A stretch of DNA of 64,000 nt. It comes from Kiritimatiellia bacterium. Lineage in GTDB: Bacteria > Verrucomicrobiota > Kiritimatiellia > CAIVKH01. The translations under genes were made by a program, and so were the position numbers. The stretch covers positions 107,627-171,626 of the forward strand of contig JANWZO010000003.1 in NCBI GenBank assembly GCA_025054615.1, given 5' to 3'. Numbering within the stretch: position 1 is the first letter of the stretch; the number at the start of each line of letters is the position of its first letter. Positions 1 to 64,000 of the stretch are shown here, in pieces. The notes below the pieces were generated by a model, which saw only the letters and a list, made by a program, of their open reading frames with translations, had not been told where the DNA came from and searched no databases.

Positions 1-1
1 T

Positions 2-556
2 CACCTGTGGAATGCCGTCCGTTTGCGCAACAGCCCCCAGGCAATCGCCCAGATCGGGTGGACCTGCACGACGTGGACGATGTATTTCGCGGCCCGGAAC
101 ATGGTCCTGGGCGACCCCTTTCCCGGATGGGTGCTCTGGATGTTTCTCGCCGGTGTGGCCCTGATCGTCCTGTTTATGACGCCGGTGGCCTCGTTCAAAC
201 AGGAGTGGTTCAACCACGTTATGCTGCCGCTGAATCTTGTTAGCAATTTTGTCGACGTCGTTTCCTATCTCCGTCTCTTTGCTGTCGGCTTCGCCTCCTA
301 TGCGGTGGCGTCGTCCTTCAACGAAATGGGGACGGCCGGTAGCGGATTCCTTTCGGGGATCGTTGGAGCGTTCATCATCTTTTTCGGGCATGCCCTGAAC
401 ATTACGCTGGCGGCCATGGGCGTATTGGTGCATGGAATCCGTTTGAATACATTGGAATTTTCGTCGCACATGGGCATGCAATGGACAGGCCGACCGTATG
501 CGCCGTTTCAACGGCGCAGGCGGGCGCCCGTGGTGTCTGGCGACGCGAACAACTGA
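2..556 (+). CDS. ntpI: V-type ATPase subunit I, C-terminal part (5' end outside window)
   Basis: This is the C-terminal membrane half of the large stator subunit (subunit a/I) of a V/A-type rotary ATPase, which carries ions past the proteolipid ring. The frame is open from base 2, so the N-terminus lies before the window. Family features seen are several hydrophobic segments, the segment SYLRLFAVGFASYAVASS containing the conserved arginine that faces the ring carboxylate, and the near-terminal motif HGIRLNTLEFSSHMG. The gene ends 23 bp before the proteolipid gene, the usual I-K order at the end of such operons. The last 25 residues are basic and not family-typical. Family assignment is very secure. 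Confidence 0.93.
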   Translation, partial: HLWNAVRLRNSPQAIAQIGWTCTTWTMYFAARNMVLGDPFPGWVLWMFLAGVALIVLFMTPVASFKQEWFNHVMLPLNLVSNFVDVVSYLRLFAVGFASYAVASSFNEMGTAGSGFLSGIVGAFIIFFGHALNITLAAMGVLVHGIRLNTLEFSSHMGMQWTGRPYAPFQRRRRAPVVSGDANN

Positions 557-579
557 TCGAATGTGAAAGGAGCACGCAG

Positions 580-1035
580 ATGGAAGCCGAAGTAATGGCG
601 GGACTGGGTCGGTTAGGAGCGGCGGCGTCCGTCGCCATGGCGGCGGTGGGCTCGGCGCTCGGCGCCGGAGTGGCGGGCATGGCGGCGGTCGGCGCCTGGA
701 AGAAGTGTTTCGCGCAGAGCCGGGCCGCTCCTTTCATACTCGTCACGTTTGTCGGGGCGCCACTGTCGCAGACAATTTACGGGATGATTCTGATGAACAA
801 CATCCTCCGGGCCGCGGCGGAGTCGCCCGCGCAGTTTTGGGGAATGATCGGGACTGGACTCTTTGGCGGTATCGCGATGGGCGTGTCCGCCTGGTACCAG
901 GGAAAGGTCGGCGCGGGCGCGGCGGACGCCATGGCCGAAACCGGCAAGGGATTCGGCAACTACCTGATGGCCCTCGGGATCGTTGAAACAGTCGCCCTCT
1001 TTGTGATGGTCTTCATCGGCGCCGCTGTACGGTAA
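580..1035 (+). CDS. ntpK: V-type ATPase proteolipid subunit K
   Basis: This 151-residue membrane protein forms the rotor ring of the V-ATPase. It has two tandem helical hairpins, as in V-type K subunits, and a single ring carboxylate, E136, in the last helix (IVETVALFVMV). The start ATG at 580 is preceded by AAAGGAG at about 8 nt; a longer reading frame exists upstream but overlaps subunit I. Residues matching the Na+ ligands known from Enterococcus hirae NtpK are present: S63-Q64 in helix 2 (E. hirae T64, Q65), Q107 in helix 3 (Q110) and E136 (E139). This suggests, but does not prove, Na+ coupling. It is the last gene of the operon and faces the convergent gpsA. Confidence 0.95.
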   Translation: MEAEVMAGLGRLGAAASVAMAAVGSALGAGVAGMAAVGAWKKCFAQSRAAPFILVTFVGAPLSQTIYGMILMNNILRAAAESPAQFWGMIGTGLFGGIAMGVSAWYQGKVGAGAADAMAETGKGFGNYLMALGIVETVALFVMVFIGAAVR

Positions 1036-1077
1036 GGTGGCTCGGCGGTTCGGAGGGTTCGACGCCGGCCGGGCCGG

Positions 1078-2085
1078 CTAGCCGACGCCGAAATTTTCCG
1101 ATTCGCGGCGGGGAGGCCGCGACATGAGCGCGTGCACGGCCTCGCGCGGATCCCGTCTGTCGTGCACCACCGCTACAACCTGTTCGATGATGGGCGTTTC
1201 GACACCCATTTCCTGCGCCAGCTCCCACGCCGCACGGCAGGTCCAGATCCCCTCGGCGACCTGTTCCATACCCGTAAGAATGCTCGAGAGGGGCTCGCCA
1301 CGGCCGAGCCGTTCGCCGACAGCCCGATTCCGGCTGAGCCGGCTGGTGCACGTCACGATCAGGTCGCCGATGCCGCTGAGGCCCGCAAACGTCTCGGCGC
1401 GAGCGCCCCGCGCCACGCCCAGCCGCGTCATTTCTGCCAGCCCGCGTGTGATAAGCGCCGCCTTCGTGTTGTCGCCGTAACCGATGCCATCGCTGATCCC
1501 GGCCGCCAGCGCGATCACATTCTTGAGCGCGCCGCCTAGTTCGACGCCCACAATGTCTTCGCTGGTGTAAACGCGGAACGCCGAGTTGTTGAAAAGTCGC
1601 TGAACAGCGGCGGCGACCTCGTGGTCGGGGCAAGCCGCCACGACGGCCGTCGGAATGCCGCGGGCGACCTCCTCGGCGTGGCTTGGCCCAGATAGGGCAG
1701 CAACCGGGCCCCGGCCTAGTCGGCGTTCGGCGATTTCCGTCAGGCGCAGGCGGGTTTCCTGGTCGAGACCCTTGGAGACGCTGATGAGAAGGGCCTGCGG
1801 CGGGAGAAACGGCGCGAAGTCCGACGCGACCCGGCCATAGAACCTTGAGGGAACCGCGAGGACGATCGAATCGGCGCCGGCGACAGCCAGTTCGCGGTCT
1901 GAGGTCCACAGTAGGTCGGGTGGAAGCGCCACGCCCGGGAGGAATTTGGGATTTTCGCGGCGCGTGGCGACCTCGTGCACATAGTCCGGAAAAGGACCCC
2001 AGATGCGAACCCGATGGCCGTTGCGGTGGAGGACAAGGGCGAGGGCGGTTCCCCAGCCTCCGTCGCCAAGGATGCCGATATTCAT
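1078..2085 (-). CDS. gpsA: NAD(P)H-dependent glycerol-3-phosphate dehydrogenase
   Basis: This 335-residue cytosolic enzyme reduces dihydroxyacetone phosphate to sn-glycerol 3-phosphate for phospholipid synthesis. The N-terminus MNIGILGDGGWGTALA is the Rossmann NAD(P)-binding motif, and the conserved stretch around VELGGALKNVIALAAGISDG contains the catalytic lysine of the family. The ATG at 2085 was chosen because the Rossmann motif begins there; the upstream extension of the frame runs into pyrB and is not protein-like. A -10-like CATAAT lies 7 nt before this ATG with no Shine-Dalgarno sequence, suggesting a leaderless transcript. The gene is divergent from pyrB. Confidence 0.95.
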   Translation of the reverse strand: MNIGILGDGGWGTALALVLHRNGHRVRIWGPFPDYVHEVATRRENPKFLPGVALPPDLLWTSDRELAVAGADSIVLAVPSRFYGRVASDFAPFLPPQALLISVSKGLDQETRLRLTEIAERRLGRGPVAALSGPSHAEEVARGIPTAVVAACPDHEVAAAVQRLFNNSAFRVYTSEDIVGVELGGALKNVIALAAGISDGIGYGDNTKAALITRGLAEMTRLGVARGARAETFAGLSGIGDLIVTCTSRLSRNRAVGERLGRGEPLSSILTGMEQVAEGIWTCRAAWELAQEMGVETPIIEQVVAVVHDRRDPREAVHALMSRPPRRESENFGVG

Positions 2086-2092
2086 GCGTTGA

Positions 2093-2098
2093 ATTATG
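2093..2098 (-). promoter_or_regulatory. putative -10 element of gpsA, leaderless
   Basis: On the minus strand CATAAT is followed by 7 nt and then the gpsA ATG. No purine-rich ribosome binding site fits in between. The -35 region is not convincing, so only the -10 is called. Confidence 0.4.
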
Positions 2099-2190
2099 CC
2101 GCACCGCTCAGAAAAGGCGAGTGCCGGGGAGGCTGCAGTCGGCCATTTTTTCAGTTGCGAAAGGGCGGACGGTCGGCGTATCCCGTCAAC

Positions 2191-3282
2191 ATGGCCTTCC
2201 GTGAAAGTCCGCTGCGCTCGCTGCCGTGGGAGACCTTCCGCGACATGGACCCCGAACAGAAGGGTCCGCTCCTGAACCGGGGCAGCCGCCCGTACCACGC
2301 GCTGATCGCGCAACAGTTCGACCGGCCCATGCTCGACCGCATCGGCGACCTGGCTACCAAGATGCGAAAAATCGCGAAGACACGCGGGGGCATGAAATTC
2401 CTGCAGGACCTGCTCAGCGAGAAGCGCGCGATGCTCTACTTCGCACAGCCCTCAACGCGCACTTTTCTTTCGTTTTATGCGGCCTGCCAGATTCTCGGCA
2501 TCCAGCCCGCGGAGGTTCGCGATGCGCACACCTCGAGCGAGATCAAGGGCGAGTCGCAGGAGGATTCGGTGCGCACGTTCAGCTCTTATTTCGACGTGAT
2601 CATCATGCGTCACCCGGAAGGCGGTTTTGCGGAGCGCATCGCGTGGATGCTCTCGCGCACCGACCGTCCCGTGCCGGTGATCAACGCCGGATCCGGCAAG
2701 GACCAACACCCCACCCAAGCCCTGCTGGATATCTACACACTTCAGCGCAGCCTCGAAAAGCGGCGCGGCGGCCTCGAAGGGGCGACGATCGCCTTCGTCG
2801 GGGACCTGTTGCGGGGCCGCACGGTGCGCTCGCTGTCGCTGCTGCTGCGCCATTATGCAGGTGTGAAGCAGATATTTGTCGCGCCGCGTCAACTCCAGAT
2901 CGGGGCAGATATTCTCGAAAAACTGGACGCCGCGCGCGTGAGCTACGAGCTCACTTCGGATTTCGAATCGGTGCTGCCGCTGGTCGATGCCGTCTACATG
3001 ACTCGCATCCAGGACGAATGGGACCAGGCCGGGGAAAGCCGCGCCATCGACACGACCCGCTACCACTTGCGCGTCGAACACCTTCGGCTTCTGAAGCCGG
3101 AGGCGATCATCATGCATCCGCTACCCCGGCGTAACGAGATCGCGCCGGAGATCGACAACGATCCGCGCGCCAAATATTGGCGTCAGGTTCGCAACGGCAT
3201 GTGGGTCCGTGCAGTGCTGCTTGCGATGATTTTTGAGCGCGAACAGGAAATCGACCGCTATCACGAAGATTTGACCAGTTAG
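2191..3282 (+). CDS. pyrB: aspartate carbamoyltransferase catalytic subunit
   Basis: This enzyme condenses carbamoyl phosphate with aspartate, the first committed step of pyrimidine synthesis. Visible motifs are STRT (88-91) for carbamoyl phosphate, the 80s-type loop SSEIKGES (115-122) with its lysine K119 that marks aspartate rather than ornithine transferases, and HPTQ (173-176). At 363 residues it is longer than the usual ~310, with an extra N-terminus of about 40 residues and a C-terminal tail. ATG 2191 is the most upstream sensible start; ATG 2245 (MDPEQKG) is an alternative. It is followed after 9 bp by argF, so two carbamoyl-phosphate-using paralogues are co-transcribed. No regulatory pyrI is seen here. 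Confidence 0.93.
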   Translation: MAFRESPLRSLPWETFRDMDPEQKGPLLNRGSRPYHALIAQQFDRPMLDRIGDLATKMRKIAKTRGGMKFLQDLLSEKRAMLYFAQPSTRTFLSFYAACQILGIQPAEVRDAHTSSEIKGESQEDSVRTFSSYFDVIIMRHPEGGFAERIAWMLSRTDRPVPVINAGSGKDQHPTQALLDIYTLQRSLEKRRGGLEGATIAFVGDLLRGRTVRSLSLLLRHYAGVKQIFVAPRQLQIGADILEKLDAARVSYELTSDFESVLPLVDAVYMTRIQDEWDQAGESRAIDTTRYHLRVEHLRLLKPEAIIMHPLPRRNEIAPEIDNDPRAKYWRQVRNGMWVRAVLLAMIFEREQEIDRYHEDLTS

Positions 3283-3291
3283 GGCCGCGCC

Positions 3292-4233
3292 GTGAAACAC
3301 CTTACCACGCTTGAGACATGGAGCTCCGCCGAGCTGTCGGAAATCCTCGACCGCGCCGACCACATCAAGGCACACCCGGACGAATATCGGGATGCGATGC
3401 GCCGAAAGACCCTGCTGATGATCTTCGAGAAGCCCTCGCTGCGCACGCGGGTCTCCTTCGAGACCGGCGCCACCCAAATGGGGGGGCATGCGATCTTTTA
3501 CGATCTGGCGAACTCTCCGCTCAGCGCGGGCAAGGAAAATGTCGCGGACCTCGTACGCGTCGTCAGCCGTTACGTGGACATCATCATGGGCCGCTTGTTT
3601 GAGCAGGCGCACATTGAGGAAATGGCTCGGCTTGCCTCGGTGCCGGTGATCAACGCGCTAACGAACTACGAGCACCCCTGCCAGATCCTCGCCGACCTAC
3701 AGACGATTCGCGAGAAAAAGGGTCGGTTGAAGGGCCTCAAGCTCGCCTTTCTGGGCGACGGGAACAACAATGTGACCCATTCGCTGCTCTTCGGCTGCGC
3801 GAAATTCGGCATCGACATCTACGTGGGCTGCCCCAAGGGCGAGGAATATGAACCCCTTCCGCATGTGGTGTCCGCCGCTAGAAAATTCGCGCGGAAGAAC
3901 GGATCCAATGTCGCCGTGACCTCCGACGCTGCCGAGGCGGCGCGGGGCGCGGACGTGATCTATACGGATTCGTGGATGAGCTACCACATCCCGGCGCATA
4001 AAATGGAATCCCGTGTGAAGGTGTTCATGCCGTATCAGGTCAATGCGCGCCTCATGCGCGTGGCGAAGCGGGACGCCATTTTCATGAACTGCCTTCCGGC
4101 GATGCGCGGCTACGAGCAGACCGCGGAGGTCATCGACGGCCCGCAGTCGGTGGTCTTCGACCAGGCCGAAAACCGGCTGCACACCCAGAAGGCGATCATG
4201 CTCTATCTCCTCGAATCGCGCGGGGCGCGGTGA
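3292..4233 (+). CDS. argF: ornithine carbamoyltransferase (variant active-site motifs)
   Basis: This 313-residue enzyme makes citrulline from ornithine and carbamoyl phosphate. The start is GTG at 3292, 9 bp after pyrB. Carbamoyl-phosphate motifs are SLRTR (49-53) and HPCQ (128-131). Two usually conserved motifs differ: the HCLP motif reads NCLP (266-269, keeping C267), and the ornithine-side SMG loop reads DSWMSYHIP (from 226), where SMG would be expected after DxW. Similar SY-type loops occur in some bacterial OTCs, so ornithine remains the most likely substrate, but an acylated ornithine cannot be excluded. argJ, argB and argD lie about 50 kb downstream. The stop overlaps the next gene as GTGA. 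Confidence 0.88.
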   Translation: MKHLTTLETWSSAELSEILDRADHIKAHPDEYRDAMRRKTLLMIFEKPSLRTRVSFETGATQMGGHAIFYDLANSPLSAGKENVADLVRVVSRYVDIIMGRLFEQAHIEEMARLASVPVINALTNYEHPCQILADLQTIREKKGRLKGLKLAFLGDGNNNVTHSLLFGCAKFGIDIYVGCPKGEEYEPLPHVVSAARKFARKNGSNVAVTSDAAEAARGADVIYTDSWMSYHIPAHKMESRVKVFMPYQVNARLMRVAKRDAIFMNCLPAMRGYEQTAEVIDGPQSVVFDQAENRLHTQKAIMLYLLESRGAR

Positions 4234-5177
4234 AGCGGATCCTCGTCGTCAAGCTCAGCTCTCTCGGCGATCTTCTCCATGCGCTGCCGGCCGTGCACCG
4301 GATCCGTTCGGCGCTGGGCGCGGAGGTGGACTGGGCGTGCCACGACGTCTACCGCCCGCTGGTGGAACGATTCGAACCTGTTTCGCGCGCGATCTCGTTC
4401 CCGCGGAAAAGCCTCGTGCGCGACGGACACGCGTTTCTTCGTGAGTTGCGCACGCTAGAGTACGACCTCGCACTCGATTTCCAAGGGCTTTTAAAAAGCG
4501 CGTTGGTCGCGCGCGCGGCAAGGGTGGCGCGAGTGATTGGCCCCTCGTTTCCCCGCGAAGGCTCCCGCCTGTTCTACGATGCCGTGGCCGGGCCCCGAAA
4601 CAAAAACCGCCATGCGGTCGAGGAGTGCCTCGACACCGCTAGGTATCTCGGAGTTCCGGATTCACCCGTGGAGTTTCCGATACGCATTCCGCCCGCGGTT
4701 CTGGAGGACCCCCGACCGCGCGTCGGCCTGTTGCCCTGTTCGCGGCGTCCAGAAAAAAACTGGCCGGTCCGGCGCTTCGCGGAAACGGCTCGCGCGCTTC
4801 GCGATGAGGTCGGCTCGTGGCTGATCCTCGGAGGGGCTGCGGACGCTGGCGCCTGCGCGGAGCTGGCCGGACTTATTGGCGGGTCCGCACGAAATTTGTG
4901 CGGCCAGACCACGCTCATTGACCTCGTGGGGCTGATTCGAGCGCTTGACCTGCTGGTGACGGTCGATTCCGGGCCTATGCATATTGCCGCAGCCGTCGAA
5001 ACGCCGACGGTGGCGATTTTTGGGCCGACGGACCCGGTTCGGACAGGTCCCTACGGAAATATTCACCGCGTGGTGCGCCCGACAACGCGGATGGATGACA
5101 TCCCCGCGGAACCCGTCATCGAGGCAGTCCGCCAGCAGCTCGGAGCGAATAAGCGCGCAGGCCGGGCCGGGACCTGA
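4230..5177 (+). CDS. glycosyltransferase family 9 (heptosyltransferase-like)
   Basis: This 315-residue protein resembles ADP-heptose:LPS heptosyltransferases (WaaC/WaaF, GT9), which add heptose to the lipopolysaccharide inner core at the cytoplasmic membrane. It starts with the family N-terminus KRILVVKLSSLGDLLHALPAV and has the nucleotide-sugar site segment VDSGPMHIAAAVETPTVAIFGPTDP near the C-terminus. GTG 4230 overlaps the argF stop by 4 nt, so it is translationally coupled to argF, an unexpected partner. The precise acceptor and sugar cannot be read from the sequence. It supports an LPS-type outer membrane. Confidence 0.88.
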   Translation: MKRILVVKLSSLGDLLHALPAVHRIRSALGAEVDWACHDVYRPLVERFEPVSRAISFPRKSLVRDGHAFLRELRTLEYDLALDFQGLLKSALVARAARVARVIGPSFPREGSRLFYDAVAGPRNKNRHAVEECLDTARYLGVPDSPVEFPIRIPPAVLEDPRPRVGLLPCSRRPEKNWPVRRFAETARALRDEVGSWLILGGAADAGACAELAGLIGGSARNLCGQTTLIDLVGLIRALDLLVTVDSGPMHIAAAVETPTVAIFGPTDPVRTGPYGNIHRVVRPTTRMDDIPAEPVIEAVRQQLGANKRAGRAGT

Positions 5178-5217
5178 TGAACCCCGTCGAGATCAACAGC
5201 CAGAGGCGTTGAAGAAC

Positions 5218-5973
5218 TCAACCAACGATTGCTCGGCTGTCCGAAAGGGCGATCACGCCGCGATCAGTTTCGAGGAGCAGCCGGCCGCAGTCATCGATTC
5301 CCTGGCAACGTCCCGCGACAACTCCATCATCCGTGCGAACGGTCACGTCGCGGCCGAGCTGGATGAGCCACCTGCAATACTCCTCGAAAAAATCGCGGCG
5401 TTTCAGGGCGGACATCAACTCCCGAGCAACGTCCACGGCAAGGGACATTCGGAGCACCGGTCGTCGCGTCAGTTGGTGAAGCGATGCGGAGCGGCGCCGG
5501 ACATCCGTTGGCATGGCCTGCATGCGTACGTTCACGTTAATGCCGATGCCAATCACGTCGCACTCTTCCAAGCGTTCGCAGAGAATCCCGGCAATTTTGC
5601 GGCCGTTTGCCAGCACATCATTCGGCCATTTGAGAGAGAGGGCGGCCGTTGGGGCCCAACGCGCCAGCGCGGCAGCCACTCCAAGCCCAGCACGAAGCGG
5701 GACTTGCCCCGGCGGTTCTCCGATAGCGGACAAGACGAAGGTCATGCACAGCGATCCGCGATCGGACCACCACCGGTTGTCGCGTTGCCCGCGACCTGCA
5801 GTCTGGCGGGAGGCGACGATGATTGCTGGCGCTCTCAGTTGACCCGAACGCAAAAGGGAAATGGCAAAGTCCTGCGTGGAACGCAGACACGGACGCACCA
5901 AGATCTGAAAGCCGGGGAGGGCCCGCTTAAATGTTTCGGCCGTGAGCGGGTCGTTTTGACGATGTCGGATCAT
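5218..5973 (-). CDS. birA: biotin--[acetyl-CoA-carboxylase] ligase
   Basis: This 251-residue enzyme activates biotin with ATP and attaches it to a lysine of biotin carboxyl carrier protein. Biotin-ligase motifs are visible: STQD (32-35), QTAGRGQR (57-64, the biotinyl-AMP loop), KWPNDV (115-120) and KIAGIL (126-131, catalytic lysine). A short C-terminal SH3-like domain follows. There is no N-terminal helix-turn-helix, so this is a monofunctional ligase and not a repressor like E. coli BirA. It is convergent with the GT9 gene and its start faces the long regulatory region of the amylase. Confidence 0.93.
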   Translation of the reverse strand: MIRHRQNDPLTAETFKRALPGFQILVRPCLRSTQDFAISLLRSGQLRAPAIIVASRQTAGRGQRDNRWWSDRGSLCMTFVLSAIGEPPGQVPLRAGLGVAAALARWAPTAALSLKWPNDVLANGRKIAGILCERLEECDVIGIGINVNVRMQAMPTDVRRRSASLHQLTRRPVLRMSLAVDVARELMSALKRRDFFEEYCRWLIQLGRDVTVRTDDGVVAGRCQGIDDCGRLLLETDRGVIALSDSRAIVG

Positions 5974-6122
5974 TCCCAGGTCATCGTGAATACTGTTTTC
6001 GGATCTGAAAAGTTTTGAATCATTTAGAAAACGCGGGGTAATAATTTGTGCAGTCTGCGTTCGGCTGGGAAAGTACGGTTGGCGGCCCCAAAATGGGGCG
6101 CGAAAAAATTTTTCAAATTTTC

Positions 6123-6166
6123 TTCACAATCGCGGCGGGGCGTGTAATGTAGTAAAGCGTTTTACT
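6123..6166 (+). promoter_or_regulatory. promoter and LacI/GalR-type operator of the double GH13 gene
   Basis: A -35-like TTCACA (6123-6128) and a -10-like TAATGT (6145-6150) are 16 bp apart. Directly after the -10, at the expected transcription start, lies AGTAAAGCGTTTTACT (6151-6166), a near-perfect palindrome with a central CG, the typical form of LacI/GalR/MalR operators. Its position would let a repressor block initiation. A leader of about 50 nt and an AGGAG ribosome binding site (6202-6206) follow. Sugar-responsive repression of the amylase is inferred; no LacI-type regulator gene is in the window. Confidence 0.6.
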
Positions 6167-6214
6167 TGTTTGGGCGAATTTGAGCTTTATCGAATAAGAT
6201 CAGGAGATAGGACC

Positions 6215-9200
6215 ATGGCGCGATCACGTTGGCGGGTATTTGGGTTCGTTGCGGCGCTCCTGCCGCTAGTTTGGGGCATCGCACGCGCTGAAGTGATTCT
6301 CCAATATTTCGAGACTGAATGGGATGAGATTTACCGGCGCATTCCTGAAATAGCCGAGATCGGCTATGAGGGCCTGTGGACGCCGCCTCCGGCAAAATCG
6401 CCGCATGCGGGTGGGCAATTTGCGGGAGGAGGTAACGTTGGCTACAGCCATTTTGATAAGTTCGACCTTGGAGATGTGCCCCAACGCGGATCCCGCGCCA
6501 CTCGATACGGTACACGGGGATCGTTGCGCAACATGGTGGACAATGCGCGCCGATCTCACATTCGAATCTATCCGGACATCGTGATGAACCACAACGGCAA
6601 CGGGCCGGACTTTCGCACGTATCCAGGTACCGTTCCGAACGACTATCACGGATGGTGGGACGCAAGCCAGCCCGGCGGATTCAAACGCGCGCCACGAATG
6701 TTCATCTGGGACCATGGCAATGGCTATGGTGGCACTCTTCATCAAGAGCTGGTCAGCCTGATCGACTTTCAGGTCGAGGCGGACAATCGATTTAGCACGG
6801 GTTCGCCCAACTACTCGTTCCCGCCCGCGCCCTTCATCCGCCATCCCGGCCAACCGGACAAATATCCCTATGGACCGCCGACCGCGGAAAACACGATTCA
6901 GTACCTTTGCCGCTGGGTCGCCTGGCTGGGCAATGCGATGGATTACGACGGCGTGCGGCTCGATGCGCCGAAGCACATGGTGGCAAACTTTTTCGGATTG
7001 CCCGGGCAGGTTGGCACGTTCCTGCACGAGATCCAGTACAACTTTGACTATCGTCGCGGCTACACGGATTACACAAACGCGGCAACGAGCTATGAGCAGC
7101 TTTACCTCAACTATCAGGAACGCGATGACGCCTTGATTTTCTCGGAATTCTTCATCGGCAGCCAGGGGGAGATCGATTACTGGCGTAATTTCGGCAACAA
7201 ATTCCGCTACCTCGATTTCCCTCGAAAAGCCCAAATAATCGGACCGGCGTTCAACGGCGGGAATCTGGCGGCGCTGGACAATATCACCTCCGGCTTTTCA
7301 CCCGCCGAAGGCGTCATGTTCGCGCACAGCCATGATGAGAATCCCCCGAACAAGCTCGACCTGGCGTACGCCTACATTCTGACGCGCATTGGCTTGCCCG
7401 TCGTGTTCTTCACCGGAAACAACCTTGCTGGCAGCGAGGTCAATACGAAGACATGGATGAAACTCGGCTACGGTTCCGCGTTGGGCGACTACAACTACAA
7501 CGCCGTGCCAAACATGATTTGGGTGAACAAGCAGTTTGCGCGCGCCTCGGAGTGGACGCGATGGTCGGAAGGCGACTTCTTCGTGTTCGAGCGCTTTCAG
7601 GACATGAACAACAACGGGAACCCCAACGCCGGCGAGGGGCTGCTCCTTGTCGGCCTCAACGACTCCGGCTCGTCGCAGACCCGCAACAATGTGCAGACAT
7701 CATTCGACCCCGGAACCGTCCTCAAAAATTATTCGATTTTCTCCGCGCCGAATTTGACCGTGGACAGCAACGGCCGCGTCAACCTGACGATCCCCGCCGG
7801 GAACAGTGGGCAAGGGTGGGTGTTTTATGCTCCGCGAGTTCCAGAGGCTGACGGCGACCCGCTCAGGTTCGTGCAGGGCGGCACCAACGCGCCGACCATG
7901 GCGTGGGTAGTGCCCGGAGGCCGGCTCGCGACGAACAAATTGCGCCAGATTGTGCGACTCACCGCCGATACGGTGGACATCAACGTCCACTACCAGAACC
8001 CGCCGGATGGCGCGGTCGATTCGGTGATGATCAAATGGGGGCTTGGTCAGAAGATGCACCCGACGAATTTCTTCTCCACGGGTGTTGACAACGTCAGCGG
8101 CAAATTTCAGTCGGCCAATCCGATCACGGTCGGCGGGGCAGGCGGCACGGGGCATTTCCGCCTTACGGCGACCCTCACGAACATGGCTGAGGGTCTGCAC
8201 CTAGTGCAGGGCCGCGCGTTTGTAGGGCGTCCGCCGAGCAAGCCGGCCCTTTTCAATACATTCCGCGAGGTGGTTTATGTCGACCGACGCGGGCCTGATC
8301 TGTCGATCCTTTGGCCGCCGGAAGCCGGTACGATTGTCGGCTCGACGGTTGTCACCGTGACCAACGAGGACAAAACCGCATACTATGTGGAGTTTAGCGT
8401 AAACGGCGGCGCGTGGACGCCCTGCGATGAAATTCAGAAGGGCGAATGGCGATTTGTGCTGCCCCCGTTGTCGGTCGGTACGCATACGGTCACCGTTCGC
8501 GCGCTGGAGGCGGATTGGGGCCAGCCGCGAAATATCATCAACACGAGCACCCTGGTGAGGACGTTCAATGTGGCGGCGGGGACGCCTCCAACGATTACCT
8601 TCGCCGGAATCAATCGCGGGACGGGATCCAACATCGAGTTGCCGTTTTTCCGCACGATAGTGAGCGCGCCGGGCGCGTCGTCGCTGCGCCTCTTCTGGGA
8701 CGGCAAGGAACTTCCGCTGGTGGGGAGCGTGAACGGCGCGACCAACGTCTTTGACGGGCGCTGGATTGTCGGAGGCGTGACCCAGCGGCTCTGGGGAGCC
8801 TTTGTGAACGGCCCGCAGTTCTTCGAGGCGGTTGCCGTCAGCGGATCGGTTACCAGCCGAACCGCGGTGCGGCGCGTGTTCAATCTCTATGGCGTCAATG
8901 CGATCGACTCTGACGGAGACGGCCTGCCGGATGAGGTCGAAATGCCCAATTTCTTCAGCGGCACCGCGCCGGGCCCGAATGTCCCGTGGCCGGGCGATAC
9001 GTCATCGCAGGGCAATCAGGACATGATCCCCAATTACGGTGAGACCTGGACTCGACTCAACCCGATGAATGCCGAAACGTTCTATAACGGCATTTGGGAT
9101 GACAATCTCGATTCGGATGGCGACGGTGTGCCGAACGGGTGCGAGGTCCGGCAGGGCTATCTCCTGCACACGAATGCCTGGCACTTCAACATTTACAACG

Positions 9201-12200
9201 GCGCAAGCAAGCCATCGACCTGTGTCGAGACCAATGCGGGCGGTGGAGGAGGCTTCATTCCGCCCCAGGTGACGTGGACACCCAATACTGTGAACCAGTG
9301 CGCCGGCAGCACGCTCACGATCACGTATACACCGAACGAGGGCCCGTTGAGCAACAGTTCGCCGATCCAGATTTACATCGGCTACAATGGCTTCACTGGA
9401 GTCACGACAAACACGATGAACAATCTCGGCGGCGGCCAGTGGCAGTTCACATACGCGGTTCCCGGCGTCGCGACCCAGATCAATTTCGTCTTCCGCAACT
9501 CCGCGGGTACCATCTGGGACAACAACGGCGGGGCAAACTGGAATGTCAACGTCGGACCCTGCGTGGTCATCACCAACTTCTTCGTGATGGACGGGCTGTT
9601 CGACAGCGCCCAATACGAAATCGCCGACAACGGCATGCGAATCTGGGCCGCGGTCAAGAGCAACAACCTCTACGTGGCAACCTGGTCGGCGAACGGAAGC
9701 GAGACGAGCGGCGATCACTTCCTGTACGTGACCGACCAATTCAGCGGTCCAGAACCCTCTCCCTGGGCGAAGGCCGGCGTCATCTTCTTCAATAAGGCGA
9801 GCAAGCCATATTTGGTTGCCGAGTCGCGCGTCACCAACGGCTATCACGCGTTCAACAATGCCGGGGCCGGCGGACGCAGCGCGATGGGGCCGGCGGGTCA
9901 GGCGCTAGAGGGCGAGCTGAACCTGGTCGAGGTCTTCGGCCATGTGCCAAAGAAAATCTATATCGCGGCGGTCGCGATGGATGATAACGACGGCGGCGGC
10001 ACGTTGAGCCAGTGCCCGCCCCGCTTCGACAACAATCCCAACGATCTCGAAATCACGGATTTCCTGCCGGTGAGCATCGAGAGCATTCGCGATGAAAACC
10101 TGGACGGCGTGTTCGACGGCGGCAGGCCCTACATGGTCTCGGTGGTCAACGGGAACACGAATAACGCGAATTACAACATTCGGCGGTTCTTCCTCGATGA
10201 GCTCGCGGGCGACGTCGAGTACATCACCTTCCACCTTTGGATCAACGGTCCGTCGGGCACGAATGTGATCTCGGAGGTCGAGCTGTTCTCGAATTTGAAC
10301 CGGCGCGATTTCGCGGTGCTTCCGGGCGACGAGGATTGGGAGACGATAACGCCGGCCAGCGCGACAACGTACTATCGCGCCTATCCGATGAGCGGAAGCG
10401 GAAACGGCCCCTATAGCGTGACGTTGCCGGTCAACAAGTGCGGGGCCTATCGCGTTACCGCGCGCTACAAGATCAATGGCAAGCGCTACTACTACACCGA
10501 CAACGCGCTGCGTCGGGACCTCGCCGTTGTCGTGACGCCCAAGAAAGCGCTGAACCTCACGATGTATGAGCTAAACCCGATGACCGCGGAAGCCACGAGC
10601 GATCAATTCGCCGGGCGCAGCACCTTCCGCGATATCTACCAGCAGGATGTCGGCGACGGGCTCGACCGCCTGAGCACGAACTTCTTCAAGAGTTTGGGCG
10701 TCAACATGCTGTGGTTGCAGCCGATTCACCCGATCGGCTTCGACAACCGCGAGATCGACCCGAGCACGGGCCTCGACTATGACCCGGGCAGCCCCTACGC
10801 TGTGCGCAACTACTGGAAGGTCAACCCCGTTCTCGGCGATCCCTACGTGCCCGACGGCAGCCAGGCCATGCTCGAGTTCCAGGAATTCGTGCAGGCGATG
10901 GACCAGAACGGGATTGGGGTGATGCTCGACGGGACCTTCAACCACTCGGCCTGGGACTGCGAAATCGGCGAAGTGGCCGTCGAAATGTTCCCTAGTTGGG
11001 CGACGAATGCAACCGACCTGATTCGCGTCGCGCGGCCCCAGTGGTATTCGAAGGCAGGCGATTACGGCACGCACGCGACCTACTTCCAGTCTGCGAACAA
11101 CACCGACATCGCCGTCGCGCCGGACCGCACGGATTTCGGCAAGTGGACCGATGTAGCCGACTTCTTCTTCGGCGCCTACGACGCGCTCGTGCAGAAGCAG
11201 ACCGACGACTGGCGCGACCGGTACCTCTTCCAGGAGGATGATTTCTACGGATTCACGACGAATGCCACTCGCGAATTGTGGCTCTACTTCGCGCACTACC
11301 CCATCTACTGGCTAGAAAAATCCGGGCATCCGATCGGCACGCCAAAGAACCAGTCCTACAAGGGCATCGACGGCCTTCGCTGCGACTTCGCACAGGGCCT
11401 GCCGAGCGTCTTCTGGGAGTACACCATCAACAAAACACGAAGCGTGAAGTGGGATTTCCTCTTCATGGCGGAGTCCCTCGACGGTTTCCGCGAAGTCAAC
11501 GGCAACAAACGGAACGGCCTGAGTTTCCGCTCGGCGCGCCACTTCGACATCATGAACGAAAACATGGTGTTCTACTGGCGCGACCAATACTTCGACTACA
11601 AACCGTGGGGCGGAACGCCCTACAGCGGCCAGCAGCCGTTCACCTTCCCAACCTGGCAGGCGTTCGACAACCGCCGCAACGCGTATGACGTTGTGCCGAT
11701 CCTGCTCAATCTGACCGGACACGATGAGCTGCTGCCCCACGATGACCAGTGGCGGCTCATCTACGCCTATGCGATCCTGACTGCTTGGGACGGCGTGCCG
11801 ATGCTATTCGCCGGCCAGGAAATGGGCTTGCAGAACGCCGCGCACATCTACACCAACCGCGGCATCAATCCGCTGAACAATTACGCCCGATATGAGGTGA
11901 ACTTCGGCAAGGGCATTCCGCACTTCAAGCGCTATAACCACCTGACAAATGTGTGGAACAACGCCGGCTGGAAAACCAACATGTTCGAGACCTATAAGCG
12001 GCTGAACAGCGCCCGTCTGAAATCGCCTGCTCTGCGCAGCCAGAACAACTACATGCTGTCCGGAACCAATGGATGGAATCCGAATATCTTCGCCGTCGTG
12101 AAATACGAAAAGGCGGGCGTGCCGGCGGCCTCTCAAGACGTGGTGATCGTGGCGGTCAATAACAACTATCAAGGGTCGACAAATCGGTTCGACACCTACA

Positions 12201-12823
12201 ACGTCAATGTGAATGTTTCACCGGGCGTGAACTGGTTCGGGATCCAGCCCCACAGGGTGTACAACGTCATTGACCTTGCGTCGCCCTCGACGAATTACCT
12301 GTGGCCCTCACCTGGATTCGCGGGATCCAATATTCTGAACAATGGTTTCACGGTGATTCTCAACGGGAATCCGTTCCTGGGCCAGCAGGTGCAGTATCTC
12401 AAGCTGATCGACACCGGCGCCACCTATGCTGATACGGATGGCGACGGAATCGCAGATCACAGCGATCCGGACGTGGACGGCGACGGACTGCCCAACTGGT
12501 GGGAGGCGCTCTACGGGAATCTCAATCCGAACGACGACTCGGACAATGACGGCCACACCAACTACGAGGAATATCTCGCGGGCACTGTCCCGCTGAACCC
12601 GAACTCCGTTTTGGAAATCTCTGAAATCCAGCGCGGCGGGTCCCTCGACCACATCACATGGGATGCGGTGGCCGGCAACAATTACCGAGTGCACCGGGCC
12701 CCATCGATCACCGGTCATTGGCAGCAAATCTATTTCGGCACGGCTCTGACTTCGAATCCGACGGTGAGCGCCGTTTCGCCGCCAGGGACCAACGTCTTCT
12801 ACCGAATCGAACTCAAGCCCTAG
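6215..12823 (+). CDS. secreted double-catalytic-domain GH13 alpha-amylase-family protein
   Basis: This 2202-residue exported protein has two complete GH13 (alpha-amylase family) domains. ATG 6215 follows AGGAG by 8 nt and opens a signal peptide (about 25 residues, ending GIARA). GH13 domain 1 (about 25-520) has DIVMNH (121-126), nucleophile D250 in GVRLDAP, acid E311 and HD 373-374. Then come Ig-like segments, a DSDGDG calcium repeat (about 897), another at about 965, a starch-binding-like domain (about 1019-1118) and a beta-rich segment. GH13 domain 2 (about 1450-2050) has DGTFNH (1572-1577), nucleophile D1724 in GLRCDFAQG, acid E1753 and HD 1836-1837. The C-terminus has TSP3-like repeats (from about 2073) and a final beta module often seen in Verrucomicrobiota. 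It likely hydrolyses alpha-glucans (starch, glycogen, pullulan) outside the cell. Linkage specificity is unknown. Confidence 0.92.
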   Translation: MARSRWRVFGFVAALLPLVWGIARAEVILQYFETEWDEIYRRIPEIAEIGYEGLWTPPPAKSPHAGGQFAGGGNVGYSHFDKFDLGDVPQRGSRATRYGTRGSLRNMVDNARRSHIRIYPDIVMNHNGNGPDFRTYPGTVPNDYHGWWDASQPGGFKRAPRMFIWDHGNGYGGTLHQELVSLIDFQVEADNRFSTGSPNYSFPPAPFIRHPGQPDKYPYGPPTAENTIQYLCRWVAWLGNAMDYDGVRLDAPKHMVANFFGLPGQVGTFLHEIQYNFDYRRGYTDYTNAATSYEQLYLNYQERDDALIFSEFFIGSQGEIDYWRNFGNKFRYLDFPRKAQIIGPAFNGGNLAALDNITSGFSPAEGVMFAHSHDENPPNKLDLAYAYILTRIGLPVVFFTGNNLAGSEVNTKTWMKLGYGSALGDYNYNAVPNMIWVNKQFARASEWTRWSEGDFFVFERFQDMNNNGNPNAGEGLLLVGLNDSGSSQTRNNVQTSFDPGTVLKNYSIFSAPNLTVDSNGRVNLTIPAGNSGQGWVFYAPRVPEADGDPLRFVQGGTNAPTMAWVVPGGRLATNKLRQIVRLTADTVDINVHYQNPPDGAVDSVMIKWGLGQKMHPTNFFSTGVDNVSGKFQSANPITVGGAGGTGHFRLTATLTNMAEGLHLVQGRAFVGRPPSKPALFNTFREVVYVDRRGPDLSILWPPEAGTIVGSTVVTVTNEDKTAYYVEFSVNGGAWTPCDEIQKGEWRFVLPPLSVGTHTVTVRALEADWGQPRNIINTSTLVRTFNVAAGTPPTITFAGINRGTGSNIELPFFRTIVSAPGASSLRLFWDGKELPLVGSVNGATNVFDGRWIVGGVTQRLWGAFVNGPQFFEAVAVSGSVTSRTAVRRVFNLYGVNAIDSDGDGLPDEVEMPNFFSGTAPGPNVPWPGDTSSQGNQDMIPNYGETWTRLNPMNAETFYNGIWDDNLDSDGDGVPNGCEVRQGYLLHTNAWHFNIYNGASKPSTCVETNAGGGGGFIPPQVTWTPNTVNQCAGSTLTITYTPNEGPLSNSSPIQIYIGYNGFTGVTTNTMNNLGGGQWQFTYAVPGVATQINFVFRNSAGTIWDNNGGANWNVNVGPCVVITNFFVMDGLFDSAQYEIADNGMRIWAAVKSNNLYVATWSANGSETSGDHFLYVTDQFSGPEPSPWAKAGVIFFNKASKPYLVAESRVTNGYHAFNNAGAGGRSAMGPAGQALEGELNLVEVFGHVPKKIYIAAVAMDDNDGGGTLSQCPPRFDNNPNDLEITDFLPVSIESIRDENLDGVFDGGRPYMVSVVNGNTNNANYNIRRFFLDELAGDVEYITFHLWINGPSGTNVISEVELFSNLNRRDFAVLPGDEDWETITPASATTYYRAYPMSGSGNGPYSVTLPVNKCGAYRVTARYKINGKRYYYTDNALRRDLAVVVTPKKALNLTMYELNPMTAEATSDQFAGRSTFRDIYQQDVGDGLDRLSTNFFKSLGVNMLWLQPIHPIGFDNREIDPSTGLDYDPGSPYAVRNYWKVNPVLGDPYVPDGSQAMLEFQEFVQAMDQNGIGVMLDGTFNHSAWDCEIGEVAVEMFPSWATNATDLIRVARPQWYSKAGDYGTHATYFQSANNTDIAVAPDRTDFGKWTDVADFFFGAYDALVQKQTDDWRDRYLFQEDDFYGFTTNATRELWLYFAHYPIYWLEKSGHPIGTPKNQSYKGIDGLRCDFAQGLPSVFWEYTINKTRSVKWDFLFMAESLDGFREVNGNKRNGLSFRSARHFDIMNENMVFYWRDQYFDYKPWGGTPYSGQQPFTFPTWQAFDNRRNAYDVVPILLNLTGHDELLPHDDQWRLIYAYAILTAWDGVPMLFAGQEMGLQNAAHIYTNRGINPLNNYARYEVNFGKGIPHFKRYNHLTNVWNNAGWKTNMFETYKRLNSARLKSPALRSQNNYMLSGTNGWNPNIFAVVKYEKAGVPAASQDVVIVAVNNNYQGSTNRFDTYNVNVNVSPGVNWFGIQPHRVYNVIDLASPSTNYLWPSPGFAGSNILNNGFTVILNGNPFLGQQVQYLKLIDTGATYADTDGDGIADHSDPDVDGDGLPNWWEALYGNLNPNDDSDNDGHTNYEEYLAGTVPLNPNSVLEISEIQRGGSLDHITWDAVAGNNYRVHRAPSITGHWQQIYFGTALTSNPTVSAVSPPGTNVFYRIELKP

Positions 12824-12824
12824 G

Positions 12825-12895
12825 GACCCTTTCCGAAGAAGGAACGCTGACCACCTTTGGCCTCGCGCCATCGGTGGTCAGCGGGCCGAAGGGTC
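12825..12895 (+). terminator. nested hairpin after the double GH13 gene
   Basis: Two nested inverted repeats follow the stop codon: GACCCTT (12825-12831) pairs with AAGGGTC (12889-12895), and GCTGACCACC (12846-12855) pairs perfectly with GGTGGTCAGC (12873-12882). There is no U-tract, so it may be a processing or stabilising hairpin and not a simple intrinsic terminator. Confidence 0.5.
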
Positions 12896-12993
12896 GGGGC
12901 GTTTCACGGCACCAAGCCGCCGTGGACAGTTGGCCAAAGTCCGGCGGAACCGCAGTGTTGCGTCGCTGTGCGCCAGAACGCATTATCTCTGTC

Positions 12994-13980
12994 ATGCAGT
13001 CGACAGCGTCAGCGCCTCCGGCGGTCTCCGTAGTCATTCCCGTATACAACGAGGAGGAGAACATTCACCTGCTCTGCGAAAAGTTGCACGCTTCGCTGTC
13101 GACGCTCGATCGGACCTACGAGATCATCCTGGTGGACGATGGCAGCACGGATCGCACCTGGCAGCTGCTGATAGAAAATCTGCAGAAATATCCGAACTTC
13201 CGCGCCATCCGATTCCGCAGGAATTTTGGGCAGACTGCGGCGATGAGCGCGGGCTTCCACGCCGCGCGTGGCGAGGTCATCGTGACCCTGGATGCGGATC
13301 TGCAGAACGACCCCACCGACATCCCCAAGCTGCTCGAACGGATTGACGCTGGGTACGACGTGGTCAGCGGGTGGCGAAAAGACCGCAAGGATGCATTCCT
13401 CAATCGCCGGCTGCCCTCGATGATTGCCAACGCGTTGATCAGCCGGATCACCGGTGTCGCGCTTCACGATTATGGCTGCACGCTAAAGGCCTATCGAAGC
13501 GAGGTGATCAAAAATGTCCATCTGTATGGGGAAATGCATCGCTTCATCCCTGCCCTCGCCAGTTGGGTCGGCGGCCGCATTGACGAAGTCGTTGTGAGTC
13601 ACCACCCGCGCCGTTTCGGAAAATCAAAGTACGGCCTCTCGCGCACGTTTCGGGTGGTCCTCGACCTACTGACGGTTAAGTTCCTGCTGCAATACAGCAC
13701 ACGCCCGATTCACGTCTTCGGGCGCTTTGGCCTGCTGTGCGGCGGGATTGCCGCCGTCATGATCGCCGCCGTCGCGATTGATCGGATCTTTGTGCTTGCC
13801 GATCCCCACCTGTTGAAACGGCCGTTCTGGATCGTCACTCCGCTCATGATGCTCGCGTTTGGCATGCAGTTCATCAGCATGGGACTCCTGGCCGAGATGC
13901 AGATTCGCACCTACCACGAGGCGCAAAACAAGCCGATCTACGTCATTCGCGAAACGGTCGAATCGCGGCCAGCCGCGTGA
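12994..13980 (+). CDS. membrane-bound family 2 glycosyltransferase (DPM1/ArnC type)
   Basis: This 328-residue protein has an N-terminal GT-A domain with VVIPVYNEEENI, VDDGSTD and the metal-binding DADLQNDP, followed by two C-terminal membrane helices. That layout matches polyprenyl-phosphate sugar transferases such as ArnC, GtrB and DPM1, which load a sugar from a nucleotide donor onto undecaprenyl phosphate for use in the periplasm. ATG 12994 is chosen since the domain starts about ten residues later; earlier in-frame starts lie in the amylase gene. It ends 9 bp before the CPBP protease gene, so the two are likely co-transcribed. The sugar is not known. Confidence 0.88.
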   Translation: MQSTASAPPAVSVVIPVYNEEENIHLLCEKLHASLSTLDRTYEIILVDDGSTDRTWQLLIENLQKYPNFRAIRFRRNFGQTAAMSAGFHAARGEVIVTLDADLQNDPTDIPKLLERIDAGYDVVSGWRKDRKDAFLNRRLPSMIANALISRITGVALHDYGCTLKAYRSEVIKNVHLYGEMHRFIPALASWVGGRIDEVVVSHHPRRFGKSKYGLSRTFRVVLDLLTVKFLLQYSTRPIHVFGRFGLLCGGIAAVMIAAVAIDRIFVLADPHLLKRPFWIVTPLMMLAFGMQFISMGLLAEMQIRTYHEAQNKPIYVIRETVESRPAA

Positions 13981-13989
13981 GGCCGATCC

Positions 13990-14880
13990 ATGCCGCCCCT
14001 CGATCAGTCTAGCGCCGCCGGCCTTACACCACTTGAGTACGAGCTGTTGCAGCGCGCGGGCGTGATCGGCGCGGTCTATGGCGTACTCGTGCTGATCGGG
14101 ATCTTCGCCCAAATCGCGCTTTGGCTGTACTGGCGGCAGAGGCCCCCGCCGATACGCGCCGCAGTCGCCGACCTGATCTCGCGGCCTTGGAGGATCGAGG
14201 ATGCCGGATGCATGCTGGCCGTGTTGGGCTTGGGTTTCGCCTCGTCCGCCCTGATAAGCGACGCGTGGCTGGAATGGACGGCGCCACTCGCGATTCAAAG
14301 CGATTCGCGTCTGGTTGTGTTGCAGAGTTTGGCGTTCCATATTCTGGGGCTCCTGGCCCTTGCCGCAATAATGTCCCATCGCCGACTGTCGTGGAAAACG
14401 GCGTTTGGGATCTCGGCACCGGATGTCCTGCCGGCGGTTGGCCAAGGGGTGGTCGCCCTTCTATCTGCCCTGCCAATCCTGCTTGCCCTGACCTTTATTT
14501 TTCAGCTCGCGCTGAACCTGCTCGGCTATCGGCCCTCACTTCAGGATGTCGCAGTCCTCATGGCGGAAGAGCAAAATCCCTGGATGCGGCTTTACTTCGT
14601 CGCGCTGGCGGTGGGCCTGGCGCCTCTCTTCGAAGAGTTGCTGTTTCGCGGCATCCTTTTGCCGGTTCTGGCGCGTCGGTATGGCGCGTGGGCGGCTACG
14701 CTGATTTCGGCCTTCCTCTTTGCCGCCATTCATGGCCATCTACCTTCCTTTGCCACCTTGTTTGCACTGTCAGTCGCCCTCTCTGCGGCCTACGCCTTAA
14801 GCGGATCGATCGTAACAGCAGTGACGATGCATGCCCTCTTCAACACCCTGACGACTGCCTTGTTGTTAGCGCTCCCCTGA
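13990..14880 (+). CDS. CPBP (CAAX/Abi) family intramembrane metalloprotease
   Basis: This 296-residue polytopic membrane protein has the three catalytic motifs of the CPBP/Abi family: EELLFR (215-220), FAAIHG with H248, and HALFN with H281 and N285. Family members cleave prenylated or membrane peptides, and some give bacteriocin self-immunity. The substrate here cannot be told. About seven or eight hydrophobic segments are visible. It lies downstream of the GT2 gene in the same direction and is followed by 282 bp with no evident gene before the convergent DUF3431 gene. Confidence 0.85.
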   Translation: MPPLDQSSAAGLTPLEYELLQRAGVIGAVYGVLVLIGIFAQIALWLYWRQRPPPIRAAVADLISRPWRIEDAGCMLAVLGLGFASSALISDAWLEWTAPLAIQSDSRLVVLQSLAFHILGLLALAAIMSHRRLSWKTAFGISAPDVLPAVGQGVVALLSALPILLALTFIFQLALNLLGYRPSLQDVAVLMAEEQNPWMRLYFVALAVGLAPLFEELLFRGILLPVLARRYGAWAATLISAFLFAAIHGHLPSFATLFALSVALSAAYALSGSIVTAVTMHALFNTLTTALLLALP

Positions 14881-15162
14881 TCGGGTCGATTGGGCAAGTT
14901 TGGACCTAGGCGGCAAGTTACCGGTGTTGGATGTGCTCGGCCGCGGCTTTTCGGTCGCCGGCTCATCGATGTCACGCAGCCCCTCGTCCTCGCGATACGC
15001 GTTATTCGATGCGCGATCATCCATCGCGGCTCGCAAAGGTCCACATCTCGGAACCGTTGGAGTCCGGTTTTCTTACCGCCACTCAAGCAGTCGATCGACA
15101 ATATGTCGAAATAGATCGATTGCTGCTGGGCGGAATCCTGCCACACATCCGCGGCCGGCGAT

Positions 15163-15840
15163 TCAATGAGCGGGTGCGCCCCCCAGACGGCGGATCGGTT
15201 TCAGATAATAGGGCAGGGGCCGTCCCCGGATGGACTCCGGGATTCCATCCACGCCGAACATGCGGTCCCACACGCGTTCGAAGCAATGCGCCGCGTCCGG
15301 AAAAGATCCGGCGATCTGCAGCGCCGCTTCGTAAAACTTGCGCGGGCGACGGTGGGCGATCTCGCGCGTCACTGCAAATTGGGCCCCGCCAAAAAATACG
15401 AATCGGTCAGGCATGGGTTCGGAGCCGAAGACGAGCCGCCAAAATTCGGCCATATTCAGCGGGCGCCGTTCCGTATTTTTGCTCCACGTCTGAAACAATC
15501 GTGAGCCGGTCTCGTCATCCTCGTCCACCAGAAAACCGAGCCATCGGAAATCCGCCACGCTTTCCTGGCCCGAAGAGAGGGCGCGTAGACGTTTGTGAAG
15601 GTCCGGGGCATGGTCGAAGGGCCTTCCCTGCACGAACACCGTGACATCCGCTAGGGCATCATACCGAGTTGCGATGTGAAAGAGGTACGTGTGCGCTTCG
15701 CGTCCGATGTTGGGCAGCGCGATTGCGCCAGGAGCTGCTGCACCCGATTTGTCGTATACGAAAATGCGAATGTCACGGGGCACACGGCGGAGCCACGACA
15801 GATCCTCGCGGTGTCGGGCAACGACGAGCTCGAGGGTCAT
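15163..15840 (-). CDS. DUF3431 family protein
   Basis: This 225-residue protein shows the pattern of the uncharacterised DUF3431 family: IRIFVYDKS near the N-terminus, then NIGREAHTYLFHIATRYDAL and DVTVFVQGRPFDH. These resemble sugar-transferase-like proteins, often found with capsule or glycan genes, but no activity is established. The ATG at 15840 overlaps the Hsp33 stop by 4 nt (ATGA), so the two are translationally coupled. The longer frame upstream lies inside the Hsp33 gene and was not used. There is no signal peptide. Confidence 0.75.
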   Translation of the reverse strand: MTLELVVARHREDLSWLRRVPRDIRIFVYDKSGAAAPGAIALPNIGREAHTYLFHIATRYDALADVTVFVQGRPFDHAPDLHKRLRALSSGQESVADFRWLGFLVDEDDETGSRLFQTWSKNTERRPLNMAEFWRLVFGSEPMPDRFVFFGGAQFAVTREIAHRRPRKFYEAALQIAGSFPDAAHCFERVWDRMFGVDGIPESIRGRPLPYYLKPIRRLGGAPAH

Positions 15841-16736
15841 GGCGGCGGTGGACCGGCATAATTCCACGCGCGGATGCAGTCCTCGATGGAAAGCGTGTAC
15901 CGCCGGCCGCAAAATCGACAGGTGACCGTGAGAGGCTCTCTTTTCCGAAGGATGTCCATCCGGTCTTCATACGGCAGTGCGCGAAGCACGGCGCCCATTT
16001 TTTCTGCATCACAATTGCAACGGAAAACCGGGGTAGCCGCGGGCTCGAGCCGGATCAGGGCGCGGTCGCACACCTCATCTGTAATGGAGTGCAGGAGGTT
16101 TTCAACCAGATTGTCGGATTCATCGGGGCGGCCCATCCATCCCAGCGCGCGGGGGGAGCGGATGCGGTCGCGCAGGGCCTGAAAGCGGATCAAGTCGCAG
16201 TCGGGGAGCGCCTGAAGCAGCAGGCCGCGGCTGATTCGGATCGGGGACTTTGGATCGGGGGCCAGCGCGATGGTTGCGACCATCGCGGATTCCACCTGGT
16301 CGCTGACGCATAGGAAGTGATTCAGATCCTCGACGACTTCGAGCAACTCCGTCCGGATCGTGCTTTGGGATAAGATGAGTCCTTCGCGGGACCGCATCAC
16401 GTGAAGGCTGCCTTCAGCGCCGTAGAGTTCGCCTTCATCGGCGACGTCGGCCAAATGGTTGGGCGCAATGAACGCGCGCGTTGCGCCGTCGGGGCCCGTG
16501 TCGACAACGATGTTGCGGAGTGCCCCCTCGTAGGCCCAGCGCACATTTAGACGCTCCCGGTCGCCGAGAGCGGCGGCTGTGAGGATCGAGGCGGTCATCG
16601 CGCGGCCGAGGGCGTGCGCGGCAACCGGGTCGCAATCATGGCGAAGCACGGCCTCCGCAACGGTCTCCGTGGTGACCGCGTAGGCGACGGCCGTGCTGCA
16701 GCCCAAAATTTGCCCCTTCACCAACAGGTCTGGCAT
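15837..16736 (-). CDS. hslO: redox-regulated Hsp33 family chaperone
   Basis: This 299-residue protein is an Hsp33-type holdase, activated by oxidation in the cytosol to bind unfolding proteins. The zinc switch is visible at the C-terminus: CNC (C240, C242) and CRFC (C273, C276), 30 residues apart, in the family CxC...CxxC arrangement. The N-terminal Hsp33 fold is recognisable (RAMTASILTAAALG, then the GPDG... turn region). ATG 16736 begins MPDLLVKGQILG, a normal N-terminus. Its stop overlaps the DUF3431 start. Confidence 0.92.
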   Translation of the reverse strand: MPDLLVKGQILGCSTAVAYAVTTETVAEAVLRHDCDPVAAHALGRAMTASILTAAALGDRERLNVRWAYEGALRNIVVDTGPDGATRAFIAPNHLADVADEGELYGAEGSLHVMRSREGLILSQSTIRTELLEVVEDLNHFLCVSDQVESAMVATIALAPDPKSPIRISRGLLLQALPDCDLIRFQALRDRIRSPRALGWMGRPDESDNLVENLLHSITDEVCDRALIRLEPAATPVFRCNCDAEKMGAVLRALPYEDRMDILRKREPLTVTCRFCGRRYTLSIEDCIRAWNYAGPPPP

Positions 16737-16781
16737 GAATGTCGCCCGCTTCGTCGGCGGTCGTGTGCGGCTGCCCTAGGG

Positions 16782-17855
16782 CTAGCCGCTTTTGGGGGTG
16801 CCGGCGATGACGGATATCAGGCGGGCAAGGCGGCCGGCCTCCTTGAGGCCTTCACGCCACAGTTCCGGCAGGCCGAATTCGCCGTTCGCGGCGCCCAGGA
16901 GCGCGCCGAGCGCGGCGCCCCGGTGGCAGTTATCGCCGCCCAACATGGTGTTCGATACGAGGCCCTCCTCCGGGTCCTCCACATACTTGGCCGCCAGATA
17001 CAGGACGGACGGCCACGCGTCGCCGATGTAACATGCGGGGCTGAAAAGATCGCCCACCACCTCGTCATCCGGCCGGGTCAGGAGCCAGCGGCCATCCTCA
17101 GCGCGGGCGCGCGCGACCTCTAACCAGGCCCCCTCGTAGAGCGGGCCGGCGGGCACGCCATGCAGCGCGGAGATCAGAAGCCGCGCGAGCTGGTCCGCCG
17201 CCTCGAGCACACCAGAGGAACGGTGAGTGAGCGCGACATGTTCCCGGACCGCGGCGCGCGCGCGAGCCTCGTCATGTCGGTAGAACACAGCGAGGACCGG
17301 GACCGAACTCAATCCGCCGATGTGGATGTCCTCGGAGCCGCATTCGCGCGGGGGCAAGCCCTTGGCGAGATTTTCGAAAAAGCGTCGATGGCACTCCTCC
17401 ACGTATGTGTCCGAATGTTTCCCCGGTGTCCGCAAAAATTCGATGTAGCGCCGCAAGTAATCGTCCGCGTCATAGTCCCCTCGTGCCGCGAGCGACTCCA
17501 TCAGCACCGCGGCGAGCTTCAGGTTTAGCGTGTTCTCGCCGGGATGAAGGAACTGGTGGTAATGGATGCCGCGCTTCCCCCAAAAACGAACCTGATCGTG
17601 TAAGATGTCGTATTCGGGCGCTGGCGGCTTATACGACGAGCGCCACAGGATGCTGTCCGGATGCGGATTGCGCGGGGCCACGAAACCTCGGATTTCTCCG
17701 TAATCCCGCCGAAGGGCTGCTCGGTCGTAATACCAGTGGACCGGCATGGCCAGCGCATCGCCAATAAAAGCGCCCCACAATGCGCCGCATGCGCGCTCAA
17801 CCTCCGGATCCTGCATCCGCGTCCATTCGGCTTCCGGTTTTTCAAGACCACTCAT
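16782..17855 (-). CDS. ADP-ribosylglycohydrolase family protein
   Basis: This 357-residue protein belongs to the ADP-ribosyl-glycohydrolase (ARH/DraG) superfamily, which removes ADP-ribose from proteins or small molecules using two Mg ions. The N-terminal motif GALWGAFIGDALAMP and the C-terminal metal-site motif NTMLGGDNCHRGAALGALLGA are seen; ordinary members have GGDxDTxA there, so the second metal ligand set is slightly altered. M14 (MQDPEVERA) is an alternative start. It starts 9 bp after the photolyase-like gene ends, so the two are probably co-transcribed. The target is unknown. Confidence 0.85.
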   Translation of the reverse strand: MSGLEKPEAEWTRMQDPEVERACGALWGAFIGDALAMPVHWYYDRAALRRDYGEIRGFVAPRNPHPDSILWRSSYKPPAPEYDILHDQVRFWGKRGIHYHQFLHPGENTLNLKLAAVLMESLAARGDYDADDYLRRYIEFLRTPGKHSDTYVEECHRRFFENLAKGLPPRECGSEDIHIGGLSSVPVLAVFYRHDEARARAAVREHVALTHRSSGVLEAADQLARLLISALHGVPAGPLYEGAWLEVARARAEDGRWLLTRPDDEVVGDLFSPACYIGDAWPSVLYLAAKYVEDPEEGLVSNTMLGGDNCHRGAALGALLGAANGEFGLPELWREGLKEAGRLARLISVIAGTPKSG

Positions 17856-17864
17856 CGGGTGCCA

Positions 17865-19385
17865 TTATACAAGCTTTTCCAAAAATCGCGAGGCGCGATC
17901 CCGATGCTCACGCTGTTTTTCGACGCCGAGCCGGTCCCACGTGCGCGCCATCATGGCCAGCCGCGGATGTCCGGCAAAAAAGTCGCGGTGGTCGCCGATA
18001 AAGGCCCAGAACAGCGAATCCCAGATCTCGCACCACGGGCCGGGACGGAAATCACTCATCCGCCGAATGTAGGCGGACCCAGAGATGTAGGGCTTCGTCG
18101 CGAACAGGCCGCCGTCGGCAAAAAGGCCCATCCCGTACACATTCGGCACCATGACCCAGTCATAGGCGTCGATAAACATCTCCATGAACCAGCGGTAGAC
18201 GTCATCCGGTCGAATCCGGCACAACAGCATGGCGTTCGATAGGATCATGAGCCGCTCAATGTGATGGCACCACGCCCGATTCAGGACGCGCCGGATTACC
18301 GCGTCGACAGGGGCGAGGCCCGTGGACCCTTCATACCACGCTCGAGAAAGGGGCCGCGTGTGGTTCCAGAAATTGGAAGTGCGAATGCGAGTGCCCTCCA
18401 TCTCGTACAGCACGCGGATGAATTCGCGCCAACCCACGATTTGGCGAATGAAGCCTTCGAGCGAATTGAGAGGGATCGCGCGACCGGCGGCAAACTCCAA
18501 CGTGCGGTCGATCACCTCCCGCGGCGTCAGCAGCCCGATGTTCAGCGCAGGAGTCAACACCGAGTGGAACAGCACGGAGCGCCGCGAAGAGATCGCATCC
18601 TCATAGTCGCCGAAGTGCGCCAACCGGCTCTCGAGGAATGCCTCCAGGCCTGCCAACGCATCTCGCCGGGTGACGGGAAACCAGAATCCCTCCGTCGAAC
18701 CCGGGTTTCCAGGGAACTCGCGCTCGATGCCTGCAGCCACGGCAAGAATGGCCGAATTCGCACGTGGTGGCGGATCCGGCGGGAGCGCCAAGGTCGCCGG
18801 CAGCGGCTTGCGGTTTTCCGCATCGAAGCTCCACCGGCCTCCGACCGGTCGGCCGTCCTCCACCAGCAGGCCGAGCCGCAGACGCTGCGCCACATAGAAA
18901 TCGGCCATCAGATAGCGTCTCTTTCGCGCCATGACTTCCGCAGCCCACCCGACGTCCGTAAGAAACATCGGAGTTGGATGGATATGAAGCGCGACGCCGT
19001 TCCTCTGCGCCGATTCTCGAAGCCGCTTGGCGAGCAGATAGTCCACCGGGTCGGCGAGGTGGACCTCTCGCACCCCGCGCTTCGCTAGCAGAGCCATCGT
19101 ATCCCTCGCGGTTCGCGACGGATCATACGACAGACATTCAACCTCGTGGCCCCGGCGTACCAGTTCCCGCGCATAGGCCGCCATGGACGCGCGGTGAAGC
19201 AGCAACTTTTGCTTGTGGAAGCGCGCCGGCGCGAAGCGGTCGCCAAAAAACAGCGAATCCTCAACTAGAACCACACGGCGACCGCTTTTCAGCGCCGGAT
19301 GGGTATTGAACAACTGGTGCGGAAAAATCAGCGCAATCTCGGACACATGAACAGTTCGCAGAGCCAAGTCGCGCATTACGCGCAT
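17865..19385 (-). CDS. photolyase/cryptochrome-like protein (PF04244 type) lacking Fe-S cysteines
   Basis: This 506-residue protein resembles the prokaryotic (6-4) photolyase/cryptochrome group (DPRP family, e.g. Agrobacterium PhrB), which bind FAD and a second chromophore. Shared features are the N-terminal IFPHQLF, the segment WCHHIERLMILSNAMLL (372-388) and PNVYGMGLFADGG...ATKPYISG (414-436). PhrB-like proteins hold a 4Fe-4S cluster with four cysteines. Here the C-terminal cysteine-rich insert is replaced by a short MSDFRPGPWCEIWDSLFW (443-460), and the early ligand cysteine before HHIxRLM is also absent, so no cluster is expected. Repair activity versus photoreception is undecided. The start is MRV at 19385; M4 is an alternative. 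Confidence 0.85.
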   Translation of the reverse strand: MRVMRDLALRTVHVSEIALIFPHQLFNTHPALKSGRRVVLVEDSLFFGDRFAPARFHKQKLLLHRASMAAYARELVRRGHEVECLSYDPSRTARDTMALLAKRGVREVHLADPVDYLLAKRLRESAQRNGVALHIHPTPMFLTDVGWAAEVMARKRRYLMADFYVAQRLRLGLLVEDGRPVGGRWSFDAENRKPLPATLALPPDPPPRANSAILAVAAGIEREFPGNPGSTEGFWFPVTRRDALAGLEAFLESRLAHFGDYEDAISSRRSVLFHSVLTPALNIGLLTPREVIDRTLEFAAGRAIPLNSLEGFIRQIVGWREFIRVLYEMEGTRIRTSNFWNHTRPLSRAWYEGSTGLAPVDAVIRRVLNRAWCHHIERLMILSNAMLLCRIRPDDVYRWFMEMFIDAYDWVMVPNVYGMGLFADGGLFATKPYISGSAYIRRMSDFRPGPWCEIWDSLFWAFIGDHRDFFAGHPRLAMMARTWDRLGVEKQREHRDRASRFLEKLV

Positions 19386-19426
19386 TTGGCGTCGGCACGG
19401 TCGGTCCCTCGCGCTAGAATTCGGGC

Positions 19427-19720
19427 ATGAACCCGATCATCGTACATGTCCACGTCCACGTGAAACCGGAAGGCATCGAGGCGTTCAAGGCCGCGACGCT
19501 TGCCAACGTGCTCGCAAGCCGAAAGGAACCCGGGGTTGCGCGTTTTGACGCCTACCAGCAGGCCGACGACCCGACGCGGTTCCTGCTCATCGAGGAATAC
19601 AAGACCCCGGATGCGCCCGCCGCGCACAAGGCGACGCCGCACTACGCCGCCTGGCGAGATGCTGTCGCTCCGCTCATGGCGGAGGAGCGGCGCAGTGTGA
19701 AATACATTCCGCTGGCATGA
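19427..19720 (+). CDS. antibiotic biosynthesis monooxygenase (YgiN-like) domain protein
   Basis: This 97-residue single-domain protein of the ABM dimeric alpha/beta barrel family resembles YgiN quinol monooxygenases: [21 protein letters not shown]..., [26 protein letters not shown], then H-(x)-TPHYAAW. Members oxidise quinols or similar small aromatics without a cofactor, but many are uncharacterised. A TAGAAT -10 (19415-19420) lies 6 nt before the ATG with no Shine-Dalgarno, so the mRNA may be leaderless. The stop overlaps the Fe-ADH start as ATGA, so the two form one operon. Confidence 0.85.
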
Positions 19721-20853
19721 GACCGTTCGAATTCGCAACCGCCACGCGGATCGTCTTCGGACAGGGAACCGCGCGCGGACTTGCGGACATCATCGGAAGC
19801 CTCGGAGGCCGCCCTTTCCTGGTCACCGGCGCTGCGAGGCGCCATGCGGAACTCATTCGCGCCGCAGCAGTATTCCCGGTCGCCGGCGAGCCGACATTTG
19901 ATACCGTGCGGGCGGGCGTTGCCGCGGCGCGGGATGCGGGGGCGGATGTAGTCGTGTCCATCGGGGGCGGCAGCGCGATCGATGCCGGCAAAGCCATCGC
20001 CATGCTCCTGACCAACGAGGGCGACCCGCTGGACTACGCCGAGGTGATCGGCAAAGGACAAGCCGTTTCCCGCCCCGCCGCGCCGTTCATCGCCGTTCCC
20101 ACAACGGCCGGGACCGGATCGGAGGCGACGCGGAACGCGGTCCTCCTCTCGCCTCGCCATGGCGTGAAGGTAAGCCTCCGAAGCCCCCTGATGCTGCCGC
20201 GCGTCGCATTAGTGGACCCCGAGCTGGCTGTCGGCGCGCCTCCGCGCATCACCGCCGCATGCGGGATGGACGCGCTGGCACAGCTTATCGAGCCTTTTCT
20301 GTCCAGCCGTGCGACGCCGCTCACGGATGCGTTGTGCCGCGACGGCCTCCCGCGCATCGCCCGGTCCCTTCCCCGAGTGATCGAGAAGGGCGACGATTTG
20401 GACGCCCGCGCGGACATGGCGCTTGCCGCGCTCTACAGTGGGATGGCTCTGGCCAACGCCGGCCTGGGCGCTGTGCACGGACTGGCCTCTCCCATCGGCG
20501 GGGGATTTGGAGCCCCGCACGGCGAGGTTTGCGCGGCGTTGCTGCCCGGCGTGTTCGAGGCGAATTTTTTACATGCCATGGAACGGCCTCAGGAATGTTT
20601 TACAAAGCAGGGAAAATTTGAGGAGGTCGCCCGGCTGCTTACCGGCAAGCCCGACGCGCGGCCGGTCGACGCGGTAGAATGGCTTCGCGAGATGAACAGG
20701 CGGCTTGGCATTCCGCGCCTTTCCATCTACGGCATCCGCCCCGAAGACGCCTCCGGCCTCGCCGCTCGGGCCCTGGAAACCAGCAGCATGAAAGGCAATC
20801 CGGTCCCGTTGAGAGCTGACGAGCTGGAGCGAATCGTCATCGGCGCGCTTTGA
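19717..20853 (+). CDS. iron-containing alcohol dehydrogenase family protein
   Basis: This 378-residue type III (metal-dependent) dehydrogenase has the NAD-binding motif [11 protein letters not shown] (from 83) and metal ligands D185, H254 and H268. The second usual histidine ligand is glutamine, Q189, in [12 protein letters not shown] (normally DALTHxxE); a Q-type subfamily exists, so activity is likely kept. The substrate is unknown; candidates are small alcohols/aldehydes or maleylacetate-like acids. It is coupled (ATGA) to the monooxygenase gene, hinting at aromatic or quinone metabolism. A 49-bp dispersed repeat (20569-20617) lies within the frame and encodes residues 285-301 without disrupting it. 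Confidence 0.88.
20569..20617 (+). repeat. 49-bp two-box dispersed repeat, copy 1 (inside Fe-ADH gene)
   Basis: The first box TTACATGCCATGGAA is followed, at a 31-bp period, by TTTTACAAAGCAGGGAAAA. An ungapped alignment to copy 3 (54390) matches 34 of 49 positions by hand count. It is read in frame and adds a segment rich in M, Q, C and K to the Fe-ADH protein. Confidence 0.65.
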
Positions 20854-20969
20854 GCGCCGCGTCGCCCGACGCCTTCCGGTGTGTAGTCGAAGTCTTTCGG
20901 CGATGAAATCCGGGGCGGTGCGTGAGGGGTGCCGGGTTCCGGAAAAGGCCGGCCCCTTCGGCTTGGACA

Positions 20970-20998
20970 TTGACCATCCCCCCGGCTTGCTCTAGCTT
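20970..20998 (+). promoter_or_regulatory. putative sigma-70-type promoter of purA
   Basis: TTGACC (20970-20975) and TAGCTT (20993-20998) are 17 bp apart, about 60 bp before the purA start, in a gene-free stretch after the Fe-ADH gene. It would drive purA-uppS-cdsA-rseP. Confidence 0.5.
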
Positions 20999-21061
20999 GC
21001 CGGACGGTTGTGCGCGGCGGAGCGCATCTTACGGAATTCAACCAAACCAACCGAGGACAGG

Positions 21062-22360
21062 ATGGCGAATACGGTTTTGGTGGGCGCCCAATGGGGCGAT
21101 GAAGGTAAGGGCAAAATTATCGATGTGCTCGCGGAAGAGGCAGAGTGGGTCGTCCGCTATCAAGGCGGCAACAATGCCGGACACACTGTCGAGATCGGCA
21201 AAGAGCGTTATGTCCTGCACCTGATTCCGTCGGGAATCCTTAACGAGGGCAGGCGTTGCGTGATCGGCAACGGCGTCGTTGTGGATCCCCTCGCGCTATG
21301 CGAGGAGATTAATGGCGTGGAGCAGCGCGGAGTCCGCACCGCCGGCCGGTTGTTTGTGAGCAACCGCGCTCACGTGGTCATGCCGTATCATCGATTGATC
21401 GATGATTACCGCGAGCGCGCACCGCAGACGGGCGCGGCCATCGGCACCACCAAACGTGGAATTGGTCCCGCCTACGGCGACAAGGCCGCTCGTACCGGCC
21501 TGCGCATGGGGGACCTGCTCGAGCCGGATTTTCCGGACATGGTCCGCAAGCGTGTGGAAACCAACAACCGGATCCTCGAGGCATTCGGCGCGCCGCTGCT
21601 GGATGTGGAGGCGACCGTTGCCTCGCTGACCGCTGCAGCTGACCGGCTGAAGCCCTATATCGCTGACACCATCCCGCTGATTCACGGCGCGATGGCCCGC
21701 GGCGAGCCGATCCTTTTCGAAGGCGCGCAGGGCACGCTGCTCGATATTGATTATGGAACTTATCCGTTTGTGACTTCGTCGAATGCGACGGCCGGCGGCG
21801 CCTGCACCGGCGCGGGGATCCCTCCCCACCGGATTGACCGCGTGATCGGCGTGATCAAGGCCTATTCCACGCGCGTCGGCGAAGGGCCCTTCCCGACGGA
21901 GCTGAAGGATGGGACAGGCGAGCGATTGCGGCAAATCGGCCGCGAATTCGGTGCCACAACGGGGCGGCCCCGCCGGTGCGGCTGGTTTGACGTCGTCGTC
22001 GCGCGATATTCGGCGATGGTCAACGGCATTGACGAGTGGGCGGTTACCAAGCTCGACGTCCTGGACGAGCTGGACGAGATTAAGGTGTGCGTGGCCTACG
22101 AGCTGGACGGGCAGCGGATCGAACATGTTCCGGCCTCGGTCCGGGCGCTTGAACGGTGCATCCCGGTCTATGAGCGGTTTCCGGGCTGGAAGGTCCCGAC
22201 GGGGGGGGCCCGTTCCGTCGAGGAGCTGCCCGCCGCGTGCCGGTTCTATCTGCAGTCGCTTGCCCGGCTGACCGGCGTCCCGATCGGCATCCTTTCCACC
22301 GGTCCCGGCCGCGAGAATACCTTGCGTCTCGATCGGGCCGGCACGATGATTCAGCCATGA
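21062..22360 (+). CDS. purA: adenylosuccinate synthetase
   Basis: This 432-residue enzyme joins IMP and aspartate using GTP, the first step from IMP to AMP. Family motifs are at the N-terminus (VGAQWGDEGKGKIID, GTP-binding), GGNNAGHTV, then GTTKRGIGPAY and FEGAQGTLLDIDYGTYPFVTSSN. Length is normal. ATG 21062 is preceded by AGGACAGG. The frame could extend upstream but has no similarity there. The stop overlaps uppS (ATGA), tying purine synthesis to an envelope-lipid gene set. Confidence 0.97.
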   Translation: MANTVLVGAQWGDEGKGKIIDVLAEEAEWVVRYQGGNNAGHTVEIGKERYVLHLIPSGILNEGRRCVIGNGVVVDPLALCEEINGVEQRGVRTAGRLFVSNRAHVVMPYHRLIDDYRERAPQTGAAIGTTKRGIGPAYGDKAARTGLRMGDLLEPDFPDMVRKRVETNNRILEAFGAPLLDVEATVASLTAAADRLKPYIADTIPLIHGAMARGEPILFEGAQGTLLDIDYGTYPFVTSSNATAGGACTGAGIPPHRIDRVIGVIKAYSTRVGEGPFPTELKDGTGERLRQIGREFGATTGRPRRCGWFDVVVARYSAMVNGIDEWAVTKLDVLDELDEIKVCVAYELDGQRIEHVPASVRALERCIPVYERFPGWKVPTGGARSVEELPAACRFYLQSLARLTGVPIGILSTGPGRENTLRLDRAGTMIQP

Positions 22361-23073
22361 CGGAGCGGTTGCAGGCCATTCCCCGGCACGTCGCCATCAT
22401 CATGGACGGCAACGGCCGTTGGGCGAAGGCGCGCGGGTTACCCCGGCTCCGAGGGCATCAAGTTGGGGCTGAATCCGTCCGCGCGATCCTGCTGGCTTGC
22501 CGGAAAATTGGCATCGAATATCTGACGCTCTATGCGTTCAGCTCCGAAAACTGGGTTCGCCCGAGGCCCGAGGTCAGCGGCCTCATGAGTCTCCTTCGCA
22601 AATTCTTGCGGGAGCAATCCGACGAGCTGCACAACCACAAGGTTCGCCTGCGGGTGATCGGCCACAAGCAGGATCTGCCCCCGGCGGTGCGCCGCGAGCT
22701 GGACCGTGTGATCGATGAGACCGCGCACTACACCACAGGGCATCTGATTCTTGCCCTGAGTTACGGGGGCCGCCGGGAGATCACGGATGCCGTCCGGGCC
22801 ATTGCCGAGAAAGTCAAGGCTGGAGAGCTGGATCCGAGGCGGATCACCGAGGAGACCGTCGCCCGCCACCTTTACCTTCCGGACGTTCCGGATCCGGATC
22901 TCTTAATTCGGACCAGCGGCGAGATGCGCATCAGCAACTTTCTTTTGTGGCAGATCTCCTACACGGAGCTCTACGTGACGCCTGTCCTGTGGCCGGATTT
23001 CCGCGAACCGCAGTTTCTGGAAGCCATCGAGGATTATCGCCGGCGCCATCGCCGATTTGGCGACATCCGATAA
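22357..23073 (+). CDS. uppS: undecaprenyl diphosphate synthase (cis-prenyltransferase)
   Basis: This 238-residue enzyme adds isopentenyl diphosphate units to farnesyl diphosphate, giving the C55 carrier lipid for peptidoglycan and LPS O-units. The N-terminal HVAIIMDGNGRWAKARGLPR holds the catalytic aspartate; SSENW and the C-terminal DLLIRTSGEMRISNFLLWQ with TELYVTPVLWPDF are diagnostic. ATG 22357 overlaps the purA stop (ATGA). cdsA follows after 12 bp. Confidence 0.96.
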   Translation: MTERLQAIPRHVAIIMDGNGRWAKARGLPRLRGHQVGAESVRAILLACRKIGIEYLTLYAFSSENWVRPRPEVSGLMSLLRKFLREQSDELHNHKVRLRVIGHKQDLPPAVRRELDRVIDETAHYTTGHLILALSYGGRREITDAVRAIAEKVKAGELDPRRITEETVARHLYLPDVPDPDLLIRTSGEMRISNFLLWQISYTELYVTPVLWPDFREPQFLEAIEDYRRRHRRFGDIR

Positions 23074-23085
23074 GCTAGCCGCTCC

Positions 23086-23925
23086 ATGCTCCGCCAGCGC
23101 CTCATTAGTGGATTAATTCTGGCCGCAGCCCTGCTGGCCGCGGTGTTTTTCGTGCCGCCGTCAGGTGTGCCGTTTGTCGTGCTGCCGATCGTTTATCTCG
23201 CGCTCCGCGAATTCTATGCGCTGCTCGACGCGCGGGAGACGCCCCACTTCAAGATGGTTGGCATCCTCAGCGGCCTGGGGCTGGTCGGCGCGACATGGGC
23301 CGCCTACTATTTCCGGTGCCCCCATGCCGACGCGGTGGAGCCGGTTATGCTTTTCGCGGCCTGCGCGTCCATTTTATTGCGGCAGCTCTTCCATACGCGG
23401 ACTAACCGCCCGTGGGATTCCATCGCTGGCACGCTGCTCGGCGTGCTTTATGTGGCGTTTCTGTTCAACTTCATCGCCAAGCTGCTCGTCTTGTGGGGTG
23501 ACACGGTGGGACGGATGCTGGTTTTGTTCCTCGTCGTAGTTGTCAAGTGTACGGATATCGGCGCCTATTTCATCGGCTGCGCCATAGGGCGGCACAAACT
23601 ATTCCCTCGCATTTCGCCGGCGAAGACGTGGGAGGGCGTCGTGGGCGGCGTCGCCGTAGGGATGGTGGCCGGATGGGCGTTCTCAGCGGTGGCCGGCGAG
23701 GCATCGGTCCTGCAGGGTCCCGCGGTCTGGGGAGTCGGTTTCCTGCTGGCGGTCGCGGGCGTTTTTGGCGACCTGATCGAGTCCCTATTCAAACGCGCTT
23801 CCGGCGTGAAAGATTCCGGCACCATGATTCAGGGTATGGGCGGCATCCTGGATGTGCTCGACAGCCTGCTGTTTTCCGCGCCGGTGATGTATATTGCCGC
23901 ATTATTTTTTGTGCCGCCTCCATAG
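23086..23925 (+). CDS. cdsA: phosphatidate cytidylyltransferase
   Basis: This 279-residue inner-membrane enzyme makes CDP-diacylglycerol from phosphatidate and CTP. About eight hydrophobic segments are visible, with the internal KCTDIGAYFIGCAIGRHK and ISPAKTWEG motifs. The C-terminal signature reads SLFKRASGVKDSGTMIQG then MGGILDVLDS; the standard form is PGHGGxxDRxDS, so His and Arg are replaced by M and V. The flanking KD and the two acidic residues are kept, so activity is likely. It stands between uppS and rseP; the dxr gene often found in this block is absent. Confidence 0.93.
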   Translation: MLRQRLISGLILAAALLAAVFFVPPSGVPFVVLPIVYLALREFYALLDARETPHFKMVGILSGLGLVGATWAAYYFRCPHADAVEPVMLFAACASILLRQLFHTRTNRPWDSIAGTLLGVLYVAFLFNFIAKLLVLWGDTVGRMLVLFLVVVVKCTDIGAYFIGCAIGRHKLFPRISPAKTWEGVVGGVAVGMVAGWAFSAVAGEASVLQGPAVWGVGFLLAVAGVFGDLIESLFKRASGVKDSGTMIQGMGGILDVLDSLLFSAPVMYIAALFFVPPP

Positions 23926-23943
23926 CCGATTGGAATTGGACTT

Positions 23944-25317
23944 ATGCTCGAATCAATCGCCCTGAATGCATATACCCTTATCGTAGTGCTCGCCCTGTTC
24001 GGCCTGACCATTTTTGTGCACGAGCTCGGGCACTTCCTTGTGGCGCGCTGGTGCGGCCTCGCGGTGGACACCTTCGCCATCGGCTTCGGGCCAGCGATCT
24101 GGCGGCGCACGATTCGCGGCGTCGAATACAAGATCGGCATTCTGCCCTTCGGCGGATATGTCGCGCTGCCGCAGATGGATCCGGCCGGCGGCCGCGAGGA
24201 CAGCGAGCGCAACCGCAGAGCCCTGCCCCCCGTTGCGCCCTGGCGCAAAATCCTCGTCGCGTTAGCGGGGGTGACGTGCAACATGATCCTCGCCTACGCC
24301 GTGGCGCATGTCGTGTATTGGAAGGGTCAGTCGTTCGCTCCACCAGAGGACCGCGTGGTCCTGGGATACGTCGATCCCGACAGCGAAGCCTATGCCGCCG
24401 GCCTCCGGATCGGCGATGTCATCGTGGCGGTGAACGGCAAGCCAGTCAAAACCTGGGACGAGTTCATGATGGACGTCGCGCTCGCCGCAAATCCCGTCCT
24501 GACCGTTCGGCATGCCTCTGGCGAGCAGGCCGAGCTCACTCTCGCAAGGCGGGAAATTATGGGGGCTTCTTTCATTCCGGGCATTTCGCCGATGAACTAC
24601 TGCTATGTACTTCGTGCGCGCCCGGGCTCCAGCGCGGAAGCCGCGGGCTTGCGAAACGGCGACCGGGTGGTCCGCTTTGATGGAATCCAGCTCTACAGTC
24701 GGGAGCACCTCATCCAGCTCGCTAATGAACGGGCAGACCGGCCGGTTCCGATCGTGATCGAGCGCGAGGGGCGCGAGCTCGAATTGACGGTGACCCCGAA
24801 ATATGACCCGTCCGTCGGACGCGCCCTCATCGGCATCGAGTTCAACACGCTGGACGTGAAAAAGCCGATGGATCAGATCAAATCGCACGCCCTGTTGATC
24901 GTGCGCCTGCTCAAGGGCCTGACGACGCCGAGCGAAGCGAAGGCCGCCGCCGGCGCGGTCGGCGGCCCCTTTGCGATCCTCGCGATGTTCTGGCTCTACG
25001 TTCAGAGCAGCCTCGTGATGGCCCTCTGGTTCACCTGCCTGTTGAATGTGAACCTTGCGATTCTGAACCTGCTTCCCATTCCCGTCCTCGATGGCGGCCA
25101 TATCATGCTCGCGCTCTGGGAAATGGCCGCGCGACGGCCGGCAAGCCCGCGCGTTGTGGGGTGGATCTGGAACGGCTCGGCCGTTTTGCTCATCGGTCTG
25201 TTTCTTTTTCTTTCGTGGCGCGACATCAATCGGTTCTATCTCCGGCGACCGACCCCGGCAGATGCCGAACCGACGGCGACGACCAATCCGCTTCCCGCGG
25301 AGCCCGCCTCTCCCTGA
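23944..25317 (+). CDS. rseP: site-2 intramembrane metalloprotease RseP
   Basis: This 457-residue inner-membrane zinc protease cleaves transmembrane anti-sigma factors or leftover signal peptides. Visible are HELGH in the first membrane helix (zinc and catalytic glutamate), two PDZ-like regions (around EAYAAGLRIGDVIVAVNG and SAEAAGLRNGDRVVRFDG), and LNLLPIPVLDGGHI in the C-terminal membrane part (third zinc ligand). The tail of about 25 residues is P/T-rich. It begins 18 bp after cdsA. No rseA or rpoE is nearby. Confidence 0.95.
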   Translation: MLESIALNAYTLIVVLALFGLTIFVHELGHFLVARWCGLAVDTFAIGFGPAIWRRTIRGVEYKIGILPFGGYVALPQMDPAGGREDSERNRRALPPVAPWRKILVALAGVTCNMILAYAVAHVVYWKGQSFAPPEDRVVLGYVDPDSEAYAAGLRIGDVIVAVNGKPVKTWDEFMMDVALAANPVLTVRHASGEQAELTLARREIMGASFIPGISPMNYCYVLRARPGSSAEAAGLRNGDRVVRFDGIQLYSREHLIQLANERADRPVPIVIEREGRELELTVTPKYDPSVGRALIGIEFNTLDVKKPMDQIKSHALLIVRLLKGLTTPSEAKAAAGAVGGPFAILAMFWLYVQSSLVMALWFTCLLNVNLAILNLLPIPVLDGGHIMLALWEMAARRPASPRVVGWIWNGSAVLLIGLFLFLSWRDINRFYLRRPTPADAEPTATTNPLPAEPASP

Positions 25318-25331
25318 CGTCAGTTGAACCG

Positions 25332-25718
25332 ATGGCGCGCACATCCGGGCTGTTTCATGGTCGGTGGGGCGCCATCCTCGGATTCGCGGCCCTCGTGTGG
25401 ATGGCCTGGCAGATCGGCAAACCTCCTGTCGTGCTGCACCAGCGAATCGACTCGCCTGACGGCGAGTTACGAGCCTTCCTGGAACGCACGCGAGAGGTCC
25501 ATGACCACTTCCGCGTCCGCATTTCAGGACGGGGTCTAACGTTAGTCGCGTACTATTCTCCGCCCTTCACCAATGATTTTCGCCTCGACCTCGGCGAAAG
25601 GCTGCGCTGGTCAGCTGATGGCGCCCGGCTGTTTCTGCAAATTGGCGGACGCGACGTCTGGAGGTGGGATCGCGGGACGCGCCGCGGCGCGGACCTCAAC
25701 CCCGGCGACTACTGGTGA
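25332..25718 (+). CDS. hypothetical membrane-anchored protein
   Basis: This 128-residue protein is of unknown function. One N-terminal hydrophobic stretch (WGAILGFAALVWMAWQIG) suggests an anchor or uncleaved signal, followed by a soluble domain with alternating charged and hydrophobic residues. ATG 25332 was chosen since it precedes the membrane segment; the gene follows rseP by 14 bp and is probably in the same transcript. Its 3' end overlaps by 10 nt the convergent lipoprotein gene. No domain was recognised. Confidence 0.6.
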   Translation: MARTSGLFHGRWGAILGFAALVWMAWQIGKPPVVLHQRIDSPDGELRAFLERTREVHDHFRVRISGRGLTLVAYYSPPFTNDFRLDLGERLRWSADGARLFLQIGGRDVWRWDRGTRRGADLNPGDYW

Positions 25719-26143
25719 TCGCCGCCCAAGAAGCCGACCCGCTCCCCGTTGATCCGTACCTCGGTGCGCCGGGCGACGGGCGGAAGTTCGATGGCGCCCT
25801 CAAAATCGCCGATGACTTGAATGCACACAATGGCGGGATCGACCACGCTATAAAGCTCGATGTCGATGCGGTCCTCATCAGCGGGTCCGCTGACCGATGC
25901 CCGCCACGAATGGCAGGGCGTCGGCATATTCCCGCGGAGGATGAGCTGAAACCGATCCGGCCGGCCCGGCCGCGGACGGATCTCCACCGACTGGACGCTG
26001 GCCCACCCGCGGACGAGTTTCGCGTCATCGGGGTGAGGCGCGTAGGGCGGCGGACCGGAGTCGTCCCCGCCCTCGCAGCCGGTCGCGAACGCGGTCATCA
26101 GACCCAGAATCCAGATGAATGAGAATCGCGCCAAGCCGGTCAC
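25709..26143 (-). CDS. hypothetical lipoprotein
   Basis: This 144-residue protein has a lipoprotein signal: a hydrophobic stretch (FSFIWILGLMTAF) and an ATGC lipobox with C23, then a flexible acidic linker (EGGDDSGPPP). The rest is likely a beta-rich domain without a recognised family. It overlaps the Nfu gene (stop 26140) by 4 nt and is the last gene of the minus-strand run. Gram-negative sorting to the outer membrane cannot be predicted. Confidence 0.65.
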   Translation of the reverse strand: MTGLARFSFIWILGLMTAFATGCEGGDDSGPPPYAPHPDDAKLVRGWASVQSVEIRPRPGRPDRFQLILRGNMPTPCHSWRASVSGPADEDRIDIELYSVVDPAIVCIQVIGDFEGAIELPPVARRTEVRINGERVGFLGGDHQ

Positions 26144-26733
26144 CGGTAGTAGGGGTTCGTGCCCGCGGCATGGTCCGTCACGTCGATCACATGTCGGACG
26201 TGCGGCGCGACGCGCCGGATGGCATTTTCAACGCCGAATTTCATCGTCGCCTTCGAGGCCGCGCAGCCCTGGCATCCCCCGCCCATTTCGACGTGCACGT
26301 CGCGCCCTTCGACCTTGACCAACCGGACAAAGCCGCCGTGCATCGCGAGCGCCGGATTGATGTGTTCCTCGAACAGCTCCGCTACGGCCGGTTCGATGTC
26401 CTCCGGAGGGAGGGCTTTCAGCCGATCGATCACACTCTCCGCAATGAGGGGCTGGCCCGACGCATACGCTGCGCGAATCGCTGCGCCGATCTCGCCGGCC
26501 ATCTGCGGCCACGGCGTCATCACGTTCTTGGTCACGCTGATGGTCGGCCCCGAAATGACCACGCGCACCACACCATCCACCGCGAAAAGCCGCTCCGCGA
26601 GCTCCGAGCCGGCCGCCTCCTCCGGGGAGTTGAAGGAGACCGTCCAGTCCTCCACGATCGGATTCTCCACGTGGAAGAGGCAGACGGCCGGGTCGCTGGT
26701 CAGTTCGCCAGTGATCTTGATATGCGTGCTCAC
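26140..26733 (-). CDS. Nfu/NifU-type Fe-S scaffold protein
   Basis: This 197-residue protein has an N-terminal Nfu-N domain (about 5-90) and a C-terminal NifU domain (about 105-190) with CxxC (C154, C157 in GGGCQGCAAS), which holds a transient 4Fe-4S cluster for delivery to apoproteins in the cytosol. The linker runs PPEDIEPAVAELFEEHINPAL. Related proteins are Nfu/NfuA and the C-terminal half of NifU; the order here is the Nfu order. The start overlaps the zinc-ribbon gene stop. No isc or suf genes are adjacent. Confidence 0.85.
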   Translation of the reverse strand: MSTHIKITGELTSDPAVCLFHVENPIVEDWTVSFNSPEEAAGSELAERLFAVDGVVRVVISGPTISVTKNVMTPWPQMAGEIGAAIRAAYASGQPLIAESVIDRLKALPPEDIEPAVAELFEEHINPALAMHGGFVRLVKVEGRDVHVEMGGGCQGCAASKATMKFGVENAIRRVAPHVRHVIDVTDHAAGTNPYYR

Positions 26734-27005
26734 GAGCCCACCTTACGCGCTTGCGGCTTCATTTCAAGACGCCGCCGTGCCGGCGGACGAACCGAAGATT
26801 CCGTCTTGCGCGGCGCCGAAAGTTGGGCGGAAAGCGGAGCTGCTCGCGCCTCGCGCTGGGCCAGAGAGGTCGAACACTGCCGGCAGCGAATGTCGTAAAT
26901 CTCTTTGCCGGGCAGCACGAGCAGGAGCCGCTCATAGACCGGCTGTGCCCTACGGCAGGCAGGGCAATACAGTTCAGAAGCGGTGAACGAATCGAACTGC
27001 CTCAT
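26730..27005 (-). CDS. small zinc-ribbon protein
   Basis: This 91-residue protein has two CxxC knuckles (CPAC near residue 14 and CRQC near 41), a likely zinc ribbon, with a basic and proline-rich C-terminal tail. It overlaps the Nfu start by 4 nt and lies 36 bp after the cation efflux gene, so it is likely co-expressed with both. Function is unknown; nucleic-acid or Fe-S client handling is possible. Confidence 0.6.
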   Translation of the reverse strand: MRQFDSFTASELYCPACRRAQPVYERLLLVLPGKEIYDIRCRQCSTSLAQREARAAPLSAQLSAPRKTESSVRPPARRRLEMKPQARKVGS

Positions 27006-27041
27006 CAGAATCGAAAAACTAGCACGGGGGGGCCCGCAGGT

Positions 27042-27973
27042 TCAATCCGCCTTCAGGCGTTCGCGGTGCACCCGCGCATGATCGTGCGCCGGTTCAAGAT
27101 GGGTGATAACCTGTGTTCCATCGCCGAGCCGCCGTTCAATGGCCTCCTCGATTTCCGTTGCTTGCGCGTGCGCTAGCCACAAAGGCGTATCGTCCGGAAG
27201 CATCAGGTGCAGCTCGACCCACAATGTCCGACCGGTGCGGCGGTGTTTCAGGTCGTGATACTGGGCGCCATAGCGGCCGAGCTCTTGCGCGAGCACGTCT
27301 CGAATCGCGTGATCATCTGCGGGGCTCGCCTCGTCCATCAGCCCCTTGAACGAGCGGCGGATCAAATGCGCGCCCGACCAGAGTATGTTGAGGGCCACGG
27401 CGATCGCGCAGATCGGGTCCAGCGCCTTCCAGCCGGTTAGCCAGGCGAGCCCAAGTCCTGCGATCACGCCCAGGCTCGTCCAGCTATCCGTCAGCACGTG
27501 CCGCCCGTTGGCCTCGACAATCAGTGAACCCGTCCTCTTGCCGCGCCACACCAGAAATCCGCCGAGCGCGCCGTTGATTGCAAAGGCCGCCGCAGTCAGC
27601 CAGAGGCCGGACGACAGGTTTTCGAGCTCAAAGCCTGTGATCCACTTGCGCGCCGCCTCGTAAACAATGTAGAGCGCCGCCACAATGATCATGGCCCCCT
27701 CGAAGCCGGCGGAAAAGAAGTCGATCTTGTCGTGGCCATACAGATGAGTCCGGTCGGCCGGCCGCGCGGAGTACCATAGGCTAAACAGGGCAAACCCGAC
27801 AGCGACGTTGTGGACGACGGATTCCGCCGCGTCCGAAAAGATCGCTGCGGAGCCGGTGATCGCATACGCGGCCGCCTTCATCGCGAGCATGCCGACGCCG
27901 ACCGCCAGCGACAGGCGGAGCACCCACAGCTCGGGAGCCGGGGTTGAACGGGGTTCGCTGGGATTTGGCGCGC

Positions 27974-27977
<4 letters not shown>
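27042..27977 (-). CDS. cation diffusion facilitator family transporter
   Basis: This 311-residue inner-membrane transporter of the CDF family exports divalent metals (Zn, Fe, Mn or Co) against protons. About six membrane helices are visible. The metal-site motifs are SDAAESVVHN in helix 2 and HVLTDSWTS in helix 5, followed by a cytoplasmic alpha-beta domain ending in a His-rich stretch (THLEPAHDHARVH). The helix-2 motif (D with later N) is compatible with several metals. Its start overlaps the mutS stop (ATGA). Confidence 0.9.
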
Positions 27978-30475
<2,498 letters not shown>

Positions 30476-30496
30476 GCGGCGAGTCAGGACGAGTGC

Positions 30497-30568
30497 GGTT
30501 TTTCCATGGCCTGTAAATTACAGAGCATGGAAGCCGCGGACAAAATTTTTACAAGCGATGGAAAAACC
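30497..30568 (+). repeat. 49-bp two-box repeat, copy 2, with an added inverted box
   Basis: The 49-bp core is 30518-30566: box TTACAGAGCATGGAA (then GCCGC) and a second box TTTTACAAGCGATGGAAA 31 bp on. Just before it an inverted box, TTTTTCCATGGCCTGTAAA, makes a long stem with the second box (about 19 of 21 pairs, 30497-30517 against 30546-30568). It fills the gap between the start of mutS and the stop of the upstream minus-strand gene. Confidence 0.75.
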
Positions 30569-30572
30569 GGGG

Positions 30573-31256
30573 TCAGGGCGTCTCCGGGCCGACCGTGAGG
30601 CGCGTGCACATTTCCATCAGGGCGGGTCGAAGGGTGTCGAACGCATTGCGCGGGGCGCTGGCGGAGATGTGCATGTGCCACGGGCCGGCGATGAAGTCGT
30701 ACGCCTCGACGGTGAAGGTGCGAAGGGGGACCACCCGGCGAAAGGCGGGGCGGCCAAGGAATTCGGTCTCTTCAAGGTTGGTTCGGATGCGCGCGCGGGC
30801 CTCGTTGGCGAGGATCGTCGCGCGCACCTCTTCGAGCGTGCCAGTTCCGATGGGCCGGGTTGAGACGCAGACCTCCATGCGGTGCGGGCCGCGCAAGGTC
30901 ACGTCGTAATCCCCCTCGTTCTGATAGGGGTAGGCGGCCCACGTGGGCGGCAGAGGCAGCGAAAAACGGCCCGCGAAGTCGACGTAACGGTTGGTCGCCG
31001 TCGCGATCTCCACGACGGCGTCGGATACGAGCGTGGACGATCCTTTGGGATCGAGCGCGCGCTCCGCACGGAGGCGAAGCGAGACGAGGTCGGCTGTCAA
31101 CCCGATCATCGCGAGGCCGGCAATTGCCATGAATGCGAGTCGGATCCAGGGCAGTCGGACCCGGCGGCGGGTGCGGCGCGGCGCCGGCGGGTGAACACGC
31201 CGCATGTCACGCGGGATGCGCACAAGGCGGGGTTTTGGGGTTGACGCGCTGTCCAT
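30573..31256 (-). CDS. hypothetical membrane-anchored protein
   Basis: This 227-residue protein has a basic N-terminus (about 38 residues rich in R and P), one membrane helix (about 39-60, [19 protein letters not shown]) and a periplasmic domain of about 165 residues, possibly beta-rich, related to no family I recognise. ATG 31256 is the only good start; it faces the rplU promoter. Its stop is followed immediately by the dispersed repeat and then mutS. Confidence 0.65.
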
Positions 31257-31270
31257 CTCTCTCGTAAAAG
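31241..31270 (+). promoter_or_regulatory. sigma-70-type promoter of rplU-rpmA
   Basis: TTGACG (31241-31246) and TAAAAG (31265-31270) are 18 bp apart. The start would fall near 31277, giving a short leader that contains the AGGG used for rplU. It overlaps the start of the divergent membrane protein gene. Confidence 0.6.
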
Positions 31271-31295
31271 TTTGCACTTTGTTCAGGGTATGTCC

Positions 31296-31613
31296 ATGGA
31301 TGCATATGCAGTCATTGAAACCGGCGGCAAGCAATATCGCGTGAAAGCGGGCGACGTGTTGGACGTCGAAAAGCTGGAGGCCGCGCCAGGTGAGAAGGTC
31401 ACGATCGACCGCGTTCTCGCTTTGAATACCGGCGCGGGGCTGTCGGTCGGGCGGCCTTTGGTCGCCGGGGCGTCGGTGGTCGCAACCGTGGTGGACCAGC
31501 ACCGCGGTGAGAAAGTTTACAATTTCAAAAAGAAACGCCGAAAAGGATATCATCGGAAGGTCGGGCATCGCCAAAGCCTGACCCGGCTGAAGGTAGAGTC
31601 GATCTCGAGCTGA
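31296..31613 (+). CDS. rplU: large ribosomal subunit protein bL21
   Basis: This 105-residue 23S rRNA-binding protein starts [20 protein letters not shown], the standard N-terminus, and has the basic [17 protein letters not shown] loop near the C-terminus. ATG 31296 has AGGG about 7 nt upstream; ATG 31290 would add two residues but leaves no spacing. rpmA follows by 13 bp, the near-universal L21-L27 order. Confidence 0.96.
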
Positions 31614-31626
31614 AGGGAGGCGGGTT

Positions 31627-31881
31627 ATGGCGCATAAAAAAGGCCAGGGATCCACGCGCAATGGGCGCGACAGTGTCAGCAAGCGGCGCGGCCTAAAGGC
31701 GTTCGGCGGCGAGTTTGTGACCGCCGGGAGCATTATCGTCCGCCAAGTGGGAACGAAATATATTCCCGGGATGAACGTGGGGATGGGCCGCGATTTTACT
31801 CTGTTTGCGCTGCGGGATGGGACGGTCGAGTTTGACCGCGGCGGGCGGCGGGTGAACGTCCGGGCGGCCGCATCGGCCTGA
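31627..31881 (+). CDS. rpmA: large ribosomal subunit protein bL27
   Basis: This 84-residue protein sits near the peptidyl-transferase centre. The N-terminus [20 protein letters not shown] is typical and has no N-terminal extension of the kind cleaved in Firmicutes. Strong ribosome binding site AAGGGAGG is just upstream. It is followed by a strong terminator (31907) before obg. Confidence 0.96.
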
Positions 31882-31906
31882 CGGGTCGGTCGACAAGTTA
31901 CAGATG

Positions 31907-31941
31907 GCGCGTCCGGCGGTCACGTCGGACGCGCTTTTTTT
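31907..31941 (+). terminator. Rho-independent terminator between rpmA and obg
   Basis: A perfect 9-bp stem, GCGCGTCCG with CGGACGCGC, has a 10-nt loop and is followed at once by seven T residues. It should stop most rplU-rpmA transcripts before obg, setting a lower obg level. Confidence 0.9.
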
Positions 31942-31966
31942 AGGCCGCCAGGGTTTTTGGGGGTCC

Positions 31967-33061
31967 ATGAAAGGGATCGCGTTCAAAGATCGCGTGGTGA
32001 TTCAGGTGTTCGCCGGTAATGGCGGCGACGGCTGCGCGTCCTTCCGGCGTGAGAAATATGTTCCGCTCGGCGGCCCGGATGGGGGAGACGGCGGCCGGGG
32101 CGGTAGCGTGTTTATCCGTGCGAGCAAGGATGTGGACTCGCTCGTGAGCCTTTACTACCAGCCGATCCAGCGCGCGCAGCATGGCGGGCGGGGCAGGGGC
32201 GCTCAGCGCACGGGCGAGGATGGCGAGGACCTGATCCTGCCGGTGCCCTGCGGAACGCAGGCGTGGCATGTGCCCTCGATTCCGCCCGGCGCCCCCGTCC
32301 CCGAGATGGAGGATGAGGAGCGGCATCCGCGGGAGTCGGTTTTCCAGGCTGAGCGCGTGCCGATCGGCGAGGTGGTATCCGACGGCGATACGCTGCTGTT
32401 GGCCCGGGGAGGGCGGGGCGGCAAGGGGAATGTTCATTTCAAGTCGCCAACGAACCGCGCGCCAACCGAATTCACACGAGGGACGCCTGGCGAGGCCCGG
32501 ACGATTATTCTTGAGCTCAAAACAGTGGCCGATGTCGGGCTCGTAGGATATCCGAATGCGGGCAAATCGACCCTATTGGCGGCGCTGACAGCGGCCCATC
32601 CGAAAATTGCGCCGTACCCGTTCACGACACTCAACCCGCTAATCGGGACGCTCCAGTTCGAGGACTACACCTCGCTCCGCATTGCCGATATCCCAGGGCT
32701 CATCGACGGCGCGCATGCGGGCGTCGGCCTCGGCCACGATTTTTTGAGGCACATCGAGCGGTCACGTTTTCTCGTTTATGTCATCGACATGGCGGGCATC
32801 GACGGCCGGGACCCCGCGGACGATTTCGCGCACCTGCGCGAGGAGCTGCGTCTCTATTCTGAGGATCTTGTGCAGCGCCCGTACGTTGTGGTGGCGAACA
32901 AGATGGACGTGCCGGTGGCAGCGAGGAATCTGGAGGCGTTCCGGCGGAAGACCAATCTCGACCCGCTTCCGATTTCCGCTCAAACGGGCGAGGGGCTCGG
33001 CGCGCTGCGGGAGCTGTTACACGATTGGCGGCGTGGCCGGCGCACGTTCGTGGCGCTCTAG
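31967..33061 (+). CDS. obg: GTPase Obg/CgtA
   Basis: This 364-residue ribosome-assembly and stress GTPase has an N-terminal glycine-rich Obg fold (VFAGNGGDGCASFRREK, then GGDGGRGGSV) and a GTPase domain with VGYPNAGKST (G1), ADIPGL (G3) and NKMD (G4). An extra segment of about 30 residues (HVPSIPPGAPVPEMED...) is inserted in the Obg fold between GTQAW and the ERVPIGEV strand. The C-terminal OCT domain is absent or reduced. ATG 31967 was chosen since the upstream frame crosses the terminator. Confidence 0.95.
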   Translation: MKGIAFKDRVVIQVFAGNGGDGCASFRREKYVPLGGPDGGDGGRGGSVFIRASKDVDSLVSLYYQPIQRAQHGGRGRGAQRTGEDGEDLILPVPCGTQAWHVPSIPPGAPVPEMEDEERHPRESVFQAERVPIGEVVSDGDTLLLARGGRGGKGNVHFKSPTNRAPTEFTRGTPGEARTIILELKTVADVGLVGYPNAGKSTLLAALTAAHPKIAPYPFTTLNPLIGTLQFEDYTSLRIADIPGLIDGAHAGVGLGHDFLRHIERSRFLVYVIDMAGIDGRDPADDFAHLREELRLYSEDLVQRPYVVVANKMDVPVAARNLEAFRRKTNLDPLPISAQTGEGLGALRELLHDWRRGRRTFVAL

Positions 33062-33090
33062 CGTCGAAACCGCTGCGCTTGCCGGCAGGG

Positions 33091-34650
33091 TCAGTGATCC
33101 ACCCAAACGCCGGCGGCGAGGAGCGAGGGAATCTGATTGGTCAACGCCTCACTGGAGAGCGGGTTGCCCGTAACGTTGACGTACGAACCGCTAGGCAAGC
33201 CTCCCTGCGCGAGGCAGGCCAAAAGCGGCGAAAGGTCGGAGATCGCGTTGTTGTCGGCAACGAGATTCGTGAGCGAAACTGCGTCTTGCAAGCCGTCGAG
33301 TCTGGACACGCCCGCGCCGGAAACGCTGAGCGAGCGGACCGTTTCCACATCCAGGTCATAAAGAACGTTGGACGCCCCCCATTTGAAGGGCACGGAAGCT
33401 AACAGCGCCGAGCGAAGTGCCGGATCCGGCACGATGGATGGCTCCAGTCTGCGGAGCCGAAAGATTTGAGATGCCGGCTCTTGATCCGAGATTTGGAAGT
33501 CCACCCGCCGGCCGGGGGCGGCGGTAGAGACTGGAGCGAAAGGCGCGCCGGGGAACGGGGCGGCTTCCACAACATGCCATGTGGAGGGCCAGGCGGTTCC
33601 TGCAACCGAATTTGTCACGGTACCCGTGGGGCCGAGCCATTCGATGGTCACCATGTTGTTAGAGATCGATCCGAGCGTGATCGCCGAATTCATTCGCAAG
33701 CCGATGACCCCTCGGGGATAGAGATATGTCCCCCAAGGTACAAAGGCTTGGTTCGTCCAGGTCCAGATCTGAAAGTCGTTGGGATTGGCCGACCAGCCTG
33801 TGCGCACGCGAACGCGGCGAACCCCACCGGCGGTGATCTCGTAGCCGACGATGAGAAAGGCGTGGATGTCCGGGTTGTACCCCGAGCTATCGGCATAAGC
33901 TTGCTCCTGCAAGTGGAGCAGGATCGGGCGTCCAGCATCGATTTCCCGGCGCACGTGATCGAAGGTAAAGCCTGTGCCCGGTGGCGTGTGATGCCAGATG
34001 TCAACCAACTGGGAGAAAACGTCTGCATCATATCCCCGCCATGCGGCGAAGGCGCGCAGTCCGGACTGGATGTCCCGGATAGCATTGCCCTGCCCGTCAA
34101 CGGGCTGAAAATTCACGCGGAGTGCGCCACTGGTGTCGAAAAAATTGAAAGCCCACGCGTCTTTGTTTCCTCGGCACTCGCCATTGAGGTTTGTCCACTT
34201 GTCCTGGCTCATTCCGATGAAATCGCCGATGCAGTCGGGCTCGTGCTCGACGCCGCGCGAGAGCCAGGGATCTGGAGCGGTGCTCTGGTAGCCCACGTAG
34301 TAGTCGTCCACGTGCCCGTAGTGGTTGGACGGGCGCCCGTCCAGACCCGCTTTGGAAGCCCACAGCGCCACAATACCGCTGTTCGTCCCCGAGGACACGA
34401 GAGGTGCCACTCCACCCGCAGTCGGTCCCGTGTAGATGTTTGAGTAGCCGTTGCGGTCCCAGTAGGCGAACAGCATGCCGGATCCTCCGCCGTAGCAGCC
34501 GTAGTGCCAGTCATAGGCGGGGGTATCCTGAATCCAAACGTTGGCCGGCGGATCAGATGCGCGGCCAACCGGGGCACTCATGGCCGCAACAAGGGTTATC
34601 CATGCGGCAAGACGGACTTGTTGAAGACTTTGCACAATGTAAATATACAC
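33091..34650 (-). CDS. exported C39-like cysteine protease with C-terminal leucine-rich repeats
   Basis: This 519-residue secreted protein has a signal peptide (residues 1 to about 31, ending GRAS). The N-terminal half looks like a C39-like papain-fold peptidase: DTPAYDWHYGCYGGGSG with candidate nucleophile C52, and HAFLIVGYE with H263, then NPNDFQIW. The C-terminal 95 residues look like internalin-type leucine-rich repeats (VRSLSVSGAGVSRLDGLQDA..., LVADNNAISDLSPL). The middle is beta-rich. Likely an exported or cell-surface protease; substrate unknown. It is divergent from galK. Confidence 0.72.
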   Translation of the reverse strand: MYIYIVQSLQQVRLAAWITLVAAMSAPVGRASDPPANVWIQDTPAYDWHYGCYGGGSGMLFAYWDRNGYSNIYTGPTAGGVAPLVSSGTNSGIVALWASKAGLDGRPSNHYGHVDDYYVGYQSTAPDPWLSRGVEHEPDCIGDFIGMSQDKWTNLNGECRGNKDAWAFNFFDTSGALRVNFQPVDGQGNAIRDIQSGLRAFAAWRGYDADVFSQLVDIWHHTPPGTGFTFDHVRREIDAGRPILLHLQEQAYADSSGYNPDIHAFLIVGYEITAGGVRRVRVRTGWSANPNDFQIWTWTNQAFVPWGTYLYPRGVIGLRMNSAITLGSISNNMVTIEWLGPTGTVTNSVAGTAWPSTWHVVEAAPFPGAPFAPVSTAAPGRRVDFQISDQEPASQIFRLRRLEPSIVPDPALRSALLASVPFKWGASNVLYDLDVETVRSLSVSGAGVSRLDGLQDAVSLTNLVADNNAISDLSPLLACLAQGGLPSGSYVNVTGNPLSSEALTNQIPSLLAAGVWVDH

Positions 34651-34752
34651 CGTGGATGCCGACGTCGAAAACGCGGCCGGAGTGAGAGGCGAGGATGTTG
34701 CGGCGTGCGCAGAGGTCGTCAGGCCGCCTCCACTTATCGACCAATCTCAACG

Positions 34753-35892
34753 ATGAGTGATATTCGGTCACGGGTCCTGAATGAATTTGCTGCCCGGTGC
34801 GGCGGCGCCCCCGACGCGCTGGTCCGCGCGCCGGGGCGAGTCAACCTGATCGGCGAACATACGGATTACAACGAAGGGTTCGTGATGCCGATCGCGATCG
34901 AACGCGCGACATGGATCGCCCTTCGCGCCCGGTCGGACACGATGGTGATCCTCCATTCGCTGGACCATCAGGCCACGCTGCAGTTTGACGCGGACCGACC
35001 GGAACACGGCGGCGAGGCGTGGACCGAGTATCCGAAGGGCGTCGCCAACGCATTGCGGGAAGAAGGATTCGTCCTTCGAGGATTTGAGGGGGTGACGGCC
35101 TGTGACGTGCCGATGGGCGCGGGTCTTTCTTCTTCGGCCTCATATGAGCTGGCGGTCGCGCGAGCGTTCCAGGTGGTCTCGGGTTGGGCGTGGGACCCGA
35201 TTCGGATGGCTCTGTTGGCGCAGCGCGCGGAAAACCGGTGGGTCGGTGTCCAATGCGGGATCATGGACCAGTTGATTTCGGCTATTGGTAAACGCGGACA
35301 CGCTCTGCTGATCGATTGCCGGGACCTGTCTCATCGGGCCGCGCCGCTGCCCGAGGGTTGCGCGGTTGTGATCATGGATACGATGACGCGGCGCGGTCTC
35401 GTGGATTCGGCGTACAACGAGCGGCGCGCGCAGTGTCAGGCGGCGGCCCGCCAACTCGGCGTACGGGCGTTACGCGACGTCACGGAGGCGGAATGGGCAG
35501 CCCGCGCCCACGAGCTCGAGGAGACCGTTCGGAAGCGCGCTCGACATGTGGTCACGGAGAACGCGAGGACGCTCGCAGCCGCCGAGGCCATGTCGGCTGG
35601 CGACGGCCGCCGGCTGGGCCGGCTGATGAATGAAAGCCATGACAGTCTGCGCGATGATTTTCAGGTCACCAACGACGCGTTGAATCTGATCGTGGATCTC
35701 GCCCGCGCTCACCCTGCCTGTCTTGGCGCCCGGATGACCGGCGCGGGATTCGGTGGCTGCGCAGTGGCGCTGGTTTCCGAATCGGGCGTTGACGATTTCT
35801 GTGCCCGGCTCCGGGCGGAATATTCGGCCCGGACGGGGAAATCGCCCAGTTTATATGTGACTCGGGGAGCTGACGGCGCCGCCACGGATTGA
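34753..35892 (+). CDS. galK: galactokinase
   Basis: This 379-residue GHMP-family kinase phosphorylates alpha-D-galactose at C1 (Leloir pathway). It has the galactokinase signature APGRVNLIGEHTDYNEGFVMP, the ATP loop MGAGLSSSAS and the C-terminal TGAGFGGCAVAL. Length and start are normal; the Leloir partners galT, galE and galM are not adjacent, so the gene is an orphan here. ATG 34753 has no clear ribosome binding site, with weak purine content upstream. Confidence 0.94.
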   Translation: MSDIRSRVLNEFAARCGGAPDALVRAPGRVNLIGEHTDYNEGFVMPIAIERATWIALRARSDTMVILHSLDHQATLQFDADRPEHGGEAWTEYPKGVANALREEGFVLRGFEGVTACDVPMGAGLSSSASYELAVARAFQVVSGWAWDPIRMALLAQRAENRWVGVQCGIMDQLISAIGKRGHALLIDCRDLSHRAAPLPEGCAVVIMDTMTRRGLVDSAYNERRAQCQAAARQLGVRALRDVTEAEWAARAHELEETVRKRARHVVTENARTLAAAEAMSAGDGRRLGRLMNESHDSLRDDFQVTNDALNLIVDLARAHPACLGARMTGAGFGGCAVALVSESGVDDFCARLRAEYSARTGKSPSLYVTRGADGAATD

Positions 35893-35940
35893 TGCGACAC
35901 CGCACGGGCATGGGTCGTTCCTCTGTGGTAAATTGAATTC

Positions 35941-36216
35941 GTGGCTATCACTCTCAAGCGCATCGGAGATTCCGGGCCGGTTTCGCCGGGGAAGGAAATC
36001 ATCTGGCTTTCCTGTTGCGAGCAGTGCCTTTTTTGGGAGCGCAGTGCGTACATCGTAACTGGCTCGTGCCGGCGATACCCCTACCCGCGAATGCATGCGT
36101 GGCAGCGCTGCGAGTATTGGACCAATCGCCATGATGTGCGCTGTTTTCATCGCCAGCCCGATGTCGGGCCTGAAGCTGGTAGCGACGGCCGACGTCGCGC
36201 TCGCATCCGATCGTAA
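35941..36216 (+). CDS. small cysteine-rich protein (probable metal binder)
   Basis: This 91-residue protein starts with GTG. Six cysteines lie in the first 70 residues (SCCEQC, then GSCRRYPYP, CEYW and RCF), with an aromatic spacing CxxCxxW...GxCRRYP...C that looks like a small zinc or iron site. A TAAATT -10 (35929-35934) ends 6 nt before GTG, consistent with a leaderless transcript. Function is unknown; the C-terminal third (GSDGRRRARIRS) is basic. It might be overcalled, but the cysteine pattern is not random. Confidence 0.5.
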   Translation: MAITLKRIGDSGPVSPGKEIIWLSCCEQCLFWERSAYIVTGSCRRYPYPRMHAWQRCEYWTNRHDVRCFHRQPDVGPEAGSDGRRRARIRS

Positions 36217-36297
36217 TGGAACTGCGAGCGGACGGCCGGAAAATTCGTGGCCGATTTGGCGCTTGCGCCCCGTTTGCGCGCTCGCATGATTCGGCGC

Positions 36298-36651
36298 ATG
36301 AACTGGCTCGGCTACGCGATAATCGGATTGGCGGCGGGGGTGGCTGGCGGGGCGTTTGGAGTGGGAGGCGGGGTTTTGATTGTTCCTGCGTTGATTCTCT
36401 GGTTCAAGGTTCCCTACCCGGTGGCCGTGGGCACATCGCTCGCGCTGATCATTCCGATCTCGCTGGCTGGCGCGGCGGCGCACGGCCGGTTCGGAAATTT
36501 GGATTGGCGGATTTTCACGATCGCGTCGATTGCCGGGATGCTCGGGGCTATCGCCGGCGCGGTTCTGGTGCAGAAAGTCCCTGAGCTTTATGCGCGGCGC
36601 GCATTTGCGGTCTTCCTGGTGTATGCGGCGTGGCGGCTTTGGGTGAGATGA
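36298..36651 (+). CDS. half-size TauE/SafE (TSUP) family membrane protein
   Basis: This 117-residue protein equals one of the two repeats of TSUP anion permeases, which are normally about 250 residues. It has the diagnostic glycine-rich GGAFGVGGGVLIVPALIL and VAVGTSLALIIPISLAGA. Four membrane helices are visible. It could act as a homodimer; half-size members occur. ATG 36298 is chosen because the helix starts there; ATG 36286 is possible. Its stop overlaps the TatD start (ATGA). Substrate (sulfite, taurine-type sulfonates or other anions) is unknown. Confidence 0.8.
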   Translation: MNWLGYAIIGLAAGVAGGAFGVGGGVLIVPALILWFKVPYPVAVGTSLALIIPISLAGAAAHGRFGNLDWRIFTIASIAGMLGAIAGAVLVQKVPELYARRAFAVFLVYAAWRLWVR

Positions 36652-37451
36652 TCCGGCTAGTCGACGCGCACAACCATCTGCAAGACGAACGCTTCGGGGG
36701 GCGACAGGTCGAGATCATCGCCGCGGCGCGGACGGTCGGCATCACGCGGATGGTGGTAAACGGTTCCACGTGCAGCGATTGGGCGGATGTCGCGGCTCTT
36801 GCGCGTCAGTTTCCGGATTTAATTATTCCTAGCTTCGGCGTGCATCCATGGTACGTCCATGAGCAGCCGACAGATTGGGAAGAATCTCTGCGCGATTACT
36901 TAGAGGATTTCCCTCAAGCAGGCGTTGGGGAGGTGGGACTGGATCGCTGGAAATCCGACCTGCCGTGGGAGGGACAGGTCGACGCGTTTCGCCGACAGCT
37001 TCGACTCGCCCGCGAGCTGAAGCGACCTGTGAGCATTCATTGTTTGCGCGCTTGGGGTGCGCTGGTCGACGTTTTGGAATCGGAGCCGTTACCCGAGAGA
37101 GGGCTTTTGATGCACAGCTACGGTGGATCCGCTGAGATGGTCTCGATCCTCATCCCGTATGGCGCCCGTTTTTCGTTGCCGGGCTATTTCCTGCGGCCTG
37201 ACAAGGAAAACAAGTTGGCGACGTTTCGCCGCGTGCCGTCAGACCGACTTCTGATTGAAACCGATGCGCCGGATCAGCTTCCGCCGGCGGATTTGGTTGA
37301 ATACCCCATAGTCGGTCCGGATGGGCAGCCGATCAACCACCCAGCGAATTTGCGGGCGATCTATCGCCGGGCCGCCGAGGCGCTGGATCGACCTTTCGAG
37401 GAATTCGTGAGTCAGGTGGAAGCCAACTTCGCAGAATGGTTCGGGGCCTGA
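36648..37451 (+). CDS. TatD family metal-dependent hydrolase
   Basis: This 267-residue TIM-barrel hydrolase has DAHNHLQDERF (metal-binding HxH), GEVGLDRWKSD (metal Glu), HCLRAWGAL, HSYGG (metal His) and ETDAPDQ near the C-terminus (metal Asp). TatD-type enzymes act as 3'-5' exonucleases or D-aminoacyl-tRNA deacylases; the precise substrate is open. ATG 36648 overlaps the preceding stop. Its 3' end overlaps the convergent TcdA gene by 40 bp. Confidence 0.88.
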   Translation: MIRLVDAHNHLQDERFGGRQVEIIAAARTVGITRMVVNGSTCSDWADVAALARQFPDLIIPSFGVHPWYVHEQPTDWEESLRDYLEDFPQAGVGEVGLDRWKSDLPWEGQVDAFRRQLRLARELKRPVSIHCLRAWGALVDVLESEPLPERGLLMHSYGGSAEMVSILIPYGARFSLPGYFLRPDKENKLATFRRVPSDRLLIETDAPDQLPPADLVEYPIVGPDGQPINHPANLRAIYRRAAEALDRPFEEFVSQVEANFAEWFGA

Positions 37452-38206
37452 TTGCCCAGCAGCAGCCGTACAGCCGCCGCGGCGGCGTGGAATCCGAAAA
37501 CCGCAGTTACAAACACGGCGGACCCCAGGCGGCCCTCGCAGACCGGTCCGCTGTTTGGGTCGATTCCCGACACGGTTTTCTCCGCGTCGCAAGGGTCCGG
37601 CATTTTGACAGGTTCGGGAGAGTAGACGCAAAGGACGCCCATCTTACGGTTGCCGCCTCCAGGAAGTCCGAAATGGCGGCGAAGCTTCTTTCGAACGAAC
37701 ATCAACAGTCGGTCGTGGTGGGCGTGTGCCAGGTCGTCGGTCCGGACAAGCGATGGATCCAATTTCCCCGCGGCCCCGCCGCAGGTGATGACTGAAATGC
37801 CGCGCGATCGCGCACTGCCGATCAGAGTCGCCTTGGACATCACGCCGTCGATGCAATCCACGACAACGTCGAGGGGTTCATCGAAGGGCCGCTCGGGATT
37901 CCCGGTCAGATAAAATTCCCTGCGCGCTCGCACCCTGCATTCGGGATTGATTGCGAGGATACGGGAGGCGAGCGCCTCTGCCTTGGGCCGGCCGATCCAA
38001 TCCGCAACGGCATGCAACTGGCGGTTGGTATTCGAAACGCAGATGTCGTCGCCGTCCATCAGTGTCAGGTGCCCGATTCCGCTTCGTGCAAGGGCTTCCG
38101 CAGCCCATGATCCGACGCCGCCCAGCCCGACGACCAAGACGCGGGCGGCCTGCAATCTTGCCATGGCCTCGGGACCGAGGAGACGCTCCAACGCGATGAA
38201 TCGCAT
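37412..38206 (-). CDS. tcdA: tRNA threonylcarbamoyladenosine dehydratase (TcdA/CsdL)
   Basis: This 264-residue E1-like (ThiF/MoeB family) enzyme cyclises t6A37 to ct6A in tRNA using ATP. It has the adenylation motif VLVVGLGGVGSWAAEALARSGIG, MDGDDICVSNTNRQ and the catalytic-loop region CGGAAGKLDPS. TcdA rather than ThiF or MoeB is inferred from the N-terminus RFIALERLLGPEAMARL and from length. ATG 38206 is 7 nt after a TAAAAT -10 box, so the transcript is probably leaderless. It shares the 76-bp spacer with divergent gcvT. Confidence 0.87.
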   Translation of the reverse strand: MRFIALERLLGPEAMARLQAARVLVVGLGGVGSWAAEALARSGIGHLTLMDGDDICVSNTNRQLHAVADWIGRPKAEALASRILAINPECRVRARREFYLTGNPERPFDEPLDVVVDCIDGVMSKATLIGSARSRGISVITCGGAAGKLDPSLVRTDDLAHAHHDRLLMFVRKKLRRHFGLPGGGNRKMGVLCVYSPEPVKMPDPCDAEKTVSGIDPNSGPVCEGRLGSAVFVTAVFGFHAAAAAVRLLLGNQAPNHSAKLAST

Positions 38207-38213
38207 ACGAACT

Positions 38214-38276
38214 ATTTTACGCTGACGGCGATCGGGGCTGCAAAAAATTGCCGATTCGGCGCGCCACGGGTACACT
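38214..38276. promoter_or_regulatory. back-to-back promoters of tcdA and gcvT
   Basis: Minus strand: TTGCAG (38238-38243), 18 bp, TAAAAT (38214-38219), then 7 nt and the tcdA ATG. Plus strand: TTGCCG (38248-38253), 17 bp, TACACT (38271-38276), then 6 nt and the gcvT ATG. The -35 boxes lie only 4 bp apart, so polymerases should compete. No glycine riboswitch fits in the gap. Confidence 0.65.
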
Positions 38277-38282
38277 CGAGGT

Positions 38283-39368
38283 ATGAAGACGCCGCTGTAC
38301 AACCGGCATGTCGCCCGTGGGGCCAAGATCGCCCCGTTTGCCGGCTGGGACATGCCAATCGAATATGAAGGGATCCTTGCCGAACACCAGTGGACCCGCT
38401 CGCGGACCAGCGTGTTCGACACCTGCCATATGGGTGAGTTTTCACTCCGGGGACCTACAGCGCTATCGGACCTGGAGCGCTTGCTGACGCAAAATGTGTC
38501 GTCGCTGGAGGCCGGCCAGGCGCGGTACGGCTACTTGCTGCGCGACGACGGTGGATGTCTTGACGACCTGACATGCTACCGAATCTCCGCAGATCACTTC
38601 TGGCTCGTTGTCAACGCGGGAACGAGGGAGGCGGATGCGGAGTGGATTCGGGCCCACCTCTCCTCGCGGACGCAGTTCGAGGATCTGTCCCCAGAGACGG
38701 CAAAACTCGACATCCAAGGCCCCCGCGCCAAGGAAGATCTCGAGCAGGCGCTCGGGGAGTCCCTGCCACCCTTGCGCTATTTCCGGTTCAAACTCTTGAG
38801 GCTGGCCGGTGTACCCGCGCTGATCAGTCGGACCGGATACACGGGAGAATTTGGCTACGAACTCTACATTCCTGCGCGGGCGGCCGTAGATATCTGGGAC
38901 ATGCTCCTCAAACCTGGCGCCATCAAGCCTGCCGGCCTCGGCGCTCGAGACACCCTGCGTCTTGAGATGGGTTATACATTGTATGGGCACGAACTGGGGC
39001 CCGACCGCACACCTGTCGCGGCGGCTCGCGGACAATTCATCGACGTCAACAAGGATTTCATCGGCCGCGAAGCTTGTTTGCGGGACCTTCAGCAGGGATG
39101 CGGCCGCTATTTGTGCGGCCTTCAACTCGCCTCCAAACGTGCGGCGCGGGCCGGAGATGATGTGGTGGCGGGGGACCAGGTGATTGGCAAGGTTACCAGC
39201 GGATCTTTGGCCCCCAGTCTCGGAGTTGCCGTCGCGCTTGCGTACGTGGATGACGCCTATACGGCCGTCGGCACGAAGGTCGAAATCAATGCGCGCGGCA
39301 CCCGGCTGAGCGCAGAGGTCGTCAAGTTGCCCTTCTATAAAAACGGCTCGGCGCGGCGGGCAGCATGA
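38283..39368 (+). CDS. gcvT: glycine cleavage system T protein (aminomethyltransferase)
   Basis: This 361-residue folate-dependent enzyme transfers the aminomethyl group from lipoyl-GcvH to tetrahydrofolate, releasing ammonia. It has FAGWDMPIEYEG near the N-terminus, SRTGYTGEFGYELY and GLGARDTLRLEMGYTLYGHEL. Length is normal. gcvH and gcvP usually follow but do not here; a lipoprotein gene is the next downstream. The promoter with -10 TACACT ends 6 nt before ATG, so a leaderless message is likely. Confidence 0.95.
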   Translation: MKTPLYNRHVARGAKIAPFAGWDMPIEYEGILAEHQWTRSRTSVFDTCHMGEFSLRGPTALSDLERLLTQNVSSLEAGQARYGYLLRDDGGCLDDLTCYRISADHFWLVVNAGTREADAEWIRAHLSSRTQFEDLSPETAKLDIQGPRAKEDLEQALGESLPPLRYFRFKLLRLAGVPALISRTGYTGEFGYELYIPARAAVDIWDMLLKPGAIKPAGLGARDTLRLEMGYTLYGHELGPDRTPVAAARGQFIDVNKDFIGREACLRDLQQGCGRYLCGLQLASKRAARAGDDVVAGDQVIGKVTSGSLAPSLGVAVALAYVDDAYTAVGTKVEINARGTRLSAEVVKLPFYKNGSARRAA

Positions 39369-39590
39369 GGGCTGTCGTTCGCCACCTCCCAAGAGCACCC
39401 CATATTGGAGGCCGCGGCTGAATTCGATTCAACGGTGAGACGGGACGAATCGCGCAAAATTTCCTCCGCGTCGTCGTTCTATACAGGTCGCTTAAAACAG
39501 ACGGCCCGCGATTGGAGGGTGGGTGTGGGGGGTAGTAGGGGCTCGCGGGCGTCGTCTGTTATTGGAAAATGGAGTTAGATATTTTTTTTG

Positions 39591-40121
39591 CTAGTTTCCC
39601 TCAAACATGACTCCGAAACCGTTCGAAACCGCACGACCGTTCCAAGACTGGGGATGTGTTGACATCGCAACCTCATCTCCTCGCAGAATCGCGCGAAATT
39701 CGTGAATCCCGGGTCGATCGAAGTAGTAGGTCGTTATGACGGAATTTTCTACAATCGATTCGCCGGGTGCCAGCGTCCTATATTTCACCGCTACCTTTTT
39801 CTTGGGCCCGCGGATAATATTGTCCCGCTTGCCGTCCGGATAGATCCACGTGAGCACCAAATCCGGTTCGACCGGCAAAAGAATCGGTTCCGAACTCACG
39901 TTCTTGATCACAACCTTGAATGACAACGGATCCCCGATGCGAGCCCGATACTTATCCGGCAGGATGGAAACTTCTACCCCCCGATCCACCTTGTTGTCCG
40001 CGAGGTTCCCAAGGTGAGATGGGCGATACGTCTGGTTGACAGTGCCGCAGCCACCTGCGACAGCCAGCACGGCCAAACTCACAATTGTAGACCTAATCAG
40101 CATCAAATGAGCTCTAAGCAT
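39591..40121 (-). CDS. hypothetical lipoprotein with a BsuPI-like beta domain
   Basis: This 176-residue protein has a lipoprotein signal (VSLAVLAVAGGC, lipobox AGGC), then an Ig-like domain with VVIKNVSSEPILLPVEPDLVLTW, like intracellular proteinase inhibitor BsuPI folds, and YYFDRPGIHEFRAIL near the C-terminus. Start codon is uncertain: ATG 40121 is used; ATG 40103 and a TTG at 40133 are options. Function is unknown. Upstream, 40134-40386 holds no recognisable gene and is AT-rich in part. Confidence 0.62.
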   Translation of the reverse strand: MLRAHLMLIRSTIVSLAVLAVAGGCGTVNQTYRPSHLGNLADNKVDRGVEVSILPDKYRARIGDPLSFKVVIKNVSSEPILLPVEPDLVLTWIYPDGKRDNIIRGPKKKVAVKYRTLAPGESIVENSVITTYYFDRPGIHEFRAILRGDEVAMSTHPQSWNGRAVSNGFGVMFEGN

Positions 40122-40386
40122 GTCCCGTGCCAAAATGCCCCGAATTCGAAAAAAATGGCTAATAAATCGTTCTACCAGCCTGCCCGAATTGAGCTTCCTT
40201 TTTCAAAAATCGTATTTTTTTGCACAACTGCGAATAGGGAAAGAGGGAATGCTTTCGAACTCACCTGACCCGATGGGATGCCCTCACAAGATGGCGAGTA
40301 GGATGATGGCGAAAAACTTTCCTGTGTGAAATCGCGTTCGAGTATCTCTCGCTCAATGTGCCGCCGTGAAACGACGCCTTCGGCGC

Positions 40387-41295
40387 CTACATCGAGTGCG
40401 GCAGCAGCGGGGAGATGGCGCGGGCGGCGTTGGAATCGACGGGGAGACGCAGGGCATGAATTGCGGTCGAGCTGAACGGTAGCGGCGTAGGGGCCGGGAT
40501 CGATTCTCGGGTCGCTTCCGCTTCTTCGGCGTTAGCTGTGCCGCGCACGTCGGCCCATGTGATCAGTTCCAGACGGCCGTCGTGATGTTCGACCAACGAG
40601 GTGCAACTCTCCACCCAGTCGCCGTCGTTGCAATACTCGATCTCATGAATGCGCCGGATCTCCGCACGGTGGATGTGGCCGCACACGATGCCGTCACAAC
40701 GCTGCTTCCGGGCGTGCTCGGCCAGGGCGTTTTCGAAATCGCTGACGAATTTGCAGGCATTTTTTACCTTGTATTTGAGGAAAGCCGCCAGCGACCAGTA
40801 GGGAAGCCCCATCGCTCTTCGAATGACGTTGAACCAATGGTTCAAAATGAGCGCGGCGTCATATGCACGCGAACCCAGCAGGGCCAGCCATTTGTTGTAT
40901 TTGACCACGCCATCGAATTCATCGCCATGCAGAACGAGCAGGCGCCGCCCGTCAGCCGTCGTGTGGATCACTTCTTTTTTGATCGCGATGTGACCGAACT
41001 CGAGGTCAACGAAATGGTGCATGAATTCATCATGATTGCCGGGCAGATAGACGACCTTGGCCCCTTTCCGGGCTTTGCGGAGCAATTTCTGGACGACGTC
41101 GTTAAACTCCTGGGACCAGTACCACGATTTTCGGAGCGCCCACCCGTCGAAAATGTCGCCCACCAGATAAATGTATTCGGCGTCATGATGGCGCAAGAAA
41201 TCAAGGAGCGCATGAGCCTTGCACCCTCGCGTGCCCAAATGTATATCGGACAGCCAGATCGTCCGAAATGTGGTGACTGGCGCTTTTGCTTTCAC
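40387..41295 (-). CDS. LpxH-like metallophosphoesterase
   Basis: This 302-residue calcineurin-like phosphoesterase resembles UDP-2,3-diacylglucosamine diphosphatase (LpxH), which makes lipid X for lipid A at the inner membrane. Metal-ligand motifs in order are SDIHLG, GDIFDGW, GNHDE, HGDEFD and GHIHRAE. It carries an extra C-terminal tail of about 50 residues rich in A, P and T. The LpxH2-type family includes many members of uncertain substrate, but with the GT9 gene and O-antigen sugars here a lipid A role fits. Start is GTG (41295). Confidence 0.82.
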   Translation of the reverse strand: MKAKAPVTTFRTIWLSDIHLGTRGCKAHALLDFLRHHDAEYIYLVGDIFDGWALRKSWYWSQEFNDVVQKLLRKARKGAKVVYLPGNHDEFMHHFVDLEFGHIAIKKEVIHTTADGRRLLVLHGDEFDGVVKYNKWLALLGSRAYDAALILNHWFNVIRRAMGLPYWSLAAFLKYKVKNACKFVSDFENALAEHARKQRCDGIVCGHIHRAEIRRIHEIEYCNDGDWVESCTSLVEHHDGRLELITWADVRGTANAEEAEATRESIPAPTPLPFSSTAIHALRLPVDSNAARAISPLLPHSM

Positions 41296-41370
41296 TGGAG
41301 CGAATCCGTTCTAATGCATTGATTTCCGTAATCTTGCGAATTCCCGATTAGAAATCTGTGAGTACGCGGT

Positions 41371-41733
41371 ATGAATTCCATTGATCGAAGTGGCGATGTG
41401 GTACTGGGTTACGTGACAGTTCCCGATCATGAAACGGCGAGGCGGCTTGCCCAAACCTTGGTGGCGGAGCGGCTGGTGGCGTGCGTGAACATACTCGGTC
41501 CCATCGAGTCGATATACTGGTGGGAGGGGGCGGTGGAAACAAGTCGCGAAATTGCGATGCTGGTCAAGACGCGGGGCGCGTTGCAGGATCGACTCGTGGC
41601 TCGGATCCGGGAACTGCATCCGTATCAGATCCCCTGCGTTCTCGTGGTTCCTGTACTGGGTGGACATGGGCCGTTCCTCCGGTGGATTTGCGATGAAACA
41701 TCCGGGCTGGATTCCGGGGTCGGCACGCCATGA
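41371..41733 (+). CDS. cutA: divalent cation tolerance protein CutA
   Basis: This 120-residue trimeric alpha-beta protein of the CutA1 family shows YVTVPDHETARRLAQTLVAERLVACVN, then SIYWWEGAVETSREIAMLVKTR and ELHPYQIPCVLVVP. Length is normal apart from a short C-terminal tail. Its true role is unsettled; metal tolerance is the historical name. Separate from the other copper genes usually found with it. Confidence 0.9.
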   Translation: MNSIDRSGDVVLGYVTVPDHETARRLAQTLVAERLVACVNILGPIESIYWWEGAVETSREIAMLVKTRGALQDRLVARIRELHPYQIPCVLVVPVLGGHGPFLRWICDETSGLDSGVGTP

Positions 41734-41816
41734 AGCCGGGTCGAAGTGTGGTCGATTTTTGATAAGCAATTTGGCGGCCGCGCGAATGGTGGAAAAGGCA
41801 AGTTTAGGCAATCCTT

Positions 41817-42650
41817 GTGAAGCGGTATCTTGCAGCGGTCATTATAGGAATCGGGCTGGTCTTGGCGGCGAGCGCCCAAAGCGCACGTGAGCGATCCGCC
41901 TTCACGTATACCCACGAGGGCCCAGCAAAAACGGAACAGGGGGGCGAAATCGAGCTGCGCGAGGTCGAGCTTCGCACGGGATTTCCGATTTATCGTGGAC
42001 CGAGCGTACGGGTGATGGCGGGAGTGCGATGGACACGATATGACTTTTCAATCGAAGAGGAGGACTTGGCCGATTTTACAGCGCATTCTTTGCGATTCCC
42101 GATTCGTGCGGTCGGCCCGGAGAAGGGCGGTTGGCGCTGGATGAACATGATCGCGCCCGCCATCCGGTCCGACCTTGAGTCGGTTTCATCCGACGATCTC
42201 GGCGTTAGCGCGATGTCCTTGGCGAGTCGAGATTGGGCCAGAGGTTGGCGTCTCAGCCTCGGGGCCGTCTACAGCCAGGATTTCGGTCGGAGTCGCCTGT
42301 TTCCTGCGATCGGGGCGCTTTGGACAAATGAAGTATGGACAGTCGACGTACAGTTTCCGAGACCCCGACTCATCTATCGCGCAACGGATTCGCTTTCATT
42401 CGGCGTCGGACTTGAGCCAGGCGGTGATGAGTGGAATGTCGAACTCGCGGGGACCGAGCGCGATGTCGCTTTGAAAGAATATCGAGCGGGCTTGGGCGTA
42501 GAATGGAGTCCTGTTCGGAATTTATCTTTGCAGGCGCAGGCAGGCGGGGTTTTCGGTCGGGAAATCGATGTGCGCGGAGGCGGCGAGCCTCGTCTTGAGC
42601 GGGACCTCGATGAGACATGGTATGCCCGAATTGCGCTGATTTTCCGCTAG
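41817..42650 (+). CDS. predicted outer-membrane beta-barrel protein
   Basis: This 277-residue exported protein (GTG start; signal AAVIIGIGLVLAASAQS) shows an alternation of hydrophobic and polar residues typical of beta strands, with several aromatic girdles, and ends WYARIALIFR, a C-terminal aromatic/Arg stretch similar to outer-membrane barrels (often terminal F). I do not assign a family. A DUF6268-like barrel is one possibility. It probably stands alone. Confidence 0.62.
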   Translation: MKRYLAAVIIGIGLVLAASAQSARERSAFTYTHEGPAKTEQGGEIELREVELRTGFPIYRGPSVRVMAGVRWTRYDFSIEEEDLADFTAHSLRFPIRAVGPEKGGWRWMNMIAPAIRSDLESVSSDDLGVSAMSLASRDWARGWRLSLGAVYSQDFGRSRLFPAIGALWTNEVWTVDVQFPRPRLIYRATDSLSFGVGLEPGGDEWNVELAGTERDVALKEYRAGLGVEWSPVRNLSLQAQAGGVFGREIDVRGGGEPRLERDLDETWYARIALIFR

Positions 42651-42698
42651 CGTTGCACTTGGCCTTCAATCCGCTTGGATGCTCCATATCATCGGATC

Positions 42699-43508
42699 AT
42701 GAACATCCGATTCGCGGTGGCGCTGCTGTTCGTATTCGCGGCGATGATTCCGGAGGTGCATGCGTCCAAAAAATGGCGGACCAAGGAGAACTGCACGCTG
42801 ATCGAACATCCGTCGAATGACGGCGACAGCTTTCGCGTCCGGATCGGCCGGCGAATCTATGTCCTTCGCTTACTATGGGTCGATGCGCCCGAGACCGACA
42901 TGCGGTTTCCGGAGCGGGTCGCCGAACAAGCCGAATACTTTGGGATATCAACGCAGGAAGTCCTGCGAATCGGGCAGGAAGCCTCGCGGTTCACGCGCGA
43001 ATTTCTCAAAAGCCGGCCGTTCACCGTTTATACGCAGTTTGAGGATGCCCGCGGCGCGGGCGAAAAGGAGCGGGACTATGCGATCGTCAAATCTGGCGAT
43101 ACGTACCTGATGGAGGCTCTGGTGTCGAATGGGTTGGCGCGAATCTACGGCATGCAGGAAATGCCGCCGGAGGGCCCTTCTGAATCGACGATGAGAATGC
43201 GGCTGCGCGCGCTGGAATCGGCCGCTCGGGATCAACGGCGTGGAGCGTGGGCCCTCGCGTCCCGCGGGTTTTCGCCCGGAGACCCCCGTGCTCGACTCCA
43301 GCCGCTTGAGGCGGGTTGGCGGACCCTGACTCGAACGGTTCCCGTTTACGCCGTGGAAGACCCGGCCCGCATGCTTGGCATGCTGCGCGCCGGAACAGAA
43401 ATTGAAATTCTTCGGACAGAATCGCCTGCCGATGTGCGGATTCGGTTCCGACTGCCGGATGGACGGATGATGGAGGCGATCGCGCGGCGGGCTGATCTGG
43501 GTTGGTAA
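42699..43508 (+). CDS. exported thermonuclease (SNase)-like protein
   Basis: This 269-residue protein has a signal peptide (to about VHA, residue 23) and an OB-fold nuclease domain of the staphylococcal nuclease type: NDGDSFRVRIG (metal Asp), RLLWVDAPETD (Arg, Asp, Glu) and later R-rich GAWALASRGF. The last 60 residues form a likely SH3-like domain. It probably degrades extracellular DNA or RNA in the periplasm. ATG 42699 is used as the signal peptide starts there. A CATATC -10-like box precedes it by 8 nt. Confidence 0.8.
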   Translation: MNIRFAVALLFVFAAMIPEVHASKKWRTKENCTLIEHPSNDGDSFRVRIGRRIYVLRLLWVDAPETDMRFPERVAEQAEYFGISTQEVLRIGQEASRFTREFLKSRPFTVYTQFEDARGAGEKERDYAIVKSGDTYLMEALVSNGLARIYGMQEMPPEGPSESTMRMRLRALESAARDQRRGAWALASRGFSPGDPRARLQPLEAGWRTLTRTVPVYAVEDPARMLGMLRAGTEIEILRTESPADVRIRFRLPDGRMMEAIARRADLGW

Positions 43509-43551
43509 CCGGCCTCCGCCCGGGTTTCCCGCGTAGGCGCGGCGCGCCGAT

Positions 43552-43581
43552 TTGTCAAGCCCCGCAAGCTTTCGCTACAAT
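43552..43581 (+). promoter_or_regulatory. promoter of the orphan response regulator
   Basis: TTGTCA (43552-43557) and TACAAT (43576-43581) are 18 bp apart. GTG start is only 8 nt after the -10, implying a leaderless message. Confidence 0.55.
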
Positions 43582-43589
43582 TCAGCACC

Positions 43590-44255
43590 GTGACAAAAAC
43601 TACGAAAAAGCGGCTGCTGGTTGTGGATGATCACGCCATCGTGCGGCAGGGCCTGGCAATGCTATTGGCTCGCCACCCCGAGTATGCGATCGCCGCGGAG
43701 GCGGCGGGCTGCGCGGAGGCGTTGGCCAAATTTGAGCCGGGCAAAATCGACGCGGCCATCATCGATCTGGCGCTGAAGGACGGCAGCGGCCTCGATTTGA
43801 TCCGGGAGCTGCTCAGGAAAAAGCCGGATCTGCCCTGCATTGTGCTTTCGATGCACGATGAAATGGAGTACGCGGAGCGCGCCCTCCGAGCCGGCGCACG
43901 CGGTTACGTGATGAAGGAGAATGCGGATGAGGTGTTGGTGGATGCGCTTCGCAAGGTGTTCAGCGGAGACATTTACGCGAGCCCCGACGTGGCTGCGCGG
44001 TTACTCAAGCAGGCCGTTGCAGGTCCCGGGCAGGCTCGGCCGGAGTCGGGGATCGAAAGTCTCACCGACCGCGAGCGCGAAATTTTCCGCTGCGTCGGCG
44101 AGGGCATGACCACCCGAAAGATTGCCGAAAAATTTGGATTGAGCGCCCGCACTGTTGAGGTTCACCGAGCCAGCATCAAGCGGAAGCTCGGCTGCGCGGA
44201 CACTGCCCAACTGGTCCGCGAAGCGGTTCGCTGGGTCGAAAACAATCCGCCCTAA
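43590..44255 (+). CDS. NarL/FixJ-type response regulator
   Basis: This 221-residue protein has a receiver domain (1 to about 125; KRLLVVDDHAIV, phospho-acceptor Asp in AAIIDLALKDGSG, K in GYVMKENAD) and a C-terminal LuxR-type helix-turn-helix (SLTDREREIFRCVGEGMTTRKIAEKFGLSARTVEVHRASIKRKLG). It starts with GTG. No histidine kinase is adjacent, so its partner and regulon are unknown. Its nearby downstream gene is rfbB, in the same direction but with its own promoter. Confidence 0.9.
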   Translation: MTKTTKKRLLVVDDHAIVRQGLAMLLARHPEYAIAAEAAGCAEALAKFEPGKIDAAIIDLALKDGSGLDLIRELLRKKPDLPCIVLSMHDEMEYAERALRAGARGYVMKENADEVLVDALRKVFSGDIYASPDVAARLLKQAVAGPGQARPESGIESLTDREREIFRCVGEGMTTRKIAEKFGLSARTVEVHRASIKRKLGCADTAQLVREAVRWVENNPP

Positions 44256-44277
44256 GGAGGGGCAGGGGTTTTTGACA

Positions 44278-44305
44278 TTGGAACCGACTGGCGGGCGCTT
44301 ACACT
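44278..44305 (+). promoter_or_regulatory. promoter of rfbB
   Basis: TTGGAA (44278-44283) and TACACT (44300-44305), 16 bp apart; an alternative TTGACA (44272-44277) would be 22 bp away. The ATG is 7 nt after the -10, so the message is likely leaderless. Confidence 0.5.
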
Positions 44306-44312
44306 CGCGAAC

Positions 44313-45371
44313 ATGGAAAACCTTCTTGTGACCGGCGGCTGCGGTTTCATCGGCTGCAACTTCATTCGATACCTCTTTGAGGAGTCCGGATATCGCGGCC
44401 GGGTGATCAACGTCGACAAGCTGACCTACGCCGGCAATCTCGAGAGCCTTGCGGACGTGGCCGCGCGCGCGGGGGACCGATACGTATTCATTCGCGCCGA
44501 TATCTGCGATGCGTCTGCGATCGCGCGCGTGTTCGATGAATACGGCATCGATGCGGTCTGCCACTTCGCCGCCGAATCCCATGTGGACCGGTCCATCGTC
44601 AGGCCGGACGACTTCATCCAAACGAACATCGTAGGAACCTACGTGTTGCTACAAGCGGCCCGCGCCCGGAAAGACCGCATCCAGTTGTTTCACCACGTCA
44701 GCACCGACGAGGTCTTTGGGTCCCTCGGCGAATCGGGATTTTTTACAGAGGAGACCCCCTACAGGCCGAACAGCCCCTATTCAGCCTCCAAGGCCGCGTC
44801 CGACCATCTGGTTCGGGCCTATCACCACACCTATGGACTGCCCGTGACGATTTCCAACTGTTCCAACAACTACGGCCCGTATCAATTTCCCGAAAAATTA
44901 ATCCCGTTGATGATCCTCAACGCGCTCGAGGGCAAGCCGCTTCCGGTATATGGCGACGGCCTTCATGTCCGCGATTGGCTGTATGTGCGCGACCACGCGG
45001 CGGCGGTGTGGGCCGTCATGACGCGCGGGCGCCGGGGTCAGACCTACAACATCGGCGGCCGAAACGAAATGCGAAACATTGAAGTGGTTCGGAAGATCTG
45101 CTCGCTGCTGGACGAGCTTGCCCCGCCGATTCCCTCCGGAAAGCCCCGCGATTCGCTAATCACGTTCGTCAAGGACCGGCCGGGCCATGACCGACGGTAC
45201 GCCATCGATTGCACGAAAGCCGAGATGGAACTGGGGTGGAAACCGGAGGAGTCGTTCGACACCGGTTTGCGGAAAACTGTGCTGTGGTATCTTGAGAATC
45301 GGGAATGGGTGAACCGCGTTCGCTCCGGAGAGTACCGAAGGTGGATCGAGGAACATTACGGATCCGCCTAG
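44313..45371 (+). CDS. rfbB: dTDP-glucose 4,6-dehydratase
   Basis: This 352-residue NAD-dependent enzyme of the extended SDR family makes dTDP-4-keto-6-deoxyglucose, the precursor of dTDP-rhamnose and other deoxysugars for O-antigen. Seen are [13 protein letters not shown] (NAD-binding), [11 protein letters not shown] (D and E of the dehydratase site) and YSASKAASD (catalytic Y-K). rfbA, rfbC and rfbD are not adjacent. Length and start are normal. Confidence 0.95.
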
Positions 45372-45508
45372 GCCGCCTTAATGGAAGGACAAACTCGGCC
45401 TCGCACGCATGAGAGGATGAGCGCTGCAATAAGGACTGGAGGGGCCCTCTTGCCGGGGCGGTTTGCCTTCGCGGGCGGACCGCGATACTAAAAGTGATCC
45501 GCGGCGGA

Positions 45509-45584
45509 TGGTGGAGCGGAAGGGACTCGAACCCTCTACCTCCTCGTTGCGAACGAGGCGCTCTACCAGATGAGCTACCGCCCC
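45509..45584 (-). tRNA. tRNA-Ala(CGC)
   Basis: A 76-nt cloverleaf is readable on the minus strand. Acceptor stem GGGGCGG pairs with CCGCTCC, including the G3-U70 pair that marks alanine tRNAs. The anticodon loop TTCGCAA (anticodon CGC, 45549-45551) is framed by CCTCG/CGAGG. The T-arm reads GAGGGTTCGAGTCCCTTC. The 3' CCA is encoded. It decodes GCG. Confidence 0.96.
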
Positions 45585-45598
45585 AAAGGGAGTTTTCA

Positions 45599-45627
45599 AG
45601 CTAACACCGCGAGCAGTTGTGATGCAA
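45599..45627 (-). promoter_or_regulatory. promoter of tRNA-Ala
   Basis: On the minus strand TTGCAT (45622-45627) and TTAGCT (45599-45604) are 17 bp apart, about 15 bp before the mature 5' end. Confidence 0.55.
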
Positions 45628-45698
45628 GACTTTGCTGTCCGCGAAAAACGCTGTGTCGAGATGCGGTTTTGGGGTAAAGTGATAGGAAAAACGACGCC

Positions 45699-46130
45699 AT
45701 GAAATCCCGGCTCTTCTTCATACTGGTCTCCGCTGCTGCGTTCGTGGGGCCGATCCCGCAACCGATCCGCGCGGCGGACGAATCATATTACGCGCCGGGC
45801 TGGATCCGGGAGCATCGGGACGGGTGGACTGCGAAGTTGCCATCAACCACCCGTTTTCTGTCTCGGTGGAAGGCGCAGAATGCGCCGGAGGAGGTCGCCC
45901 CTTTTGCCGCACTGTTCGACGGCCGGCCGTATAAGACCGCTATGGGCTATGACATTTCCACGCTCCAGGGAAATATCCGGATCACTCGTCGGATGGACGG
46001 TTTTGTCATCGAAACGCCGCAGGAGCGCTTCGAGGCTATTCGGCGGTTCCCAAACGAATGGGAATTGAGGCCATATCCCCAAACGATTAGGCCTAAGCCG
46101 AGTGTCCAACCGCCGAATCGCCGCCGTTGA
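45699..46130 (+). CDS. hypothetical exported protein
   Basis: This 143-residue protein has a signal peptide (FFILVSAAAFVGPIPQPIRA) and a soluble domain with no recognised family; its tail is proline and arginine rich (IRPKPSVQPPNRRR). Purine-rich AGGAAAA lies before ATG. It is convergent with azoR. Confidence 0.55.
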   Translation: MKSRLFFILVSAAAFVGPIPQPIRAADESYYAPGWIREHRDGWTAKLPSTTRFLSRWKAQNAPEEVAPFAALFDGRPYKTAMGYDISTLQGNIRITRRMDGFVIETPQERFEAIRRFPNEWELRPYPQTIRPKPSVQPPNRRR

Positions 46131-46188
46131 GGAACAACTTGGCCGCCGGGAGCGAGCGGAACACGGCAACCATGAGTTGGCAAGCCGT

Positions 46189-46827
46189 TCAAACTGCGGC
46201 CGCAATATCTTCAGCGATTTCCTGGGCCATTTCGATCGCCGCCTGTTTGCGCTCGGCGCCGTCGGCATGGAATTGCGGGTCCTGCCCGTCGGCCCAGGCC
46301 ACCTCAATGTCGTCAACACCGAGAGAACCGAAGGAATTGCGAATGATGGGGGTCAGGCCGTCGCGGTCGTCACTTTCCTTGTACACATCGCCGGAAGCGA
46401 CCAGCAGGATGACCTTCCGAAGCTGGTGCATCGGTTTCACCGACCCGTTTTCGATGGTGTAGAGGAGCCCCGGTTGGATTACCTGGTCGAGCCAGGCTTT
46501 CATGATGGCGGGCGGTCCGCCTACCCACATCGGCATGGTCAAAACGAGCACATCGGCCTGCCGCAACGCCTCCGCCTGGGCTTTCGCATACGCGATCGCG
46601 TCTTCTTCATCTTTCGAAGGTTTGTATCCGGGGTCCGTCAGCGGCGTGTACAGCCGACGATAAGCCTGCAGGGACAGGTAGGGAGGCGGGTCCTGGTAAA
46701 GATCCACATTGTTGACGATCACGTCCGGATTCTTTTCCAGCAGGGTAGCGAAAAACGCCGCTGCCAGTTGTTTCGACACGGACTCTTCGATTGGCCTTGG
46801 GTTGGCAATCACATGCAATACGTTCAT
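46189..46827 (-). CDS. FMN-dependent NADH:quinone oxidoreductase/azoreductase (AzoR-like)
   Basis: This 212-residue flavodoxin-fold protein resembles AzoR: VLHVIANPRPIEESVSKQLA (phosphate-binding loop), TMPMWVGGPPAIMKAWLDQV (FMN site) and a third FMN loop, VASGDVYKESD. Such dimeric enzymes reduce quinones or azo dyes with NAD(P)H in the cytosol, protecting from thiol stress. Length is normal. It lies downstream of the kinase gene by 22 bp in the same direction, so possibly one transcript. Confidence 0.87.
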   Translation of the reverse strand: MNVLHVIANPRPIEESVSKQLAAAFFATLLEKNPDVIVNNVDLYQDPPPYLSLQAYRRLYTPLTDPGYKPSKDEEDAIAYAKAQAEALRQADVLVLTMPMWVGGPPAIMKAWLDQVIQPGLLYTIENGSVKPMHQLRKVILLVASGDVYKESDDRDGLTPIIRNSFGSLGVDDIEVAWADGQDPQFHADGAERKQAAIEMAQEIAEDIAAAV

Positions 46828-46849
46828 TCGTTTTCCTTCTCTTACCGCG

Positions 46850-48100
46850 TTATGTCTCTCCAGGGACGGCCATGGTCTCTTCCGTTTCCACCTGACCCGT
46901 ACGGGGATCGACCAACTTGGCCAAATATCCCTCTAATTCGCGCCCATATTCTGTATCTTGCCCGGCCAACGCAAGCTGCTTGTGAACGAGAATGAGGCCC
47001 CTCGGGCCCGATTCCGCTTCCTGAGCCGTTGCAAATCGCTTGCGGGGGTCGGGGTTCAGAAATCGGCGCATCACATCCACAAATTCCGCATTGCGCCGGA
47101 CGTATTCCGGGAGCAGGTCGGGGAGGCGATCACAAAGCGACATTTTGTAATTCAGCATGTCCGCTTCCGACGTCGTCGTGGCGTCAAGCAACGGTTGCCC
47201 GCGCAGCATTTCGAGACCGACCAGCCCCACCGCATAAATATCCGATTGGGGGAGCGCCGTCTCCCGGCGGTGCATCTCGGGTGCCATGAACAGCGGTGTA
47301 CCGAGCAGGAAAGAAAGCTTCTCATTGACCGTGTTCGCGCGACCGTAATCGATCAGTTTTACGTAGCCGAGACGGTCGATCATGATGTTCGAAGGTTTGA
47401 CGTCACAATGGACGAACCCGAGGTCGTGCAGCGTTTCGAGGCCGCGCAACACGCGTCGCATGATGTAAATGGCCACGCCCGGCTGGATCGCGATGCGGTT
47501 CCGCTCGAGGCGGAAGATCACGTCGGTGAAGGTATTCCACTCTTGGTCCGTGCTGTTCCGGCGGGCGCGGGCCAGATGCTGCCCGTCCAGCAGGTAGCGC
47601 AGCCCCACGCCGTCGACACGCTCCATTTGGACGTATCCGATCCCGTTGTACTCCTCGTAAATGTCCGGGGCGACCAAATTGGGGCTTTTGACAAGCTGAA
47701 GTTTTGAGGTTTGGGCCGCAATTCGGCCCATGTCGGTCCAATATTTTTTTGCGTTCGGGTAAATCCCCGGATCAAAGACCTTGATCGCATGTCGGGTAAT
47801 GCAGCCTCGGGCGCCCTGCCGCAAGCCAAGGAACACGATCCCCTGCCTTCCGCGGCCGAGTTCCTTCGTGAACCGGTAGGCGACGGGGTAGTAGATCGCG
47901 CGCGCCTGAACAATGGCGCGGTAATTCGAGACCAATTGCGACATCCCCTTGCCGGAGGGCTGCGCCATCGGCTGGGTGGGCTCCGCCCCCGGCGCCGAGC
48001 TAGTCTCCGGTCGCGTTTCCGCGTGGAGAACGAAGCTGTCCACTGCCGTTTCCGCCTCGTGAATCGGCACCATTCTCTCGTTCTCTTCGTCGGGATCCAT
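46850..48100 (-). CDS. Ser/Thr protein kinase (Hanks type), soluble
   Basis: This 416-residue protein has a eukaryote-like kinase domain (about 75-385): glycine loop GRGRQG (82-87), Lys 107, HCDVKPSN with catalytic D233, K235 and N238, DYG (251-253) in place of DFG, and APE (273-275). Thus HRD is HCD and DFG is DYG; these changes still allow activity in some kinases. An acidic N-terminal tail (about 55 residues, T/E/P-rich) may hold autophosphorylation sites. No membrane segment and no sensor domain are seen, unlike PknB-type kinases. Confidence 0.87.
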   Translation of the reverse strand: MDPDEENERMVPIHEAETAVDSFVLHAETRPETSSAPGAEPTQPMAQPSGKGMSQLVSNYRAIVQARAIYYPVAYRFTKELGRGRQGIVFLGLRQGARGCITRHAIKVFDPGIYPNAKKYWTDMGRIAAQTSKLQLVKSPNLVAPDIYEEYNGIGYVQMERVDGVGLRYLLDGQHLARARRNSTDQEWNTFTDVIFRLERNRIAIQPGVAIYIMRRVLRGLETLHDLGFVHCDVKPSNIMIDRLGYVKLIDYGRANTVNEKLSFLLGTPLFMAPEMHRRETALPQSDIYAVGLVGLEMLRGQPLLDATTTSEADMLNYKMSLCDRLPDLLPEYVRRNAEFVDVMRRFLNPDPRKRFATAQEAESGPRGLILVHKQLALAGQDTEYGRELEGYLAKLVDPRTGQVETEETMAVPGET

Positions 48101-48232
48101 CGCGGGAAGTTTATGGCGAACGACAGGTTTCGCAATCGATTTGTCCGGCCGCCGGGCGGCTTCCGCGGACGATTGAGCGCTGGACGTACCGACGGATTGA
48201 GCTACAGTGCTGAAGCGTTTTCACCCTCCAAC

Positions 48233-49477
48233 ATGCCTGCAGTTTTGATTATTGGCGGCGGCATCGTGGGGTTGGCAACCGGATTGGCGCTTGCCGCTAG
48301 GCCGGGACTCCGCGTGGTGGTCGCCGAGGCCGAATCCGAGCTGGCCGCCCACCAGACGGGTCACAACAGCGGAGTGATACACTCCGGCCTTTACTACAAG
48401 CCTGGTTCGCTGAAGGCGCAGAACTGCACCAGGGGCCGGGAGGCCATGTACCGTTTCTGCGCGGAATACGGCATACCGCATGAGCGGTGCGGCAAGGTGG
48501 TCGTCGCCGTTGACTCGGCCGAACTCCCCGCGCTCGAGGAGCTTGAGCGGCGCGGCCGAGCGAATGGGCTCGATGGGATTCGAAGGCTGGGGCCCGAAGA
48601 ACTCCGGGAGATCGAACCACACGCCGCGGGCGTTGCGGCATTGTTCATTCCTCAGACCGGCATCGTTGACTTCCGCGCGGTGGCGATCAAGATGGCCGAG
48701 CTGATTCTGGAGCAGGGGTCCGAGGTGCGAACGCGCTGCCGATTTCTGGGCGCCAAGCGGGCGGACGGCCGGCTGGTGGCGGAAACTACACAGGGACCGA
48801 TCCGGGCGGATGTGCTGGTGAACTGCGGCGGTTTGCAATCGGACCGTGTCGCGCGGCTGTGCGGCGTTGATCCCGGCGTGCAGATCGTCCCTTTTCGCGG
48901 CGAATATTACGAGCTGGTCCCCGACCAACGACAACTTGTCCGCAACCTGATCTATCCCGTTCCTGATCCACGGTTCCCATTTTTGGGCGTCCATTTCACG
49001 CGGATGATCAACGGTAAAGTTGAGGCGGGACCGAACGCCGTGCTCGCGTTCAAGCGCGAAGGCTACCGCAGACTGGATGTTTCCTTGCGCGACAGCGTGG
49101 ACCTCGCCACCTACGGCGGATTCTGGCGCATGGCGGGCCGATATTGGCGCACCGGCCTCGGCGAGTTCCACCGATCCTTTAGCAAGAAAGCATTTGTCCG
49201 GGCGCTGCAGCGGCTCATGCCGGAGATCCGCGAGGAGCACCTCGTCCCCGCTGGCGCGGGGGTCCGCGCGCAGGCCGTAGCGCCCGATGGCCGACTCGTC
49301 GACGATTTCCACATCGTGGAGGCGGAGCGCATGGTCCATGTGCTCAACGCCCCGTCGCCGGCAGCGACATCCTCGCTGAGCATCGGCATGACTGTTGCGG
49401 AAATGGTCCTGCGCCACCTCGGGCGCGGCCGCGAGACGGGAGGTCCGATTCGCGCAGCGGTGCAGAATCCAACATGA
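48233..49477 (+). CDS. lhgO: L-2-hydroxyglutarate oxidase/dehydrogenase (LhgO-like)
   Basis: This 414-residue FAD enzyme of the DAO/GlpD family oxidises L-2-hydroxyglutarate to 2-oxoglutarate, passing electrons to quinone or oxygen. It has the FAD-binding LIIGGGIVGLATGLAL and HQTGHNSGVIHSGLYYKPGSLKA, a strong LhgO-type motif, and a C-terminal NAPSPAATSSLSIG. ATG 48233 begins with the Rossmann motif; a longer frame upstream runs into the divergent kinase. kamA starts within its stop codon (ATGA), linking it to lysine turnover. Confidence 0.9.
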   Translation: MPAVLIIGGGIVGLATGLALAARPGLRVVVAEAESELAAHQTGHNSGVIHSGLYYKPGSLKAQNCTRGREAMYRFCAEYGIPHERCGKVVVAVDSAELPALEELERRGRANGLDGIRRLGPEELREIEPHAAGVAALFIPQTGIVDFRAVAIKMAELILEQGSEVRTRCRFLGAKRADGRLVAETTQGPIRADVLVNCGGLQSDRVARLCGVDPGVQIVPFRGEYYELVPDQRQLVRNLIYPVPDPRFPFLGVHFTRMINGKVEAGPNAVLAFKREGYRRLDVSLRDSVDLATYGGFWRMAGRYWRTGLGEFHRSFSKKAFVRALQRLMPEIREEHLVPAGAGVRAQAVAPDGRLVDDFHIVEAERMVHVLNAPSPAATSSLSIGMTVAEMVLRHLGRGRETGGPIRAAVQNPT

Positions 49478-50661
49478 ACTTGACGACCAGCCGGCGCCGC
49501 GCCGCATTCCGCCGGCGCTTTTACCCTTCCGCCACACTCACCGATTGGAACGATTGGCGTTGGCAGTTGCGGCACCGGATCACGGACCTCGAAGGACTTG
49601 AGCGCATCTTCCGCCTGACCGAAGAGGAGAGAGAGGCCGTCCGGAGGCTGAATCGCCTGCCGCTAGGAATCACGCCGTACTATGCGAGCCTGATTGACCC
49701 GGTCGATCCCGCCCATCCGCTGCGCCGGACGAAAATACCCTCGCTTGCGGAATTCCAGCGGTACCCTGGCGAATATGACGACCCTCTCGGCGAGGAAAGG
49801 CATCGAGTCGCGCCGGGCCTCATTCACACCTATCCCGACAAAGTCCTTTTTCTTGTCACCGACTTTTGCGCGACGTATTGCCGATATTGCATGCGGTCTC
49901 GGCTTGTCGGGCAGGGAACCTTCATCCCGAATGCGGCGATGTGGGAGGAGGCCCTCGCCTATATTCGTGCGCATGCGGAAGTACGCGATGTCCTCCTTTC
50001 GGGAGGCGATCCGCTGATCCTGTCCGACGAACGGCTAGCCTGGCTGCTCGAGCGCCTGCGCGCCATCCGTCATGTGGAGATCATCCGGATCGGGACCAAG
50101 GTGCCGGCGGTCTTGCCGATGCGGATCACCCCTGCCCTCTGCCGTACGCTGAGGCGGTTTCACCCCCTGTTCATCAGCATCCACTTCATCCACCCCGAGG
50201 AACTGACGCCGGAAACCGCTCGCGCCTGTGAGCGGCTGGCCGACGCGGGAATCCCGTTGGGCGGTCAGATGGTCCTGCTGAAGGGAATCAACGACGATCC
50301 TGAGACGATGCGGCGTCTCTGCCAGGGCCAGCTCCGCATGCGGGTTCGCCCGTACTACCTGCATCAGTGCGATGCGATTGTCGGGTCGATGCAATTCCGC
50401 ACGCCGATTCAGGCAGGCCTCGAGATCATCCGCGCCCTGCACGGCCACACGTCGGGCTATGCCGTGCCGACCTACATGGTGGACGCCCCCGGTGGCGGGG
50501 GGAAGGTGCCGCTGACTCCCTCGTATGTCGTGGGCCGGCAGGGCGCCGACCTCGTCATCCGCAACCATGCCGGTGCCCTCTACCGCTACTACGACCCAGG
50601 CGCGGCTCCCGAAACGGGGGAACTGCCGGTCAGGTTCGAACCTGGCCCGAGCCGTGGATGA
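49474..50661 (+). CDS. kamA: KamA family lysine 2,3-aminomutase
   Basis: This 395-residue radical SAM, PLP-dependent enzyme interconverts L-lysine and L-beta-lysine. The CxxxCxxC cluster motif is CATYCRYC (C132, C136, C139); SAM motif SGGDP (176-180); PLP lysine K344 in APGGGGK. D300 and D337, matching the lysine-binding Asp residues of Clostridium KamA (D293, D330), are kept, favouring free lysine over EF-P lysine (EpmB type). The N-terminal WNDWRWQLRHRI is typical. Its product could feed lysine fermentation, N-acetyl-beta-lysine osmolyte or EF-P modification; neither epmA nor ablB is nearby. It overlaps proA's 3' end by 32 bp (convergent). Confidence 0.88.
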   Translation: MNLTTSRRRAAFRRRFYPSATLTDWNDWRWQLRHRITDLEGLERIFRLTEEEREAVRRLNRLPLGITPYYASLIDPVDPAHPLRRTKIPSLAEFQRYPGEYDDPLGEERHRVAPGLIHTYPDKVLFLVTDFCATYCRYCMRSRLVGQGTFIPNAAMWEEALAYIRAHAEVRDVLLSGGDPLILSDERLAWLLERLRAIRHVEIIRIGTKVPAVLPMRITPALCRTLRRFHPLFISIHFIHPEELTPETARACERLADAGIPLGGQMVLLKGINDDPETMRRLCQGQLRMRVRPYYLHQCDAIVGSMQFRTPIQAGLEIIRALHGHTSGYAVPTYMVDAPGGGGKVPLTPSYVVGRQGADLVIRNHAGALYRYYDPGAAPETGELPVRFEPGPSRG

Positions 50662-51886
50662 TGTACTTATACGTTGTCAGCTCCTCCAACCCCATCGGCC
50701 CGCGGGCGTGTAGTTTGTCGGTGCTGATTCCGATTTCCGCGCCCATCCCAAACTCGCCGCCGTCGGTGAAGCGCGTGGACGCGTTCACATAGACCGCCGC
50801 TGAATCGACGCGATCCGTGAATTCGCGCTGGGCAGCGGGGTCGCTCGCCAGGATTGCGTCGGAGTGGTGCGACCCATGCGCGTTGATAAAGTCGATCGCC
50901 TCGTCCAGCCCTTGGACGATTTTGACGCCCATGATCAGGTCGAGGTATTCGGTGTCCCAATCGGCGTCCGTTGCGGGCTTCAGGTCCGGAACAATGGCTC
51001 GCGCAGCTTCGTCGCCGCGGAGTTCGACCTTGCGCGCGCGCAGCATCTCAACAAGCGCCGGCAGGAACTCGCGCGCGATCGAGGCATCGATGAGGACGTG
51101 TTCGGCGGCGTTGCAAACCCCGGGGCGCTGGCACTTCGCGTTTTCAACAACCTTGAGGGCCATCTCCCGGTCCGCCGATTCGTGCACATAGACGTAACAA
51201 ATTCCCTTGTAGTGTTTGATCACCGGCACCCGCGCGTGCTCGGCGACCGCCCGAATCAGGCCCTCGCCACCGCGCGGAATCGCCAGGTCCACCATCCCTT
51301 CCAGTTGGACCAGCTCGCGGATCGCTTCGCGATCCGTCGTGCCGACCAGTTGAATGGCGTATTCCGGCAGGCCCTTCGAGGCGCCGCCCGCCTGGAGAGC
51401 GTCGGCTAGAGCCTTGTTGGAATGAACGGCCTCCTTGCCGCCCCGCAGAATAACGGCGTTGCCCGTCTTGATGCACAAAATCGCGGAATCCACCGTGACG
51501 TTCGGACGGGATTCGTAAATGATGGCGATGACGCCGATCGGCACGCGGACCTTGCGGATCTCCAGCCCGTTGGGGCGCATCCATTTGCTGATCACCTGGC
51601 CGACGGGGTCCTTGAGGCCCACGACATCACGGATGCCCTTGATCATCGCGTCGATCCGACTGTCGGTGAGCAGAAGCCGGTCGAGCATCGCGGCGGAAAG
51701 GCCAGCGGCTCGGCCGGCCTCCATATCCCGCTCGTTCGCCGCCTTGATTTCGGCGCGACGCGCGTCCAACTCCTCGGCCATCGCTTCGAGGATGGCGTTC
51801 TTCTTTTTGCAGGAAAGTTGCGCGAGTTTCCGTGCCGCCGAAATGGCGCGGCGTCCCATCTCCACCATCTGTTCATGAAGCGTCAT
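50630..51886 (-). CDS. proA: glutamate-5-semialdehyde dehydrogenase
   Basis: This 418-residue NADPH enzyme reduces gamma-glutamyl phosphate to glutamate semialdehyde in proline synthesis. It has the ALDH-type catalytic cysteine region NAKCQRPGVCNAAEH, GVIAIIYESRPNVT and GNAVILRGGKEA. Start and length are normal. It lies 59 bp downstream of proB in the same direction. proC is not in the window. Confidence 0.96.
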   Translation of the reverse strand: MTLHEQMVEMGRRAISAARKLAQLSCKKKNAILEAMAEELDARRAEIKAANERDMEAGRAAGLSAAMLDRLLLTDSRIDAMIKGIRDVVGLKDPVGQVISKWMRPNGLEIRKVRVPIGVIAIIYESRPNVTVDSAILCIKTGNAVILRGGKEAVHSNKALADALQAGGASKGLPEYAIQLVGTTDREAIRELVQLEGMVDLAIPRGGEGLIRAVAEHARVPVIKHYKGICYVYVHESADREMALKVVENAKCQRPGVCNAAEHVLIDASIAREFLPALVEMLRARKVELRGDEAARAIVPDLKPATDADWDTEYLDLIMGVKIVQGLDEAIDFINAHGSHHSDAILASDPAAQREFTDRVDSAAVYVNASTRFTDGGEFGMGAEIGISTDKLHARGPMGLEELTTYKYIIHGSGQVRT

Positions 51887-51945
51887 ACGGCACCATCCCT
51901 TCTCGGGCAGCTCCGCCGGTTAGGTTTCCCGGCGGGCCCTTTGGA

Positions 51946-53118
51946 TCAGTTTCCGGCCCCCACGGTCGCGGGGGCTTCCTTTTTGCGGAAAACCATGTTA
52001 TCGCGATGTACCACCACCGGCGACTCTGACGCGCCCAGCACGGCCTCCAATTCGTCCGACCGTTTCCCTTTCATCAACCGAATTTCCGTGCTCGAAAAAT
52101 TACTGAGACCCCGCCCGAAAATCGAGCCATCCCCCGCCTTGAGGTTGACGACCGCCCCCGCGTCAAAATTCCCCTCGACCGCGCGGATGCCGACCGGCAG
52201 CAGGCTCTTCCCGCGGGTTTCTACCGCCTCGCGAGCGCCGTCGTCCACCACCAGTGAGCCCTTCGGCCGGTGGAACAGCGCGATCCACCGCTCGCGTCGC
52301 GAGAGCGGATTGGGATCCGAGGAGGGGAGGATGATCGTCCCAACGTCCTCTCCACGAATCAGACGTTCAAGTACTCCGTCGCTGCGGCCGTTTGCGATGA
52401 CCACCGGGATCCCGTTTTCCGCTACCATACCGGCGGATTGCAGTTTGCTCGCCATCCCGCCGGTGGACAACTGGCTGCCCTTGCCGAGGGCCATCGAAAG
52501 CTCCTTCTCGCTCACCCCCGCCAGAACGGGAACGCGTCGCGTTCGCCCGGCCGTGACGGGCGCGCGGAACCCGTCGACCGTCGTCAGCAGCACCAAGGCG
52601 TCCGCCTGAACGAGCAAGGCGGTCAGCGCTGCAAGCAGGTCATTGTCGCCGAATTTGATTTCATCGACCGCAACGACGTCGTTCTCATTCACAATCGGCA
52701 CGACACGATGCTCCAACAGTGTCTGCATGGTCTCGTGCGCGTTGAGGTGCCGGGTCCGGTGGCGAAGATCCTCGTGGGTCAGCAAGAGCTGGCCGATCCG
52801 GATATCATGTGCGCCGAAGAGCTCGTCATAACGGGCCATCAGGCGGGACTGCCCTACGGCGGCCGCCATCTGCAGCAATTTCAAGGAAGTTGGCCGCTTC
52901 CGCCAACCTAGCGCCTCGATGCCGCTGCCGATTGCGCCGGAGGACACGACAACGACGTCGCGGCCTGCCTTATGCAGGCCAGCGATTTGTCGCACCAGCT
53001 CCCGCATCCGGCGGACATCGGGCCGACCCGTGCGCTGGACGAGCACGCGGCTGCCGATTTTCACGACGATTCGCCTCGCGTGAGCGAGCCGGGTCCGAGC
53101 CTCTTTGGCGTCATGCAT
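51946..53118 (-). CDS. proB: glutamate 5-kinase with PUA domain
   Basis: This 390-residue enzyme phosphorylates glutamate at the gamma-carboxyl group, the feedback-controlled first step of proline synthesis. The amino-acid kinase domain has RIVVKIGSRVLV, VVSSGAIGSGI and NENDVVAVDEIKFGDND; the C-terminal PUA domain (about 290-375) is present, as in full-length ProB. It is followed by proA. The 62 bp upstream contain a TTTTTTACAG segment reminiscent of the dispersed repeat but without a second box. Confidence 0.96.
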   Translation of the reverse strand: MHDAKEARTRLAHARRIVVKIGSRVLVQRTGRPDVRRMRELVRQIAGLHKAGRDVVVVSSGAIGSGIEALGWRKRPTSLKLLQMAAAVGQSRLMARYDELFGAHDIRIGQLLLTHEDLRHRTRHLNAHETMQTLLEHRVVPIVNENDVVAVDEIKFGDNDLLAALTALLVQADALVLLTTVDGFRAPVTAGRTRRVPVLAGVSEKELSMALGKGSQLSTGGMASKLQSAGMVAENGIPVVIANGRSDGVLERLIRGEDVGTIILPSSDPNPLSRRERWIALFHRPKGSLVVDDGAREAVETRGKSLLPVGIRAVEGNFDAGAVVNLKAGDGSIFGRGLSNFSSTEIRLMKGKRSDELEAVLGASESPVVVHRDNMVFRKKEAPATVGAGN

Positions 53119-53180
53119 GGGCGGGCATTCTTATCAAAAATCGCGGCCGCTGTAAAAAACCGCGGGGCTGGGCGCCGCGT

Positions 53181-54359
53181 CTACGGCGAATAATTTCGGG
53201 CCGTCTCCGCAATGATCCGCAGTGCCGCAAGGGCATCATCCCTCGTGATGTTCAACGGCGGCAGCATGCGGATCACGTGTTCCGCCGTGGCGATGGTGAT
53301 GAGGCCATTGGCCAGGAGGGCTTTCTCGAAGGCCTTGGCGGGGTGATCGAGCACAAGGCCGATCATCAGCCCCTTTCCACGCACATCGCGCATCCATGGA
53401 AATTGCGCGGCCAGCGCGCGCAGCTCGCGCATCATGAATTCGCCGAGCTGCGCCGCGTTTTCAAGCAAACGCTCATCCTCGATGATCTGGATCACCGCCA
53501 GAGCGGCTGCGCACGCGACGGGATTCCCGCCAAACGTGCTCGCGTGGTGGCCGGGTTGAAACACCTCGGCGACCTTGGGGCCAGCGATGAACGCCCCGAT
53601 CGGAAGGCCGCCGCCCAGCCCTTTGGCGAGCGAGCAGCCGTCTGCCTGGACGCCATAGGCCTGGAACCCGAACCAGTGGCCGGTGCGCCCCATGCCGCAT
53701 TGGACTTCGTCGCAAAAAAGCAGCAGGTTGAATTCATCGCAAAGCGCGCGCAGTCCCTGCATGAATTCCGCCGTGGCCGGCACGATTCCGCCTTCGCCCT
53801 GCACGGCCTCGACGAGGATCGCGACAGTTTTCTCGTTGACCGCCGATCGGACGGACGCGAGGTTGTTGTACTCCGCGTACACGAAGCCCGGCGGCAGCGG
53901 CTCGAACCCCTTTTGGTATTTGGTCTGGCCCGTCGCGGTGATCGCGGCGAGGGTTCGGCCGTGGAACGAGTTGCGCATCGTGATGATTTCGTGGCGGCCA
54001 CTCGCTGAGCCCCAAAGTCGCGCCAGCTTGATCAAGCCTTCATTCGCCTCGGCGCCCGAATTGCAGAAAAACACTCGGCCCGGCGCGCCAAATTTTTCGA
54101 CGAGTTTGGCCGCCAGACGCGGTGCATTTTCGTTGTAATACAGGTTCGAAACGTGCATCAGCCGCGCCGCCTGTCGCTGGATCGCTTCGACGAGCCGCGG
54201 ATGGCAATGGCCCACCTGAATCACGGCGATCCCGCCCAAAAAATCGAGATATTCGCGGCCCTCGGCGTCCCAAACGCGGCAGCCGCTGCCCCGCGTGAGC
54301 ACAAGATTCGGCGAGTACGTGTTGACGATGTACTGCTTGTGAAGCGCAACGGGGTCCAT
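53181..54359 (-). CDS. argD: acetylornithine aminotransferase
   Basis: This 392-residue class III PLP aminotransferase converts N-acetylglutamate semialdehyde to N-acetylornithine (or succinyl-diaminopimelate in lysine synthesis). It has NSGAEANEGLIKLAR, FHGRTLAAI, DEVQCGMGRTG and the PLP-lysine segment SLAKGLGGGLPIGA. ArgD-type start MDPVALHKQYIVNTY is normal. It follows argB by 87 bp that contain a copy of the dispersed repeat. Confidence 0.95.
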   Translation of the reverse strand: MDPVALHKQYIVNTYSPNLVLTRGSGCRVWDAEGREYLDFLGGIAVIQVGHCHPRLVEAIQRQAARLMHVSNLYYNENAPRLAAKLVEKFGAPGRVFFCNSGAEANEGLIKLARLWGSASGRHEIITMRNSFHGRTLAAITATGQTKYQKGFEPLPPGFVYAEYNNLASVRSAVNEKTVAILVEAVQGEGGIVPATAEFMQGLRALCDEFNLLLFCDEVQCGMGRTGHWFGFQAYGVQADGCSLAKGLGGGLPIGAFIAGPKVAEVFQPGHHASTFGGNPVACAAALAVIQIIEDERLLENAAQLGEFMMRELRALAAQFPWMRDVRGKGLMIGLVLDHPAKAFEKALLANGLITIATAEHVIRMLPPLNITRDDALAALRIIAETARNYSP

Positions 54360-54370
54360 GCGACGGAGAA

Positions 54371-54438
54371 GGTTTACATCGTGTGGAAATTACAGACCAT
54401 GGAAGCCGCAAAAAAATTTTTTACAGGGCATGGAAATT
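54371..54438 (+). repeat. 49-bp two-box repeat, copy 3, between argB and argD
   Basis: The 49-bp core is 54390-54438: TTACAGACCATGGAA (then GCCGC) and, 31 bp on, TTTTACAGGGCATGGAAA. A third, more divergent box TTTACATCGTGTGGAAA precedes it at 54373. It aligns ungapped to copy 2 at 39 of 49 positions by hand count. It occupies the intergenic gap within an arg operon. Confidence 0.75.
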
Positions 54439-54446
54439 TCGGCCGG

Positions 54447-55322
54447 CTACTTCCTGACGATTTCCGTCCCGACGCCTTTGTCGGTGAAGAGCTCCAAGAG
54501 CAGCGAATGCGGCAGGGCGGCGTCGATGAAGTGGACCTTACGAACGCCGGCCTTGATCGCTTTCACCGCGCCCTGCACCTTCGGAATCATTCCGCCGCTG
54601 ATCACGCCCTGCGCAATGAGCTTGTCCACATCGGCGCATTTGAGCGTGGAGATCAGCGTGGATCGGTCTTCCGGATCGCGCAGCAGCCCCGGCACATCGG
54701 AAAGATACACCAATTTACGGGCTTTCAAGGTTTGCGCGATCGCGGAGGCGGCGTCGTCTGCGTTGATGTTGTACAGTTTTCCATCCTCACCGCGGCCGAG
54801 CGGGGTGATGACGGGCACGATGTGTGAATGCAGATAGGCAAGGATCGGCTCGTCATCCACTTCGACGACATCGCCGACGTAGCCCCAGTCGAGCGTCTCG
54901 CCGGTTTGCGGGTCGATCTCCGTATGTTTGACGACGGTGAGGATGTCCTCCCCGTGAATGCCGCGCGCAGTGCAGCCGAGCTTTTCCAGGGTCTGGACCA
55001 GTTCTGGGTTCACCTCGCGGTTGAGCACGCGCTCGACGATTTCGATGGCGGCCTCGTCCGTGACGCGCAGGCCCTTTACGAATTGGGCGGGCAGCCCCTG
55101 CTCCTTCATCGCCCGTGAAATGGCCTTGCCGCCGCCATGCACGACGACGGGCCGCAGACCGACGCACGCCATGAAGGCGATATCGGTGAGGACTTTTTCG
55201 ACGCCGGCTTTTTCTTCCATCGTCGAGCCGCCGACTTTGACAACGACGATCTCGCCGCGAAATTTTTGGATGTAGGGCAGCGCCTCAATGAGGACATTCG
55301 CCTTTTCGATCATGGATTGCAT
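54447..55322 (-). CDS. argB: acetylglutamate kinase
   Basis: This 291-residue amino-acid kinase phosphorylates N-acetylglutamate. It has VVVKVGGSTME (phosphate loop), PVVVHGGGKAISRAM and YNINADDAASAIAQ, and SGGMIPKVQGA near the C-terminus. An extra N-terminal helix (MIEKANVLIEALPYIQKF) resembles arginine-sensitive, hexameric ArgBs. ATG 55322 is used, with AGG 9 nt upstream; ATG 55313 is an alternative. It is 266 bp after argJ (55323-55588), a gap without an evident gene. Confidence 0.96.
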   Translation of the reverse strand: MQSMIEKANVLIEALPYIQKFRGEIVVVKVGGSTMEEKAGVEKVLTDIAFMACVGLRPVVVHGGGKAISRAMKEQGLPAQFVKGLRVTDEAAIEIVERVLNREVNPELVQTLEKLGCTARGIHGEDILTVVKHTEIDPQTGETLDWGYVGDVVEVDDEPILAYLHSHIVPVITPLGRGEDGKLYNINADDAASAIAQTLKARKLVYLSDVPGLLRDPEDRSTLISTLKCADVDKLIAQGVISGGMIPKVQGAVKAIKAGVRKVHFIDAALPHSLLLELFTDKGVGTEIVRK

Positions 55323-55588
55323 GTTCGCTTACCTGTCCTATACGGCGCCCAACGTGAGGTATTCGACCCCCTTCGCGCAATCCGGAAGTCGCTGCTCCCC
55401 GGGGTCGCGCAGCGAATCGCGTGGGCGACTGTCGCGCACATCGGACGCGCCTGGACCGCCGGCCGCCGGCTCGAAGCGCGTTTCTCGAAGAAGTTTTCGG
55501 GAACCAGCGGCGATTCGTCCTGAGTCGCCAGCGGGCATTGCCGGTGTCATGTCGGGACCTGGGTCGCGGGTGCGGCCATGTTTGCAAA

Positions 55589-56827
55589 TCAGGTCGGCTC
55601 GCGGCCGTCGGGCATTTTGATGTAATCGACGTTGATGCCGACGTATTCCTCGGAAATGTCGCACGTGTACACGTGGGCGCGGCCACGGCCCATATGCAGG
55701 CGAATGGTCACGGTGAACTCCTCCTGCTGCTGGACTCGGCTGAGCGCGTCCAGCGGCGTCTTCGCCGCGACGCCGCGCCGGACCGCGGCGAGGTCGTCGT
55801 AGTAAATGTCCACGTTCGACGGGTTCACCTTTGCCGCGGAATAGCCGATGGCGTCCATGATGCGCCCCCAGTTCGGGTAATCGCCGTGCCAGCAGGTCTT
55901 CACGAGCAGCGAATTCGCCACGGCGCGCGCGGCGGCATCCGCCTCGCGGTCGTTCCGCGCCCCTTCGACGCGCACGGTGATGAGTTTGGTCGCGCCTTCG
56001 CCGTCGCGCGCGATGCGTTTGGCGAGATTCAGCGCGACCGCGTCCAACGCCTCGACGAAAGCGCCCCACGCGCGATGGTTCGGCGACAGCGCGCGATTCC
56101 CCGCCGCGCCATTAGCGAGCAGCAGGCACGTGTCGTTGGTGGACATGTCGCCGTCCACCGTAATTCGGTTGAACGACTTGTCCACCGCGGACTTGAGCGC
56201 GCGCTGCAACGCGCGCCGCTCCACCGCCGCATCGGTGAAGAAGAACCCGAGCATCGTGGCCATGTGGGGCTCGATCATGCCAGCGCCCTTCGCGAAAGCC
56301 GTGAGCACGACGGGTTTATTATCGATGACCAGTCGGACGGTGGCCGTTTTTTTTCGAGTATCGGTCGTCATGATCGCCTCGGCGGCGTCGCGGCCTCCGT
56401 CTGCGGATAGGCACGGCACGATCGACCGAATGCCGGCGGAGATGGTGTTCATCGGCAGCGGTTTGCCGATGGCGCCTGTGGAGCAGACGAGGACTTCGCC
56501 GGCGGGGATCCCGAGCAGAGAGGCCGTCAGAGAGGCCATCGCCGTCGCGTCGCGAAGGCCTTGCGCGCCGGTACATGCATTGGCATTTCCGCTGTTCGCG
56601 ATGATTGCGCGTGCGCGGCCTCGCCGAACGATGGCTTGGTCGAGCTTGACCGGAGCCGCCTTGACTTGATTGGTGGTGAATACGCCGGCGCACGCGCACG
56701 GCCGGTCGGAGACAACCAACATCAGATCCCGTTTGCCGCTCCGCTTGATGCCGGCGGCGATGCCGGCCCCGCGAAAGCCCTGCGGGAGCACGACATCATC
56801 GATCAGTTCGAGGTTCAATTTCGCCAT
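55589..56827 (-). CDS. argJ: bifunctional ornithine acetyltransferase/N-acetylglutamate synthase
   Basis: This 412-residue enzyme recycles the acetyl group between N-acetylornithine and glutamate in the cyclic arginine pathway. The autocleavage site is HMATML (A190/T191), giving alpha and beta chains. Other features are IANSGNANACTG and the C-terminal DYIKMPDG. Glutamate N-acetyltransferase activity from acetyl-CoA is possible but not certain. The start ATG at 56827 lies only 5 nt after a strong hairpin (56833-56865), leaving no room for a promoter or ribosome binding site. Confidence 0.95.
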   Translation of the reverse strand: MAKLNLELIDDVVLPQGFRGAGIAAGIKRSGKRDLMLVVSDRPCACAGVFTTNQVKAAPVKLDQAIVRRGRARAIIANSGNANACTGAQGLRDATAMASLTASLLGIPAGEVLVCSTGAIGKPLPMNTISAGIRSIVPCLSADGGRDAAEAIMTTDTRKKTATVRLVIDNKPVVLTAFAKGAGMIEPHMATMLGFFFTDAAVERRALQRALKSAVDKSFNRITVDGDMSTNDTCLLLANGAAGNRALSPNHRAWGAFVEALDAVALNLAKRIARDGEGATKLITVRVEGARNDREADAAARAVANSLLVKTCWHGDYPNWGRIMDAIGYSAAKVNPSNVDIYYDDLAAVRRGVAAKTPLDALSRVQQQEEFTVTIRLHMGRGRAHVYTCDISEEYVGINVDYIKMPDGREPT

Positions 56828-56832
56828 GCAAG

Positions 56833-56865
56833 AAAGCCCCGTATGCGGGAGACATACGGGGCTTT
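56833..56865 (-). terminator. hairpin terminator between rpsI and argJ
   Basis: A perfect 13-bp stem, AAAGCCCCGTATG with CATACGGGGCTTT, and a 7-nt loop. In the minus direction it ends GGGGCTTTCTTGC and touches the argJ start codon. It is symmetrical enough to stop either strand. The U-run is short. Confidence 0.8.
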
Positions 56866-56887
56866 AGCCAAATGGAGCAAGCTTGAT

Positions 56888-57286
56888 TTAGCGCTTGGAA
56901 AACTGGAACCGTTTGCGGGCGCCAGGCTGGCCGCTCTTCTTGCGTTCCTTCATGCGAGGATCCCGCGTGAGCAGGCCGGCTTCCTTTAGGGCGGGGCGCA
57001 GGTTAATGTCCACGAGGGTGAGGGCGCGCGCGATGCCCAGCCGGATGGCCCCTGCCTGCCCGCTTAGCCCTCCGCCGCGGACAGAAGCGACGACATCGAA
57101 TTTACGCTCGGTTCCCGTGACTTTGAACGGCTGGTCGATCTGACTGCGCAGGGATTCGACCGGAAAATACTCGGCCGCGTCGCGACCATTTACTGTGAGT
57201 TTGCCCTCGCCCTGCCGAATGCGGACGCGCGCGACGGAGGTTTTGCGGCGTCCCGTTGCGGAGTATTCGTTGGGTTTATGTGCCAC
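56888..57286 (-). CDS. rpsI: small ribosomal subunit protein uS9
   Basis: This 132-residue protein contacts the anticodon of the P-site tRNA through its C-terminal tail (KRFQFSKR). GTG 57286 is chosen: AGGGAGGT stands 6 nt upstream and is embedded in the rplM stop region, and the protein then starts [20 protein letters not shown]. An upstream ATG at 57307 would overlap rplM. It follows rplM by 13 bp. Confidence 0.95.
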
Positions 57287-57299
57287 GAGCAGACCTCCC

Positions 57300-57728
57300 T
57301 CAGACAACGAGCGGCTCGGGTTTTTGCGCTGCGTGCGGATGTTTGTCCCCGGCGTAAACGCGCAACCGAGTCATGTAAATTCGTGCCAGCTTGTTTTTCG
57401 GAAGCATTCCCTTGACGGCCTGCATGATGATGCGCTCAGGATGCGTCGAGCGGATCACGCGGGCCGGCCGGAGCTTGAGGCCGCTCGGGTAGCCGGAATA
57501 ATTTTTGTAAATTTTCTGATCTTCTTTGGAGCCCGTCAGTTTGACCTTCTCGGCGTTGACGACGACCACGAAGTTGCCCATGTCCACGTGGGGGGTGAAG
57601 GTTGGCTGGTCCTTGCCCCTCAAGACCTCGGCGATCCGGACAGCGAGGCGGCCCGCCGGTTTATCCGCGGCGTCCACGACGTACCACTTCCGAACCACGT
57701 CTTTCGGATGAACGGCTGTAGATTTCAT
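57300..57728 (-). CDS. rplM: large ribosomal subunit protein uL13
   Basis: This 142-residue protein has the family start [45 protein letters not shown]-like [16 protein letters not shown] and [23 protein letters not shown] 57728 is chosen for similarity; ATG 57743 would add five residues. rpsI follows, as in almost all bacteria. Confidence 0.95.
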
Positions 57729-57784
57729 GCAGGGGTTGTCCAATAAGCAAAGCCGAGGAAGCTAACAGAGTCGGTGTCCGTCTG

Positions 57785-58630
57785 TCAACCGCCCGGCGCA
57801 GGATTTTCCGACGGGGCCGGATTTTCGGCTGCGGAGGTTCCGATGCCGAAGACCTCCCGCAGATGGGCGAGCAGATCGGCCCACGAGGCAGCGTCGGCCG
57901 CCGGATCATAGGCAATGGGCAGGCCGAATTCGGCAGCTTTCGCATCGGCATCTGGAACAGTGAAGCTGTGTTTGGCGCCGGGGTAGACGGTCAACCGGTA
58001 GTCCGCGCCGGCCTGTCGCATCTCCCGTTCAAAGGCTTCGAGGTCTCGTTGCGGGATGAGCGGGTCGGCGCCTCCGTGATAGACCAGCACGCGTGCGCGC
58101 ACTTCACCCGCTCGCGCCGGCGTGTCCGTGGCGAGGCTGCCGTGGAAGGAGGCCGCGGCTTTGAGGTCTTCGCCGATTCGGGCCATATGGAGCACCACCG
58201 CTCCCCCGAAGCAGTAGCCGATGGCCGCGATCCGGGCGGGATCCGTCACGGTTTGCTGTTCGAGAAAAGCCCGGGCGGCGCGGAATCGCGAGACGGCGGT
58301 CCGCTTGTTTTTCAGCACTTCCGATGCGAAGGCGCCCGCCTCATTTGGATGGGCTGCGGTTTTGCCATCGCCGTACATATCCACGGCCAACGCCACATAC
58401 CCTTCCTTCGCAAGTTCACGTGCGCGGCTTCGAGCATATTCGTTGAGGCCCCACCACTCGTGCACCACAAGGACGCCGGGGCGGAGCCCTTCGCGGGACG
58501 CGTCATAGGCCAAAAACCCCCGAAGCGTCGATGAGCCATCGGAATATTCGACCTCGCGCTCCTCAAGTTGCGCCGCGAGCGACGCGAACGCAGTCATAAA
58601 GATCGCAAAAAATGGGAACCATCGGTCCAT
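57785..58630 (-). CDS. exported dienelactone hydrolase family protein
   Basis: This 281-residue alpha/beta hydrolase has a signal peptide (FFAIFMTAFASLAA) and the DLH catalytic triad: Cys in IGYCFGGAVVL, Asp in GGADPLIPQRD and His in GAKHSFTVPDADA. Members hydrolyse lactones or other esters; the presence of a signal peptide, and a Cys in place of Ser, is typical of this subfamily. Its C-terminal tail is P/A-rich. Substrate is unknown. Confidence 0.82.
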   Translation of the reverse strand: MDRWFPFFAIFMTAFASLAAQLEEREVEYSDGSSTLRGFLAYDASREGLRPGVLVVHEWWGLNEYARSRARELAKEGYVALAVDMYGDGKTAAHPNEAGAFASEVLKNKRTAVSRFRAARAFLEQQTVTDPARIAAIGYCFGGAVVLHMARIGEDLKAAASFHGSLATDTPARAGEVRARVLVYHGGADPLIPQRDLEAFEREMRQAGADYRLTVYPGAKHSFTVPDADAKAAEFGLPIAYDPAADAASWADLLAHLREVFGIGTSAAENPAPSENPAPGG

Positions 58631-58763
58631 GAAACACCTCTAATAGAAAGTATGATTTCAAAGAGCGGGCGGTTCAACGGCAGAATGTACATGTAGTGAT
58701 ATGCCCGTTATTGGTTCGCGCATGCCCCGCGCGCCGGCGCCCGCTGAAGTGAAGGAGAGATCC

Positions 58764-61238
58764 ATGAAGGTTCTGATCGTGGGTGGAGTGGCGGCCGGAA
58801 TGTCGGCCGCGGCGCGTCTGCGCAGGCTGGATGAGCAAGCGCAGATCGTGGTGCTCGAGCGGAGCCCGTATGTGTCCTTTGCCAACTGCGGGCTGCCCTA
58901 CTATATAGGGGGTATCATCCGGGAGCGAAGCCAGCTTCTCTTGCAGACGCCGGCCTCCTTGAAGGCATCGCTGGATCTGGACGTCCGAACAGGCCATGAG
59001 GTTCTGGCGATCGACCGCAAGACCCGGCGCGTGGAAGTTCGGGAGACCACGAGCGGGCGGGTTTACCATGAATCGTATGACAAACTCGTCTTATGTCCCG
59101 GGGCGCTACCCTTGCGGCCGACACTGCCCGGAATCGATCACCCCTCCATTTTGGTGTTGCGGAATGTCCCCGATACCGACGCGATCAAGGCCAAGGTCGA
59201 CGCGGGCGCAAAATCCGCGGTGATTATCGGGGGCGGCTACATCGGGGTCGAGATGGCCGAGAGCCTGAAGGCGCGGGGATTGGAAGTGGATCTCGTCGAA
59301 ATGCTGCCCCAAGTGTTGCCGCCAATCGACCCGGAGATGGCGTGGCCGCTCGAGGAGCATATGCGCGCGCACGGCGTCCGGCTTCATCTGGGCACCGCGG
59401 CCGCGGCGTTCCGGGATGCCGGCGGCGGTCGGGTGCGGACGGAACTTCATAATGGTACCACGATCGAGTCGGATTTTGTCATGTTGTCAGCGGGCGTGCG
59501 TCCCGATGTCGAGCTGGCCCGCGCAGCCGGGCTTGAACTCGGGCCGCACGGAGGCATCAGAGTCGATGAGTATCTGCGCACCTCCGACCCAGACATCTAC
59601 GCTGCCGGCGATGCGGTGGAGACGCCGCACCGCATTTTGGGCGGCTCATGGCTGATCCCGCTGGCGGGGCCCGCCAATCGGCAGGGACGCGTGATTGCTG
59701 ACAATCTCGCCGGCCGACCGACAAAGTGGATCGGTGCAATCGGCACCTCCATCGTGAAGGTGTTCGATATGGCCGCTGGCAGTGCAGGCGCTAACGAAAA
59801 GACGCTGAAGCGCCAAAAAATTCCGTATCGCAAGGTGTACATCCACCCTGGCCATCATGCGGGCTATTACCCGGGCGCGGCGCCGATGCACATCAAGGTG
59901 CTGTTCGCGCCGGAAACAGGAAAGATTCTGGGGGCGCAAGTTGTCGGATTTGAGGGCGTCGATAAGCGGCTCGACGTACTGGCGACCGCGATGCAGGCCG
60001 GCTTGACGGTCTTCGACCTCGAGCACCTGGAGCTTGCCTATGCGCCGCAGTTTGGTTCGGCCAAAGATCCGGTCAATATGGTCGGGTTTGTCGCGTCGAA
60101 CGTCCTGCGCGGCGATCTGGACCTTTGGTATCCGGAGGAGTTTCCGGAGAAAACGGGTGACGGAGTTATTCTCGATGTTCGGAGCCCTTCGGAATACGAG
60201 CTGGGCCATGTCCCGGGTGCAATAAATATTCCCCTACCGGAATTGCGGTCTCGTGCAGTAGAGTTGCCGCGGACCAAACCTATCTATGTGTATTGCAAGG
60301 TCGGATTTCGGAGCTATCTCGCTTCCCGCGCGCTGCGCCAGCGCGGCTTCCACGTCCGCACGCTAGCAGGCGGGTTCGATACCTTCCGCGCCTGGCACCG
60401 AGGTTCCCTCGATGATTCCGAAATGCGCAGGGCGGAAGAACATTATGTGGAGCCCGCTTTGTCCGCCAAAGCCTCCGCGCCGCCGCCACCGCAAGCCTTG
60501 ACGGGGAGAGTGTTTTCTGTCGATTGCTCCGGGTTGCAGTGCCCTGGACCAGTGCTGAAGCTAAATGCCGCGATCCAGCCGCTCGCACCCGGCGACGAGC
60601 TGGACGTGACCGTCTCCGACCCCGGCTTTCTGGCCGACGGTCCGGCGTGGTGCCGCGCAAACGGCCACGAGTTGGTTGAGATCCGTGCGGAGGGGCCGGT
60701 CGTTCGCGCCCGGATTCGCAAAGGGGCGCCGAAGGCGTCCGCAACGAGCGCGACGGCCGCGTTGCCGAGAAAGCAGGCGATGGTGGTCTTCAGCGACGAT
60801 CTCGACAAGGCGCTCGCCGCCTTTGTGATCGCGAATGGCGCTCGCGCCATGGGCATGGAGGTCACGATGTTCTTCACCTTCTGGGGGCTGAACATATTGC
60901 GGAAGAGCCAGTCGCCCCCCCTAAAAAAGGGCGCGCTGGATCGGATGTTTGGGCTGATGATGCCGCGGGGTGTGGATGAACTGAAGCTATCCAAGATGAA
61001 CATGCTCGGACTGGGCACAGCCATGATGAAACACGTCATGGCGAAAAAGAATGTCCACAGCCTGTCTCAGTTGATGGAACAGGCAAGGGTTTCGGGCGTA
61101 AAACTGGTTGCCTGCACAATGTCGATGGATGTCATGGGGATCCGACGGGAAGAACTGATTGACGGCGTCGAACTCGGGGGCGTTGGGATGTTCATTGGGG
61201 AGTCATCGGAATCGAGAGCGACGCTATTTATCGGATGA
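58764..61238 (+). CDS. fused disulfide reductase-rhodanese-TusA-DsrE2 protein
   Basis: This 824-residue fusion has four domains. First (about 1-445) is an FAD/NAD(P)H disulfide reductase of the CoA-disulfide/persulfide reductase type, with VGGVAAGMSAAARLRR and redox-active C42 in SFANCGLPYYIGG. Second (about 455-545) is a rhodanese with C511 in VYCKVGFRSYL. Third (about 580-660) is a TusA-like domain with CPxP-type cysteine C593 in GLQCPGPVLKLN. Fourth (about 670-824) is a DsrE2-like membrane-associated domain. The set suggests transfer and reduction of persulfide sulfur on one chain. ATG 58764 has AAGGAG at about 9 nt upstream. Exact sulfur donor is unknown. Confidence 0.92.
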   Translation: MKVLIVGGVAAGMSAAARLRRLDEQAQIVVLERSPYVSFANCGLPYYIGGIIRERSQLLLQTPASLKASLDLDVRTGHEVLAIDRKTRRVEVRETTSGRVYHESYDKLVLCPGALPLRPTLPGIDHPSILVLRNVPDTDAIKAKVDAGAKSAVIIGGGYIGVEMAESLKARGLEVDLVEMLPQVLPPIDPEMAWPLEEHMRAHGVRLHLGTAAAAFRDAGGGRVRTELHNGTTIESDFVMLSAGVRPDVELARAAGLELGPHGGIRVDEYLRTSDPDIYAAGDAVETPHRILGGSWLIPLAGPANRQGRVIADNLAGRPTKWIGAIGTSIVKVFDMAAGSAGANEKTLKRQKIPYRKVYIHPGHHAGYYPGAAPMHIKVLFAPETGKILGAQVVGFEGVDKRLDVLATAMQAGLTVFDLEHLELAYAPQFGSAKDPVNMVGFVASNVLRGDLDLWYPEEFPEKTGDGVILDVRSPSEYELGHVPGAINIPLPELRSRAVELPRTKPIYVYCKVGFRSYLASRALRQRGFHVRTLAGGFDTFRAWHRGSLDDSEMRRAEEHYVEPALSAKASAPPPPQALTGRVFSVDCSGLQCPGPVLKLNAAIQPLAPGDELDVTVSDPGFLADGPAWCRANGHELVEIRAEGPVVRARIRKGAPKASATSATAALPRKQAMVVFSDDLDKALAAFVIANGARAMGMEVTMFFTFWGLNILRKSQSPPLKKGALDRMFGLMMPRGVDELKLSKMNMLGLGTAMMKHVMAKKNVHSLSQLMEQARVSGVKLVACTMSMDVMGIRREELIDGVELGGVGMFIGESSESRATLFIG

Positions 61239-61347
61239 CCGATCTAGATTTTTGACGCAAGCGGTGGACTCGCCTGGAGGCTGAGGAGAGGGGATAAGGG
61301 CGAATCAAGCAAGTAGCGGACTCTGAGCGACGTTCCTCGGGATGCGT

Positions 61348-61394
61348 TTGTAATATCAAAAGATATTTACAAGGATTGGAAGCCGCTGTATCAT
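61348..61394 (+). repeat. single-box repeat copy 4, forming the apparent promoter of the PEP-CTERM gene
   Basis: The box TTACAAGGATTGGAAGCCGC (61367-61386) shares TTACA and TGGAAGCCGC with copies 2 and 3, but the second box is missing. Just before it TTGTAA...TTACAA makes a short stem-loop (61348-61372). TTTACA (61366-61371), 17 bp and TATCAT (61389-61394) fit a -35/-10 pair. Confidence 0.6.
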
Positions 61395-61420
61395 TATTTA
61401 AAAATTCCGAGGAATGTGAT

Positions 61421-62269
61421 ATGAGACTAGTTACATTTATTCTAGTATTCTGTGTTTGCGGTAGTTTGGCCGCACGTGCTGCCAATAATGCCCAAGACGA
61501 CGCGAGCGATTCAATTTACACAGTTCCGGTGCCAAGCTGGACGAATGGTATGAATGGCGGCGTAGGGTTTGGCGCGTGGCAGTTATCGGGAGCAGGTCCT
61601 ACTTTTGGTTTTTTTGTCTGGAACTCGACACAGAACGGAGATGGTTTCGATAACGGAAACATCGGTGGAAACCCAAGCGATTCGGATATCGATACGGGCG
61701 TCATGCTACCCGTTTCATGGGGTTTGTATGCAAGCGGTGGAAGCATTGCGAGTGCACGTCGTTACTTTACCGGCTCGCCTAGTCATCTCGAGCCTGGCCA
61801 AGTTTTCTCGGTGGACTTTGATAATGGGTATATCGAGCCGTCTGGTGGGCGAGACCCCAACTACATCAGCATTTCCCTCATCGATTCTATGGGACAAGAG
61901 GTGTTGACAGTTGGCTTCACCGGAGGATTGTTAAATTATTGGTGGACCGACTATAACTCAAGTGGCACGACGACGGTGCCATTCGGCGATGAAGGTTTAA
62001 ATTTTACCGTGACCATCGGATCCACCCCAACCGACTACACAGCAAAACTTACGAGGCGGGACGGAAACAGCTTTACTTGGTCAGGTACGCTTACTGCTCC
62101 TGCCGCGGGATTTCTTGCGTATAATCAGAATGCAGGTGGCCCCGTGGGTGGGCCTGCTTTCAATTTATACATCAACAGCATGTCCATAGTGCCAGAGCCC
62201 TCTACGGTGGCACTCGCGGCTGTTGGGATTTTGGTTGGCGCGGTGCGATTTATGCGCCGCCGTTCCTGA
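61421..62269 (+). CDS. PEP-CTERM sorted exported protein
   Basis: This 282-residue protein has a signal peptide (LVTFILVFCVCGSLAARA) and a C-terminal PEP-CTERM sorting signal (VPEPSTVALAAVG, hydrophobic helix, then RFMRRRS), recognised by exosortase for surface or EPS-linked export. The middle is a beta-rich domain with many G, S, T, N and D and no recognised family. GAGGAA lies 6 nt before ATG 61421. Base composition is clearly more AT-rich than neighbours, so it may be horizontally gained or fast-evolving. Confidence 0.85.
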   Translation: MRLVTFILVFCVCGSLAARAANNAQDDASDSIYTVPVPSWTNGMNGGVGFGAWQLSGAGPTFGFFVWNSTQNGDGFDNGNIGGNPSDSDIDTGVMLPVSWGLYASGGSIASARRYFTGSPSHLEPGQVFSVDFDNGYIEPSGGRDPNYISISLIDSMGQEVLTVGFTGGLLNYWWTDYNSSGTTTVPFGDEGLNFTVTIGSTPTDYTAKLTRRDGNSFTWSGTLTAPAAGFLAYNQNAGGPVGGPAFNLYINSMSIVPEPSTVALAAVGILVGAVRFMRRRS

Positions 62270-62293
62270 TTGGGTTGAACTCATCCCCTTGAA

Positions 62294-62327
62294 AAGAAGC
62301 CCCGCCAAACGCGGGGCTTCTTGTTTT
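62294..62327 (+). terminator. Rho-independent terminator after the PEP-CTERM gene
   Basis: A perfect 12-bp stem AAGAAGCCCCGC with GCGGGGCTTCTT, 5-nt loop, then GTTTT. It is symmetrical and could serve both strands. Confidence 0.88.
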
Positions 62328-62562
62328 CAGGTGAAGGCGATGTCGCGCCAATCTTTTGTTGGATGCGGCCCCGATCCATGATGTTGCATTCACCCTGAGC
62401 GACGCCTTCCCGGTTGAGAGAGTCCCCTGGACCGGGGATTACCGAAGTGAGGTATTCGAGCGGCTCCGCCCCATCTCCCACCAGATCGGATGAGTCTTGA
62501 AGCCGTGGCGTATTCCGGCATACTCTATTAGTGATCAATTGCCATCCATTCGAGTACCTGCG

Positions 62563-64000
62563 ATGAACATTCCGGTGCCAGACGCTGCAAATACGCCATT
62601 TGTTGAAGAACTTTTTCGTGATTTTCTCAGGGATCCCAATTCCGTGCCCCCGGCGTGGCGGACCTATTTTGCCGCGATGGATGGGCGCGAGGCCATCTCA
62701 GCGGAGAGTCCGACCGAAGAGGAAATTCGGCGCCGAATGTTGGACCGCGCGCGGTTGAGGACGGTTCCCGTGGGGGCCGCGCCGGCGGCTTCACCTCCCG
62801 GCGGTTCGGACATGGCGCGCAAGCAGGCGGCGGTGCTCAGATTGATTCACGCATACCGGCTTCTTGGCCATTATCGCGCACAGGTCGATCCGATTAATTT
62901 GCGCGGGTTGCCGAATATACCCGACCTGGATCCGGCGTTCCATGGGTTGCGGGAAGCGGATTACGACCTGGTCTTCAACACGGGCAATCTCGGCGGTCGC
63001 GCGGAGATGAAGCTTCGCGACATCATCGAGATGCTCCGCGAGACCTACACCGAGCACATCGGCGCCGAGTTCATGCATATCGTGGACGTGAACGAGCAGC
63101 GCTGGCTCCAGTCCCGGCTCGAGAGCACGCGGACCAACCCCGATTATCCGGCGGATTTCAAGATACGACTTCTGGAGCGCATCACGGCGGCCGAAGGGCT
63201 CGAGCAATATCTGCACGCCAAATATTCGGGCCAGAAGAGATTCTCCCTCGAGGGCGGCGAATCGCTAATCACGGCGCTGGACGAACTGATTCAACGGGCG
63301 GGAACACACGGCGTGGAAGAGATCGTGATCGGGATGGCCCACCGCGGACGCCTCAACGTCCTCGTCAACATCATGGGTAAGTCGCCCAAGGAGCTGTTTG
63401 AGGAGTTTGAAGGCAAGCACAAGTGGAAGGGCAATTACACCGGCGACGTCAAATACCACCAAGGCTTCTCTTCAGATGTTCAGACGCCCGGCGGCGTGGT
63501 GCATCTGGCCCTCGGGTTTAATCCGTCGCACCTCGAAATTATTGATCCGGTTACTTGCGGCTCCGTCCGCGCGCGGCAGGACCAGCGCCAGGATTCCACG
63601 CGCACGAAGGTAATGGGCGTGCTGATCCACGGCGACGCGGCCTTTGCGGGCCAGGGCGTCGTCTACGAGACCATGAACCTTTCGCAGACCCGCGGATACG
63701 GCACCGGTGGCACAATCCATATCGTGGTAAACAACCGGATCGGGTTCACCACGAGCCATCCGCTGGATGCGCGATCCGCGTTGTACTGCACGGACGTGGG
63801 TAAGGTGATCCAGGCCCCCATTTTCCACGTCAACGGCGATGATCCCGAAGCGGTTGCGTTTATTGTTCAGTTGGCTGTGCAATTCCGGATGGAGTTCCAC
63901 CGGGACGTGATTATCGACCTGGTCTGTTATCGCCGGCATGGCCACAACGAGGCGGACGAGCCGGCCGCTACCCAGCCGATGATGTACAAGAAAATTCGCA
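62563..64000 (+). CDS. sucA: 2-oxoglutarate dehydrogenase E1 component, N-terminal part (3' end outside window)
   Basis: The first 479 codons of a ThDP-dependent E1 that decarboxylates 2-oxoglutarate and passes the succinyl group to lipoyl E2. Seen are the N-terminal E2-binding segment NTPFVEELFRDFLRDP, FSLEGGESLITALDEL, GMAHRGRLNVLVN, HHQGFSSD-like KYHQGFSSDVQ and the ThDP motif GDAAFAGQG...VNNRIGF. ATG 62563 has no obvious ribosome binding site. The upstream 62328-62562 holds no protein gene I can recognise. It implies an oxidative TCA step. Confidence 0.95.
   Translation, partial: MNIPVPDAANTPFVEELFRDFLRDPNSVPPAWRTYFAAMDGREAISAESPTEEEIRRRMLDRARLRTVPVGAAPAASPPGGSDMARKQAAVLRLIHAYRLLGHYRAQVDPINLRGLPNIPDLDPAFHGLREADYDLVFNTGNLGGRAEMKLRDIIEMLRETYTEHIGAEFMHIVDVNEQRWLQSRLESTRTNPDYPADFKIRLLERITAAEGLEQYLHAKYSGQKRFSLEGGESLITALDELIQRAGTHGVEEIVIGMAHRGRLNVLVNIMGKSPKELFEEFEGKHKWKGNYTGDVKYHQGFSSDVQTPGGVVHLALGFNPSHLEIIDPVTCGSVRARQDQRQDSTRTKVMGVLIHGDAAFAGQGVVYETMNLSQTRGYGTGGTIHIVVNNRIGFTTSHPLDARSALYCTDVGKVIQAPIFHVNGDDPEAVAFIVQLAVQFRMEFHRDVIIDLVCYRRHGHNEADEPAATQPMMYKKIR

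Follow-up and report, generated by a model that had tools for sequence, protein, structure and literature searches.

Helically phased pairs of a 15-bp near-palindromic box in genomes of one bacterial class

A 15-bp near-palindromic box, set in pairs and longer arrays with links of 31-32 bp, was dispersed through the host genome (G000) and through many genomes of its class. The anatomy, spacing and spread of the boxes, and the constraint on them, were read directly from the genomes. From these we infer a binding protein, its cooperativity and its task: the boxes may be cooperative sites for a putative dimeric DNA-binding protein, used chromosome-wide and partly spread by copying, a reading that we regard as evenly balanced between right and wrong. 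Detailed statistics come from sampled stretches, namely 1.23 Mb of G000, 337 kb of G006 (where array-bearing loci were chosen) and 71-220 kb of the others, and most genomes were incomplete assemblies.

Anatomy and phasing of the boxes

In the window (the whole 64,000-nucleotide stretch analysed), the first-pass annotation had described three copies of a 49-bp repeat, aligned without a gap, at 20569-20617, 30518-30566 and 54390-54438, and realignment confirmed them. Copies 2 and 3 shared 39 of 49 positions, exactly as counted by hand; copies 1 and 2 shared 31 and copies 1 and 3 shared 34, with 29 invariant columns overall. The 49-bp unit itself was wrongly drawn. When all matches were read together, the unit was a 15-bp odd near-palindrome, TTCCA-N5-TGGAA (left half-site variant TTACA), occurring in pairs and arrays, and copies 2 and 3 harbored a third box 16 bp upstream. 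The plus-strand label given to the copies also fell away: strand says little about a near-palindromic unit, and TTACA...TGGAA is a variant of TTCCA...TGGAA. A pair pattern in another palindrome register, TTTCCAN4TGGAAA, returned zero matches and was discarded as wrong.

Matches to TTTACANNNNATGGAA with up to 2 mismatches numbered 10 in the window (1.7 expected; 0 of 100 shuffles reached 10), and TTTTACANNNNNTGGAAA also gave 10 (0.39 expected). Since window shuffles fell short of the counts, and since TTTACANNNCATGGAA at one mismatch matched the host genome (2.48 Mb, 51 contigs) 225 times against 0 for the reversed pattern, the dispersed repeat is real, as the annotation had supposed. The fixed spacing it had described was kept by other copies in the host genome: in 457 kb, all nearest strict-box neighbours within 200 bp lay at 16 (6), 31 (15) or 32 bp (11).

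The first pair of the window lay within the coding sequence of an iron-containing alcohol dehydrogenase (Fe-ADH) gene (19717-20853, plus strand; PF00465/PF25137). It comprised box TTACATGCCATGGAA (20569-20583, plus strand), with orthologous copies in G006 and G003, and, 31 bp further on, the degenerate box TTACAAAGCAGGGAA (20600-20614, plus strand). Upstream of the minus-strand mutS gene (27974-30475, five MutS domains), a three-box array opened with TTCCATGGCCTGTAA (30502-30516), followed after 16 bp by TTACAGAGCATGGAA (30518-30532) and after another 31 bp by TTACAAGCGATGGAA (30549-30563). A second three-box array occupied the gap between an amino-acid-kinase (argB-like) and a class-III aminotransferase (argD-like) gene, with TTACATCGTGTGGAA (54374-54388), TTACAGACCATGGAA 16 bp past it (54390-54404) and TTACAGGGCATGGAA a further 31 bp on (54421-54435). 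The intergenic setting proposed for two of the three copies thus stood for copies 2 and 3, copy 1 being intragenic. Single boxes at 18364 and 61367 had no partner at 31-33 bp and probably arose by chance. The window also encoded a very long open reading frame of about 2,200 aa (6215-12823, plus strand) and, upstream of mutS, a 386-aa protein (30573-31733) with no Pfam match at E 0.01; an Rfam search of the window returned only a tRNA.

All-pairs distances between boxes clustered at 31-33, 62-65, 93-94, 124-128 and 156 bp, with additional distances of 16 and 47-48 bp in G000 and G006; in the 457 kb of G000 the longer distances ran 47-48, 62-63, 93-94, 124-125 and 156 bp without drift. The preferred link was genome-specific (31 bp in G006; 32 bp in G040, G004 and G007), and could therefore be in part an inherited unit length. 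Boxes that seemed to stand alone in G001, G013 and G040 mostly proved to have a degenerate neighbour 31-33 bp away; allowing up to 2 mismatches, this applied to 16/18 in G040 and 11/14 in G001. A motif-free search for pairs of palindromes with the same arm yielded TTCCA at 31/32 bp in array-rich samples of the TTCCA dialect, and returned nothing in the 20-kb sample of G021. Loci held 2 to 8 boxes, the longest host array having 8; a six-box host array with constant 31-bp links was found between ruvA-like and ruvB-like genes (G000:C6:34184-36202, L233).

Pairs in G007 had 17-bp spacers that usually started with GT and often finished with AC, so that G007 has a dialect in its spacers as well as in its boxes; elsewhere the spacers displayed AT-rich edges. 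The middle links of longer G007 arrays, picked by eye, were T-rich then A-rich and measured 16 bp in 3/4. They point to the pair as the functional unit.

Each box consists of two inverted 5-bp half-sites whose centres lie 10 bp, or one helical turn, apart. Helix-turn-helix dimers usually contact successive major grooves at such a separation. The protein would probably be a homodimer that binds the 15-bp box sequence-specifically. With boxes three helical turns apart, two dimers would sit on one DNA face and therefore could touch, allowing cooperative binding. The annotation had likewise placed the two boxes on the same side of the helix and suggested a dimeric or tandem binding protein, and a tandem site of this kind is the best-supported reading in view of the dyad symmetry, the multiples of about 31-32 bp and the drift of the spacers.

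Orientation, genomic setting and spread among genomes

Box cores were oriented direct/inverted in 16/15 pairs of G013, 9/13 of G040, 34/10 of G007 and 53/0 of G006, the remaining counts being 6/6 and 35/21. Because inverted orientation was not preferred, a hairpin between two boxes is disfavoured, and RNA hairpins of this kind were rejected. At the RNA level, two of the three window copies folded like shuffles and the mutS-proximal array folded well (z -4.4). The processing element that the annotation had offered as an alternative was accordingly poorly supported at the RNA level, given the orientation counts, the folding of those two copies and the lack of bias towards gene ends.

Arrays were mostly intergenic in G000 and G006, and between a third and a half of those in G013 and G040 were called in-gene, many close to gene starts; gene calls came from a simple codon-usage caller and are approximate, with uncertain start codons. 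Gaps holding arrays in G000 accounted for 23/329 co-directional, 5/76 convergent and 2/120 divergent ones (gap fractions in G006 are not comparable, its loci having been picked for having arrays). By these counts arrays had no preference for convergent gaps, and within co-directional gaps they did not lie significantly more often towards the stop of the upstream gene or the start of the downstream one. Promoter and intrinsic-terminator roles suit the arrays poorly; as regards terminators, convergent gaps were not preferred and two of the three window copies folded like shuffles. Neighbours were unrelated household genes, including mutS, argB/argD-like, ruvAB, pgi and sugar-nucleotide genes (non-Pfam names were read from sequence).

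Conventional regulator operators, or intrinsic terminators and RNA hairpins at gene ends, are an improbable explanation of the boxes. Cooperative palindromic boxes do look operator-like and the mutS-proximal array would suit a hairpin, but the neighbours lack a functional theme, the sites number in the hundreds with some in coding sequence, inverted orientation is not favoured, and the distribution among divergent, convergent and co-directional gaps also argues against it.

Of the 193 genomes sampled in the host's class, 89 had TCCAN5TGGA pairs at 31-32-bp spacing; the reversed control gave zero matches in all 193, and pair numbers ranged from 1 to 1,467 per array-bearing genome (highest in G001). 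Outside the class, one of about 190 sampled genomes of the phylum was positive, with two pairs. All sampled members of families f1, f5 and f26 were positive, and no sampled member of f2, f10, f18, f25, f31, f37 or f45 had TCCAN5TGGA pairs. Sister genomes could differ in number, with 1 pair in G116 and 92-98 in G077, G110 and G192, and g45 included both array-poor and array-rich members. Every lineage had its own box dialect, such as TTCCAATCATTGGAA in G001, TTCCAAGSCTTGGAA in G013 and G040, and the form already given for box 30518-30532, TTACAGAGCATGGAA, in G006. Some genomes initially scored negative bore other dialects (GTCCA-type in G002 and G011, the TTACA form in G006).

Phages or prophages of array-bearing hosts carry arrays too: two IMG/VR contigs harbored phased arrays (L274:2786-2915 and L285:650-695) within about 2 kb of terminase (large subunit) or portal genes. 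On the 1.4-Mb contig of G007, arrays were evenly distributed (KS p 0.51, gap CV 0.86) with a mean gap of 42 kb. That spacing, together with the pairing of nearly every box at a fixed phase, argues against DNA uptake sequences, that is, lineage-dialect motifs accumulating through transformation bias. Uptake would fit the dialects, the extreme conservation of the boxes amid freely varying flanks, and the sites by housekeeping genes and in permissive coding stretches, yet we consider this origin quite unlikely.

For the binding-site reading, the putative protein would work at the chromosome scale, like nucleoid or segregation factors, rather than on single genes, and box dialects would shift together with its specificity. 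A point against it is the copy number, which at about ten to 1,467 is wide for a core chromosome function. We tentatively put forward the more specific possibility of a class-specific chromosome-organising system, in which the putative protein would occupy tens to more than 1,000 phased two-box docking sites whose dialects co-evolve with it and which are kept in coding sequence and phage genomes.

Constraint, copying and candidate partners

In five genomes column information was concentrated in the boxes and almost absent from spacers and flanks, save for AT-rich edges; G006 was the exception, with a spacer common to copies. The constraint extended to coding sequence. In G040, seven sulfatase-like paralogues (label read from sequence) had half-sites 100% identical, spacers 52% and flanks 37-49%, and the invariant half-site positions, read directly from the sequences, included four-fold degenerate ones. 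Most members of the paralogue run (G040:C66:98598-118467; L141, L142) carried a box pair between the signal peptide and the catalytic domain, where it encoded FPRLGK...FQGLE-like linkers. In G006 and G003 the Fe-ADH pair of the window recurred at identical codon positions; the three spacers were unrelated, each genome used its own dialect, and the nearest Fe-ADH homologues without boxes were of equal length at the pair site, within one residue.

Twelve syntenic gaps had an array in G000 or G006, of which seven held it in G006 only and five in both, G006 being the genome sampled for arrays. At L078 and L089, G006 arrays were found in gaps whose counterpart genes overlap in G000. Given these differences between syntenic gaps and the conservation of the boxes, arrays come and go and boxes are kept once present.

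Duplication of entire box-spacer-box units may account for part of the new arrays, most clearly in G006. There, a unit of about 60 bp, nearly constant and carrying the spacer gttttaaaaaaagttt, was amplified, and the sharing of this spacer among copies indicates recent copying. Spacer relatedness exceeded the column-shuffled control in G006, G001 and G000 and was weak in G013 and G040. In the G001 sample, 37 of 39 boxes were identical on either strand, above what is usual for sites of transcription factors or nucleoid proteins, which could reflect recent copying or conversion. The orthologous array at G000 C2:94363 and G006 L062 kept its spacer and changed one box, which could be conversion.

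These signs of copying, like the genome-specific link length, weigh against the binding-site reading. Its strongest rival is a REP-like mobile palindromic repeat of a new kind, whose two-box unit would be spread by a transposase or by recombination and whose boxes would be conserved since the mobilising enzyme must recognise them. The recently amplified G006 unit, the G006 arrays where G000 genes overlap, the spacer relatedness in three genomes and the arrays close to phage terminase genes are all in line with it. We nevertheless hold it to be rather unlikely, as doublets are not inverted, boxes are alike in G040 and G013 although their spacers are nearly unrelated and weakly related, respectively, the Fe-ADH pair added no protein length and held its place over deep divergence, half-sites are kept at synonymous sites of coding paralogues, and some array-bearing genomes have no Y1-transposase match.

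When Y1 transposase, HTH_ParB and RdgC-like candidates were compared with array presence, the dimeric binder foreseen by the annotation was not found among them. A RAYT (Y1_Tnp) partner was rejected on assemblies 88-96% complete: array-bearing G021, G050 and G039 had no PF01797 match, and G024, G009 and G048 had many PF01797 genes and zero arrays. An extra ParB/Noc paralogue was likewise discarded, nearly all genomes having a single HTH_ParB match with or without arrays. The 8-box host array (G000:C4:64978-66333, L221) lay just past a gene weakly matching RdgC (PF04381, below cut-off), and an RdgC-like gene was present in 44 of 58 relatives; it was set aside as a partner, since genomes with arrays and genomes lacking them both had homologues, which elsewhere almost never adjoined an array. 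Near-solitary pairs in sparse genomes, considered as a clue to the binder, were mostly degenerate background.

Comparison with known systems

The arrays predict a major DNA-binding protein with strict two-dimer geometry, which could be a new chromosome factor or a mobile-element enzyme. Their dialect series offers a natural view of a protein and hundreds of sites changing specificity together.

The closest literature is that on REP, BIME and REPIN elements with RAYT transposases, and the boxes resemble REP/REPIN as short dispersed palindromes in hundreds of copies, often in doublets and lineage-specific (PMC3116915, PMC3733652). Both are mostly extragenic with some copies in genes. They differ in that the GTAG or CGTC tag is absent here, the five-genome consensus having only AT-rich edges, and in that the link is fixed at 31-32 bp rather than variable over 20-100 bp. 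Doublets are moreover direct or unbiased here and inverted in REP/REPIN, and RAYT is not required here.

Noc sites, SlmA sites and matS are short palindromes of 12-15 bp that are distributed across the chromosome, act in DNA and occur singly. The boxes share with them the short chromosome-wide palindrome acting as DNA, and differ by their helically phased pairing and by the lack of an extra Noc-like ParB in the genomes analysed. In Haemophilus and Neisseria, uptake sequences occur as short solitary motifs, roughly one per kb. Neisseria DUS and Haemophilus USS resemble the boxes in their dialects, strong conservation and free flanks, whereas the boxes are paired and phased and, in most genomes, much less dense.

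HIP1 of cyanobacteria, an 8-bp highly iterated palindrome, is a single site without fixed pairing. Like the boxes it is a lineage-restricted palindrome over-represented genome-wide; the fixed pairing belongs to the boxes only. CRISPR arrays likewise alternate short repeats with spacers that vary in sequence and not in length, but their repeats are at least 21 bp and sit in one or a few loci, compared with 15-bp repeats here, 2-8 per locus at many dispersed loci.

Neither the box sequences nor a strictly paired, helix-phased, dialect-bearing family turned up in the open-access literature searched. Dispersed palindromes are common, and what sets the present ones apart from the systems above is their strict helix-phased pairing, their dialects, their DNA-level conservation in coding genes and their occurrence across whole families.
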